From an uncultured Elusimicrobia bacterium (GTDB lineage Bacteria > Elusimicrobiota > Elusimicrobia > Elusimicrobiales > UBA9959), in NCBI GenBank assembly GCA_903873295.1, contig CAIQNV010000085.1, positions 1 to 42,931 on the forward strand: a DNA stretch of 42,931 bases, written 5' to 3'. A program made the translations under genes and the position numbers. The number at the start of each line of letters is the position of its first letter. Position 1 is the stretch's first letter. Below the pieces are notes generated by a model, which had not been told where the DNA came from, did no database searches, and saw only the letters and a program-made list of their open reading frames with translations. This document shows positions 1 to 42,931 of the stretch, in pieces.

Positions 1-60
1 GGAAGGAAGCAAGTCAGAGGCGGCACAAAAATGCCGTCAGGGGGAGTGCATTCTCTTGAC
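1..60 (+). ncRNA. Possible 3' part of the SRP (4.5S) RNA, cut by the window edge
   Basis: The window opens with GGAAGGAAGCA. This matches the GGAA tetraloop and conserved internal-loop strand of SRP RNA domain IV, the Ffh-binding site. The 5' arm would lie outside the window, so pairing cannot be tested. The following bases do not clearly match the usual 3' arm, and the 3' end is a guess. The motif is purine-rich and could be chance. The rest of 1-212 holds no convincing reading frame; it contains a CCCC-GAAGC-GGGG hairpin near 130. Confidence 0.3.
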
Positions 61-212
61 TTCCCTTTTCATAGATGAGCATGGCTCTTGATACGGCACG
101 GGCATAGCCCAGCGCGGTTCCCCCCGAAGCGGGGCCCCCTTCCCCAAAGCGGCTTCAGAGCAACCCCATGGCCGGCCCTCGGCTGTTTAACCTGCGGGAA
201 GAGAGATAATAA

Positions 213-917
213 TTATTTGCGGGCGGTGTGGACGGCGACGGCGCCGGGGAAGAGGGTTTTGTGAGCGGCCCCGGCGAAGCCGGCGGCGGAGAGCAGCGCG
301 GAGAATTCCTCCGCGCCGTAAAAATTCAATATTGTATTTTTAAGGAAAGAGTATTGCGTACGGCTTTCGGGCGAGAGCAGGTTCAGCAGCGCGATGACCG
401 TTTTCACGTAAGCCCGCATGAAAAAACGGAGCGCGGAATTTTTCGGGCGGGTGGTTTCCAGGTTCAGGAAAAGGCCGCCTGGCTTCAGCACGCGCCGGAA
501 TTCCCGCAGGGCCGCGAGCAGTTTTTCCCTGTCGATGTTGAGGTTGCGCGTGGCGAAGGAAATGGCGACCAGGTCGAAGCTGTCGTCGGGGAAAGGCAGC
601 TCCTTGGCCTCGGCCCGGAGGAAGGTGACGCCGGGAGTTTTCGCGCCCGCGGCCGAAAGCATGGCGGCGCTGAGATCGGCGCCGGTCAGCCGCAGGCGGG
701 GGCCGAAGGCCCTTTGCAGGGCGCGGGTAAAGTCGCCGGTGCCGCAGCAGACGTCCAGCGCCGCGAGCGCGCCGGGCGCTGATCTTTTAGCGATACCGGC
801 GGCGCGGGCGCGCCAGTAAAAGTCGAGACCCAGGGTCAGGAAAGAGTTGGCCAGGCCGTAAAAAAGATAAATGCCGTCATAAAACCCGGCGATAGCCAGT
901 TCTTTTTCTGACGGCAT
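213..917 (-). CDS. ubiE/menG: UbiE/MenG-type quinone methyltransferase
   Basis: This 234-residue protein is a class I SAM-dependent methyltransferase of the UbiE/COQ5 family, which C-methylates demethylmenaquinone (or the ubiquinone precursor) in the last steps of quinone synthesis. The SAM-binding motif I is LDVCCGTGDFT at about residues 54-64. A conserved stretch with ATRNLN and a later FRRVLKPGG are family signatures, and the length is typical. The ATG at 917 is kept because the N-terminal YDGIYLFYGLANS segment matches the family start. There is no clear Shine-Dalgarno sequence, but it sits 26 bases after a small gene on the same strand and is probably cotranscribed with it. Menaquinone is more likely than ubiquinone in such an organism, by inference. 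No other quinone genes are in view. Confidence 0.85.
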   Translation of the reverse strand: MPSEKELAIAGFYDGIYLFYGLANSFLTLGLDFYWRARAAGIAKRSAPGALAALDVCCGTGDFTRALQRAFGPRLRLTGADLSAAMLSAAGAKTPGVTFLRAEAKELPFPDDSFDLVAISFATRNLNIDREKLLAALREFRRVLKPGGLFLNLETTRPKNSALRFFMRAYVKTVIALLNLLSPESRTQYSFLKNTILNFYGAEEFSALLSAAGFAGAAHKTLFPGAVAVHTARK

Positions 918-943
918 TTAGCGGAGCGGAGAGAAAGGGAAAA

Positions 944-1117
944 CTATTTTTTCTCTTCTTTGTTGTCGTTTTCAGCCACGAACTTCTTGACTTCTTCGAA
1001 GCCCTCTATGATGAGGCGGGCTTTGGAGAGACCGAAGGAGAACGGGTATTTGTCGTTCTCGTTCCGCTTGAGTATGAGGACCGGCTGGCCCTTGTATTCG
1101 GTTCTTTCTACTATCAT
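944..1117 (-). CDS. Small conserved-looking hypothetical protein (57 aa)
   Basis: A short gene of 57 codons begins MIVERTEYKGQPVL, continues with NDKYPFSFGLSKARLIIEG, and ends in a lysine/glutamate-rich tail. It is supported by a strong ribosome site (GGAGGA just upstream of the ATG), a plausible promoter at 1188-1216, and a position directly upstream of the quinone methyltransferase on the same strand. The composition suggests a small soluble alpha/beta protein with no membrane segment. I do not recognise a named family and assign no function. It is real with good likelihood because the start signals and codon choice match its neighbours. Confidence 0.65.
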   Translation of the reverse strand: MIVERTEYKGQPVLILKRNENDKYPFSFGLSKARLIIEGFEEVKKFVAENDNKEEKK

Positions 1118-1187
1118 AATTATTCCTCCACGCGCTTGGCCGTTTAACGGGCGTAAATCGTGCCCTTTTGGGGCGCGCTTAAGCCAA

Positions 1188-1216
1188 ATACTAGCACATA
1201 AAAGGCGGCCTTACAA
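1188..1216 (-). promoter_or_regulatory. Sigma-70-like promoter for the small gene and ubiE/menG
   Basis: On the minus strand TTGTAA (1211-1216) and TAGTAT (1188-1193) are separated by exactly 17 bases. It lies about 70 bases upstream of the 57-aa gene. Each box matches the consensus at four of six positions. Confidence 0.4.
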
Positions 1217-1348
1217 TAATAATAATATTTTATTCGCGGATTGTAAATCCAAAAAAGTCCGGTTGTCCGGCTGTGAAGCGGCGGGGCGATCCGCGCGGCA
1301 TCCGCCGCCCCCGCTTTCCCCCGTTTGCGGAGGCGCGGCATTATTTGT

Positions 1349-1354
1349 TAGATT
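1349..1354 (+). promoter_or_regulatory. -10 element six bases before the start codon (leaderless candidate)
   Basis: TAGATT ends six bases before the ATG at 1361, with TTGCGG 18 bases upstream. No Shine-Dalgarno sequence is present, so the transcript may begin at the start codon. Confidence 0.35.
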
Positions 1355-1360
1355 TTCAGT

Positions 1361-1864
1361 ATGGAAACAAAAGAACTTTTCTGGAGCCTGCTTGCAAAAG
1401 CCGTTAAAACGCTGGTGGCGCTGTTCACGCTGTTCGCTATCGGTTTCTTCGTGGAAAGCCTGCCTTATGCCCGCTCGCTGCCGTTCTTAAGCCAGCGGCT
1501 GCCGGTCAGCGTCTTTTTGAACGCCGTCGTTTCCCTGCTCGGGGTGATAGTCTTCGTGAAGTTCGGGGCGGAGGCGTCCCCGGCGGTCGACGGGATACTG
1601 GGGTTCATGCCGGGCGCCGGCAGGCTGGCGCGCAGCGTGATAAAGATCCTGGCCCTGCTTTTCGCTTATTACGCGTTCCAGGACGCGGTTTTCCCTTTTA
1701 TCGCGGACTACGAATGGGTTTACCAGTCGCTTTTTCTGGGCTTCATGCTTTTCTTCCTGGTGAGGGCCGGACTGCAGGTTTATCGCTCAAGCGGGGAAAT
1801 AAGCGAATTTCTGGTGGGCATTCTGCGCCCTTATAAGACCCCCGGCAGCCCGGAAAAGACGTAA
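1361..1864 (+). CDS. Four-helix integral membrane protein, unknown function
   Basis: The protein has 167 residues with about four hydrophobic segments: residues 13-32, 50-68, 88-112 and 118-138. Short polar loops separate them, and the tail is basic and proline-rich. It has no catalytic motif I recognise. No Shine-Dalgarno sequence precedes the ATG, but a -10-like box lies six bases upstream. It stands alone between the minus-strand ubiE pair and the pilus operon, separated from pilM by an AT-rich promoter region. Function unknown; a small conserved inner-membrane protein is the safest description. Confidence 0.7.
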   Translation: METKELFWSLLAKAVKTLVALFTLFAIGFFVESLPYARSLPFLSQRLPVSVFLNAVVSLLGVIVFVKFGAEASPAVDGILGFMPGAGRLARSVIKILALLFAYYAFQDAVFPFIADYEWVYQSLFLGFMLFFLVRAGLQVYRSSGEISEFLVGILRPYKTPGSPEKT

Positions 1865-1901
1865 CGGACGCGGAAGAGTTTTTTTCGCCGTGCTTAATGT
1901 A

Positions 1902-1944
1902 TTGCTTTCTCTGTAATAATTGTTTAATATAATTAATCTATACT
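1902..1944 (+). promoter_or_regulatory. AT-rich promoter region for the pil operon
   Basis: A strongly AT-rich patch in a GC-rich setting contains TTGCTT-17-TAATAT (1902-1930) and a better -10, TATACT (1939-1944), without a good -35. It is the only promoter-like sequence ahead of pilM. Which box is used cannot be decided by eye. Confidence 0.4.
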
Positions 1945-2003
1945 AATGGCGGGCGGCGCGCGGAGGCGGGCATAGCGGGTAGCCGGAGGGTTTCTTTAAC
2001 CAG

Positions 2004-3113
2004 ATGCTTTCAAACTTTGTAAAAAAACTTTTTCCGCCTAAGGATATCATAGGCGTCGACATCGGCAACTACGCCGTAAAAATAATCTGTTTCCACGAGG
2101 ATAAAAAAGTCCTGAAGCTCAAGGACTGGGGCTATATCCCTCTGTCCATAAAACCCGACACTTCTCCCGAGGAAAAGAAAGCCATAATCTCCCAGGAGAT
2201 AAAAACCTATCTCAAGAAGAAAAATATCCAGGCCAAGTATACCGCCGCCTCCGTCTCCGGGAACGCCGTGATCGTGCGCTACGTCAAGCTGCCCAAGCTC
2301 ACAAAAAAAGAGCTCGATCTCACCATCAATGTCGAGGCCGAACCCTTCATCCCCTTCGACATAAAAGACGTCAATCTGACCTACAGCATCCTCAACGAAT
2401 CGACCGAGGAGGGAGATCCGAAGATAGATACGGTGCTGGTCGCCGCCAAGCGCGAGGCGGTGCAGGACAAGATAGATATGATCTCCGGGGCCGGCCTGGA
2501 CCCGCTCATAGTCGACGTGGATTCTTTCGCGCTTGAGGCCCTTTACTCTCGCCTGGCGCCTAAAACGGAAAACAACACCGTGCTGATGCTGAATCTGGGC
2601 CAGAAGGTTACCAACCTTTCCATCGTTTCACAGGGCGTGACGCGCGTGGTCCGCGATATCTTCATCGCCGGCGCCACTTTCGACAAGGCCATCGCCAAAG
2701 TCCTTAAGATCGACGCCGCGGCGGCCGACGCGGCGAAGAAGAACCGCTCCGTGCTGGTTACGGACGAGGACAAGCAGGCCGCGATAGAGAGCTTTGACCG
2801 GGAAGGCATAGCGGTTTCCAAGGCGGCGGTCGGCGTGCTGAAAGACCTCTATACCGAGGTTTCGCGCTCCATAGATTTTTACCTGTCCCAGGGCACTGAT
2901 CACTCCATCTCCCGGATAATGCTTTCCGGAGGCATGTCCAATCTCGGCAACATCACCAAATTCCTGGCCGCCGAATTTAAAGTGCCGGTGGAGGTAGTCA
3001 ACCCGCTGGCTTTCCTGTCCGAGATGCCCAAGAATATTCCCGCGGACGTGCTGCCGGCCCTCGCGGTGGCGGCCGGCCTGGCGCTGCGCAAGATGAAGGA
3101 TTGGGAAGAATGA
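2004..3113 (+). CDS. pilM: Type IV pilus inner-membrane platform protein PilM
   Basis: This 369-residue actin-like ATPase-fold protein forms a cytoplasmic ring under the type IV pilus and binds the N-terminal tail of PilN. It shows the actin-fold phosphate loop DIGNYAVK near residue 19, a second phosphate-type segment (LNLGQKVTNLSIV) near 197, and an adenosine-site segment MLSGGMSNL near 307. Length and order are those of standard PilM. It heads a pilM-N-O-P-Q operon and overlaps pilN by ATGA. A GGAGGG lies 13 bases before the ATG, which is longer spacing than usual. The ATPases PilB and PilT, PilC and the pilins are not in this window. Confidence 0.93.
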   Translation: MLSNFVKKLFPPKDIIGVDIGNYAVKIICFHEDKKVLKLKDWGYIPLSIKPDTSPEEKKAIISQEIKTYLKKKNIQAKYTAASVSGNAVIVRYVKLPKLTKKELDLTINVEAEPFIPFDIKDVNLTYSILNESTEEGDPKIDTVLVAAKREAVQDKIDMISGAGLDPLIVDVDSFALEALYSRLAPKTENNTVLMLNLGQKVTNLSIVSQGVTRVVRDIFIAGATFDKAIAKVLKIDAAAADAAKKNRSVLVTDEDKQAAIESFDREGIAVSKAAVGVLKDLYTEVSRSIDFYLSQGTDHSISRIMLSGGMSNLGNITKFLAAEFKVPVEVVNPLAFLSEMPKNIPADVLPALAVAAGLALRKMKDWEE

Positions 3114-3661
3114 TAAAGATAAATCTCATTCCGCCCGAATACATCGCCAGGATAAACCGCCGGGTTATCATCGCCAAGGTCGTGCTGGCCGCCGTGCTGG
3201 CGGCAGGCGCGGTGGCGTTCGTTTCCGTCTGGCATCTCACCCGCGCCAAGACCATAGAGGCCGCCCTGGCCAGGAGCGAGGCGGAGATGCGGGTGCTGCA
3301 GAAGGACGTGGACCAGGTAAAGGCCATCGAGGCGCAGATCGCCGAGGTGCAGAAGTACCTGAACTCCATAAACAGCATAAATAAGGGCCGCTTCGTTTAC
3401 ACGCGCTTTCTGCAGGACCTCACCAGCGACCTGCCCGCGACCATCTGGTTCAACAACGTGAACACCACGCTGTCCGGCAATATCGTCGGAGTCTCGCTCG
3501 GAGTCAATGCCAACTCCGCCTACGACCTGGCGTACTGGATAAATTCTCTGGAAACTTCCGGCTCCTATTCCGAGGTCGGGATCGGCGGCATAGCGGTGAC
3601 CGAAACGGAAGCGGGTAAAAGGTTCACCGTGACGATCACCATGAAGTACACTTACAAATAA
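3110..3661 (+). CDS. pilN: Type IV pilus assembly protein PilN
   Basis: PilN is a 183-residue bitopic inner-membrane protein that links cytoplasmic PilM to periplasmic PilO. The N-terminal tail INLIPPE is the signature PilM-binding motif. It is followed by a membrane helix at about residues 20-42, a heptad-rich coiled coil and a ferredoxin-like periplasmic domain. I chose the ATG at 3110, which overlaps the pilM stop as ATGA. A TTG nine bases earlier is in frame but would add residues before the conserved tail. The tight overlap suggests translational coupling with pilM. Confidence 0.92.
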   Translation: MIKINLIPPEYIARINRRVIIAKVVLAAVLAAGAVAFVSVWHLTRAKTIEAALARSEAEMRVLQKDVDQVKAIEAQIAEVQKYLNSINSINKGRFVYTRFLQDLTSDLPATIWFNNVNTTLSGNIVGVSLGVNANSAYDLAYWINSLETSGSYSEVGIGGIAVTETEAGKRFTVTITMKYTYK

Positions 3662-3665
3662 AACT

Positions 3666-4217
3666 ATGAAGCAGATACAGCTTACCAAGGAGCAGATGGG
3701 CCAGTTGGCCGCCGGGGTGCTTTTCGGCGCGATGTTCATCTTCATCTATCTTCAGTACTTCTGGCTGCCCACGGCCAGGGCCATAGCGGCTAACTCCGAG
3801 AAGGTCGCCGCGATGGAGTCCGACATCGCCAAGGCCAAGAAGCAGAAGGCCAAGTACAAGAACCTTGAGGCCAAGCTGGTCAGCCTGAACGCGGAGAGGG
3901 AAGCCGCCGTAAAAAAACTGCCCAGCGAGCGCAGGATCCCGGACCTGATCCGCACGGTGACCACCCTCAGCCGCAAATACAAGGTGAACATAACCGCGAT
4001 CACCCCCACCGGCCAGGCGCGGGTAGAATATTTCACCAAGGTGACCTACAGCATCAGCTTAAAAGGCAATTACCACGACGTGGGACGCTTCCTTACGGCG
4101 CTCGGCCTGGAGGAGCGCATAATGACCTCCGAGAATCTGGTCCTGACCGCCACGCCCGGTTCCGAAACTTCCGTGACCGCCCAGTTTACGCTGGCCGCCT
4201 ACCAATACAACAGCTAA
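3666..4217 (+). CDS. pilO: Type IV pilus assembly protein PilO
   Basis: This 183-residue inner-membrane protein partners PilN in the alignment subcomplex. A short cytoplasmic segment is followed by one membrane helix (about residues 13-34), a long charged coiled coil (about 40-90), and a C-terminal ferredoxin-like domain that includes the segment KGNYHDVGRFLTAL. Order and length match PilO. It begins four bases after pilN and ends three bases before pilP, with no clear ribosome site of its own, which fits coupled translation. Confidence 0.9.
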   Translation: MKQIQLTKEQMGQLAAGVLFGAMFIFIYLQYFWLPTARAIAANSEKVAAMESDIAKAKKQKAKYKNLEAKLVSLNAEREAAVKKLPSERRIPDLIRTVTTLSRKYKVNITAITPTGQARVEYFTKVTYSISLKGNYHDVGRFLTALGLEERIMTSENLVLTATPGSETSVTAQFTLAAYQYNS

Positions 4218-4220
4218 ATT

Positions 4221-4673
4221 ATGCGCCTAATATTAACCGTACTTTTTGTTTCCTGCGCGGTCCCCGCCGCGGCCCAGGTGGAGGTTTCTACCCCGCCGGC
4301 CACCGTAGAGCAGGCCTATAAGCCGGTCAACGCGCGCGATCCGCTGGTGCCGGCCACTGTTTTCGGCGACCAGAAAGGGACCGGCAAGCTCAAGGGCAAA
4401 AGCGGCGCGGCGCCCGAGAAGACTCCGGCCGTGGAAAAAGGCACTTTTACCGTCTACGGGCTTACGCTGACCGGCATCATGGAAGACTCCCGCGGCCGCG
4501 AAGCCCTGCTGCGGGACGGTTCCGGCGCAGTTTACACGCTTAAGGCCGGGCGCCTTACCGACGCCAAGAAAAAAATCGTGCCCGGGGTTTCGGGAGTGAT
4601 AAAGGGCAAACAGGTAATCTTTATGACCGAAGACAAGAAGGTCCACCATCTTAACCTGCGGGAGAACGAATGA
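4221..4673 (+). CDS. pilP: Type IV pilus assembly protein PilP
   Basis: PilP links the inner-membrane PilNO complex to the PilQ secretin. This copy has 150 residues. It has a cleavable-looking signal peptide (MRLILTVLFVSCAVPAAAQ) rather than an obvious lipobox, a flexible stretch with the typical ARDPLVP motif, and a C-terminal beta domain (about 75-148, FTVYGLTLTGIM onward) resembling the HR domain that binds secretin N domains. PilP is often a lipoprotein; the cysteine at residue 12 lacks a good lipobox context here. It overlaps pilQ by ATGA if the upstream pilQ start is used. Confidence 0.85.
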   Translation: MRLILTVLFVSCAVPAAAQVEVSTPPATVEQAYKPVNARDPLVPATVFGDQKGTGKLKGKSGAAPEKTPAVEKGTFTVYGLTLTGIMEDSRGREALLRDGSGAVYTLKAGRLTDAKKKIVPGVSGVIKGKQVIFMTEDKKVHHLNLRENE

Positions 4674-4690
4674 TTATCGGGGAGCTAAAC

Positions 4691-6460
4691 ATGAAAAAAT
4701 TCACGGCGGCCGCCGTTACGGCTTTTTTGCTGGGACAAAACCCGGCGCTGGTTTTCGCGGTCGAGAGCGCCACAGTGCAATCGGTCCGGGTTTCCGCGGA
4801 AAGCGTCTATATCGCCACCGACCGGCCCGTACAGTACAAAGCCTTCACCGTGGAGCAGCCTCCCAGGCTGGTGCTGGAGCTGCTGGACGCGAAGCTTAAA
4901 ACTCTTCAGGAGATTCCCGTCAGCGGCCGCTCGCTGACCAAGGTGCGCACCGGCCAGTTCCAGAACAGCCCGGTGAGCATCTCCCGCGTGGTAATGGACC
5001 TTTCGCAGAAAACCGCCTATGAGATAACCCGCAAGGGCGCCGAGCTGGTGGTCATATTCGGTACGCGCGCCCGGAAGCCGGCGGCCCCCGCGGTAAAGGA
5101 CGCCCCGGCCGCGGTGCCGGCCGGAGTAAAGGTCATAGTTCCCGAGTCCGCCTCCGAGAAGCCCCTGGAGATGACGCTGGAGGCCGCGCCCATAAAGCCC
5201 GCCGACCTTAACCGGGAGAACGTGCCGGCGCCGGTTTCCAGAAAAACATACGCCGCCCCCTCCTCGCGCAACATCATGGATAACCTGTCCCGCGAATCGG
5301 TCACCTTCGACTACAGCGAGGCCGACGTGCGGGAAGTGATAGATATGCTGGCGGCCAAAGCCAACATCAACGTGATTTACGGCGATGATGTGACCGGCAC
5401 CGTTACGATAAGCCTGACAAAGGTGCCTTTCGACGAGGCTTTCAAGACCCTCCTCAACATAAAGGGCCTGACCGCCCAGCAGGCCGGCGACAATATCCTG
5501 CGCATAGCCACGGCCGCCACTTTCATCGCGGAGCAGAAGAAAGCCATGCAGCAGACGCGTGTGTTTTTTTTGAACTATTCAAAGGCCCTTGAAATGAAAG
5601 TGCAGGTGGACGCCGTTGCCACAGCCGAGAAACGTACCGAGGCGCGCTGCGCCGCGGACGAGAACAATAACGCCCTGATAGTCACCGACACCTCTCTCGG
5701 GCTGGACGCCACGTCCAGGCTGATACGTAACCTGGACCGTGTACCCAAACAAGTGATGATAGAGGTGAAGCTGGTGGAAGTAAATCTGGACGACACCAAC
5801 ACCCTGGGAGTGAACTGGTCTGGCATCAGTAATAATCTGGGCGCGGCTCTGGGAACTCCGGCCACGCGCGGCACCAGCGCCGGTCTGGCTTTTCCCGCCG
5901 GAACTTTCACGTTCGGAAAGCTTACGAATAGTTCCCAGATCCAGGCTACGATAACCGCGCTGGCCACCAAAGGCAAGGCTAAGCTGCTTTCGGACCCTAA
6001 AGTGGCCACTTTGAACAATAAAGAAGCCAATATAAATATCACGGAGCAAACCAACTATAAGCAGGAGACGAATACCGTTGTCGGCAATAATACCCAAATC
6101 GCCACCACGTACGTTCCTATAGCCACCGGCATAACGCTCAAGGTGACGCCGACGATAAATTCGGACGGCCGTATCGCAATGCATCTTATTCCTTCGGTGA
6201 GCCAGGTCAGCGGCCTGCCGAACGGACCGGGCACGCCCCCCGACGTCGGCACCAGGGGCGCCGATACCAACGTGATAGTGAAGAACGGGGAAACCATCGT
6301 TATAGGCGGCCTGATAAAAGACACCCAGAACGACACTGTCGTCAAGGTCCCCATCCTCGGTGATATCCCGCTGCTCGGGATCCTGTTCAGGCGTAAGTCG
6401 ACTGAAAGACACCGCAAGGAGCTGCTGATCTTTGTTACCCCGAAGATAATCGAGGACTAA
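4691..6460 (+). CDS. pilQ: Type IV pilus secretin PilQ
   Basis: PilQ forms the outer-membrane channel through which the pilus emerges. From the chosen ATG it has 589 residues. These comprise a signal peptide (MKKFTAAAVTAFLLGQ and on), one AMIN peptidoglycan-binding domain (about 30-115), an alanine/proline linker, an STN/N0 domain (VTFDYSEADVREVIDML), an N1 domain, and the C-terminal secretin domain. The secretin domain ends in VPILGDIPLLGILFR and ELLIFVTPKI, which are secretin hallmarks. An in-frame ATG at 4670 overlaps the pilP stop, but 4691 gives a clean signal peptide and has GGGGAG upstream. It is the last gene of the operon and is followed by a strong terminator. Confidence 0.95.
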   Translation: MKKFTAAAVTAFLLGQNPALVFAVESATVQSVRVSAESVYIATDRPVQYKAFTVEQPPRLVLELLDAKLKTLQEIPVSGRSLTKVRTGQFQNSPVSISRVVMDLSQKTAYEITRKGAELVVIFGTRARKPAAPAVKDAPAAVPAGVKVIVPESASEKPLEMTLEAAPIKPADLNRENVPAPVSRKTYAAPSSRNIMDNLSRESVTFDYSEADVREVIDMLAAKANINVIYGDDVTGTVTISLTKVPFDEAFKTLLNIKGLTAQQAGDNILRIATAATFIAEQKKAMQQTRVFFLNYSKALEMKVQVDAVATAEKRTEARCAADENNNALIVTDTSLGLDATSRLIRNLDRVPKQVMIEVKLVEVNLDDTNTLGVNWSGISNNLGAALGTPATRGTSAGLAFPAGTFTFGKLTNSSQIQATITALATKGKAKLLSDPKVATLNNKEANINITEQTNYKQETNTVVGNNTQIATTYVPIATGITLKVTPTINSDGRIAMHLIPSVSQVSGLPNGPGTPPDVGTRGADTNVIVKNGETIVIGGLIKDTQNDTVVKVPILGDIPLLGILFRRKSTERHRKELLIFVTPKIIED

Positions 6461-6483
6461 GCCGGACCGCGGTTCGGTAATAA

Positions 6484-6520
6484 AAGGACCAGGTCCGGAG
6501 CGGCCCTGGTCCTTGTTTTT
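6484..6520 (+). terminator. Rho-independent terminator after pilQ
   Basis: A perfect 10-bp stem AAGGACCAGG / CCTGGTCCTT (6484-6493 and 6505-6514) has an 11-base loop and is followed by GTTTTT. The next gene begins only eight bases later, so leakage or attenuation here would set expression of the next operon. Confidence 0.9.
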
Positions 6521-6527
6521 ACGATAA

Positions 6528-7976
6528 ATGCTGGCATATATTTTTCTTTTTGTGCTGGGTATCTCTCCGGCGCTGCAGGCCGTCTTCGACCTGCAGCTGC
6601 AGCTGGCTTTGCAGCGGGCCGTGCTGTTTGTCTGTCTGGCCTGGCTTTTCATAAACGCTTACGGCGCGGGACTCCCGCGGAGCTTAGGCGAGAAAAAATT
6701 CTATCCTCTCTGGGCCGCCGCCGGCCTCTCTTTTATTTCCCTGCTGGTCAGCCCCTTCAAAGGGTATATCTTCAACGAGTGGGGCAATTACGCGGCCGGC
6801 CTGCTGATCTTTCTCTTCGCCTCCTTCCTTAATAAGGAAGAGCGCGGGAAGGTCGAGCGCGCCGTAGTCCTGGGCGCCTGGCTGGTTTTCGCGGTTTCGC
6901 TGCTGGAGGCTTTCGTGCTGGAAAACTTCCTGGCAAAACCGCCGCTGACCAACCTCAACGCCCTGGCGCTGTACGCGGTCATGCTGATCCCGCTCGCGCT
7001 GGACCGGAAGAGCTGGCTGCTGGCCGGCGCCATGGTGGTCCTGGTGGTGTGGACGCAGTCCCTGGGCGCCGTGCTGGCCGGGCTGGCGGCCGCCGGGTTT
7101 TACGCGGCTTCCCGCTTAAAAGGAAAGGAGCTGAAAGAGAATGTCTGGCTGCTGGCCGCGCTGGCCGCGCTGGCCGTGCCGATTTTTTACCTGCTGCAGG
7201 CGGATTCGGTGGCCGGGCGGCTGGCCTGGTGGCGCAGCGCCTGGGAGATGTTCGCGGCCCGGCCGCTGTCGGGCTTCGGCCATGCCTCCTTCACCTGGGC
7301 GCAGGCGGCTTTCCAGGCGGAGGGCGCTTTCAGGGAGCACTCCATCTACGCGCACAACTATTACCTCGAATTCCTCGCCGAGAACGGCCTGCCCGCCGCC
7401 CTCGCCTGGTTCTGGCTGGTCTTCGCCGCGGCGCGCGCCAGGACCGGGCTGGTAAAATATTCCGTCATAGCGGCCCTCGTCCACTCGCTGGTGGATTTCG
7501 GGCTTTCCGTGCCCGCCAACTTCTGGCTTTTCTGCTGGCTGCTCAGCTCTCCGTCCGAAGGAGCCGGGGTTTTCCGCCCTTCGCGCCGCGCCGCGGGCGC
7601 CGCGCTTGTCTTCGTCTGCCTGCTTCTGGCCGCCCTGTTTTCCCTGGATCTCCGCAGCCTCTCTTTTGAAAAAGCCCGCGGCCGGGCCGCCGCCGCTGCG
7701 GCCGGAGGCGAACTCTCAGCCGCCGAAACCGAGCTGCGCCCCGCGCTGAAAACCGGGCTTCTCAGAGCGCCCGCGCTGGAACTGCTGGGGCGCGTCAGTC
7801 TGGCCGACTCCGGGGGCGCGCCCGGTTTCCGCTCCGCCGTCTATTATGAAATGGCTTTGCTCGAGAACCGCTACAGCCCCACGGCCTGGAGCGCGCTCAG
7901 GCGCATTTACTCCCAGCCCGGGCTGGAGCCCGGCGCGGCCGGCCTAGAGCGGCGGCGGCTGGAGGTGTTTAAATGA
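6528..7976 (+). CDS. O-antigen ligase/polymerase-family membrane protein (first of two)
   Basis: The protein has 482 residues with about ten to twelve hydrophobic helices. The large periplasmic loop carries HSIYAHNYYLEFLAENG near residue 265, a signature of the Wzy_C/WaaL family that transfers or polymerises lipid-linked glycans. This fold includes O-antigen ligases, Wzy polymerases and pilin O-oligosaccharyltransferases. After the membrane core, about 110 alanine-rich residues look like a short TPR-like tail. No ribosome site is visible, since the ATG lies right behind the pilQ terminator; expression may depend on readthrough. It overlaps the next paralogue by ATGA. The substrate is not predictable; pilin or surface-glycan glycosylation is inferred from position. 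Confidence 0.8.
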   Translation: MLAYIFLFVLGISPALQAVFDLQLQLALQRAVLFVCLAWLFINAYGAGLPRSLGEKKFYPLWAAAGLSFISLLVSPFKGYIFNEWGNYAAGLLIFLFASFLNKEERGKVERAVVLGAWLVFAVSLLEAFVLENFLAKPPLTNLNALALYAVMLIPLALDRKSWLLAGAMVVLVVWTQSLGAVLAGLAAAGFYAASRLKGKELKENVWLLAALAALAVPIFYLLQADSVAGRLAWWRSAWEMFAARPLSGFGHASFTWAQAAFQAEGAFREHSIYAHNYYLEFLAENGLPAALAWFWLVFAAARARTGLVKYSVIAALVHSLVDFGLSVPANFWLFCWLLSSPSEGAGVFRPSRRAAGAALVFVCLLLAALFSLDLRSLSFEKARGRAAAAAAGGELSAAETELRPALKTGLLRAPALELLGRVSLADSGGAPGFRSAVYYEMALLENRYSPTAWSALRRIYSQPGLEPGAAGLERRRLEVFK

Positions 7977-9604
7977 GGCGCGCAGCCGAAGCTTTAAAAA
8001 AAGTCAGCCCCTGGGCGCCGGCTTTTTTTCTGGTCCTGGCCGTCGCCGCCGGCGGCCTGCGCGCGCCCGCCGCCTGGCTGGTTTTCGGGGCTGTTTTTCT
8101 GCCCTGGGCGGCCCTGTCGCCGCGCGGGTTTTCCCGCGCCGGGCTGACAGCTCCGGTCCTGTTTTTTTCCTGGCTCGCGGCCGCGGCGGTTTTTTCACCG
8201 GAGCCGTCCGCTTCGCTAAGCGCCTTTTCCCGCTATGCGGTTTTCGGGCTCCTGTTCTTCTATGCGGCTTCCTCGGAAGAGAGCGGGAGGAGCTGGCTGG
8301 CCGCGGTATACACTCTGGGAGCGGCGGCGGCGGCGGTCCTTATTTTTCAGAAAATCTCCGGCCAGGGCCCGACGGGATTCATCGGCTCCAATCCGAACTA
8401 CTCGGCCGCTTTCTGCGCGGCGGCTTTCCCTCCGGCCCTGCTGGCGCTTTCGGGACAGAGCGGTAAAAAGGAAAAATTATATTATTGGGCGCTCGCGCTG
8501 CTGCTGGCCGCCGGCCTCTATGCCTCCGGTTCCAGGGGCGCCCTGCTGGCCGCCTTGCTGAGCGCCGCCGCGGGCCTCGGTTTCACGCGCCGCTGGGGCT
8601 GGCTGGCCGCGCTTTTTGCCGCCGTGCTGGCCGCCGCGGCTTTCCTGCCGGCCTCCGCCCTCCAGGAGCTGCTAAAGCTTTCCGCTCCGCGCGCTTTCGC
8701 GCGACCGCGCCTGTGGGGCGCCGCGCTGGAGGCCGCGGCCTCGAGCCCCCTGCTCGGCCGGGGGCCGGGTCTCTTCGGGGATATTTTCGAAGTCTTCAAA
8801 TTCCCGTATTTCGACGGACTTTCTTATTACGGGCACAGCACGCTCCACGCGCACAGCGAGATACTGAACCTGGCCGCCGAAGCCGGCTTCCCGGCGGCTT
8901 TCTTTTTTCTGCTTACGGCGGCCGGGGCGCTGGTTTCTCCCGGCGGGAAAAAAATGCCGCTGAAGCTCTGCGCCCTGGCGGTTTTAATCCAGGGCGGGGC
9001 CGATATGATATTCTACTCCGGGGCCGTCTCGCTGCTTTTCTGGGGCTCGCTCGGATTCTCCGCCGGAGGCGGCCCGGACGCGCCGGCCGGAGGGAAGTTT
9101 AAAGCCGCGCTGGCGGCGCTTTGCTTCGCCGGGCTGGCCCTGGCCCCGGCGGCCGCGCATTTCAGCGGCAGGGAGAAATTCCTGGTCCGCTCTTACGGCG
9201 AAGCGCTGCAGGGTCAGAATCGGGCGCTTGTTCTGGCGCTGGCGCGGTCCTCCGCCCTGGAGAGGCCGAAGGACGCTTTCAGGGCGGGAGCCGAGGGGCA
9301 GGCGCTTGCCGCCGCCGGGGACGCGGCCGGAGCGGAAGCGGCGTTCGGGCGCGCCCTATCCCTGGAGCCCGGGTTTTCGGGGGCCCGGCTGGGCCTTGCG
9401 CTGGTTTACGCGGCCGCCCGCCGCGGCGGAGAGGCCTGCTCCGAACTGGCCCTCCTGAAAAGATCCCCGGCACCTGACCCGCGCGATCCTTACCAGCGCG
9501 GGCTGGTTGATTTTGACCGCCAGGCGGCGGAAAAACTGGAAAAAGATATATGCAGGAAAAAGAGAACTGGAGCCGCTACTGCGCCTCCCCGCAAAACGCG
9601 ATAG
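7973..9604 (+). CDS. O-antigen ligase/polymerase-family membrane protein with TPR-like tail (second of two)
   Basis: A 543-residue polytopic protein of the same Wzy_C/WaaL-type family as its upstream neighbour. It has about ten membrane helices and a periplasmic loop with GHSTLHAHSEILNLAAEAG near residue 288, which aligns with the H-x-E-x-LAE-x-G signature of the neighbour. The region after about residue 370 is soluble and carries at least one TPR-like helix pair (GDAAGAEAAFGRALSLEPG), a common arrangement in this family. It shares ATGA with the first gene, and its 3' end overlaps the phospholipase D gene by 55 bases. Glycan ligase, polymerase and oligosaccharyltransferase cannot be told apart by sequence reading alone. 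Confidence 0.8.
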   Translation: MRRAAEALKKVSPWAPAFFLVLAVAAGGLRAPAAWLVFGAVFLPWAALSPRGFSRAGLTAPVLFFSWLAAAAVFSPEPSASLSAFSRYAVFGLLFFYAASSEESGRSWLAAVYTLGAAAAAVLIFQKISGQGPTGFIGSNPNYSAAFCAAAFPPALLALSGQSGKKEKLYYWALALLLAAGLYASGSRGALLAALLSAAAGLGFTRRWGWLAALFAAVLAAAAFLPASALQELLKLSAPRAFARPRLWGAALEAAASSPLLGRGPGLFGDIFEVFKFPYFDGLSYYGHSTLHAHSEILNLAAEAGFPAAFFFLLTAAGALVSPGGKKMPLKLCALAVLIQGGADMIFYSGAVSLLFWGSLGFSAGGGPDAPAGGKFKAALAALCFAGLALAPAAAHFSGREKFLVRSYGEALQGQNRALVLALARSSALERPKDAFRAGAEGQALAAAGDAAGAEAAFGRALSLEPGFSGARLGLALVYAAARRGGEACSELALLKRSPAPDPRDPYQRGLVDFDRQAAEKLEKDICRKKRTGAATAPPRKTR

Positions 9605-10704
9605 CGGGCAACGAGGTCGCCCTGTTCAAGGACGGAGAAGAGGCGTTTCCCGCGCTGCTGTCCGCGATAGGCGGAGCGCGCGAATTCGTGCTGCTTGAAT
9701 TTTACGCGTTCGCCGACGACTCCATCGGCAGGACCGTAGGGGATCTGCTGCGCGAAAAAGCGCGCCAGGGCGTGGCGGTCTACCTGATCTACGATTCGGT
9801 GGGCTCCATACTTACCGACAGGGGATTTTTTGACGTGCTGGCCGCGGCGGGGGTAAAGGTGGCGGAGTTCCGCCCGGTCATTTACTGGAAGCCCTACTGG
9901 AACTGGATAAAGCGCGACCACAGGAAGACCGTGTGCGTGGACGGGCGCTGCGCCTTCGCGGGCGGCTTCAATATCACCGAGAGCGACGCGCCCAGGTCTA
10001 TGGGCGGGCGCGGCTGGAAGGATACGCTGGCCCGCGTGAGCGGCCCGGCGGTCGCGGGGATAGAAAAAGTTTTCTGGGAGGCCTGGGCCGCTTCCACCCC
10101 TGTAGGCGGGCCCGCCGAACCCTGCCTGCCGGTCTCCGAACCGGAGAAGGCGGGGGACAAGCGCGTCTCGGTGGTTTTTGCCGGCGGCATACGCAATGTG
10201 CGCTCCATAAGGCGCAGTTACCGCTACGCCATAAACCGCGCGCTGGAATATATCTATATCACCAACGCCTACTTCCTGCCGGACCGCCTGGTTTACCGGC
10301 GGCTGATCAAGGCCGCGCAGCGCGGAGTGGACGTGCGGATCATCGCGCCCAGGGAAACAGATTACCCGTACGTGCGCTGGGCCTCCTGGGCCATGTACGG
10401 GCACCTCATAAAGAACGGGGTCAAGGTCTATGAGTGGCAGGGGCGCATACTGCATTCGAAGACGGCCGTGATAGACGGCCTGTGGTCGTCCGTGGGCAGC
10501 CACAACCTGGACCACCGCAGCCTCCATTATAATCTTGAGGTCAACCTGAACGTTTACGACAGGACTTTCAGCTCCGAGATGACGCGGGCCTTCCGGGAAG
10601 ATCTGAAGAAATCCAGGCTCGTCACGTTCAACGACGTTAAAAACAGGCCGTTCACGGCCAAGGCCGCCTCCAAGTTCCTTTATCTGTTCCGCTCATGGCT
10701 ATAA
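9550..10704 (+). CDS. Phospholipase D-superfamily protein, cardiolipin synthase-like
   Basis: This 384-residue protein has two complete HKD motifs: H124-x-K126-x4-D131 (HRKTVCVD) and H302-x-K304-x4-D309 (HSKTAVID). Each is followed by the expected GG/GS-x-N segment. This is the layout of ClsA/ClsB-type cardiolipin synthases, which join two phosphatidylglycerols. It lacks the two N-terminal membrane helices of ClsA and so resembles ClsB-type soluble or peripheral enzymes. The chosen ATG lies within the end of the previous gene; a later start is possible, but the first residues already read like the family. Other PLD-family transfer or hydrolysis reactions cannot be excluded. Confidence 0.85.
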   Translation: MQEKENWSRYCASPQNAIAGNEVALFKDGEEAFPALLSAIGGAREFVLLEFYAFADDSIGRTVGDLLREKARQGVAVYLIYDSVGSILTDRGFFDVLAAAGVKVAEFRPVIYWKPYWNWIKRDHRKTVCVDGRCAFAGGFNITESDAPRSMGGRGWKDTLARVSGPAVAGIEKVFWEAWAASTPVGGPAEPCLPVSEPEKAGDKRVSVVFAGGIRNVRSIRRSYRYAINRALEYIYITNAYFLPDRLVYRRLIKAAQRGVDVRIIAPRETDYPYVRWASWAMYGHLIKNGVKVYEWQGRILHSKTAVIDGLWSSVGSHNLDHRSLHYNLEVNLNVYDRTFSSEMTRAFREDLKKSRLVTFNDVKNRPFTAKAASKFLYLFRSWL

Positions 10705-12137
10705 AACTGATATTTTCAGCCCTGCTGCTGGCCGCGTCCCTCCCCGGGGCGGCTTTCTGCCGGGAGCCTGAAATAAGCCCGCAGAACGCGCAGGCCGAAG
10801 AGCTTTCCTCCGTCAGGGACAGGCTGCTGAGCAGCCTTTTTTTTCGCGGGGAGCTGGCCGATAAAATAATAGAGGCGGGCCTGGCCGGGCGCTTTGTGGA
10901 CCTGGAGGGGATAGAGACGAACGCGGGGGCTAAAAGCGCGCTGCTGGGCTGGATACGGAAAAATCCCGCCAAGGCCGCCGAGGTCTACCAGCACATGAAG
11001 GGGGCGGGCGGGCGCCTGCACGATGCCATAGAGACCCGTGAGATGACCTGGGAGTTCAACCGCTCTTTTATAGCCGCCGTAAAGGCGCTGAACGACGCCG
11101 CCGGCAGCGCTTCCGTGTCCAAAGAAACGCTTGAGCTGGCCGCCCGCCGCCTTTACGAGGGAAAGCAGTCCGATTCTGAAGGGCTTGAGGTCAGGGCCGG
11201 CGGCGCGAGCGCGGGCGGCAGCGGCTTTTTCTCGATAAATTACGCGGCTTACCGGCTTAACAAGGCCGGGTTGGAGCGGGAAATTTCACAGGCCGGAGAG
11301 TGGTTTGAAGCCGCGCGCGGCGAAGGCGCCCGGCTTGAACCCGGCGGAGCTTATGCCGCTGCCTTTTCCCGGTATACCGAATTCGTCGTAGCGGCGGCGG
11401 CCCTTAAAGGCAGGGAAGCCGTAACGGAGCAGGAATCCCGCCGCCTTGAGAGGCTGCGCGTAAACCTGCGCTCCGCTTTGGCCGCGCTGACCCTGCGCTC
11501 GCGCATTTCCGCCCTTTCCGCCGCCGGAGTTTCTCTTGAAAGATCCGGCGCGCAGCCCGGCGCCAAAGAGCTGCTGCTGTCGGTCTCCCGGCTTAAAGCC
11601 GGGCTGGAAGCTCTGGCCGCCAGGATCGAAGCCGGCGGCGTGGCGCTCGGGGAGCTGGGGCGGCTGGTGAATTCCGCGGAAAATGATTTTGCCGCGCTCT
11701 ACCTCGGATACTCGGCTTACGACGGGCTGCTTAACCTGAAGAGCGGGGCGGCCCGCGCCGGGTTTTCCTGTTTTTACGATTATGCCGTCTACCGCTACCT
11801 GGCCGTCTTTTTCCCGGGAACGGCCTACCCCCGGGCGCGCGCGGAACTTGCCGCCGCCTCCGGCGCGCTGGACGCCGCGCTGCTTAAGGCCGGTGAGGGC
11901 GACCTTTCGGGAGCGCTTTCGGGGCTTGAGGCGGGGCGCGTGAAAGCCGCCGTCGGCGTAGTGCGCTCCGCGTCTTCCTTTAACCGCGGCGCGCAGTATT
12001 TTCTCTGGGGCCTGCTCTTCAGGCCCGCGGAGTACGAGATCTCGGTCAGGGGCGGGCGCGCGGTTTTCCGCCCGGTTTTCACCTTTTTTGAAATTGCGGG
12101 GGGGCGATGGCCGCCTGACGGCCGCGGGAAGCTATGA
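10695..12137 (+). CDS. Secreted alpha-helical protein of unknown function
   Basis: A 480-residue protein starts with a signal peptide (MAIKLIFSALLLAASLPGAAFC), followed by a mostly helical, alanine/leucine/glutamate-rich body. No lipobox fits the cysteine at residue 22. There is a serine/glycine-rich break near residue 165-178 and no recognisable enzyme motif. It overlaps the preceding phospholipase D gene by ten bases and the next gene by ATGA, so it is embedded in the operon. A periplasmic structural or scaffold role is possible, but I do not recognise the family. Confidence 0.75.
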   Translation: MAIKLIFSALLLAASLPGAAFCREPEISPQNAQAEELSSVRDRLLSSLFFRGELADKIIEAGLAGRFVDLEGIETNAGAKSALLGWIRKNPAKAAEVYQHMKGAGGRLHDAIETREMTWEFNRSFIAAVKALNDAAGSASVSKETLELAARRLYEGKQSDSEGLEVRAGGASAGGSGFFSINYAAYRLNKAGLEREISQAGEWFEAARGEGARLEPGGAYAAAFSRYTEFVVAAAALKGREAVTEQESRRLERLRVNLRSALAALTLRSRISALSAAGVSLERSGAQPGAKELLLSVSRLKAGLEALAARIEAGGVALGELGRLVNSAENDFAALYLGYSAYDGLLNLKSGAARAGFSCFYDYAVYRYLAVFFPGTAYPRARAELAAASGALDAALLKAGEGDLSGALSGLEAGRVKAAVGVVRSASSFNRGAQYFLWGLLFRPAEYEISVRGGRAVFRPVFTFFEIAGGRWPPDGRGKL

Positions 12138-12838
12138 AAAAACTTTATCTCTTTTCCTACGGGCTTTACCCGGGGCAGGTTACGCTGGAGACGCTGGCCG
12201 CCATGCGCCGGTGCGGCGCCGTCTACACGCATTGCCTGGACAAAGCCACCGCCGGGCAGTTCGCGAAACTGGCGCCGGGCCTGAAGCTTACCGCCGGGCT
12301 CGGCCGGGAGGAGACCGCGGCGGCGGCGGTCTCCGCGCTGGAAAAGCATGACACCGTCGGGTTTCTCACCTACGGCAACCCGCTTTTTCTTAACCAGACC
12401 GCCGCCGCGGTCATGAAGGCGGCGGCGGGAAAAAAAGCGGCGGTCAGCGTTTTTGCGGGGGTGTCTTCTTTCGACGCGCTGGTGAACCTGTTCAACCTGA
12501 ATAAATATTCCCCGCGGGGCCTGCGGCTGGTGGACGCCGCGGCTTCCATAGACGCGCCTTCTTTTACGCCGGACATGGATACTCTCGTCTTCGTGCCGGA
12601 CGTGCTGAACCTGCAGCGCAACGCGGGGCGGAAAAAGGAGTTCATCGCGGCGGCCCTGAAAGCCTACCCGCGCGCGGCGCCGGTCTACCTGGCGGATTGC
12701 GCGTCGATCTCAAGCCGCGCCGCCAGGGTCATTAAAGGGAAAATAGGCGGCCTCGCCGCGCTGCTTCAGAAAATAAACGAGCGCCATACCCTGTTCATCC
12801 CAGCGGCAAAAAATGACCTTCGGGGGCGGGGGCTTTAA
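12134..12838 (+). CDS. Tetrapyrrole-methylase-fold (SAM-dependent) protein
   Basis: At 234 residues it resembles the TP-methylase fold shared by corrin/porphyrin methylases, RsmI, diphthine synthase and borosin peptide N-methyltransferases. Visible signs are an N-terminal strand with LYPGQVTLETLAAMRRCGAVYT, where these proteins have GPGDPELLTLKA, then TYGNPLFLNQT near 79-88 (the GDP/GHP-type SAM loop), and FAGVSSFDAL near 108 (the PGVSS motif). The GNP variant is closer to the non-corrinoid branches than to CobA. Substrate is unknown. It overlaps the upstream gene by ATGA and has GGGAAG upstream. No cobalamin, sirohaem or haem genes lie nearby, which argues against a routine tetrapyrrole role. 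Confidence 0.65.
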   Translation: MKKLYLFSYGLYPGQVTLETLAAMRRCGAVYTHCLDKATAGQFAKLAPGLKLTAGLGREETAAAAVSALEKHDTVGFLTYGNPLFLNQTAAAVMKAAAGKKAAVSVFAGVSSFDALVNLFNLNKYSPRGLRLVDAAASIDAPSFTPDMDTLVFVPDVLNLQRNAGRKKEFIAAALKAYPRAAPVYLADCASISSRAARVIKGKIGGLAALLQKINERHTLFIPAAKNDLRGRGL

Positions 12839-12839
12839 G

Positions 12840-14285
12840 ATGTCTTCTCTAAAAAATATTCTAGTCACCGGCGCCACCGGCTATATCGGCGGCCGGCTTA
12901 TCCCCCGGCTGCTGGAGAAAGGCTATAAGGTCCGCTGCCTCGTGCGCCATCCCGAGCGGCTAGCGGGCCGCCCGTGGGCCGGCAGCGTGGAGATCCTGGG
13001 GGGCGATGTCTATGAAAAAAAAGGCCTGCGCAGAGCCCTGGCCGGGATCGACGCCGCCTATTACCTCGTGCACTCCATGGCGGACGTCCCCGGCTTTGAA
13101 AAGATGGAGGAGGCCTCGGCTTATAATTTCGCGAGGGCCGCTTCCGGGGCCGGCTGCGGCAGGGTGATCTATCTCGGCGGGCTCGGCAAGGAGAGCGGCC
13201 CGCTCTCCAAACATCTCACCTCCCGCCACCGCGTCGGCGAGATGCTGCGCTCCTTCGGCACGCCGGTTACCGAGTTCCGGGCCGCCATCATAGTCGGCTC
13301 GGGCAGCATCTCGTTCGAGATGATCCGCTATCTGGTGGAGCGCCTGCCGGTGATCCCCACCTGCGGCTGCCTGCAGAAGCGCTGCCAGCCCCTCGCGGTC
13401 AGGGACGCGCTCTCTTATCTTATCGGCTGCCTGGAGAAGCCTGAAACCGCCGGGCGCATCATAGAGATCGGCGGACCCACCGCGCACCCTTACGAGGAGC
13501 TCCTGCGCATCTACGCGGATATCCGCGGCCTCAGGCGCCGGTTCATAGACCTGCACCGGTGGAACGTGGAGTTCAACAGCGCGATGGTGGGGCTGCTGAC
13601 GCCCGTGCCGAGGATATTCGCGTACCCGCTCCTGGAGAGCCTGAACTACGAGGTCACCTGCAGCGGCACCGAGGCGGCGGAGCTTTTTCCCGAGATCAAG
13701 CCGCTGGACTACGCGACGGCCGTGAAATACGCCCTGATACGCTTAAGCGAGAACGCGGTGGAGACCTCCTGGACCGCCGCCTATACGCCGTCCTACTCCA
13801 GGCCTTACACTTTCAAGGACAGCGAAGGCCTTATCCGCCACGCCCACGTGCTGCATATCTGGGCCGGGGCGGAAGCCGTCTTTAAGGTGTTCTCCGGGAT
13901 AGGCGGCGGGCGCGGCTGGTTCTACGGGCAGTGGCTTTGGGACCTGAAGGCCCTGCAGGACAGGCTGGTCGGGGGGACGGGCATGCGCCTCGGCCGGCGC
14001 CATCCGGACATTATTAACCAGGGCGAGGTGCTGGATTGCTGGCGGGTGGAGCGCGTTATAGAGAACAGGATGCTCCTGCTCCGCGCCGAGATGCGCCTGC
14101 CGGGCAAAGGCTGGCTGCAGTTCGAAGCCGTGCCGGCCGGGGAAGACGCCTGCACGCTGCGCCTGACGGCGTATTTCGAGCCGCACGGGCTGTTCGGCAA
14201 CCTTTACTGGTACGCGCTTTACCCGGTGCATCTCTGGATATTCCGCGGCCTGGCGCTGGAGATCCGCCGCCGCGCGACCGCGTAG
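12840..14285 (+). CDS. SDR-family NAD(P)-binding protein with C-terminal DUF2867
   Basis: This 481-residue fusion begins with an atypical short-chain dehydrogenase/NmrA-like Rossmann domain (T10-GATGYIGG near residues 11-18, and YYLVHSM). It ends in a DUF2867 domain (from about 325, including FYGQWLWDLKALQD and the C-terminal YWYALYPVHLWIF). Proteins of this layout are common in environmental bacteria, with no firmly known substrate; an oxidoreductase or epimerase on a lipid or sugar is a guess. I chose the ATG at 12840, one base after the previous stop, over the in-frame ATG at 12813, because the Rossmann strand starts right after it. It is the last gene of the operon. Confidence 0.82.
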   Translation: MSSLKNILVTGATGYIGGRLIPRLLEKGYKVRCLVRHPERLAGRPWAGSVEILGGDVYEKKGLRRALAGIDAAYYLVHSMADVPGFEKMEEASAYNFARAASGAGCGRVIYLGGLGKESGPLSKHLTSRHRVGEMLRSFGTPVTEFRAAIIVGSGSISFEMIRYLVERLPVIPTCGCLQKRCQPLAVRDALSYLIGCLEKPETAGRIIEIGGPTAHPYEELLRIYADIRGLRRRFIDLHRWNVEFNSAMVGLLTPVPRIFAYPLLESLNYEVTCSGTEAAELFPEIKPLDYATAVKYALIRLSENAVETSWTAAYTPSYSRPYTFKDSEGLIRHAHVLHIWAGAEAVFKVFSGIGGGRGWFYGQWLWDLKALQDRLVGGTGMRLGRRHPDIINQGEVLDCWRVERVIENRMLLLRAEMRLPGKGWLQFEAVPAGEDACTLRLTAYFEPHGLFGNLYWYALYPVHLWIFRGLALEIRRRATA

Positions 14286-14306
14286 GCCGCGGCGGCGGAT
14301 TTTTTT
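14262..14306 (+). terminator. Strong rho-independent terminator closing the six-gene operon
   Basis: A perfect 13-bp stem, ATCCGCCGCCGCG / CGCGGCGGCGGAT (14262-14274 and 14288-14300), runs straight into seven T. The left arm and loop lie inside the last codons of the SDR gene and the loop holds its stop codon. Confidence 0.93.
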
Positions 14307-14313
14307 GCGGGTT

Positions 14314-14330
14314 TTATAATTGGATTATAA
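14314..14330. repeat. AT-rich inverted repeat upstream of the citrate synthase promoter
   Basis: TTATAAT-TGG-ATTATAA is a perfect 7-bp inverted repeat, 15 bases upstream of the -35 box. It may be an operator or upstream activation site; nothing in the sequence names the regulator. Confidence 0.4.
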
Positions 14331-14345
14331 TTATCCGGTAAAGTA

Positions 14346-14374
14346 TTGACGGCGCGGTTCGTTTCTGTTATCAT
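14346..14374 (+). promoter_or_regulatory. Sigma-70 promoter of the citrate synthase gene
   Basis: TTGACG (14346-14351), a 17-base spacer, and TATCAT (14369-14374). It gives a 5' leader of about 55 bases that ends in a GAGAGG ribosome site. Confidence 0.7.
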
Positions 14375-14433
14375 TTTTGATTATTCAGCGGCGGCGCGGG
14401 AACGGCGGAAAATATCGGTCCGAGAGGTTTAAA

Positions 14434-15726
14434 ATGGCACACAAGGCGACGCTTACCATAGACGGCAAGACGGTGGAACTTCCGGTCGTTGAAGGGACCG
14501 AGGGCGAACTGGCGCTGGACATAACCCAGCTGCGCGCCCAGACCGGGCTTATCACCTTCGACCCCGGCTATGGAAATACGGGCAGCTGCAAAAGCGCCAT
14601 AACGTTCATCGACGGAGAAAAGGGGATACTGCGCTACCGCGGAATACCGATAGAGCAGTTCGACAGGCCGAAGCCCGATTTCCTGGAAACGGCCATGCTT
14701 GTGATCTTCGGCCAGCTCCCCAATAAGGCCGACCTGGAAAGGTTCCGCGGGTTATCCGGCGCGAACTCGTATCTCGACGAGAACATGCGGCATCACTTCG
14801 AGGGTTTTCCCGTCAGCGCCCCCCCGATGGCGCAGCTTTCGGCGATGATAAACGCGCTTTCCTGCTTCCACCCGGAAGTGTTCAAGCTCGCCAACGACAG
14901 TTCCTTCGAAAGCGCGGCGGCGGGGATCATAAGCAAGATACGCACCATCGCCGCCTACTCCTACCGCAGGTCGAAAGGGCTGCCCCTGATGTATCCCAAC
15001 TCCAACCTGCGCTACTGCGCCAATTTCCTGCACATGATGTTCTCCATGCCCTATAAGGACCACGTCGTGGAGCCGGAAATAGAGGACGCCCTCAACCTGA
15101 TCTTCACGCTCCACGCCGACCATGAGCAGAACTGCAGCACGTCCACGGTCAGGATGGTGGGCTCCAGCAAGGCCAACCTTTTCGCCTCGGTCGCCTCCGG
15201 CGTCTGCGCGCTGTGGGGGCCGCTCCACGGCGGAGCGAACCTCGCCGTCATAGATATGCTCGAGGAGATCCACCGCGGGAACATGAAGCCCGAAAGGTGC
15301 CTGGAGCTCGCCAAGGACAAAACCAGCGGCTTCAAGCTCATGGGCTTCGGCCACCGCGTATACAAGAACTACGACCCGCGCGCGAAGATCCTCAAGAAGA
15401 CCTGCGACCGGGTTTTCGCTAAAATGGGGGTGCACGACCCGCTGCTCGAGATAGCCATGAAACTGGAGCAGCTGGCGCTTAAGGACCCGTATTTCATAGA
15501 GAAGAAGCTTTACCCCAACGTGGATTTCTACAGCGGCATAATAATGAAAGCCATAGGGATCCCCGCCAATATGTTCCCGGTCATGTTCTCCATAGGCCGG
15601 CTGCCCGGCTGGATAGCGCAGTGGAAGGAGCAGCACGACGAGCAGTCCACTAAAATAGCGCGGCCGAGGCAGGTCTACACCGGCGAAAAGATACGGGACT
15701 ATGTCCCGATGGGAAAAAGGAAATAG
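14434..15726 (+). CDS. gltA: Citrate synthase, hexameric GltA type
   Basis: This enzyme condenses acetyl-CoA with oxaloacetate to citrate. It has 430 residues, close to the E. coli enzyme. The catalytic residues are visible as H265 (GPLHGGAN), H307 (GFGHRVYK) and D364 (NVDFYSG), almost at the E. coli positions. The N-terminal beta segment (TFDPGYGNTGSCKSAITFIDG) is typical of the longer Gram-negative type. The ATG at 14434 follows GAGAGG at proper spacing; an in-frame extension to 14377 has no ribosome site. It has its own promoter and is followed 55 bases later by PEP carboxykinase. Confidence 0.96.
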   Translation: MAHKATLTIDGKTVELPVVEGTEGELALDITQLRAQTGLITFDPGYGNTGSCKSAITFIDGEKGILRYRGIPIEQFDRPKPDFLETAMLVIFGQLPNKADLERFRGLSGANSYLDENMRHHFEGFPVSAPPMAQLSAMINALSCFHPEVFKLANDSSFESAAAGIISKIRTIAAYSYRRSKGLPLMYPNSNLRYCANFLHMMFSMPYKDHVVEPEIEDALNLIFTLHADHEQNCSTSTVRMVGSSKANLFASVASGVCALWGPLHGGANLAVIDMLEEIHRGNMKPERCLELAKDKTSGFKLMGFGHRVYKNYDPRAKILKKTCDRVFAKMGVHDPLLEIAMKLEQLALKDPYFIEKKLYPNVDFYSGIIMKAIGIPANMFPVMFSIGRLPGWIAQWKEQHDEQSTKIARPRQVYTGEKIRDYVPMGKRK

Positions 15727-15781
15727 GCCGCCGGAAAAGCGCGGGCCGGCAAAGATACCGAAGAGCGGCTGGGAGGAAAAA

Positions 15782-17554
15782 ATGACAAAGCACACCGGAC
15801 TTCAGAACTGGGTTGAGGAGATGCGCGGGCTCTGCTCCCCCGATAAAGTAGTATGGATAGACGGCTCGGCGGAAGAGAAGAAAAGACTGGAGGAAGACGC
15901 CGTCGCCTCCGGCGAGGTGCTGCGCCTCGACGAGGAAAAGCTGCCCGGCTGTCTCTTTCACCGGACGAAAGGGAACGACGTGGCCCGCACGGAGCACCTC
16001 ACCTATATCTGCTCCCCGGAAAAAGACGACGCCGGCCCCACGAACAACTGGCTGCCGCCCGAAGAAGGGTACCGCAAAGCCTCCGAAATACTCAAAGATT
16101 CGATGAAGGGGAGGACGATGTTCGTCATTCCTTTTTCCATGGGCCCTGTCGACTCCGCTTTTTCAAAGATCGGGGTGGAGATAACGGACAGCCTCTATGT
16201 AGTGCTGAACATGCTTATCATGACGCGGACCGGAAGCAGGGTCCTGGCCAAGCTCGGGACCGAGGGCGGTTTCACGAAGTGCATGCACGGAAAGGCCGGC
16301 CTGGACGAGAACAAGCGCCTTATCCTCCATTTCCCGGAAGACAACGCCATCTGGAGCGTGGGCTCGGGCTACGGCGGGAACGCCCTGCTGGGGAAAAAAT
16401 GTCTTTCATTGCGCATCGCGAGCGCCCTGGCCCGGAAAGAAGGCTGGCTGGCGGAGCACATGCTGATACTCGGCCTCGAGCATAAGGACGGGCACATCGA
16501 ATACGTGGCGGCCTCCTTCCCCAGCGCCTGCGGAAAGACGAACCTGGCCATGCTGATCCCCCCCGAAGTCATGAAGGCCAAGGGCTACCGCGTCTGGACG
16601 GTCGGGGACGATATCGCCTGGCTGCGCGTAGGCGCCGACGGCAGGCTCTGGGCGGTAAACCCGGAGGCGGGCTTTTTCGGGGTCGCCCCGGGCACGAATT
16701 CAAAGACTAATCCCAACGCGATGGCCACGGTAAAAAAGAACACCATCTTCACGAACGTGGTGCTGGCCGACGACCACACGGTCTGGTGGGAGGGGGGGGA
16801 CGGCGAGCCGCCCGCCTCCGGGCTCGACTGGCAGGGGAAACCCTGGAAGCCGGGGACAAAGGACGCGCAGGGCAAAACGATAGCCGGCGCCCACCCGAAC
16901 AGCCGCTTCACGGCCCCGGCGTCGCAGTGCCCCTGCCTCTCCCCCAAATGGGAGGAGCCGCAGGGCGTGCCGATCTCGGCTATTATATTCGGGGGAAGAA
17001 GGGCCCGGCTGGCGCCGCTCGTCTATCAATCCACGAGCTGGGAGCACGGAGTTTACGTCGGAGCCACGATGGCCTCCGAGCGCACGGCGGCCCAGGTGGG
17101 CAGCCAGGGCGAGGTCAGGCGCGACCCCATGGCGATGCTGCCCTTCTGCGGCTACCACATGGCCGATTATTTCGCCCACTGGCTGGCGATGGGGAAAAAA
17201 GCGGCCAAGCCGCCGAAGATCTTCCACGTGAACTGGTTCAGGACGGATGAAAAAGGCAAATTCCTCTGGCCGGGCTACGGCGATAACGCCCGCGTTCTGG
17301 AGTGGATACTTCAGAGATGCCGCGGCGAGGGCAAAGCCGTCCAGACCCCGATAGGCCATGTTCCGACGCCCGACGCGCTGGACCTTGCCGGCCTCGACCT
17401 GCCCGCGGACGCGCTCGGGAAACTGCTGGAGGTCCGCGCCGACGAATGGCGGGCCGAAGCGGCGGACCATAAGGTGTTCTTCGATTCGCTGGGGCCGAAG
17501 CTTCCCGCGGAGCTGCGCAGGCAGAACGAGGAGCTTGTCAGGCGGCTCTCTTAA
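15782..17554 (+). CDS. pckG: Phosphoenolpyruvate carboxykinase, GTP-dependent
   Basis: It interconverts oxaloacetate plus GTP with PEP plus CO2 plus GDP, linking the TCA cycle to gluconeogenesis (or fixing CO2 in reverse). It has 590 residues, in the normal range for the GTP class. The kinase-1a P-loop with the reactive cysteine is FPSACGKTN (C250, K253 region). Other class signatures are NPEAGFFGVAPGT and FLWPGYGDNARVL near the C terminus. The ATG at 15782 is set by GGGAGG six bases upstream. It follows the citrate synthase gene by 55 bases with no terminator between, so the two are probably cotranscribed. Confidence 0.95.
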   Translation: MTKHTGLQNWVEEMRGLCSPDKVVWIDGSAEEKKRLEEDAVASGEVLRLDEEKLPGCLFHRTKGNDVARTEHLTYICSPEKDDAGPTNNWLPPEEGYRKASEILKDSMKGRTMFVIPFSMGPVDSAFSKIGVEITDSLYVVLNMLIMTRTGSRVLAKLGTEGGFTKCMHGKAGLDENKRLILHFPEDNAIWSVGSGYGGNALLGKKCLSLRIASALARKEGWLAEHMLILGLEHKDGHIEYVAASFPSACGKTNLAMLIPPEVMKAKGYRVWTVGDDIAWLRVGADGRLWAVNPEAGFFGVAPGTNSKTNPNAMATVKKNTIFTNVVLADDHTVWWEGGDGEPPASGLDWQGKPWKPGTKDAQGKTIAGAHPNSRFTAPASQCPCLSPKWEEPQGVPISAIIFGGRRARLAPLVYQSTSWEHGVYVGATMASERTAAQVGSQGEVRRDPMAMLPFCGYHMADYFAHWLAMGKKAAKPPKIFHVNWFRTDEKGKFLWPGYGDNARVLEWILQRCRGEGKAVQTPIGHVPTPDALDLAGLDLPADALGKLLEVRADEWRAEAADHKVFFDSLGPKLPAELRRQNEELVRRLS

Positions 17555-17594
17555 GCCGCGGCGGCCGCGGAGCGCCGGAAAAAGCCCGCGGCTT
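17553..17594 (+). terminator. Possible weak terminator after PEP carboxykinase
   Basis: A perfect 9-bp inverted repeat AAGCCGCGG / CCGCGGCTT starts at the stop codon of the gene. The loop is long and only TTT follows, so efficiency is doubtful. Confidence 0.3.
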
Positions 17595-17689
17595 TCGCGC
17601 CAGTATGCTAATATGTTCGTATATGGGCGGACTATAAAAGGCACATAACGGGACGCCGTCCGCCCCGCGAGCGCGCTGAGGTTAAATAT

Positions 17690-18367
17690 ATGAAAAACGA
17701 CCAGTCTTTTCTAAAGGATATTCTGCTGCAGATCCCTCCCGCCAATAAGAAGCTCAAGTCCTTGGCGGCCCTTTTGGCCGAGCGGCTGAAAAACGACCCC
17801 GATGATTTCTGGGCCTGGGATAATCTCGCGAACCTGTATTTCAGCGAGGGTTTCGTTCTTCAGTCGATAGACATCTACCACAAGGCTCTCAAGATCAAGC
17901 CCGACCTCCCGGTCGTCCAACTGCGCATAGGCATAGCTTATTACCGGCTGGCCTACCTCGGCAAAGCCATCCTCGAGCTGGAAAAGGCCGTCAGCATGGA
18001 CCCCGGCCTCGCCATGGCGCATTACTATCTGGGTTTCGCTTATTACCACAGGGGGGACTCGGACCGGTCTTTGGAGCATTTCCAGCGGGTGAAGGAGATC
18101 AGCCCGGAAACGCGGATCGTGTATTACCACATGGCGGAGGCTTATCTGCAGAAGAGGCGTTTCAGGGACGCTATCGAACTTCTGGAGAAACTGATCAAGG
18201 TCAGCCCTTCTTCGGCCACAGCCTGGTACAAGCTGGGCCTGGCTTACCAGGGGCTCTACATGAACATAGAGGCCGCCAACGCTTTCCGGGTGGCGCTCAA
18301 GTTCAATCCGCAGGATATGCGTTCGGAAAATATGCTGGAGCTGATCACCAACGTTCCGGGGATCTAG
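17690..18367 (+). CDS. TPR-repeat protein
   Basis: This 225-residue soluble protein is made almost entirely of tetratricopeptide repeats, about five copies from residue 35 on, with typical spacing. Visible units include DDFWAWDNLANLYFSEG, PVVQLRIGIAYYRLAYLG, MAHYYLGFAYYHRG and ATAWYKLGLAYQGL. TPR proteins are protein-protein scaffolds; the partner is unknown. It has no signal peptide. It stands between PEP carboxykinase and the convergent isocitrate dehydrogenase, with a shared terminator downstream. Any link to carbon metabolism is only positional. Confidence 0.85.
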   Translation: MKNDQSFLKDILLQIPPANKKLKSLAALLAERLKNDPDDFWAWDNLANLYFSEGFVLQSIDIYHKALKIKPDLPVVQLRIGIAYYRLAYLGKAILELEKAVSMDPGLAMAHYYLGFAYYHRGDSDRSLEHFQRVKEISPETRIVYYHMAEAYLQKRRFRDAIELLEKLIKVSPSSATAWYKLGLAYQGLYMNIEAANAFRVALKFNPQDMRSENMLELITNVPGI

Positions 18368-18394
18368 GAACGGGATATTTATCCTGCGATAAAG

Positions 18395-18421
18395 GGGCTG
18401 CTGAATTTTCGGCAGCCCTTT

Positions 18422-18422
<1 letters not shown>
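18395..18422. terminator. Bidirectional terminator between TPR gene and icd
   Basis: GGGCTGCTGAA and TTCGGCAGCCC (18395-18405 and 18408-18418) form a stem of about 10 bp with one G-U pair. TTTT follows on the plus strand and a three-T run on the minus strand. It serves the two convergent genes and touches the icd stop codon. Confidence 0.8.
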
Positions 18423-20734
<2,312 letters not shown>

Positions 20735-20742
20735 TTATACTT

Positions 20743-20772
20743 AGAATATTGAATAAGCGCCGGAGTTGTCAA
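20743..20772 (-). promoter_or_regulatory. Sigma-70 promoter of icd
   Basis: On the minus strand a perfect TTGACA (20767-20772) and TATTCT (20743-20748) are 18 bases apart. The predicted leader is about 90 bases. Confidence 0.65.
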
Positions 20773-20814
20773 GCCCGCTGGGAGCCGGAGCGCGCCCGCC
20801 CTGAAAATAAAATA

Positions 20815-20820
20815 TATAAT
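20815..20820 (+). promoter_or_regulatory. Consensus -10 element eight bases before the aconitase start
   Basis: A perfect TATAAT ends eight bases before the ATG, so transcription would start at or next to the start codon. No good -35 is seen at 16-18 bases. An AGGA is present in the short gap, so conventional initiation from an unseen upstream promoter is also possible. Confidence 0.4.
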
Positions 20821-20828
20821 ACAGGAAT

Positions 20829-22760
20829 ATGAAACAGAACATCATCGAAAAGATCCTTTCGGCCCATCTCCGCGAGGGAAGCCTCGGCGGCGGCGAGATC
20901 GGCCTGCGCATAGACCAGACCCTGACGCAGGACGCCACCGGCACCATGGCCTACCTGCAGTTCGAGGCCATGGGCCTGCGCGAGATAAAAACCGATCTGT
21001 CCGTTTCTTACGTCGATCACAATACGGTCCAGGTGGGGTTCGAGAACTCCGACGACCACAGGTACCTGCAGACCGTGGCCGCCAAATACGGCGTCGTTTT
21101 CTCCAGGCCGGGCAACGGCATCTGCCACCAGGTGCATTTGGAGCGCTTCGGCAAGCCCGGCACCACGCTGCTGGGGTCCGACAGCCACACCCCCACCGGC
21201 GGCGGCATAGGCCAGGTGGCTATGGGAGCCGGCGGCCTGGACGTGGCCGTGGCCATGGGCGGCGGCCTGTTCTATACCGCGGCCCCCAAAGTATATTTAG
21301 TGCGGCTGGCCGGGGAGCTCAAGCCCTGGGTGACCGCCAAGGACGTAGTCCTCAAAATGCTTGAGCTCCTGACCACCAGAGGCAACGTGGGCGTGATGCT
21401 GGAATACGGCGGGCCCGGCGTGAAGAAGCTCTCGGTGCCGCAGCGCGCCACCATAGCCAACATGGGGGCCGAGATGGGCGTGACCTGCTCGGTCTTCCCT
21501 TCCGACAATGTCACCGGAAAATTCCTGAAGGCCCAGGGCCGCGGGGCCGACTGGACGGAACTGAAGGCGGACCGGGGCGCGAAATACGCCAGGGTGATCG
21601 ATCTTGACCTCTCGTCGCTAGAGCCGCTGGCCGCCTGCCCGCACAGCCCCGGCATCATCAAAAAGATCTCCGAGCTGGAAGGCAAGCCGGTGGACCAGGT
21701 CTGCATAGGCTCCTGCACCAATTCTTCCTATAAGGACATGATGACGGTGGCCGCGATACTGAAGGGCCGCAAGGTGCACCCCGGCGTCAGCCTGGGCGTG
21801 GCGCCCGGCTCGCGCCAGGTGCTGCAGATGATGGCCCGCAAAGGCGCCCTGACGGACCTGCTGGACGCCGGCGCCCGCATACTGGAGAGCGCCTGCGGCT
21901 TCTGCATAGGCAACCACTTTTCCCCCAGGAGCGGCGGGGTGTCCATCCGCACCTCCAACCGCAACTTCGAGGCCCGCAGCGGCACGGCCGACGCGCAGAT
22001 ATACCTGACCAGCCCCGAGGTGGCCGCGGTGGCCGCCGTCACGGGCAAATTCACGGACCCGCGCGGGGCCGGCCTGGAATATCCCGCCGTAAAAGAGCCC
22101 GCCTCTTTCCTGGTGGACGACTCCATGTTCATAAAACCTTCCCCGGAGGGGGCGCGGACCGCGGTTTTCCGCGGCCCTAATATCGGAGAGCCGCCCAGGA
22201 ACGAGAAAATGCCCGAGAGCCTGAACGGCGCGGTGATGATAGTCGTAGGCGACAAGATAACCACCGATCATATCATGCCCGCCGGCGCCCGTTTGAAGTA
22301 CCGCTCCAACGTGCCGAAATACGCGCAGTACGTGTTCGAGAACGTGGACGGCGGCTTCCCGGCGCGCTGCCTCGCCGGGAAAGCGGCGGGCCTGCACAAT
22401 ATCATCGTGGCCGGCGAATCCTACGGCCAGGGCTCCAGCCGCGAGCACGCGGCCATGTGCCCGATGTACCTGGGCGTGAAGGCGGTGGCGGCCAGGTCCT
22501 TTGAGCGCATACACGCGGCGAACCTCCTCAATTTCGGCATAGCGCCGCTGACGTTCAGGAACCCGGCGGACAGCGCGGGCCTGCAGGCGGGCGACAAGCT
22601 TGCCTGCCCGGACTGGCGGGCCGCGGTGGCCGAGGGGAAACCGGTGCTGCTCAGGAACGGGCGCACCGGCGCCTCCATTGAGTGCGTCTGCGCGCTTTCA
22701 GAGCGGCAGCGCGCCATCCTGCTGGCGGGCGGGCTTCTGAACTATACCACCGGCGCCTAG
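20829..22760 (+). CDS. acnA: Aconitate hydratase, Aquifex-type
   Basis: Aconitase isomerises citrate to isocitrate through a [4Fe-4S] cluster. At 643 residues it is the short, Aquifex-type form rather than the roughly 890-residue AcnA. Cluster ligands are C296 (GSCTNSS), C356 and C359 (ACGFC). Other signs are LGSDSHTPTGGGIG near 116 and the C-terminal swivel domain with GESYGQGSSREHAA, which carries the catalytic serine and arginine region. It is divergent from isocitrate dehydrogenase, the next enzyme in the path. The 220 bases after it hold the promoter of the two-component island. Confidence 0.95.
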   Translation: MKQNIIEKILSAHLREGSLGGGEIGLRIDQTLTQDATGTMAYLQFEAMGLREIKTDLSVSYVDHNTVQVGFENSDDHRYLQTVAAKYGVVFSRPGNGICHQVHLERFGKPGTTLLGSDSHTPTGGGIGQVAMGAGGLDVAVAMGGGLFYTAAPKVYLVRLAGELKPWVTAKDVVLKMLELLTTRGNVGVMLEYGGPGVKKLSVPQRATIANMGAEMGVTCSVFPSDNVTGKFLKAQGRGADWTELKADRGAKYARVIDLDLSSLEPLAACPHSPGIIKKISELEGKPVDQVCIGSCTNSSYKDMMTVAAILKGRKVHPGVSLGVAPGSRQVLQMMARKGALTDLLDAGARILESACGFCIGNHFSPRSGGVSIRTSNRNFEARSGTADAQIYLTSPEVAAVAAVTGKFTDPRGAGLEYPAVKEPASFLVDDSMFIKPSPEGARTAVFRGPNIGEPPRNEKMPESLNGAVMIVVGDKITTDHIMPAGARLKYRSNVPKYAQYVFENVDGGFPARCLAGKAAGLHNIIVAGESYGQGSSREHAAMCPMYLGVKAVAARSFERIHAANLLNFGIAPLTFRNPADSAGLQAGDKLACPDWRAAVAEGKPVLLRNGRTGASIECVCALSERQRAILLAGGLLNYTTGA

Positions 22761-22839
22761 GCGCCGCCCCTCCGGGCGCAGGCCGGAACCGGCGGAGATC
22801 CGGGTTAATAATCGGACCGGGAATGTCCGGTGATCCGTG

Positions 22840-22868
22840 TTGACTCTTTAGCTCTTATCTGTTATTAT
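22840..22868 (+). promoter_or_regulatory. Sigma-70 promoter of the two-component island
   Basis: TTGACT (22840-22845), a 17-base spacer, then TATTAT (22863-22868), followed by a T-rich run. The leader to the first receiver gene is about 110 bases and GC-rich. Confidence 0.7.
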
Positions 22869-22920
22869 TTTTTAACGGGAGCCGCCGCCCGGGGAGGCGG
22901 GATAAAAACGTTCTTTTTCC

Positions 22921-22935
22921 GTCGCCCGGGGCGAC
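22921..22935. repeat. Inverted repeat in the leader of the two-component island
   Basis: GTCGCCC-G-GGGCGAC is a perfect 7-bp palindrome about 45 bases downstream of the predicted transcription start. It may be an operator; with one central base it would not form a stable RNA loop. Confidence 0.3.
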
Positions 22936-22984
22936 AGGCGGGCCGGCTCTCAATCGCGGCATCTTACCGGACACGAGAGGATCA

Positions 22985-23404
22985 ATGAAAAAATCAACGA
23001 TACTTATTATTGACGATGACCAGGACATAGTCGAAGGGACGCGGGTCATGCTGGAGGCAAAAGGCTATTCCGTGCTGTCCGCCGGCGATTATGCGGCGGG
23101 GTTCGCGAAAATAAGGGAAGCGAAGCCGGACCTGATCATCCTCGACGCTATGCTCATGCTGAACGATAAATCGGGCCTGCAGCTTCCTACCGAGATCCGG
23201 AAGGAGCCCGCGATAGCCGGCATCCCCATTCTTATGATCACCGCTATAAACGATGGGCAGACCGGAGAGGAGTTCGCCCCCGGAACCGAGGACGAGAATC
23301 TCCCCATAGACGGATTTCTTAACAAGCCCGCGCGGCAGGAAGAGCTGTACCGGCAGATCGAACTGCTGCTGAAGATGAAGACGAGCAAATGGGCCGGGAA
23401 ATAG
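22985..23404 (+). CDS. Stand-alone response regulator receiver (first)
   Basis: A 139-residue single receiver domain with all key residues: the acidic pocket D10-D12, phosphoacceptor D54 (IILDAML), T86 and K114 (LNKPA). There is no DNA-binding output domain, so it must act by protein contact or as a phosphate shuttle. Compared with a classical receiver it has about 10 to 15 extra residues between T86 and K114 (GQTGEEFAPGTEDE), a loop also present in shorter form in the next gene. Its ATG has GAGAGGA upstream. It is the first gene behind the 22840 promoter. Confidence 0.9.
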   Translation: MKKSTILIIDDDQDIVEGTRVMLEAKGYSVLSAGDYAAGFAKIREAKPDLIILDAMLMLNDKSGLQLPTEIRKEPAIAGIPILMITAINDGQTGEEFAPGTEDENLPIDGFLNKPARQEELYRQIELLLKMKTSKWAGK

Positions 23405-23479
23405 TTTAAAGTTCTGAAAGGTATAATGCTTTTTTGCCGGTGGATTTAAGGATCATAGAAAGACAAGGACGGAGGGGCT

Positions 23480-23869
23480 ATGGCTAAAATACTTATAGTG
23501 GACGACGACCCTGATATAGTGGAGTCGATGCGCATAATCCTGGAAAGCTGCCGGCACACGGTAAAGGTGGCCAAAAGCGGCGAGGAAGGCCTTAAAGAGG
23601 CCGGCGCGGACAAATACGACCTTGTCATCCTGGACGTCATGATGGAAACCATGAGCACGGGTTTCGAAGTGGCGCGGAGCCTGCGGGAAAGCCGCGACAA
23701 TAAAGCCGTGCCGATACTCATGCTTACCGCCATAAAAGAAAGCACCGGCCTGGATTTCAAGAGCGAGGTGGGCGATAAAGACTGGCTGCCGGTGAACGCC
23801 TATCTTGAAAAGCCGCTGAAGCCGCACGAGCTCCTGCAGAAAGTAGAGTCGCTCCTTAAGGGGAAGTGA
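23480..23869 (+). CDS. Stand-alone response regulator receiver (second)
   Basis: A 129-residue receiver domain with D8-D10, phosphoacceptor D52 (VILDVMM), T83 and K111 (LEKPL). Like its neighbour it has no output domain and an extended loop before the conserved lysine (STGLDFKSEVGDKDW). It has a strong GGAGGGG ribosome site. The gap from the first receiver is 75 bases and contains a TATAAT at 23422 without a matching -35. It ends five bases before the first kinase gene and probably is its direct partner. Confidence 0.9.
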   Translation: MAKILIVDDDPDIVESMRIILESCRHTVKVAKSGEEGLKEAGADKYDLVILDVMMETMSTGFEVARSLRESRDNKAVPILMLTAIKESTGLDFKSEVGDKDWLPVNAYLEKPLKPHELLQKVESLLKGK

Positions 23870-23873
23870 GACC

Positions 23874-25271
23874 TTGGACGATACCAACTTAAAGCCCGCG
23901 GAAGGGCTGACGGAGAGGCTTTACTGGCTCATCCGGCTGCGCTGGGTCGCCGTGGGCGGCGTGTTCTTCACGGCCCTGTTCGCCGACAAGGCGCTGCATA
24001 TCCCGCTGGCCTTGGCGGCGCTTTATTCCATCGCCGGGGCCCTCGGCGTCTACAACCTCCTGTTCCTCCTGTATCTGGCCTGGTTCAGGGCGGCGGCCCG
24101 CCCGGACCTGCCGGCGCTCGCCAACCGTCTCGCCAACGCCCAGATCGCCATGGACCTGCTGGGCCTGACGGCGCTGCTGCATTTCTCGGGCGGCGTGGAG
24201 AACCCGTTCGCTTATTATTTCGTCTTTCACATGATAATAGCTAGCGTCCTGCTTTCCCGGCGCGCCAGCTACCTGCAGGCGACTTTCGCCGTCTTCCTTT
24301 TTCTGCTGATGGCCGGCCTGGAATATTCCGGGGTGTGGACGCATTACTGCGTAGCCGTCCAGGCTGCCGGCTGCCGGCGGGCCGATCTCATAAACCTGCT
24401 GGGCGTGGCCGCGGCTTTCACCAGCACGCTGTATATCGCCGTCTATATGGCCGGCTCCGTCTCGCTCAAGCTCAGGGAGAAAGAGGCGACCCTGCGCGCG
24501 GCGAACCTGCTGCTGAATGAAAAGGACCGCATCAAGAGCAACTACGTGCTGCGCGTGTCGCACGACATTAAGGACCACCTGGCGGCGATACAGGCCTGTC
24601 TCGACCCCGTGCTGCACGGGCTGACGGGCGAGCTTAAGCCGGCCCAGGAAAATCTGATACGCAGATCGTACGAGCGGACGGAAAAGCTTACGGTCTTCGT
24701 CAAAGCGCTGCTTGAAATAACCCGGATAAAGCTGAGCCAGAAAATGGAGACGGGGCCTTTCTCCCTCAGGAAGGCCGCCGAGAGCGCGGTTAATTTAGTG
24801 GAGGAGCGGGCCAAGGCCAAGAATATCAAACTGAATTTCGCGGTAGGCCCCGGGGTGGACGTGATCGTAGGGGCGCAGATCTACATCGAGGAAACCATAG
24901 CCAATTTCCTGTCGAATTCCATAAAGTACACCCCCGAGGGCGGCAGCGTGGACCTCATGATAGGGGACGCCGGCGCCTCGGTGCTGATACGGGTCAGCGA
25001 TACCGGGATGGGGATCCCCAAGGGCGACCTGCCTCATATCTTCGAGGAATTCTACCGCGCGAAGAACGCTAAGGCCGCGGAGCGGACCGGGACGGGACTG
25101 GGCCTTTCCATCGCCAAAGAGGTGGCGAAGAGGCACAATGGCCGCATCTGGGCTGAATCGCAGGAGGGGAAGGGCAGCATATTCTATCTCTCCCTGCCGA
25201 AAGAAGCCGCCGAGCCCGGCCGGTCGGGCGACGCAGGCTCGCCGCCCGGCTTACGGGTCTCCGGCGGATGA
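23874..25271 (+). CDS. Membrane sensor histidine kinase
   Basis: This 465-residue kinase has an N-terminal membrane domain of about six helices (residues 24-195, starting with LRWVAVGG). There is almost no periplasmic loop, then a dimerisation/phosphoacceptor domain with H230 (RVSHDIKDHLAAI) and a complete ATPase domain: N box around N344-N348, G1 box DTGMGIP at 376-382, and G2 box GTGLGLSIAKEV at 406-417. The start codon is TTG at 23874, five bases after the previous stop, with AAGGGGAAG as ribosome site; no ATG or GTG fits better. Signal sensing is probably within the membrane. It overlaps the next kinase by ATGA. Confidence 0.9.
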   Translation: MDDTNLKPAEGLTERLYWLIRLRWVAVGGVFFTALFADKALHIPLALAALYSIAGALGVYNLLFLLYLAWFRAAARPDLPALANRLANAQIAMDLLGLTALLHFSGGVENPFAYYFVFHMIIASVLLSRRASYLQATFAVFLFLLMAGLEYSGVWTHYCVAVQAAGCRRADLINLLGVAAAFTSTLYIAVYMAGSVSLKLREKEATLRAANLLLNEKDRIKSNYVLRVSHDIKDHLAAIQACLDPVLHGLTGELKPAQENLIRRSYERTEKLTVFVKALLEITRIKLSQKMETGPFSLRKAAESAVNLVEERAKAKNIKLNFAVGPGVDVIVGAQIYIEETIANFLSNSIKYTPEGGSVDLMIGDAGASVLIRVSDTGMGIPKGDLPHIFEEFYRAKNAKAAERTGTGLGLSIAKEVAKRHNGRIWAESQEGKGSIFYLSLPKEAAEPGRSGDAGSPPGLRVSGG

Positions 25272-27160
25272 AAGCGAACCGGCTAAAAACTATTTGGCGC
25301 GGCATGGGAACCGGCTTTAAGCTGACGGTGGTGGTTTGCGCCACCGCCCTGCTGACCATAAGCGTGTTCGCCTACGTGAGCGTCCGCTCGCACAGCGCGA
25401 GCCTCCTGGCGGAGGTCGAGCGCCACGCCAGCCAGCTCAGCGAATCGGTGCGCCTGAGCACCGAGTACGACATGCTGCACAACCACCGCGAGCTCGTCCA
25501 CGAGAGCATAAGGCGCATAGGCAACCAGCGCAGCATTCAGCGCATCCGCGTGCTGAACAAGGCCGGCAGCATAATCTATTCCTCCGACGCCGCCGAGATC
25601 GGGAGCATGGTGGACAAGAAGGGCGAGAGCTGCTACCTCTGCCACGCCGCCGGCCGGCCGCTGGAGCGGCTTGAAATGAAGGACCGCACGCGCGTGTTCC
25701 GCCCCGCTCCCGGCTCCTCCCGGATATTGGGCACCATCACCCCCATCTATAACGCCCCGTCGTGCTGGACGGCCGCCTGCCACGCGCACCCGCGGGAGCG
25801 CGTCGTGCTGGGGGTGCTGGACGTCACCATGCCTCTGGCGGAGGTGGACAAGGACATCCGGCGCGGCCAGCTGGAGATCGCCGTCTTCGCCCTGAGCGCC
25901 ATCCTCGCGCTGAGCCTGATCACCGGTTTTTTCGTGAAGCGCCTGGTAACCTCCCCGGTGGCCGAGCTGGTAGACGCCACCCGGCGCATCGCCGGCGGCG
26001 AGTTGGGCCATATTATCCCCGAGAGGGCCGACGACGAGCTGGGGCTGCTGGCCAAATCCTTCAACAACATGACGCATAAACTTTCCGAGGCGCGGCTGCA
26101 GCTGGTGCAGTCCGACAAGCTGGCTTCGCTCGGCAGGCTGGCGGCCGGGGTGGCGCACGAAATAAACAACCCGCTCACCGGCGTGCTGACCTACAGCAGC
26201 TTCCTGCTCAAGCACACCAAGGACAGGCCCGACCTGCAGGAGGACCTGCAGATAATAGTCCGCGAGGCCATACGCAGCCGCGAGATAGTGAAGAGCCTGC
26301 TGGATTTCGCGCGGCAGTCGGTGCCGAGAAAGGGCGAGGCGGACATAAACGCCATAATCGGCCGCGCCGAATCCGTGGTGGGCGGCCAGTTCGCGCTGAA
26401 CAATATCAAGGTGGTAAGGGAGCTCGACCCGGCGCTGCCGAGGATCAAAGCCGACGCCGGCCAGCTTGAGCAGGTTTTTATGAACCTGTTCGTGAACGCG
26501 GCCGACGCCATCGGGACCGGGGGCGGGGCGATCACGGTCAGCTCCTCCGCGCTGAAGCTGCCGCCCTCCGCCGCGGCGCAGATCAGGAAAGCGCTTTGCC
26601 CGAAGCGGCACAGCCTTATCGACGCCGGAACGCCCCTGGACGGCAAGCCGTCCGTGCGGCTCAAAGTGAAGGGGGCCGGCGCTGAAGGATTTCTCCACCT
26701 GAGCGCCATGTACGGCTCCGGCGTACAGCTTTGCAGCCTGCCGCCCGCGGCGGGGGGCCCGGCGCAGTACGCCTGCCCGGAATGCGCCGTTCCGCTGAAC
26801 AGCAAGGGCGCCGCCTGCCCGGCGTGCGGGGGCGCCGTCTACGCTTTCGAAGCGCCCCCCTGGGGAATGATCGAGGGCTGCGCCGCAAAAGGCTGCGGCT
26901 GGCGGCGCTGGCAGGGGGCGGAGGACGCCGGGAACCTGGAATTCGTGGAGCTGCGGATAAGCGACACCGGCTGCGGCATAGAAACGGAAAATCTCCAGAA
27001 GATCTTTGAGCCTTTCTATTCCACCAAGGGGCAGAAAGGCACGGGGCTCGGCCTGGCCGTCATCTGGGGCATAGTTGACAACCACGGGGGGACGATAAGA
27101 GTGGAAAGCAAAACAGGGGCCGGCACCACCTTCATCATCCGGCTGCCGGTGAACGCATGA
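25268..27160 (+). CDS. Haem-c-type sensor histidine kinase with a cysteine-rich insertion in the ATPase domain
   Basis: The 630-residue protein has a membrane helix (about 17-38), then a periplasmic sensor with a c-haem motif C122-YL-C125-H126 and a second, wider motif C166-WTAA-C171-H172. A second helix (about 203-223), a HAMP domain, and a phosphoacceptor domain with H297 (GVAHEINNP) follow. The ATPase domain has its N box at N406-N410, the G1 box DTGCGI at 566-571 and GTGLGLAV at 591-598. Between the N and G1 boxes, where about 25 residues are usual, lie about 150. These include C503-PE-C506, C517-PA-C520, C538 and C543, which resemble a zinc ribbon. It is probably a redox or ligand sensor. 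It overlaps both neighbours by ATGA. Confidence 0.9.
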   Translation: MKANRLKTIWRGMGTGFKLTVVVCATALLTISVFAYVSVRSHSASLLAEVERHASQLSESVRLSTEYDMLHNHRELVHESIRRIGNQRSIQRIRVLNKAGSIIYSSDAAEIGSMVDKKGESCYLCHAAGRPLERLEMKDRTRVFRPAPGSSRILGTITPIYNAPSCWTAACHAHPRERVVLGVLDVTMPLAEVDKDIRRGQLEIAVFALSAILALSLITGFFVKRLVTSPVAELVDATRRIAGGELGHIIPERADDELGLLAKSFNNMTHKLSEARLQLVQSDKLASLGRLAAGVAHEINNPLTGVLTYSSFLLKHTKDRPDLQEDLQIIVREAIRSREIVKSLLDFARQSVPRKGEADINAIIGRAESVVGGQFALNNIKVVRELDPALPRIKADAGQLEQVFMNLFVNAADAIGTGGGAITVSSSALKLPPSAAAQIRKALCPKRHSLIDAGTPLDGKPSVRLKVKGAGAEGFLHLSAMYGSGVQLCSLPPAAGGPAQYACPECAVPLNSKGAACPACGGAVYAFEAPPWGMIEGCAAKGCGWRRWQGAEDAGNLEFVELRISDTGCGIETENLQKIFEPFYSTKGQKGTGLGLAVIWGIVDNHGGTIRVESKTGAGTTFIIRLPVNA

Positions 27161-27987
27161 AAGACCAGCGGGACATACTCGCGATCGACGACGAGCCCGT
27201 GATCACCGGGGCTATCAGGAAGGTCTGCGCCGCGGAAGGCCTGTCGGTGGATACCGAAGAGGGGGCGGCGGCCGGCCTGGCCCGGCTCGAGGACAGCTCT
27301 TACCGCCTGATAATCTGCGACCTGATGATGCCCGGCGCGGGGGGGCTGGAGTTCCTGGCGGAAGCGGCGCGCCGGGGCGTGAGCGCCCCGGTGATCATCG
27401 CCACGGGCTACGCCACTCTGGAGAACGCGGCGCTCTCGCTGGCGCGCGGGGCCATAAATTTCATCCCCAAGCCTTTCACCGCCGAGGAGCTGCTGGCCGC
27501 CGTGCGCCTGGCCCTGCGCTGCGACCGGCTGCAGCGGGAGGCCGCGGCCCCTCCCGGCGCCGGGGCGCCGCCCGCTTACGCGCCCTGCCCGCCGGGGTAT
27601 TACCGCCTGGGCTGCCTGAGCTGGGCGAAGGTCGAGAGCGAGGGCTCCGTCCTGGTGGGGGCCGGCGGATTATTCCTCGGAGCTGTAGGGCCGCTCGGCG
27701 CTCTCGAGCTTTCGCTCCCCGGCGAGGAGACTATGCAGGGCGCCGCCTGCGCCGCGGCGGTTTCCGCGGCCGGCGACAGGCACCCGGTGCTGTGCCCGGT
27801 AAGCGGCAGGATAGTGGAAGTTAATGCCGGCGCCGCGGCGACCCCGGCGCTGGCGGAGAAAGAGCCGTATTCGGGCGGCTGGCTTTACAGGGTGCTGCCG
27901 TCGAACCTGCAGGCCGAACTGGGGCGCCTTACGGCTTGCGGCCCGGAGAGGATCGAGCCGGGCCAGGCCCGGCAGCAAAGGAGATAG
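27157..27987 (+). CDS. Response regulator with degenerate GcvH-like C-terminal domain (A)
   Basis: A 276-residue protein. Residues 1-122 form a receiver with D11-D12, phosphoacceptor D55 (IICDLMMPG), T83 and K105. After a proline/alanine linker, residues 145-255 resemble the lipoyl-fold GcvH protein of glycine cleavage: LGCLSWAKVESEGSVLVG, then a PVSGRIVEVN segment (214-223), then EPYSGGWLYRV. In GcvH the lipoylated lysine lies eight residues before the P of PVSG; here that position is a glycine (G206), so lipoylation is unlikely. It directly follows the haem kinase with ATGA overlap and is probably its cognate regulator. It is cytoplasmic, unlike the two downstream paralogues. Confidence 0.82.
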   Translation: MKDQRDILAIDDEPVITGAIRKVCAAEGLSVDTEEGAAAGLARLEDSSYRLIICDLMMPGAGGLEFLAEAARRGVSAPVIIATGYATLENAALSLARGAINFIPKPFTAEELLAAVRLALRCDRLQREAAAPPGAGAPPAYAPCPPGYYRLGCLSWAKVESEGSVLVGAGGLFLGAVGPLGALELSLPGEETMQGAACAAAVSAAGDRHPVLCPVSGRIVEVNAGAAATPALAEKEPYSGGWLYRVLPSNLQAELGRLTACGPERIEPGQARQQRR

Positions 27988-27990
27988 CTT

Positions 27991-29160
27991 ATGGTTATTT
28001 TGATCGTGCTGCTGTCGGTGGCTCTTTTCATACTGGCGGACCTCGCGGTGCGGGCGGTCATCGCCAGGAGCGGCCGCAACAGGCAGCTCCTGGAGCGGGA
28101 GGCCGCGCTGGCCGAGAGCCTGAAACTGGACTTCGCCCGGGAGGCTAAAACGCTCAAGCGCGCCGAGATAAAAGACCCCGCGGCGCGCATCCTCTGCGTG
28201 GACGACGAAGAGGTGATCCTCGACAGCTTCAGGAAGATCCTGGTGATGGACGGCTACAGCGTGGACACCGTGCAGACGGGACAGGAGGCCCTGGGGCTGA
28301 TACAGACCCGTGATTACGATTTTGTTTTCACCGACCTGAACCTGAAGGTGCCGGAGATGGACGGCGTGGACGTGGTCAAATCGGTGAAGCACATGCGCCC
28401 GGACATCGACGTGGCGATCATCACGGGCTACGCCACCGTCGAGACCGCCGTGGCCTGCATGAAGTACGGGGCGATGGATTATGTGCAGAAGCCGTTCACC
28501 GAAGGCGAGCTGCTGGCGTTCGTAAAAAAAGCGCTGATCAGGCGCAGGGACAATAGCCAGAAAGAGCTGACGCCGCAGGTGCGCATCACGCATTCCCCTG
28601 AAACCGGCGGCGGCCGGGCGGGGGAGTTCATCATTCCCGGCGGCGTCCTGATCTCCCCCGGCCATTGCTGGGCCGGCCTGGCGCAGGACGGGACGGTGAA
28701 GGTGGGCCTGGACGATTTTGCCAGGAAGCTTATAGGCCCGGTGGACGCCATAGAGTTCCCCCGGATCGGCCTGGCGGTAAAGGCGGGAGAGCCGCTGTTC
28801 ACTATCCGCCAGAAGCGCCGCGGCGCTCAGTTCCTGTCCCCGGTAAGCGGCCGGGTGGCGAAGACCAACCTGCCGCTGGGCGGGAATTGCGCGGCGCTGG
28901 AGCAGACGCCGTATCACGCCAACTGGATCTGCGTCATCGAGAGCGACAACCTGGACGCGGAGGTCCCGGCGCTCCGGATAGGAAAATCGGCCGTGGCCTT
29001 GTTCCAGGAAGACCTGGGCCTTTTCCGCGCGGCCATGAGGGAAGGCGGGAAAAACAGCGGGCGCAAAGACTCTCCGGGCGACGCGCTCTACGTGGGGGAG
29101 CTCGGTCAGCTGGACGACGCGCAGTGGGAGAAGATCGCGGGGGACTTCTTCCGGCGCTGA
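27991..29160 (+). CDS. Membrane-anchored response regulator with GcvH-like domain (B)
   Basis: This 389-residue protein has an N-terminal membrane helix (residues 2-24), a helical linker, and a receiver (about 66-185: D71-D72, phosphoacceptor D115, T145, K167). The GcvH-like domain (about 215-345) has HCWAGLAQDGTVKVGLDDFA, SPVSGRVAKTN and PYHANWICVI. The lipoyl-lysine position is R276; the adjacent residue is K275. Right after D115 the receiver has two extra residues (DLNLKVPEMDG, where paralogue C has DLKMPEMDG). The ATG follows the previous stop by three bases with AAGGAG upstream. A membrane-tethered receiver is unusual and suggests it meets its kinase at the membrane. Confidence 0.88.
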   Translation: MVILIVLLSVALFILADLAVRAVIARSGRNRQLLEREAALAESLKLDFAREAKTLKRAEIKDPAARILCVDDEEVILDSFRKILVMDGYSVDTVQTGQEALGLIQTRDYDFVFTDLNLKVPEMDGVDVVKSVKHMRPDIDVAIITGYATVETAVACMKYGAMDYVQKPFTEGELLAFVKKALIRRRDNSQKELTPQVRITHSPETGGGRAGEFIIPGGVLISPGHCWAGLAQDGTVKVGLDDFARKLIGPVDAIEFPRIGLAVKAGEPLFTIRQKRRGAQFLSPVSGRVAKTNLPLGGNCAALEQTPYHANWICVIESDNLDAEVPALRIGKSAVALFQEDLGLFRAAMREGGKNSGRKDSPGDALYVGELGQLDDAQWEKIAGDFFRR

Positions 29161-29278
29161 CGCCCGCCCGGGGCCGCCGGCCGCCGTCCACGGGCCGCGG
29201 TTGCCTTTTGTCATCTTCGCAATTGTCAAAAACAATTCTTCGGGCTTAATGTTAGGCATACCGGAACGCCCCGGCTAT

Positions 29279-29306
29279 TTGGTATCCTTGTTGGCATAAG
29301 TATAAT
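29279..29306 (+). promoter_or_regulatory. Internal promoter for the third GcvH-type regulator
   Basis: TTGGTA (29279-29284), 16 bases, then a perfect TATAAT (29301-29306). The 233-base gap 29161-29393 also has AATTGT-caaaa-ACAATT (29221-29237), a 6-bp inverted repeat that could be an operator. Confidence 0.5.
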
Positions 29307-29393
29307 CGCTTCTTGCGAATATGCCGCCGCTGCCGGGCCGACGCCCGCGTTCTGCCCGGCAGGGAAACTGATCAACGGCAAAAGAGAGGTTTT

Positions 29394-30557
29394 ATGGTCA
29401 TTCTGATAGTGCTGCTCTCGGTGGCGCTTTTCATACTCGCTGATATCGCGGTGCACGCCGTTCTAGCCAAAGCCGCCCGCAAAAGGCAGCGCCTGGAGCG
29501 CGAGGCGGCGCTGGCCGAAAGCCTGCGGCTGGACTTTACCCGCGAGGCCAAGACCCTGAAGCGCGCGGAGGTCAAGGACTGCGCGGCGCGGATCCTCTGC
29601 GTGGACGACGAGCAGGTGATCCTCGACAGCTTCAGGAAGATCCTCGTGCTGGACGGCTGCAGCGTGGACACCGTGCAGACGGGGCAGGAGGCCCTGGGGC
29701 TGATACGGACGCAGCACTACGACTTCGTCTTCACCGACCTTAAAATGCCGGAGATGGACGGCGTGGAGGTGGTGAAGTCCGTCAGGCACATGCGGCCCGA
29801 CATAGACGTGGTCATAATCACGGGCCACGCCGCCGTGGAGACCGCCGTGGAATGCATGAAGCACGGGGCCATGGATTATATACAGAAGCCGTTCACCGAA
29901 GAGGAGCTGCTGGCGTTCGTCAAGAAGGCCATATTCAGGCGGAAAGACAATATGGACAGGCAGCTCAAGCCGGCGGTGCGGATAACCCATTCTCAGCAGG
30001 AGGGGGGCTCCCGGCCGGGAGAGTTCAGCATTCCCGGCGGCATTTTCATCTCGCGCGGGCACTGCTGGGCCGGCCTGACCCAGAACGGATCGGTAAAAGC
30101 GGGGGTCGACGATTTTGCCCTGAAGCTTCTCGGGCCCATCGACGCCATAGAGCTGCCGGCGGCCGGAATACAGGTGCGGGCGGGGGAGCCGCTGTTTAAA
30201 ATACGGCAGAAGCACCGCAGCGCCCGGTTCCTGGCGCCGGTCAGCGGCCGGGTGGTGCTGGTGAACCAGAAGCTGGGGGCGGGCTGCCAGGCCCTGCTCG
30301 GCACGCCGTATCACGAGAACTGGGTCTGCATGATAGAGGGCGACAACCTGGACGCGGAGCTGCCGGCCCTGAAAATAGGCAGATCGGCGGCGGCGCTGTT
30401 CCAGGAGGACTTCGAGCGCTTCCGGGCGGCCATGCGGAAGCTGGCCGCCGACGGGAAGGCCGAGGCCCGCGCGGACGGCGCCGTGTACACCGGAGAGCTG
30501 CAGCAGCTCGGCGACGCGGACTGGGAGCGCCTGGTCGGTGAATTATTCGGGCAGTAG
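29394..30557 (+). CDS. Membrane-anchored response regulator with GcvH-like domain (C)
   Basis: A 387-residue close paralogue of gene B; the two look about 70% identical from end to end. The layout is the same: membrane helix 2-24, receiver with D71-D72, D115, T143 and K165 (ordinary DLKMPEMDG loop), and GcvH-like domain 213-340 with HCWAGLTQNGSVKAGVDDFA and APVSGRVVLVN. The lipoyl-lysine position is a histidine (H274), again preceded by lysine (K273). I use the ATG at 29394 with AAGAGAGG upstream; an upstream in-frame extension to 29313 lacks a ribosome site and would precede the conserved start. It has its own promoter, so it may be expressed apart from B. Confidence 0.88.
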   Translation: MVILIVLLSVALFILADIAVHAVLAKAARKRQRLEREAALAESLRLDFTREAKTLKRAEVKDCAARILCVDDEQVILDSFRKILVLDGCSVDTVQTGQEALGLIRTQHYDFVFTDLKMPEMDGVEVVKSVRHMRPDIDVVIITGHAAVETAVECMKHGAMDYIQKPFTEEELLAFVKKAIFRRKDNMDRQLKPAVRITHSQQEGGSRPGEFSIPGGIFISRGHCWAGLTQNGSVKAGVDDFALKLLGPIDAIELPAAGIQVRAGEPLFKIRQKHRSARFLAPVSGRVVLVNQKLGAGCQALLGTPYHENWVCMIEGDNLDAELPALKIGRSAAALFQEDFERFRAAMRKLAADGKAEARADGAVYTGELQQLGDADWERLVGELFGQ

Positions 30558-30579
30558 CGCCCGAAGGCCGCGATAATAG

Positions 30580-30585
30580 TAAAAT
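30580..30585 (+). promoter_or_regulatory. -10-like element eight bases before a start codon
   Basis: TAAAAT ends eight bases before the ATG at 30594. The gap also holds GGAAG, a possible ribosome site very close to the ATG, so the leaderless reading is weak here. Confidence 0.25.
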
Positions 30586-30593
30586 AGCGGAAG

Positions 30594-30833
30594 ATGTCCA
30601 TAAAAGAATTGATGCTCGTGGTTTTTCTCCTTAACCTGCCTTTCGGTTATATGAGAAGCAAAACCGCGCCTTTCTCCACGCGGTGGATGCTGGCGGTGCA
30701 TGTCCCGGTCCCTTTTGTTTTTCTGCTGAGGAGATTCTCCGGTTTTGGCTGGAGCGTAGTGCCGCTGCTCGTGTTGGCCGATGTGGCCGGCCAGCTGCTG
30801 GGCGGAAAACTCGGGGAATTAAAGATCCGCTGA
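30594..30833 (+). CDS. Small two- to three-helix membrane protein
   Basis: The 79-residue protein has hydrophobic segments at about 5-19, 31-46 and 54-70. A conserved-looking motif FLLNLPFGYMRSK follows the first helix, and a tryptophan/proline-rich centre (WMLAVHVPVPFVF) follows that. I do not know a named family. It lies 36 bases after regulator C and 55 bases before the ChaN-like gene on the same strand. It could be an accessory membrane protein of the signalling island, but there is no direct evidence. Confidence 0.6.
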   Translation: MSIKELMLVVFLLNLPFGYMRSKTAPFSTRWMLAVHVPVPFVFLLRRFSGFGWSVVPLLVLADVAGQLLGGKLGELKIR

Positions 30834-30875
30834 CCCGCGGCGGTTTCCCGCGGCCGGGAAGCAGCCGGGATTTAC

Positions 30876-30881
30876 TATAAT
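30876..30881 (+). promoter_or_regulatory. Consensus -10 element seven bases before the ChaN-family start
   Basis: A perfect TATAAT ends seven bases before the ATG at 30889, and the gap (TTACTGT) contains no ribosome site. This is the clearest leaderless candidate in the window, though no good -35 is seen. Confidence 0.45.
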
Positions 30882-30888
30882 TTACTGT

Positions 30889-31977
30889 ATGAAAACGTCC
30901 TTCTCCGCTTTATGTTTTTTCCTGCTCTTCAGCTCCGGCGCCTTCGCCGAAACCCCCGTTTCCTTCGACCAGAAAGGGGAGCTTTCGTCCGTTCTGAAAA
31001 ATATAAGGACTGCCGCGAAGACGGCCGCAGAACCGGTGGCTCGGGCGGCCGCGGCCGGGGAGGCCCCGGGCTTCTGTATTTTTGACGGGCGGTCCGGCGG
31101 CGGCCTGGACGGCGCAGCCGCCTTCGGCGCCGTTGTCCGGGAAAGCGACGCGGTTTTCTCCGGCGAGACCCACGACCAGCTGAAGGACCACCAGGCCCAG
31201 CTCGAGGCCCTGCGGGCGCTCGGCGCGGCCCGCGGGGAAAAGGTAGTGGTCGGCTTCGAAATGCTCAATATGACCCTCCAGCCCGTCCTGGACGAGTACG
31301 CGGCCGGAAAAATAAGCGAAGAGGAATTCCTGGTGAAGTCGGACTGGAAAAAAGAATGGGGCTTCGAGTTCGGCCTCTACAAGCCGCTCTTCGACTTCAT
31401 CCGCGCCAACAAGCTGAAAGCCCTGGCCCTGAATCTGCCGAAAAAAGTGGTGTCCAAAATAGCCCGCGTCGGGCTGGACGGCCTCTCCCCGGAGGAAAAA
31501 CAGTACCTGCCGGCCAAAGTGGAGATCACAAAGAACGAAGCCTATCTCAAATATCTCAGGCAGTCCTACGACGGCCACGGGAGGGCCGGCTCCGCGAAGG
31601 CCGCCGGCCGGGAGTACGGGGAGTTCCTCAGGCAGTATATCCTCGGGAAAGAAAAAAAGGGCATGGGCGAAACGTTCACTTTCGAGAACTATGTCGCCGC
31701 GATGTGCGCCTGGAACGAAACGATGGGGGCGCGCCTGGCGGAGTTCCTGAACGCCAACACCGGGTTCGCCGGCCTGGTCGTGGCGGGGTCGGGGCACGTG
31801 ATCTATAACGCCGGGATACCGGCTTCGGTGGGCTCGAGGACTCTGGGCCTGCGCCCGGCCTCTTTCTATCCGCAGGACGCCGCCGCCTGCCCCGCCGCCA
31901 TGCCGCCCGGGGACGCGGGCCTGGCCGACTATGTGTGGTATCTGGACCACTCCGTAATAGCGGCGGCCGGAAACTGA
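30889..31977 (+). CDS. ChaN-family (DUF399) exported haem-binding-like protein
   Basis: A 362-residue protein with a signal peptide (MKTSFSALCFFLLFSSGAFA) and a Tiki/EreA-like domain of the ChaN family: VVRESDAVFSGETHDQLKDHQ near 80-100, VVVGFEMLNMTLQPVLDEY near 117-135, and VVAGSGHVIYNAGIP near 302. Bacterial ChaN proteins such as Campylobacter ChaN bind haem and are linked to iron uptake; some family members may be metalloproteases. There is no lipobox, so it is probably periplasmic. It closes the island that contains a haem-motif kinase, so a shared haem theme is attractive but unproven. Confidence 0.8.
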   Translation: MKTSFSALCFFLLFSSGAFAETPVSFDQKGELSSVLKNIRTAAKTAAEPVARAAAAGEAPGFCIFDGRSGGGLDGAAAFGAVVRESDAVFSGETHDQLKDHQAQLEALRALGAARGEKVVVGFEMLNMTLQPVLDEYAAGKISEEEFLVKSDWKKEWGFEFGLYKPLFDFIRANKLKALALNLPKKVVSKIARVGLDGLSPEEKQYLPAKVEITKNEAYLKYLRQSYDGHGRAGSAKAAGREYGEFLRQYILGKEKKGMGETFTFENYVAAMCAWNETMGARLAEFLNANTGFAGLVVAGSGHVIYNAGIPASVGSRTLGLRPASFYPQDAAACPAAMPPGDAGLADYVWYLDHSVIAAAGN

Positions 31978-32012
31978 CGCCGCGCGCCGCAGCCCGCCCT
32001 TAGCCGGGCGTC

Positions 32013-32420
32013 CTATAATTTTTTCAGCAGATCTATGATTTCCAGGTCGCTCTGGTAAACAAGCTCCGCTTCGGCTTCCGCGAGCGGCAGCCATTTCATG
32101 TCTAAAATTTCATCGGGGGTCCCGGGCTGCCCGTCGCCGCCTACGCGCTTCACCAGGAACCAGTGCACTTCCTTGTCCACCAGCATCTCGCCGCGCAGGA
32201 AAGAGTATTCCGCCTTGCAGAGGGGGGAGGTTATCTCGCAGTCCCAGCCGGTCTCTTCGGCTACTTCGCGGAGCGCCGCGGCCTCGGGCGTCTCTCCGGG
32301 CTCGAGGTGGCCCTTGGGAAAGGTCCAGACCTGGGCGCCCTTAAGGTTCTTCACGAGTATCAGCAGCACGGTCCCGTCTTCCAGGATCACACCGCCCGCG
32401 GAATGTTCTTTCTGAGGCAT
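32013..32420 (-). CDS. NUDIX hydrolase (MutT/Ap4A type)
   Basis: The 135-residue protein has a perfect Nudix box at residues 37-59 (G-x5-E-x7-REVAEE-x-GW). These enzymes hydrolyse nucleoside diphosphates linked to another moiety, with Mg2+ held by the REXXEE glutamates. The short form, with ILVKNLKGAQVWTFPKGHLEPG before the box, resembles bacterial diadenosine polyphosphate hydrolases, but substrate cannot be assigned. An AGGGAG ribosome site precedes the ATG. It follows the UvrD-like helicase on the same strand by 47 bases, so the two may be cotranscribed, and it is convergent with the ChaN-like gene. Confidence 0.9.
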   Translation of the reverse strand: MPQKEHSAGGVILEDGTVLLILVKNLKGAQVWTFPKGHLEPGETPEAAALREVAEETGWDCEITSPLCKAEYSFLRGEMLVDKEVHWFLVKRVGGDGQPGTPDEILDMKWLPLAEAEAELVYQSDLEIIDLLKKL

Positions 32421-32467
32421 TTGAAATCTCCCTGGCGGCGCCGACTCCTTATGGCCGCCGGCGCTTT

Positions 32468-34660
32468 TTACATCGGCTGGAGCGGCGCGTACTTCAGCAT
32501 GAAAGTCTGCCGCACCCCGCTGTCGAAAACCACGGTGGCCTTGGCGAATTCGCCGGTGCCGATCTGGTCCACCACGCGGCCGGGGCCGTGGATTGGGTGC
32601 ACTACGCGGCGGCCTTTGCCCACCCGCGGGATGGACGGCGGCGGCTGGTAGGAAGCCAGCACCTGGATATCCTCCTCGCCCGGGCGCTGGGCCGTTTCCG
32701 GCGCCACCTTGCTTTCAAAAATAAACCGCGAAGCCAGATTCGGATAGGTGGTCCCGTAGACCCGGCGCGTGCCGGCCCAGGTCAAATAAAGCCGTTTTTC
32801 GGCCCGCGTCATTCCCACGTACGCGAGCCGGCGCTCCTCCTCCATGTCCTCTTCCGAGGAGTTGGCCGCGTTGATGGGAAAAAGATTCTCCTCGAGCCCG
32901 GTCAGGAAAACCGCCGGGAATTCAAGGCCCTTGGCCAGATGCACCGTCATCAGCGTTATGGCGTGCGTCTCGGTGTTGATATTGTCCACCTGCGAAGCCA
33001 GCATCACTTCTTCCAGGTATTTCGGCAGGTTGGGGGCGGCCCCTTCTTTTATGCAGCGCTCCTCGAATTCTTTAACGGCGTTCACCAGTTCCTGCAGGTT
33101 GCCCAGGCGCGCCAGGGATTCCTGCGGCTCTTTCTCCGCCAGGTCCTCGGTCATCTTCCAGTAGCCCGAATTGGTCAGGAGCTTCTCCAGCATCAAAGTG
33201 GGAGTGGCGGAGAACAGGTCGGATTTTACGCTCTCGAACAGGTCCAGGAATTCCTTTATCCCGCGCCGCGCGGTATTGGTGATGTCCGGCACCTGGTCCG
33301 CGCTGAGCAGCGCGTCGTAAAGCGGCATCTCCTTCTGGCGGGAGTAGGCCATCACATGGTCCATGGCGGTCTTGCCTATGCCGCGCGCGGGGGTGTTTAT
33401 CACGCGCAGCAGGCTGATGGTGTCGGACGGGTTCACCAGGATCTTCAGATAGGCGAGGACGTCCTTGATCTCTTTGCGCTCGTAAAACCGTACCGAGCCG
33501 ATGAGGCGGTACGGTATCCTGGCCCGCCGGGCCGCCTCTTCGAAGGAGCGGCTCTGCGCGTTGGTGCGGTAGAAGACGGCGATGTCGTTGTAGGTGAAGC
33601 CGCCGCGGCCGGTGAGCTGCTTCACTTCCTCCGCGATGCCGCGCGCCTCGTCGGTCTCGTTGGCGTACTCCAGGATCCGCGGCTGCTCGCCGTGGTCGGC
33701 CTTGGTCCAGAGGTTCTTGGGGCGGCGGTTGCGGTTGTGCTTGATGACCTCGTTGGCGGCGTGCAGGATGCGGGCCGTGGAGCGGTAGTTCTCCTCCAGC
33801 ACCACGGTGGCCGCGTCGGTGAAATCCTTTTCGAAGTCCATGATATTGCGGATGTCCGCCCCGCGCCAGCCGTACACGCTCTGGTCGGGGTCCCCGACCA
33901 CGCAGAGGTTGCGGTGCTTGGCGGACAGCGTTTTTATCAGCACGTACTGGGCGTGGTTGGTGTCCTGGTACTCGTCCACCAGGATGTACTGGAAATTCTC
34001 CTGGAAATACTCGCGGATCTCCTCTTTTTCCTTCAGCAGCTCGACGGGGCGCACGATCAGGTCCCCGAAGTCGAGCGCGCCCGCCTCGACCAGCTTTTTC
34101 TGGTAGCGGTGGTAGATCTGCGCCGCCTTGAGGCGGGACGGGTCGTTGCCGGCCTCGGCGTTGATCAGGTAGGACTGCGCGTCCAGCAGGTCGTCCTTGG
34201 CGCGGGAGATCAGGCTGAGGTAGAGCGAGGCCTTGTTCTTCTCGCTTTCCAGCCCCAGCTCCTCCATGGCCAGCCCTATCAGCTTTTTCTGGTCGTCGGC
34301 GTCATAGATGACGAAATCCGGCTTCACGCCTATCAGGCGGCCGTGCTGGCGCAGGATGCGGGCGCCCAGCGCGTGGAAAGTGTGGATCCACATGCCGCCG
34401 GAATAGGGCACCAGCTTTCCCACGCGGTGCTGCATCTCCTGCGCGGCCTTGTTCGTGAAAGTTATGGCGAGGATGCGGGCGGGGGAAATGCCGGAGGCGA
34501 TCAGCAGGGCTATCTTCGAAGTGAGCGTCTTGGTCTTGCCGGTGCCGGCGCCAGCCAGGATCAAAAGCGGCCCGGCGAAATACTGCACCGCCTCGTCCTG
34601 CTTCGGATTCAGGCCGAGCTTCGGCAAAAGCGCGGGGTTCAAGTTAAGTTCAAGGCTCAC
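32468..34660 (-). CDS. pcrA/uvrD: UvrD/PcrA-type superfamily 1A DNA helicase
   Basis: A 730-residue 3'-5' DNA helicase used in nucleotide-excision and mismatch repair and in clearing recombination intermediates. Motifs in order: Q motif near NPKQDEAV, Walker A AGAGTGKTKTL at about 36-46, motif II DEYQDT, motif III GDPDQSVYGWRGA, motif IV region LEENYRST, motif V TVHLAKGLEF, and motif VI VGMTRAEKRLYL. The C-terminal 50 residues include GRRVVHPIHGPGRVV, a PcrA-type Tudor-like tail. The start is GTG at 34660; TAAAAT lies six bases upstream and there is no ribosome site, so a leaderless start is possible. Confidence 0.94.
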   Translation of the reverse strand: MSLELNLNPALLPKLGLNPKQDEAVQYFAGPLLILAGAGTGKTKTLTSKIALLIASGISPARILAITFTNKAAQEMQHRVGKLVPYSGGMWIHTFHALGARILRQHGRLIGVKPDFVIYDADDQKKLIGLAMEELGLESEKNKASLYLSLISRAKDDLLDAQSYLINAEAGNDPSRLKAAQIYHRYQKKLVEAGALDFGDLIVRPVELLKEKEEIREYFQENFQYILVDEYQDTNHAQYVLIKTLSAKHRNLCVVGDPDQSVYGWRGADIRNIMDFEKDFTDAATVVLEENYRSTARILHAANEVIKHNRNRRPKNLWTKADHGEQPRILEYANETDEARGIAEEVKQLTGRGGFTYNDIAVFYRTNAQSRSFEEAARRARIPYRLIGSVRFYERKEIKDVLAYLKILVNPSDTISLLRVINTPARGIGKTAMDHVMAYSRQKEMPLYDALLSADQVPDITNTARRGIKEFLDLFESVKSDLFSATPTLMLEKLLTNSGYWKMTEDLAEKEPQESLARLGNLQELVNAVKEFEERCIKEGAAPNLPKYLEEVMLASQVDNINTETHAITLMTVHLAKGLEFPAVFLTGLEENLFPINAANSSEEDMEEERRLAYVGMTRAEKRLYLTWAGTRRVYGTTYPNLASRFIFESKVAPETAQRPGEEDIQVLASYQPPPSIPRVGKGRRVVHPIHGPGRVVDQIGTGEFAKATVVFDSGVRQTFMLKYAPLQPM

Positions 34661-34666
34661 AGTATG

Positions 34667-34672
34667 ATTTTA
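34667..34672 (-). promoter_or_regulatory. -10-like element six bases before the helicase start
   Basis: On the minus strand TAAAAT is followed by six bases and the GTG start. No ribosome site or convincing -35 is visible. Confidence 0.3.
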
Positions 34673-34747
34673 CAATACTTGGGCTTAGGGGACGTTGCTT
34701 AAAGTCTTAGTAATATGGTTTTTGGGCCGGTTTTTAATTCCATGAGT

Positions 34748-34756
34748 TGTGGATAA
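34748..34756 (-). promoter_or_regulatory. DnaA-box-like 9-mer, with a second related copy at 34778-34786
   Basis: The plus strand reads TGTGGATAA, the complement of the perfect DnaA box TTATCCACA. Thirty bases on, TGTGGATGG matches at seven of nine positions, in the same orientation. Both share TTGTGGAT. They sit in the divergent gap between the helicase and the acid phosphatase gene; the second copy overlaps a -35 box. Confidence 0.4.
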
Positions 34757-34776
34757 CTTGCCAAGGCTTAATCAGC

Positions 34777-34805
34777 TTGTGGATGGCATTCCATTTTTAT
34801 ATAGT
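34777..34805 (+). promoter_or_regulatory. Promoter of the PAP2 phosphatase gene
   Basis: TTGTGG (34777-34782), 17 bases, then TATAGT (34800-34805). The -35 lies inside the second TTGTGGAT repeat, so a factor bound there would compete with RNA polymerase. Confidence 0.45.
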
Positions 34806-34852
34806 GCTTATTGTGGTGCGGCGGTACAGACCTGTTTAACAAAGGAAGTTTT

Positions 34853-35683
34853 ATGAACAAAAAAACCACCGGTATGCGCGGATCTTCCTGTGCGGTTTTT
34901 ATTGCCCTTATGGCGGCCTCGGTGATTCTTCCGGGCAGAATTTTTGCCGCGGACGCCATAGACACGCTTTTTTCATATACATCCTTTTCAGGCCTGGCCG
35001 CCTGCTCCCCGGAGACCGTCCCGGCCGCCAGCGCTGAGGAAACTTACCCGCTTGGCGTCTTTGACGTTAAGCCGGATAAAATATACTACCTTTCCCCCTC
35101 GCAGGTGGATATGTCCCAGGTGCCGCCGGCCCCGGCCGCCGGTTCGGCAGTCGATAAAGAAGACCTGGCCGGGGTCCTCCGCTGGCAGGCTGAGCGCACC
35201 GAAGCGCAGTGCGCGGCCGCGAACGCCCAGGCGAGCGCGACCTATGACGAATTTTTTGGCGAGGTAAGCCCTTTTGGGAACCCCGCGCCTGCTGAGGTAG
35301 AAAATATTTTCAAAAAAGTAAGGACGGATACGGGCGGAATAGTATACTCCCAGAAAGAGAAGTACAAACGGCCCAGACCTTTTCTGCGCGACCCCGCCAT
35401 TACGCCCTGCCTCGGCAGGGAGAACGGCTATTCCTATCCCAGCGGCCACTCTGCCACCGCCCGCGTTTTCGGGCTTATACTTTCCGATCTGGTTCCGGCC
35501 AGCGCCTCCAGGTTCATGGCCTACGCCGACCAGGCGGCCCTGAACAGGGTAATAGGCGGGGTGCACCACCCCTCCGATATAGAAGCCGGCAAAAACCTGG
35601 GGGACGCCACCTACAAGGCGCTGAAGCAGAACCGAAGTTTCAACACGGATATGGAAACGCTGCGCAGGAACCTGAAACACTGA
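34853..35683 (+). CDS. Secreted PAP2-family (class A) acid phosphatase
   Basis: The 276-residue protein has a signal peptide (MNKKTTGMRGSSCAVFIALM and on, cleavage near FAADA). Its PAP2 domain shows the three-part active site: K-x6-RP (KEKYKRPRP), PSGHSA, and R-x5-H-x3-D (RVIGGVHHPSD). This is the layout of PhoN-like nonspecific periplasmic acid phosphatases, which use a phosphohistidine intermediate on the last histidine. The size fits that class. The ATG at 34853 follows AAAGGAAG; the reading frame is open upstream to 34811 but without a ribosome site. It is probably a phosphate-scavenging enzyme. It ends 27 bases before the next gene. Confidence 0.9.
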   Translation: MNKKTTGMRGSSCAVFIALMAASVILPGRIFAADAIDTLFSYTSFSGLAACSPETVPAASAEETYPLGVFDVKPDKIYYLSPSQVDMSQVPPAPAAGSAVDKEDLAGVLRWQAERTEAQCAAANAQASATYDEFFGEVSPFGNPAPAEVENIFKKVRTDTGGIVYSQKEKYKRPRPFLRDPAITPCLGRENGYSYPSGHSATARVFGLILSDLVPASASRFMAYADQAALNRVIGGVHHPSDIEAGKNLGDATYKALKQNRSFNTDMETLRRNLKH

Positions 35684-35710
35684 GGCGGACAGGCGCGGCA
35701 CGGAGGTTTT

Positions 35711-36517
35711 ATGGAAGAAGGCGAACAGGGGAAAGGCTGGCTGAAGTGGGTGATAATCGTTCCGGTCGCCATGGCCGCCGGCATGCTGCTTACGAAATGG
35801 GTTATGCAGCCGGGTAAAGCCCGGCCTGCCGCGGCTCCTGAAAAACAAGCTGAAGCCGTGTTCCCCCCCGCGGCATCCGAAGCGCCTAAGCCCGCGGCCG
35901 GGGACAGCGCCGGGTTCGACCTGCCCGGCGACGAGCCCGCCGGGGGCGAGGCCGGCATTATCTGGGCGAACAAGCCCGCCGCCGCGCCCCGGGAAGGAGC
36001 TCAGCCCGCCTCGTCGGCGGCGCCCGCCGCCGATCCCCGGAACGCTAAAAAAGACCGCGGCCTCGGGTTCGCCTACGGCGCCCTCACCAAAGCGGCCGAA
36101 AAACTCCTCGGCAATCCCGGGGCCCTGGCCGCGCTCTTGAACAACGATTATGTAGTAAAGGGGTTCATGTCCAGGGACACGGTGAAGAACGCGACCGCGA
36201 ATTCCGCGGCGCTGGCGAATTACCTGAAGAACCCGGAGAACATGAATAAATTCATGGGCAAAGAAGCGGTGCAGCGGGGCATCAACAACCCCCAGTTGGT
36301 GAACGCCGTGGCCACAAGCAAGCTGGCCGGCGCCCTGATGGACACCCCGGCGGGAAAAGCTCTTTTGAACGATCCGATGTCCATCGCCGACATCATAAAG
36401 GCCAACCCGGGCATTATCGGAGTGCTGACTACGCCCACCGTCCTGAACGCCCTGATCCAGAACCCCAAAACCGCGGGCCTGACCACCCAGCTGGCCGGGG
36501 GAGGGACGGCCCGCTGA
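35711..36517 (+). CDS. Membrane-anchored protein with NP-motif helical repeats
   Basis: The 268-residue protein has a short charged N terminus, one membrane helix (about 12-30), and an alanine/proline-rich disordered linker (33-112). The C-terminal domain (about 118-262) is made of about six repeats of roughly 18-24 residues. Each repeat begins with an NP- or TP-like turn followed by an amphipathic helix: NPGALAALLNNDYVVKGFM, NPENMNKFM, NNPQLVNAV, TPAGKALLNDPMSIADII, NPGIIGVLTTPTVLNALI. The pattern recalls STI1-type co-chaperone repeats, but I cannot confirm homology. It has GGAGG upstream. It has no enzyme motif. It lies behind the phosphatase gene and is convergent with ychF. Confidence 0.7.
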   Translation: MEEGEQGKGWLKWVIIVPVAMAAGMLLTKWVMQPGKARPAAAPEKQAEAVFPPAASEAPKPAAGDSAGFDLPGDEPAGGEAGIIWANKPAAAPREGAQPASSAAPAADPRNAKKDRGLGFAYGALTKAAEKLLGNPGALAALLNNDYVVKGFMSRDTVKNATANSAALANYLKNPENMNKFMGKEAVQRGINNPQLVNAVATSKLAGALMDTPAGKALLNDPMSIADIIKANPGIIGVLTTPTVLNALIQNPKTAGLTTQLAGGGTAR

Positions 36518-36544
36518 ACGCCCCGGCCGCCGCCGCGGCTCCGG

Positions 36545-37618
36545 CTACACGTTGAATTTGAAGAAGCAGATATCCCCGTCCTTCATTACGTATTCCTTGC
36601 CCTCGGAGCGGATGAGGCCTTTTTCCTTCAGGAGCTTCTCTTCCTTATACTTCATGATGTCGTCGAAGGAATAAACCTCGGCGCGGATGAAGCCTTTCTC
36701 GAAATCGGTGTGGATGCGGCCGGCCGCCTGCGGCGCCTTCAACCCGCGCTTAAGGCTCCAGGCGCGCACTTCATCCTCGGAGCCGGCGGTGAAGAAAGAG
36801 ATCTGGTCCAGCAGCTGGTAGCCGGCCAGGGCCATCTTCTCGAGGCCGGTGTAATCCTCGCCCAGGTCCTTCATGAACACGGCTTTTTCCTCGTCGGGCA
36901 GCTCGCTGATCTCCGATTCTATCTTGGCGGAGATCTCCACCAGGATGGCGCCGCGTGCCTTTATGAAGTCGCGGAGCTTGCCCAGCACCTCGGGGTCGGG
37001 CTGTTCCGAAGTGTTGGCCACGAAAAAAACTGGCTTCACGGTGAGCAGGTTGAAATCGCGCACTTCCTCTATGGTATAGCCGGCCTCGCGGGCGGGCTTG
37101 CCGTCGGCCAGCAGGCCTTTGATCTTTTCGAGCCGCGCCTTCTTTTCCTCGGCGTCCTTGGTCCTGGCTTTCAGGTCGCGCTGGTTCTTCTCCAGCGCCT
37201 TGTCCACGGTCTCCATGTCGGCCAGCAGCAGCTCGGTCTCTATGACCTCGATGTCGCGGATCGGTTCCACCTCGCCCAGCACGTGCACCACGTCGGGGTT
37301 CTTGAACACGCGCACCACCTGCACTATGGCGTCCACCTCGCGGATATTGGCCAGGAATTTATTGCCCAGGCCCTCGCCCTTGGAGGCGCCCTTCACCAGG
37401 CCGGCGATGTCCACGAACTTAATGAAGGAAGGCACCTTCTTGGGCGGCTTGAACAGGTCGAACAGCGCGTCCAGGCGCTTGTCCGGTACCGACGCCACGC
37501 CCACGTTGGGGTCGATGGTGGTGAAAGGGTAGTTAGAGGAGGCCGCGCCCGCCTTGGTGAGCGCGTTGAACAGCGTTGATTTGCCCACGTTGGGGAGGCC
37601 GACTATGCCGATTTCCAT
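36545..37618 (-). CDS. ychF: YchF/OLA1-type redox-regulated ATPase
   Basis: A 357-residue member of the Obg-HflX GTPase superfamily that prefers ATP, binds ribosomes and is tied to stress and translation. Walker A is GLPNVGKST (7-15), followed by FTTIDPN. The G4 position is NTSE rather than NKxD, which is the YchF signature explaining ATP use. A coiled-coil insertion covers about 130-165. The C-terminal TGS domain has [17 protein letters not shown] and [13 protein letters not shown]. Length is typical. An AGGAAA ribosome site precedes the ATG. It is divergent from valS. Confidence 0.95.
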
Positions 37619-37657
37619 GTTTGTTTCCTTAATGCCGGGGGTGTGAAAAGCTTTGAA

Positions 37658-37666
37658 ATTATATCA
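37658..37666 (-). promoter_or_regulatory. Extended -10 promoter of ychF
   Basis: On the minus strand TGATATAAT is a perfect extended -10 (TGn-TATAAT), about 40 bases before the start codon. No -35 is needed for this class. Confidence 0.6.
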
Positions 37667-37711
37667 ATTTTGACGGCGGTCATATTCTTTATGGGCCGCG
37701 CGCAAAAAAGG

Positions 37712-37717
37712 TAAAAT
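37712..37717 (+). promoter_or_regulatory. -10-like element ten bases before the valS start
   Basis: TAAAAT, with TTATGG 17 bases upstream, ends ten bases before the ATG at 37728. There is no ribosome site in between (AGCCTTACAT), so the leader would be at most a few bases. Confidence 0.35.
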
Positions 37718-37727
37718 AGCCTTACAT

Positions 37728-40358
37728 ATGGAAAAAGACGCCTCACTTGAAAAACCCGCTGAAAAAAACGCCTTCCCCGCTAATTATCTCCCTGCCGCGG
37801 TAGAGCCGGCCTGGTGCGAAAAATGGGAGGAGAGCAAACTTTACGATTACGACCCCTCCCGCCCCCGCAAGGACACCTTCGTGGTGGACACGCCGCCGCC
37901 CACCGTTTCCGGCGAGCTGCATGTGGGCCACGTCTTCAGCTATGTGCAGACCGACATCATGGTGCGCTTCCAGCGCATGCAGAGCAAGAATATCTTCTAC
38001 CCGATGGGTTGGGACGACAATGGTCTCCCGACGGAACGCCGCGTGCAGAACCTGTTCGGCGTGCGCTGCGACCCCGCCCTGCCGTATATTCCCGATTACA
38101 AACCCGCCGGCGCCAAGAAGGACCTGAAGGACTACGAGCATATCTCCCGCCGCAACTTCCTGGAACTCTGCGAGCTGCAGACCGCGGTGGACGAGAAGAA
38201 GTACGAGGCGCTGTGGCGCCGGTTCGGCCTGTCCGTGGACTGGCGCCAGACCTACTCCACCGTGGGCGAGCATTGCCGCAAGACCTCGCAGCTTTCCTTC
38301 CTGGACTTGTTCAATAAGGGCCACGTCTACAGCGCCGAGGCCCCCACGCTTTGGGATACCACTTTCAAGACGGCCGTAGCCCAGGCCGAGTGCGAGGACC
38401 GCGAGGCCTCCGGCTTCTTCCACGACGTGAAGTTCGGCGTGGAAGGCGGCGGCGGGTTCACCATCTCCACCACCCGCCCCGAGCTGCTGGCGGCCTGCAT
38501 CGCCGTGGTGGCCCACCCCGACGACGAGCGCTTCAAGCCCCTGTTCGGCAAGAAGGCCGTTACGCCGCTGTTCTCCGCCCGCGTGCCCATAATGCCGTCC
38601 TACCACGCCGATCCCGCGAAGGGCACCGGCATCATGATGATCTGCACCTTCGGCGACATCGCCGACGTGGAATTCTGGCGCAAGGAGAAGCTGCCGATGC
38701 GCCAGCTGATAGGCCGCGACGGCAGGCTGCTCGCCGCCGAGTTCGGCGGGCCCCTGTTCGACAGCGCGAATCCCGCCGCCGCCAACGCCGCCTACGGGCA
38801 GCTCGCCGGGCTTTACGCCAAGCAGGCCCGCACTAAGGTGGTGGCGCTGCTTAAGGAAGCCGGCGCGCTCGTAGGCGACCCCAGGCCCACGCAGCAGGCC
38901 GTTAAGTTCTATGAGAAAGGCGATATGCCGCTCGAGTTCGTGCCGGCCCGCCAGTGGTATATAAAGATCCTCAACAATAAGCCGCAGCTGCTCGAGCAGG
39001 GCAGGAAGGTAGCCTGGCACCCCGATTATATGTTCAAGCGCTACGAGCAGTGGGTGGAAGGCCTGAACCAGGACTGGTGCATCAGCCGCCAGCGCTACTT
39101 CGGCGTGCCGTTCCCCGTGTGGTACCCGGTGGACTCCGAGGGAACTACCCTATTCTCCAAACCGATAATGGCGGCGCCGGAGCGCCTGCCGCTGGACCCG
39201 GCTACCGACTGCCCTCCCGGCTACGCCGAGGCGCAGCGCGGCAAACCGAACGGCTTCCTCGCCGACCCCGACGTGATGGACACCTGGGCCACTTCCTCGC
39301 TGACGCCCATGATCTCCAGCCGCTGGGCGGACGACAAGGTGCGCCACGCTAACCTCTTCCCGGCCGACCTGCGCCCGCAGGCGCACGAGATCATCCGCAC
39401 CTGGGCGTTCTACACCATCACCAAAGCCTGGATGCACGAGAATTCCGTGCCCTGGCACAACGCCGCCATCAGCGGCTGGGTAGTGAGCCCGGATAAGGGC
39501 AAGATGAGCAAGTCCAAGGGCAAGGCCGTTACGCCCGACGACCTGCTGCTGACCTATTCCGCCGACAGCCTGCGCTACTGGGCCGGCAAGGCCAAGCTCG
39601 GCCAGGACACGGTTTACGACGAGAGCGTGTTCAAAGTGGGGATGCGCCTGGCCACCAAGCTGTTCAACGCTTCCAAGTTCACCATGCTGCAGCTTCAGAG
39701 CCCGGCCGCCGCAGGAGCGAAGCTGGGCGCGGCCGACGTCACCGAGCCGCTGGATAAAGCCTGGGTAGAACACCTGAAGGCGCTGGTGGAAGCCTCGCGC
39801 GAGGACTTCTCCAATTACGAGTCCGCGGCCATGCTGCTTTACACCGAGACGGCTTTCTGGGATTTCTGCGACAATTACCTGGAGCTGGTGAAGAACAGGG
39901 CTTATGCCGGCAAGCCGGAGGCCGCGCGCTCGGCCTGCGCCGCGCTGGAGTGGACGCTGGGCGTGTTCCTGCGGCTGTTCGCGCCTTTCCTTCCTTTTAT
40001 TACCGAGGAGGTCTGGGGCTGGTCCTACGCCGGGCGGCTCGGGCTCCCCTCCATCCACAAGGCCGGCTGGCCCGACGCTTCCGAAATGCCTTCCGCCGCC
40101 GGCGACCTGCGGGTGCTGGAAGTTACGCGCAAGGTGCTGGAGGCCGCGCGCACGCGCAAAGCCGCCGAGAAGCGCAGCGTTAAATGGCCGGTGGCCAAGC
40201 TGGGAGTGGAATGCGGCCCCAAACAGGCCGCGGCGCTCAGACTGGCGCTGGACGACCTCATTGCAGCCGGCAACTTCGACCGGGCGGGAGTTGTTATAAA
40301 TGAAACCGGCTCGGACGACAAGGAGCCCGTGGTGAGCGTAGAACTGGGTGTAGTGTAA
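37728..40358 (+). CDS. valS: Valyl-tRNA synthetase, archaeal/actinobacterial-like type
   Basis: This enzyme charges tRNA-Val and edits mischarged threonine. It has 876 residues. The class I HIGH motif is H65-VGH (PPPTVSGELHVGH), and KMSKS is at 592-596. The CP1 editing domain has the TTRPE signature. Segments such as YPMGWDDNGLPTERRV and DWCISRQRYFGVPFPVWY, and the absence of the long C-terminal coiled-coil arm of typical bacterial ValS, place it with the archaeal-like form seen in actinobacteria and rickettsiae. That placement is from memory of family features, not from an alignment. A -10-like box lies ten bases upstream and there is no ribosome site. Confidence 0.93.
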   Translation: MEKDASLEKPAEKNAFPANYLPAAVEPAWCEKWEESKLYDYDPSRPRKDTFVVDTPPPTVSGELHVGHVFSYVQTDIMVRFQRMQSKNIFYPMGWDDNGLPTERRVQNLFGVRCDPALPYIPDYKPAGAKKDLKDYEHISRRNFLELCELQTAVDEKKYEALWRRFGLSVDWRQTYSTVGEHCRKTSQLSFLDLFNKGHVYSAEAPTLWDTTFKTAVAQAECEDREASGFFHDVKFGVEGGGGFTISTTRPELLAACIAVVAHPDDERFKPLFGKKAVTPLFSARVPIMPSYHADPAKGTGIMMICTFGDIADVEFWRKEKLPMRQLIGRDGRLLAAEFGGPLFDSANPAAANAAYGQLAGLYAKQARTKVVALLKEAGALVGDPRPTQQAVKFYEKGDMPLEFVPARQWYIKILNNKPQLLEQGRKVAWHPDYMFKRYEQWVEGLNQDWCISRQRYFGVPFPVWYPVDSEGTTLFSKPIMAAPERLPLDPATDCPPGYAEAQRGKPNGFLADPDVMDTWATSSLTPMISSRWADDKVRHANLFPADLRPQAHEIIRTWAFYTITKAWMHENSVPWHNAAISGWVVSPDKGKMSKSKGKAVTPDDLLLTYSADSLRYWAGKAKLGQDTVYDESVFKVGMRLATKLFNASKFTMLQLQSPAAAGAKLGAADVTEPLDKAWVEHLKALVEASREDFSNYESAAMLLYTETAFWDFCDNYLELVKNRAYAGKPEAARSACAALEWTLGVFLRLFAPFLPFITEEVWGWSYAGRLGLPSIHKAGWPDASEMPSAAGDLRVLEVTRKVLEAARTRKAAEKRSVKWPVAKLGVECGPKQAAALRLALDDLIAAGNFDRAGVVINETGSDDKEPVVSVELGVV

Positions 40359-40521
40359 AAGCTAACTTTCGCCTAATATGCCGGAGCCGCCAAGTAGCTT
40401 TAGGGGCTTTGCTGAATTTTGTACCTGACGAGCATACGCTATATACGTTCACTTTTTGCCTATTTAAATTTCCCCGGATGATATATTTGAGCATTTTCCA
40501 ATAAGGGGTGTTTGGATGTGC

Positions 40522-40550
40522 TTGATTGTGCGTAGTTTATGTGATATTAT
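40522..40550 (+). promoter_or_regulatory. Sigma-70 promoter of the AAA ATPase gene
   Basis: TTGATT (40522-40527), 17 bases, then TATTAT (40545-40550). The 226-base gap 40359-40584 is AT-rich compared with the rest. It also has AAAGCTA/TAGCTTT (40358-40401) behind valS, a weak terminator candidate at best. Confidence 0.65.
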
Positions 40551-40568
40551 CGTATCGTCATAAACTAC
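40532..40568. repeat. Perfect 10-bp inverted repeat around the -10 box (operator candidate)
   Basis: GTAGTTTATG (40532-40541) and CATAAACTAC (40559-40568) are perfect complements separated by 17 bases. The -10 box and transcription start lie between the arms, the place where a dimeric repressor would block RNA polymerase. Confidence 0.6.
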
Positions 40569-40584
40569 CATAAGGTGGATATAA

Positions 40585-41766
40585 ATGGACCCGATAAAGA
40601 ACCCATACTCACCAGGTGCAGGTACGCCCCCGCCGGAATTGGCTGGGCGCTCAGAACTGCTTGCGCGCTCCACTGTTGCCTTAGAAAGGATTCGTGCTCG
40701 CAGGGCCGCTCGCAGTTTCATATATTACGGGTTGCGGGGTGTGGGTAAAACGGTTTTGCTGAATAAAATCCGCCAAGAAGCAGAAGCCCGTAATTGCGCG
40801 TGTGTATGGGTTGAAGCGCCTGAGGACAGGTCCTTGCCGGCTCTTTTGTTACCGCCATTGCGTGCGGCGCTCATAAAGCTGAGCGCAGGCGAGGCGACAC
40901 GTGCCGCGCTTAAGAAAGCTTTTATCGCGCTTTCCGGGTTTGCCAGCGCGATGAAGGTTAAGTACAACGACATCGAGTTGGTGCTTGATTATAAGCCGGA
41001 AAAGGGGATTGCTGATAGTGGTGACCTGGAGAACGATCTGGTCGAGCTGTTCAGCAGGATAGGGGAAGCCGCGCTGGAGAAAGGCACCATAGTAGCTATA
41101 TTTATAGACGAGTTGCAGTATCTTAAGGAGGCGCAGTTGGCCGCCTTGATAACGGCGCTGCACCGGATCAGCCAGAATCAATTGCCGGTCACAATGATCG
41201 CGGCGGGCCTCCCGCAAGTGTTGGGGCAGACCGGAAAAGCGAAGTCATACGCTGAACGCCTGTTTGAATTCATTCGTATTGGCAGTCTTGATGAAAGCGC
41301 CGCAAAGGACGCCTTATGTCTTCCCGCGAAAAGGGAGAATGTTGTCATTGAAGATGGCGCTATCAAGGAAATTCTTGAACAAACGCAATGCTACCCGTAT
41401 TTTTTGCAGGAGTGGGGAAAGCATAGTTGGGATATCGCAAAGGATACCGCTATCAGGCTGGCAGATGTTAAAACAGCGACTATAACGGCTCTTGCTGAAC
41501 TTGACAGCAGTTTCTTCCGGGTCCGCTTTGATCGTCTGACGCCTGCTGAAAAAAGATATGTCCGCGCTATGGCGGAATTGGGGGCAGGGCCGCATCGTTC
41601 CGGAGATATCGCGGAAAAATTAGGAAGGGTTGTGTCCAGTGTGGCTCCAATTCGCAGTCAGCTGATATCCAAGGGTATGGTGTATAGCCCGGCATTTGGC
41701 GATACGGACTTTACGGTGCCGCTATTCGAGGGATTTCTGAAGCGCATTATGCCGCAGCTTGAATAG
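40585..41766 (+). CDS. AAA-type ATPase with C-terminal winged-helix region
   Basis: The 393-residue P-loop ATPase has Walker A GLRGVGKT (49-56) and Walker B IFIDE with D175-E176. A sensor-1-like stretch LPVTMIAAGLPQ and an arginine-rich segment AERLFEFIRIG follow. The last 80 residues, from about 312 (LTPAEKRYVRAMAELG, and SGDIAEKLGRVVSSVAPIRSQLISKGMV), look like a winged-helix DNA-binding domain. This resembles the ORC/Cdc6-like bacterial ATPases of uncertain role. The ribosome site is AAGGTGG. Codon use and GC are clearly lower than in the neighbours, which suggests acquisition. It ends 37 bases before the phosphoesterase start and may regulate itself through the flanking inverted repeat. 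Confidence 0.85.
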   Translation: MDPIKNPYSPGAGTPPPELAGRSELLARSTVALERIRARRAARSFIYYGLRGVGKTVLLNKIRQEAEARNCACVWVEAPEDRSLPALLLPPLRAALIKLSAGEATRAALKKAFIALSGFASAMKVKYNDIELVLDYKPEKGIADSGDLENDLVELFSRIGEAALEKGTIVAIFIDELQYLKEAQLAALITALHRISQNQLPVTMIAAGLPQVLGQTGKAKSYAERLFEFIRIGSLDESAAKDALCLPAKRENVVIEDGAIKEILEQTQCYPYFLQEWGKHSWDIAKDTAIRLADVKTATITALAELDSSFFRVRFDRLTPAEKRYVRAMAELGAGPHRSGDIAEKLGRVVSSVAPIRSQLISKGMVYSPAFGDTDFTVPLFEGFLKRIMPQLE

Positions 41767-41803
41767 TCTGGAGGCTGCGCTTTCATTCCTGGACATAAAA
41801 ATA

Positions 41804-42637
41804 ATGCGAATACTGTTCGTGACCGACTTGCACGGGAACATCGCCAAGTACCGGCGCGTTTTCGAGGCGGCGATAAAACACGGCGTTGCCGCCGTTGTCA
41901 ATGGCGGGGATATGCTCACCTTAGACGGCGACCTGCATGGCTCGCAAAGAGATTTTATCGAGGGGTTCCTCTCGCCGTATTTCGCAGGGTACGAAAAGGC
42001 CGGTATCCATCATATTGGCTTTTTAGGCAATGATGACCTGAAAATTCATGACGACGTTTTTGATGAAACCTGCCGTAAATATAATCATGTTGTTAACCTG
42101 GCGCAGCGCCGGTTTGAGCTGACCGACCTTGAGTTCATCGGCATGAACTGGGTTGCGGATTATCCTTTCAGGCTTAAGGACCGCTGCCGTCGGGACGGGC
42201 CGGGCTATGTTTTTCAGGAGCAGTTCGGTACCGGGCTGCTGTCCACGCCCGAAGGTTTTAAAGAATTGGAGGATTGGCCGGCTTATGCGGCTACGCTTCC
42301 CACTATCGAAGATGAACTTGCCGCTCTTCCGAAGCCCGCTGCCGCCGGCAGGACAATTTACGTGATACATACGCCGCCCTTCGGGCTTGGTCTGGATGTG
42401 ATAAATTCGGGCGAAAAGGTGGGGTCACAGGCCGTCAGCCGATTTATCGAGAAAATACGGCCGCTTTTAACCCTACATGGCCACATCCACGAATCGCCGG
42501 CGATCAGCGGAATATGGAAAGCTAAGATCGGAGAAACAGTTTGTGTCCAGCCGGGCCAAATGAGGGCGAATGCGTTAAGCTATGCTTTGATCGACCTTGA
42601 AAGTATGGAGATGGAAAGGGTTGAAGAACCGCTGTAG
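41804..42637 (+). CDS. Calcineurin-like metallophosphoesterase
   Basis: A 277-residue protein with the five-block metallophosphoesterase signature: D8-x-H10 (VTDLHGN), GGD ending at D36, GNDD, a histidine in VIHTPPFG, and HGHIHES near the C terminus. These residues bind two metal ions and hydrolyse phosphomono- or diesters; the substrate is unknown. I chose the ATG at 41804 because the first strand (MRILFVTDLHG) starts right there; an in-frame TTG at 41759 overlaps the ATPase stop. It shares the lower GC of the ATPase gene and is probably cotranscribed with it. Confidence 0.85.
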   Translation: MRILFVTDLHGNIAKYRRVFEAAIKHGVAAVVNGGDMLTLDGDLHGSQRDFIEGFLSPYFAGYEKAGIHHIGFLGNDDLKIHDDVFDETCRKYNHVVNLAQRRFELTDLEFIGMNWVADYPFRLKDRCRRDGPGYVFQEQFGTGLLSTPEGFKELEDWPAYAATLPTIEDELAALPKPAAAGRTIYVIHTPPFGLGLDVINSGEKVGSQAVSRFIEKIRPLLTLHGHIHESPAISGIWKAKIGETVCVQPGQMRANALSYALIDLESMEMERVEEPL

Positions 42638-42722
42638 CGCCGGGTTCGGAAAAGTCCCGCCTTTGGCCCTCCCCAGCGGGCTGTTTTTGGAGGACGGCAA
42701 ATTGTCGGCAATTGCCGGAAAT

Positions 42723-42757
42723 AAAAAACCCCGCCGGGTGGCGAGGTCTTTCTTTTT
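42723..42757 (-). terminator. Terminator hairpin, better on the minus strand
   Basis: On the minus strand CCTCGCC-ACCC-GGCGGGG pairs fully (one U-G) and is followed by TTTTTTATTT. On the plus strand the same stem has one C-A mismatch but is followed by TCTTTCTTTTT, so it may also end the phosphoesterase transcript. A minus-strand gene may enter from beyond the right edge. Of 42758-42931 I can only say that it holds GCGGAT-CTT-ATCCGC and no supported gene. Confidence 0.6.
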
Positions 42758-42931
42758 CCGAAGCCTTCTTTATCGGGCCGATAACGAGAAGAAAATTTGG
42801 CGGTCTTTTCAGGATAAAGTTCGAACCTACTTCGCGCAACATCCTGAGGTAACTTTATAAATACCGCTTTCTAGCCGTTAGACGGCGGTATGCGGATCTT
42901 ATCCGCGAGATGTCGTCGCAGGCGTGGCCAC

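Follow-up and report, generated by a model that had tools for sequence, protein, structure and literature searches.

Receiver-GcvH fusion proteins beside a haem-motif histidine kinase in Elusimicrobiota: candidate regulators of an NrfD-type electron-transfer complex

Introduction

Why would a sensor histidine kinase be encoded together with response regulators whose output domain resembles a protein of glycine cleavage? Two-component systems usually act on genes, and response regulators with non-DNA-binding outputs are an existing class. The question is raised by a stretch of 42,931 nucleotides from an uncultured Elusimicrobia bacterium (contig CAIQNV010000085.1), hereafter called the window. 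An earlier note, made from the letters alone, had described here a kinase with c-type haem motifs followed by three proteins that fuse a phosphoreceiver to a GcvH-like domain. These proteins resemble the known non-DNA-binding response regulators in having an intact receiver and an output that is not DNA-binding, but differ from them in that the output is a GcvH fold, and no description of receiver-GcvH proteins was found in the literature searched, i.e., openly licensed PMC papers.

Our best reading is that the window holds the regulatory half of a conserved operon for redox signalling and electron transfer. The NrfD-type partner of the regulators is proposed here. The conserved operon makes direct post-translational phospho-control of respiration testable, and it offers a candidate role for GcvH-like proteins without the lysine, a group readily confused with glycine cleavage H proteins.

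Results

Genes of the window locus

All features described here lie on the forward strand. A sensor histidine kinase of 630 aa (25268..27160), recognised from the open reading frame list, Pfam and its hydrophobic segments, is followed by RR1 (27157..27987), a soluble-looking receiver joined to a GcvH-like domain without the lipoyl lysine, and then by RR2 (27991..29160) and RR3 (29394..30557), each consisting of an N-terminal hydrophobic helix, a receiver, a GcvH-like domain and a C-terminal extension. Each regulator matches Response_reg in Pfam (E 4e-21 to 4e-32) as well as GCV_H, the latter at 27619-27918 in RR1, 28663-28992 in RR2 and 30057-30362 in RR3, with 45-55 bits (E 1e-11 to 7e-15) against a cut-off of 22.2; the GCV_H matches are far above chance and recur in relatives. 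Pfam, the sequence and a fold model thus agree with the earlier description of a haem-motif kinase and three fusion proteins at 25268-30557. Pfam found no DNA-binding domain in RR1, RR2 or RR3.

All four reading frames are intact, with the catalytic residues kept. The kinase and RR1 genes overlap by ATGA, as the earlier note had claimed for the genes of this unit, but the claim is only partly true, since RR1 and RR2 are spaced by 3 bp and RR2 and RR3 by a 233-bp gap (29161..29393), which contains a promoter-like TTGGTA-16-TATAAT (29279-29306; consensus match only). For RR3 the ATG at 29394, where its homologues also start, is a more likely start than the TTG at 29313. RR2 is a paralogue of RR3 (71% identity) with a two-residue insertion after the phospho-acceptor Asp (codon 28333-28335), and in a tree both cluster with RR3 of the related genome G019 (support 99), RR3 being the nearer (94). 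Upstream lies a module of two single-domain receivers and a PilS-like kinase (22985..25271), the last overlapping the haem kinase by ATGA. This PilS-like kinase is present in 10/60 relatives, among which G019 is the sole genome that also carries the cassette, on another contig, and the module is probably no original part of the system.

The kinase and its sensor

Pfam assigns HAMP, HisKA (GVAHEINNPLTG) and HATPase_c to the kinase, the last split by a Cys-rich insert, and when the kinase model was used for a fold search the matches were kinase cores, with WalK-YycH and ZraS in the first rows. Between two hydrophobic segments lie the haem motifs CYLCH (25631..25645) and CWTAACH, of the form CX4CH (25763..25783), which are 44 residues apart and were recognised from sequence and family conservation. 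One CxxCH and one CX4CH were present in all 63 kinases scoring above 600 bits in a wider survey, with a spacing of 44 residues in 62 and 43 in one. From these motifs we infer that the sensor carries two covalent haems and serves in redox sensing.

The sensor domain (25379..25876) is predicted to be periplasmic, and its family profile shows weak similarity to periplasmic chemoreceptor sensors (3b42, PF21563). The best PDB sequence match of the family, 3b42, is annotated as a chemotaxis protein and is a c-type haem sensor of Geobacter; the whole-sequence E is 2.7e-4, made up of two stretches that are singly weak (E 5.6 and 0.71). PF21563 was matched by 14/25 sensor-family members at E ≤ 1 (best 1.9e-6), while the sensor of the window kinase itself matched only sCache_4 (E 0.065). 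Unlike these chemoreceptor sensors, the window sensor sits on a histidine kinase and has two motifs, CxxCH and CX4CH.

The GcvH-like output domain

In a phmmer search of PDB sequences, H proteins were matched by RR2 and by the isolated RR1 domain. An AlphaFold2 model of RR3 built from 61 related sequences (mean pLDDT 82.8, pTM 0.63) begins with a helix, which is followed by a receiver, a GcvH part rich in beta structure and a helical end. When this model was searched with Foldseek, H-protein chains ranked first and second (3hgb, TMt 0.82; 3a8j_E, 0.91) and the E. coli H protein 3ab9 fourth (TM 0.91), with receivers in between. The profile search of the C-terminal domains and the structure prediction that had been suggested as checks on the earlier claim therefore both recovered the GcvH fold, in all three regulators and in RR3, respectively, and a chance match or annotation artefact is ruled out by Pfam, the RR3 fold and the PDB-sequence matches.

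At the position of the lipoyl lysine the window proteins have G (RR1), R (RR2) and H (RR3), whereas the true GcvH of the same genome has the ESVKS motif. In a wider alignment, comprising 203 of 207 domains after four short or low-scoring ones were left out, the lysine is kept in 19/19 true GcvH and occurs in 0/75 RR1-type, 11/83 RR3-type, 1/8 divergent RR3-type, 0/13 receiver-free anchored and 0/5 Cys-motif domains, where the RR3 count includes at least one RR1 domain (L080_10528). A lysine within two residues of this position is found in 34/83 RR3-type, 12/75 RR1-type and 8/13 receiver-free domains, which, like the 11 RR3-type domains that have it, speaks against a clean loss. Because the lipoyl lysine is gone from the window's three domains and from most of their relatives, these and most of the family are unlikely to be lipoate carriers, and the domain is probably a binding module, neither carrier nor DNA binder.

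Another contig of the window genome carries a gcvT-gcvH-gcvPA cluster (gcvT and gcvPA named by eye). The window itself had been said to contain no gcvP, gcvT or lipoate ligase, and indeed none of these families appeared among its 35 ORFs in the Pfam scan. Compared with GcvH (PF01597), the regulator domains have the same fold and detectable sequence homology, but they mostly lack the lipoyl lysine, are fused to receivers and do not lie beside gcv genes. Across the genus and order (41 genomes), second-rank GcvH matches in open frames were confined to the window genome (three) and G019 (two), at 47-66 bits. A second GcvH with a full score occurs in G017 and in G023, and G021 and G024 yield nothing beyond partial matches (22-23 bits) that run across a stop. 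A comparable case is LbpA of Hdr-like sulfur oxidation, a GcvH-like protein encoded with hdr-like genes, with a strictly conserved lysine and two conserved cysteines, and tied to a redox system rather than to glycine cleavage (PMC6067878). The present family differs in that most members have lost this lysine and have FeS, NrfD and cytochrome genes as neighbours.

Receivers and membrane helix

The receivers of the window regulators have the Asp pair, the phospho-acceptor Asp, the Thr and the Lys. The same residues are invariant in RR3-type receivers (n=61), and in RR1-type receivers (n=54) the Asp pair, phospho-acceptor Asp and Lys are invariant and the Thr is kept in at least 90%; this conservation across the receiver-bearing family suggests real control by phosphorylation. 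Membrane location, which had been raised earlier as a possibility, fits RR2 and the RR3 type, a hydrophobic N-terminal segment being present in 61/61 aligned RR3-type proteins, but not RR1: RR2 and RR3 of the window begin with a membrane helix, and RR1 looks soluble. A phosphorylation-controlled docking module located at the membrane would fit this architecture. HmcD was considered as the source of the RR3 membrane helix and gave no match.

The operon in related genomes

In relatives of several phyla the usual unit is an FeS protein, NrfD, a multihaem cytochrome, the haem kinase, RR1 and RR3, in this order. For the wider survey one genome per species was scanned with the RR3 GcvH region and the best 80 of 169 matches were taken, so that the loci are biased towards close relatives; 10 of the 80 are records that also occur in the phylum survey. 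Ignavibacteriota, Bacteroidota, Chlorobiota, Gemmatimonadota, Elusimicrobiota, Verrucomicrobiota, Kiritimatiellota and Pseudomonadota are all named among these best 80. Cut-offs were set here (kinase >190 bits, NrfD >100, FeS >90), and as chosen they lead the operon counts to include both NrfD types. Where at least 2.7 kb of upstream DNA was available among the best 80 of 169, the haem kinase lay upstream of RR3 in 64/64 loci, which confirms the co-occurrence of kinase and receiver-GcvH genes that the earlier note had expected from a genome survey, and RR1 was present in 60/64. FeS and NrfD genes were found in 53/54 of the best-80 loci with at least 5.5 kb upstream, the exception being L149 (Opitutae), where the upstream genes are those for COX1, FixO and cytochrome c. 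The cytochrome of the wider survey has 13 CxxCH motifs in 41/49 cases and 8 to 12 in the remainder. An HmcC-type NrfD, together with a 5-haem cytochrome, accompanies the same kinase and regulators at L160, a locus from Lysobacterales.

Eleven other Elusimicrobiota loci carry the system (L046-L054, L079 and L080), with the order FeS, NrfD, cytochrome, kinase, RR1 and RR3 in eight. L046 has the first five of these genes and then the contig ends, L047 is without RR1, and L079 is a 4-kb contig with only RR1 and RR3. In G019 the order is kinase, RR1, FeS, NrfD, 13-haem cytochrome and RR3. Across 340 genomes of the phylum, the RR3 profile scored above 180 bits in 12, the next match reaching 62 bits (matches listed by E-value), and an NrfD orthologue (at least 65% identity) was likewise found in 12, the thirteenth genome standing at 36%. 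Both were present in 11/340 (Fisher p ~1e-18, a value that ignores kinship). The window genome has the RR3 type and no NrfD orthologue was found in it, and G206 has NrfD, kinase and RR1 on a contig that ends before RR3. At least 282/340 genomes match the RR3-type GcvH profile, as against the 12 with the RR3 type itself. The association of the regulators with the NrfD-type complex is therefore well supported, and this likely partner had been missed by the earlier reader because its genes are not in the window.

As for the nature of the complex, the FeS protein of G019 scores 309 bits with HmcB (cut-off 420) and 244 with HybA (cut-off 263), and its NrfD 355 with HybB (cut-off 450) and 270 with HmcC (cut-off 550), all below the curated NCBIfam cut-offs. 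The unit thus resembles Hmc/NrfD-type complexes, with an HmcB/HybA-like FeS protein and a HybB/HmcC-like NrfD, but it also includes a 13-haem cytochrome and receiver-GcvH regulators, which sets it apart from them. NrfCD of M. roseus (Mros1572, Mros1571) has been proposed to act as a quinol:acceptor reductase that supplies periplasmic multihaem cytochromes (PMC3534657), and MBNT15 is described as having complexes of a similar kind (PMC9386147). The term 'histidine kinase' is absent from the texts of PMC3534657 and PMC9386147, and 'glycine cleavage' has one mention in all in the two, on amino-acid use.

In the window, FeS, NrfD and cytochrome searches gave no match better than E 0.2, and the gap between RR2 and RR3 gave no significant match; remnants of these genes in either place were rejected on this ground. 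No NrfD orthologue was detected in the window genome either; as this genome is ~90% complete, the complex may have escaped detection. A single NrfD match was obtained there at E ≤ 1e-3 (C45); it lies beside a 4-haem cytochrome and an FeS-like ORF (by eye), is of another kind and was not recovered as the orthologue. Either the complex is not strictly required, or its genes are in a part of the genome that was not assembled, or the cassette is undergoing decay. Given that the NrfD orthologue was not found and that the RR3 type is duplicated, the cassette in this genome looks like an orphan, possibly retargeted or decaying.

Receiver-free GcvH-like proteins

Three loci (L134, L145 and L152) have a second cluster consisting of FeS, NrfD, an anchored receiver-free GcvH-like protein, a soluble GcvH-like protein with a Cys motif and a haem-motif kinase. 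The NrfD of L134 is HmcC-type (410 bits), and directly after it comes the anchored protein, whose N-terminus resembles HmcD at 22.9 bits (6e-5), below the curated cut-off of 34, and a sigma-54 NtrC-type activator comes after the related haem-motif kinase. Receiver-free GcvH-like proteins with an apparent N-terminal helix adjoin FeS/NrfD genes in 15/15 cases, all at loci chosen for the RR3 operon.

A domain tree places true GcvH apart (SH-aLRT 97) and RR1 in a separate lineage (99), and joins the RR3 types to the receiver-free anchored proteins (85); it was made from 96/203 rows by a quick method with few columns and carries a warning of long branches meeting. RR3-type domains and receiver-free anchored proteins also have a C-terminal extension in common. 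Matches to a profile built from the receiver-free proteins extend to positions 215-221 of 226 in 11/12 RR3-bearing genomes (172 in G209), and on true GcvH they usually end at 150-180. Given the grouping and the common extension, the ancestor of the RR3 type was probably an anchored GcvH-like protein that gained an inserted receiver. Among the matches listed for the window's phylum, none was conspicuous as a receiver-free anchored form.

Discussion

We propose a redox two-component system in which receivers bring GcvH-like docking modules to a quinol/cytochrome complex and so throttle electron flow, and we give this reading a probability of roughly 45%. The kinase would sense the redox state of periplasmic electron transfer via two covalent haems in a Cache-like sensor, as its motifs and weak homology suggest. 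It would then phosphorylate RR1, which is presumably soluble, and also the RR3 type, which its N-terminal helix would anchor at the cytoplasmic side of the membrane, a step to which the intact catalytic residues and the gene order point. The output would be the GcvH-fold domain, mostly without the lipoyl lysine, as judged from sequence and predicted fold. Phosphorylation could cause this module to bind or to release the cytoplasmic face of the NrfD-type quinol/multihaem-cytochrome complex that relatives encode in the same operon, and quinol oxidation would thereby be throttled post-translationally.

The operon neighbourhood suggests a direct switch of electron flow rather than a gene switch, yet the same neighbourhood could equally reflect transcriptional control through an unseen partner, and L149, where the regulators are paired with terminal-oxidase genes, counts against docking. 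The receiver-GcvH proteins might thus form a signalling hub in which the GcvH fold is a generic binder for another regulator, e.g., a sigma-54 activator, with transcription of respiratory genes as the output. Such a hub would account for the NtrC-type regulator after the related kinase of L134 and for the retention of the regulators in the window genome although the complex was not found. We nevertheless regard it as rather unlikely, given that the three regulators have no DNA-binding domain, the recurrent six-gene order includes no separate transcription factor, and receiver-free GcvH-like proteins adjoin NrfD genes. Those same receiver-free proteins could be taken to mean that GcvH-like domains are constitutive subunits or chaperones, the receivers only tuning assembly or stability, and the HmcD-like N-terminus of the L134 protein directly after HmcC-type NrfD would suit this; with the receiver catalytic residues kept throughout the receiver-bearing family, we consider it unlikely.

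That the cassette of the window is a decaying remnant, persisting without function after loss of its complex, we judge improbable. It is favoured by the searches, which detected no FeS, NrfD or cytochrome in the window and no NrfD orthologue in the genome, and by the RR2 insertion beside the phospho-acceptor; against it, all four frames are intact with their catalytic residues, one regulator has been duplicated and retained, and at ~90% completeness the complex may simply have been missed. Least probable is a metabolic link, with the domains as decoys or competitors for lipoyl ligase or glycine-cleavage partners. It could draw on the clear GcvH homology and the glycine cleavage cluster of the genome, and it is opposed by the loss of the lysine in most members, by electron-transfer genes as the conserved neighbours and by the rarity of the RR3 type next to the GcvH-profile matches of the phylum.

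Turning back to docking on the complex, a broader version of this reading may be put forward tentatively, as a possibility: lysine-less GcvH-like domains would be a general family of docking subunits on the cytoplasmic side of NrfD/Hmc-type respiratory complexes, receiver insertion would have made a phospho-switch of one of them in this lineage, and the haem kinase would gate electron flow without transcription. If this is true, a haem kinase directly gates the flow of electrons from quinol to a multihaem cytochrome.

The insert in HATPase_c of the window kinase (26594..26935) is zinc-ribbon-like, and its conserved Cys and His suggest that it may bind zinc. The kinase of G182 aligns without it, and three loci fetched for weak matches to the insert (L055-L057) were without the system. 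Versions of the insert with 29-39% identity are found in ~60 other genomes of the phylum, most of them within frames of ~140-210 aa.

GcvH-like proteins that carry no receiver were found at four loci from other contigs or genomes (L134 12640-14209, L145 11937-13481, L152 12761-14463 and L110 1640-2299), where they adjoin FeS/NrfD respiratory-complex genes. They are of two sorts, one with an apparent N-terminal membrane helix versus one that is soluble with a Cys motif, and the lipoyl lysine was found in none of the receiver-free domains in the alignment (0/13 and 0/5, respectively). In an Opitutae genome, the kinase-RR set lies ~0.6 kb downstream of the terminal oxidase genes COX1, FixO and cytochrome c (L149 3372-6078). 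The genome of the window itself harbours a different kind of NrfD set, comprising a 4-haem cytochrome, an FeS-like ORF and NrfD (L174 7304-9735).

Homologues of the Cys-rich insert of the kinase (L058 6377-6829; L055 7931-8794 and 9646-11463) occur stand-alone, doubled, or at the head of a GltA-like oxidoreductase adjoined by a ferredoxin-NADP reductase-like gene, both of these functions being assigned by eye.

Within the window, RR3, a receiver-GcvH-like fusion, is preceded by a promoter-like site (29279-29306; consensus match only), which suggests that RR3 is expressed separately. Upstream of the cassette lies a receiver-receiver-PilS-like kinase module (22985-25271), the kinase of which is present in 10 of 60 relatives. 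Genes for citrate synthase, GTP-type PEP carboxykinase, monomeric isocitrate dehydrogenase and aconitase are clustered at 14377-22760, also upstream.
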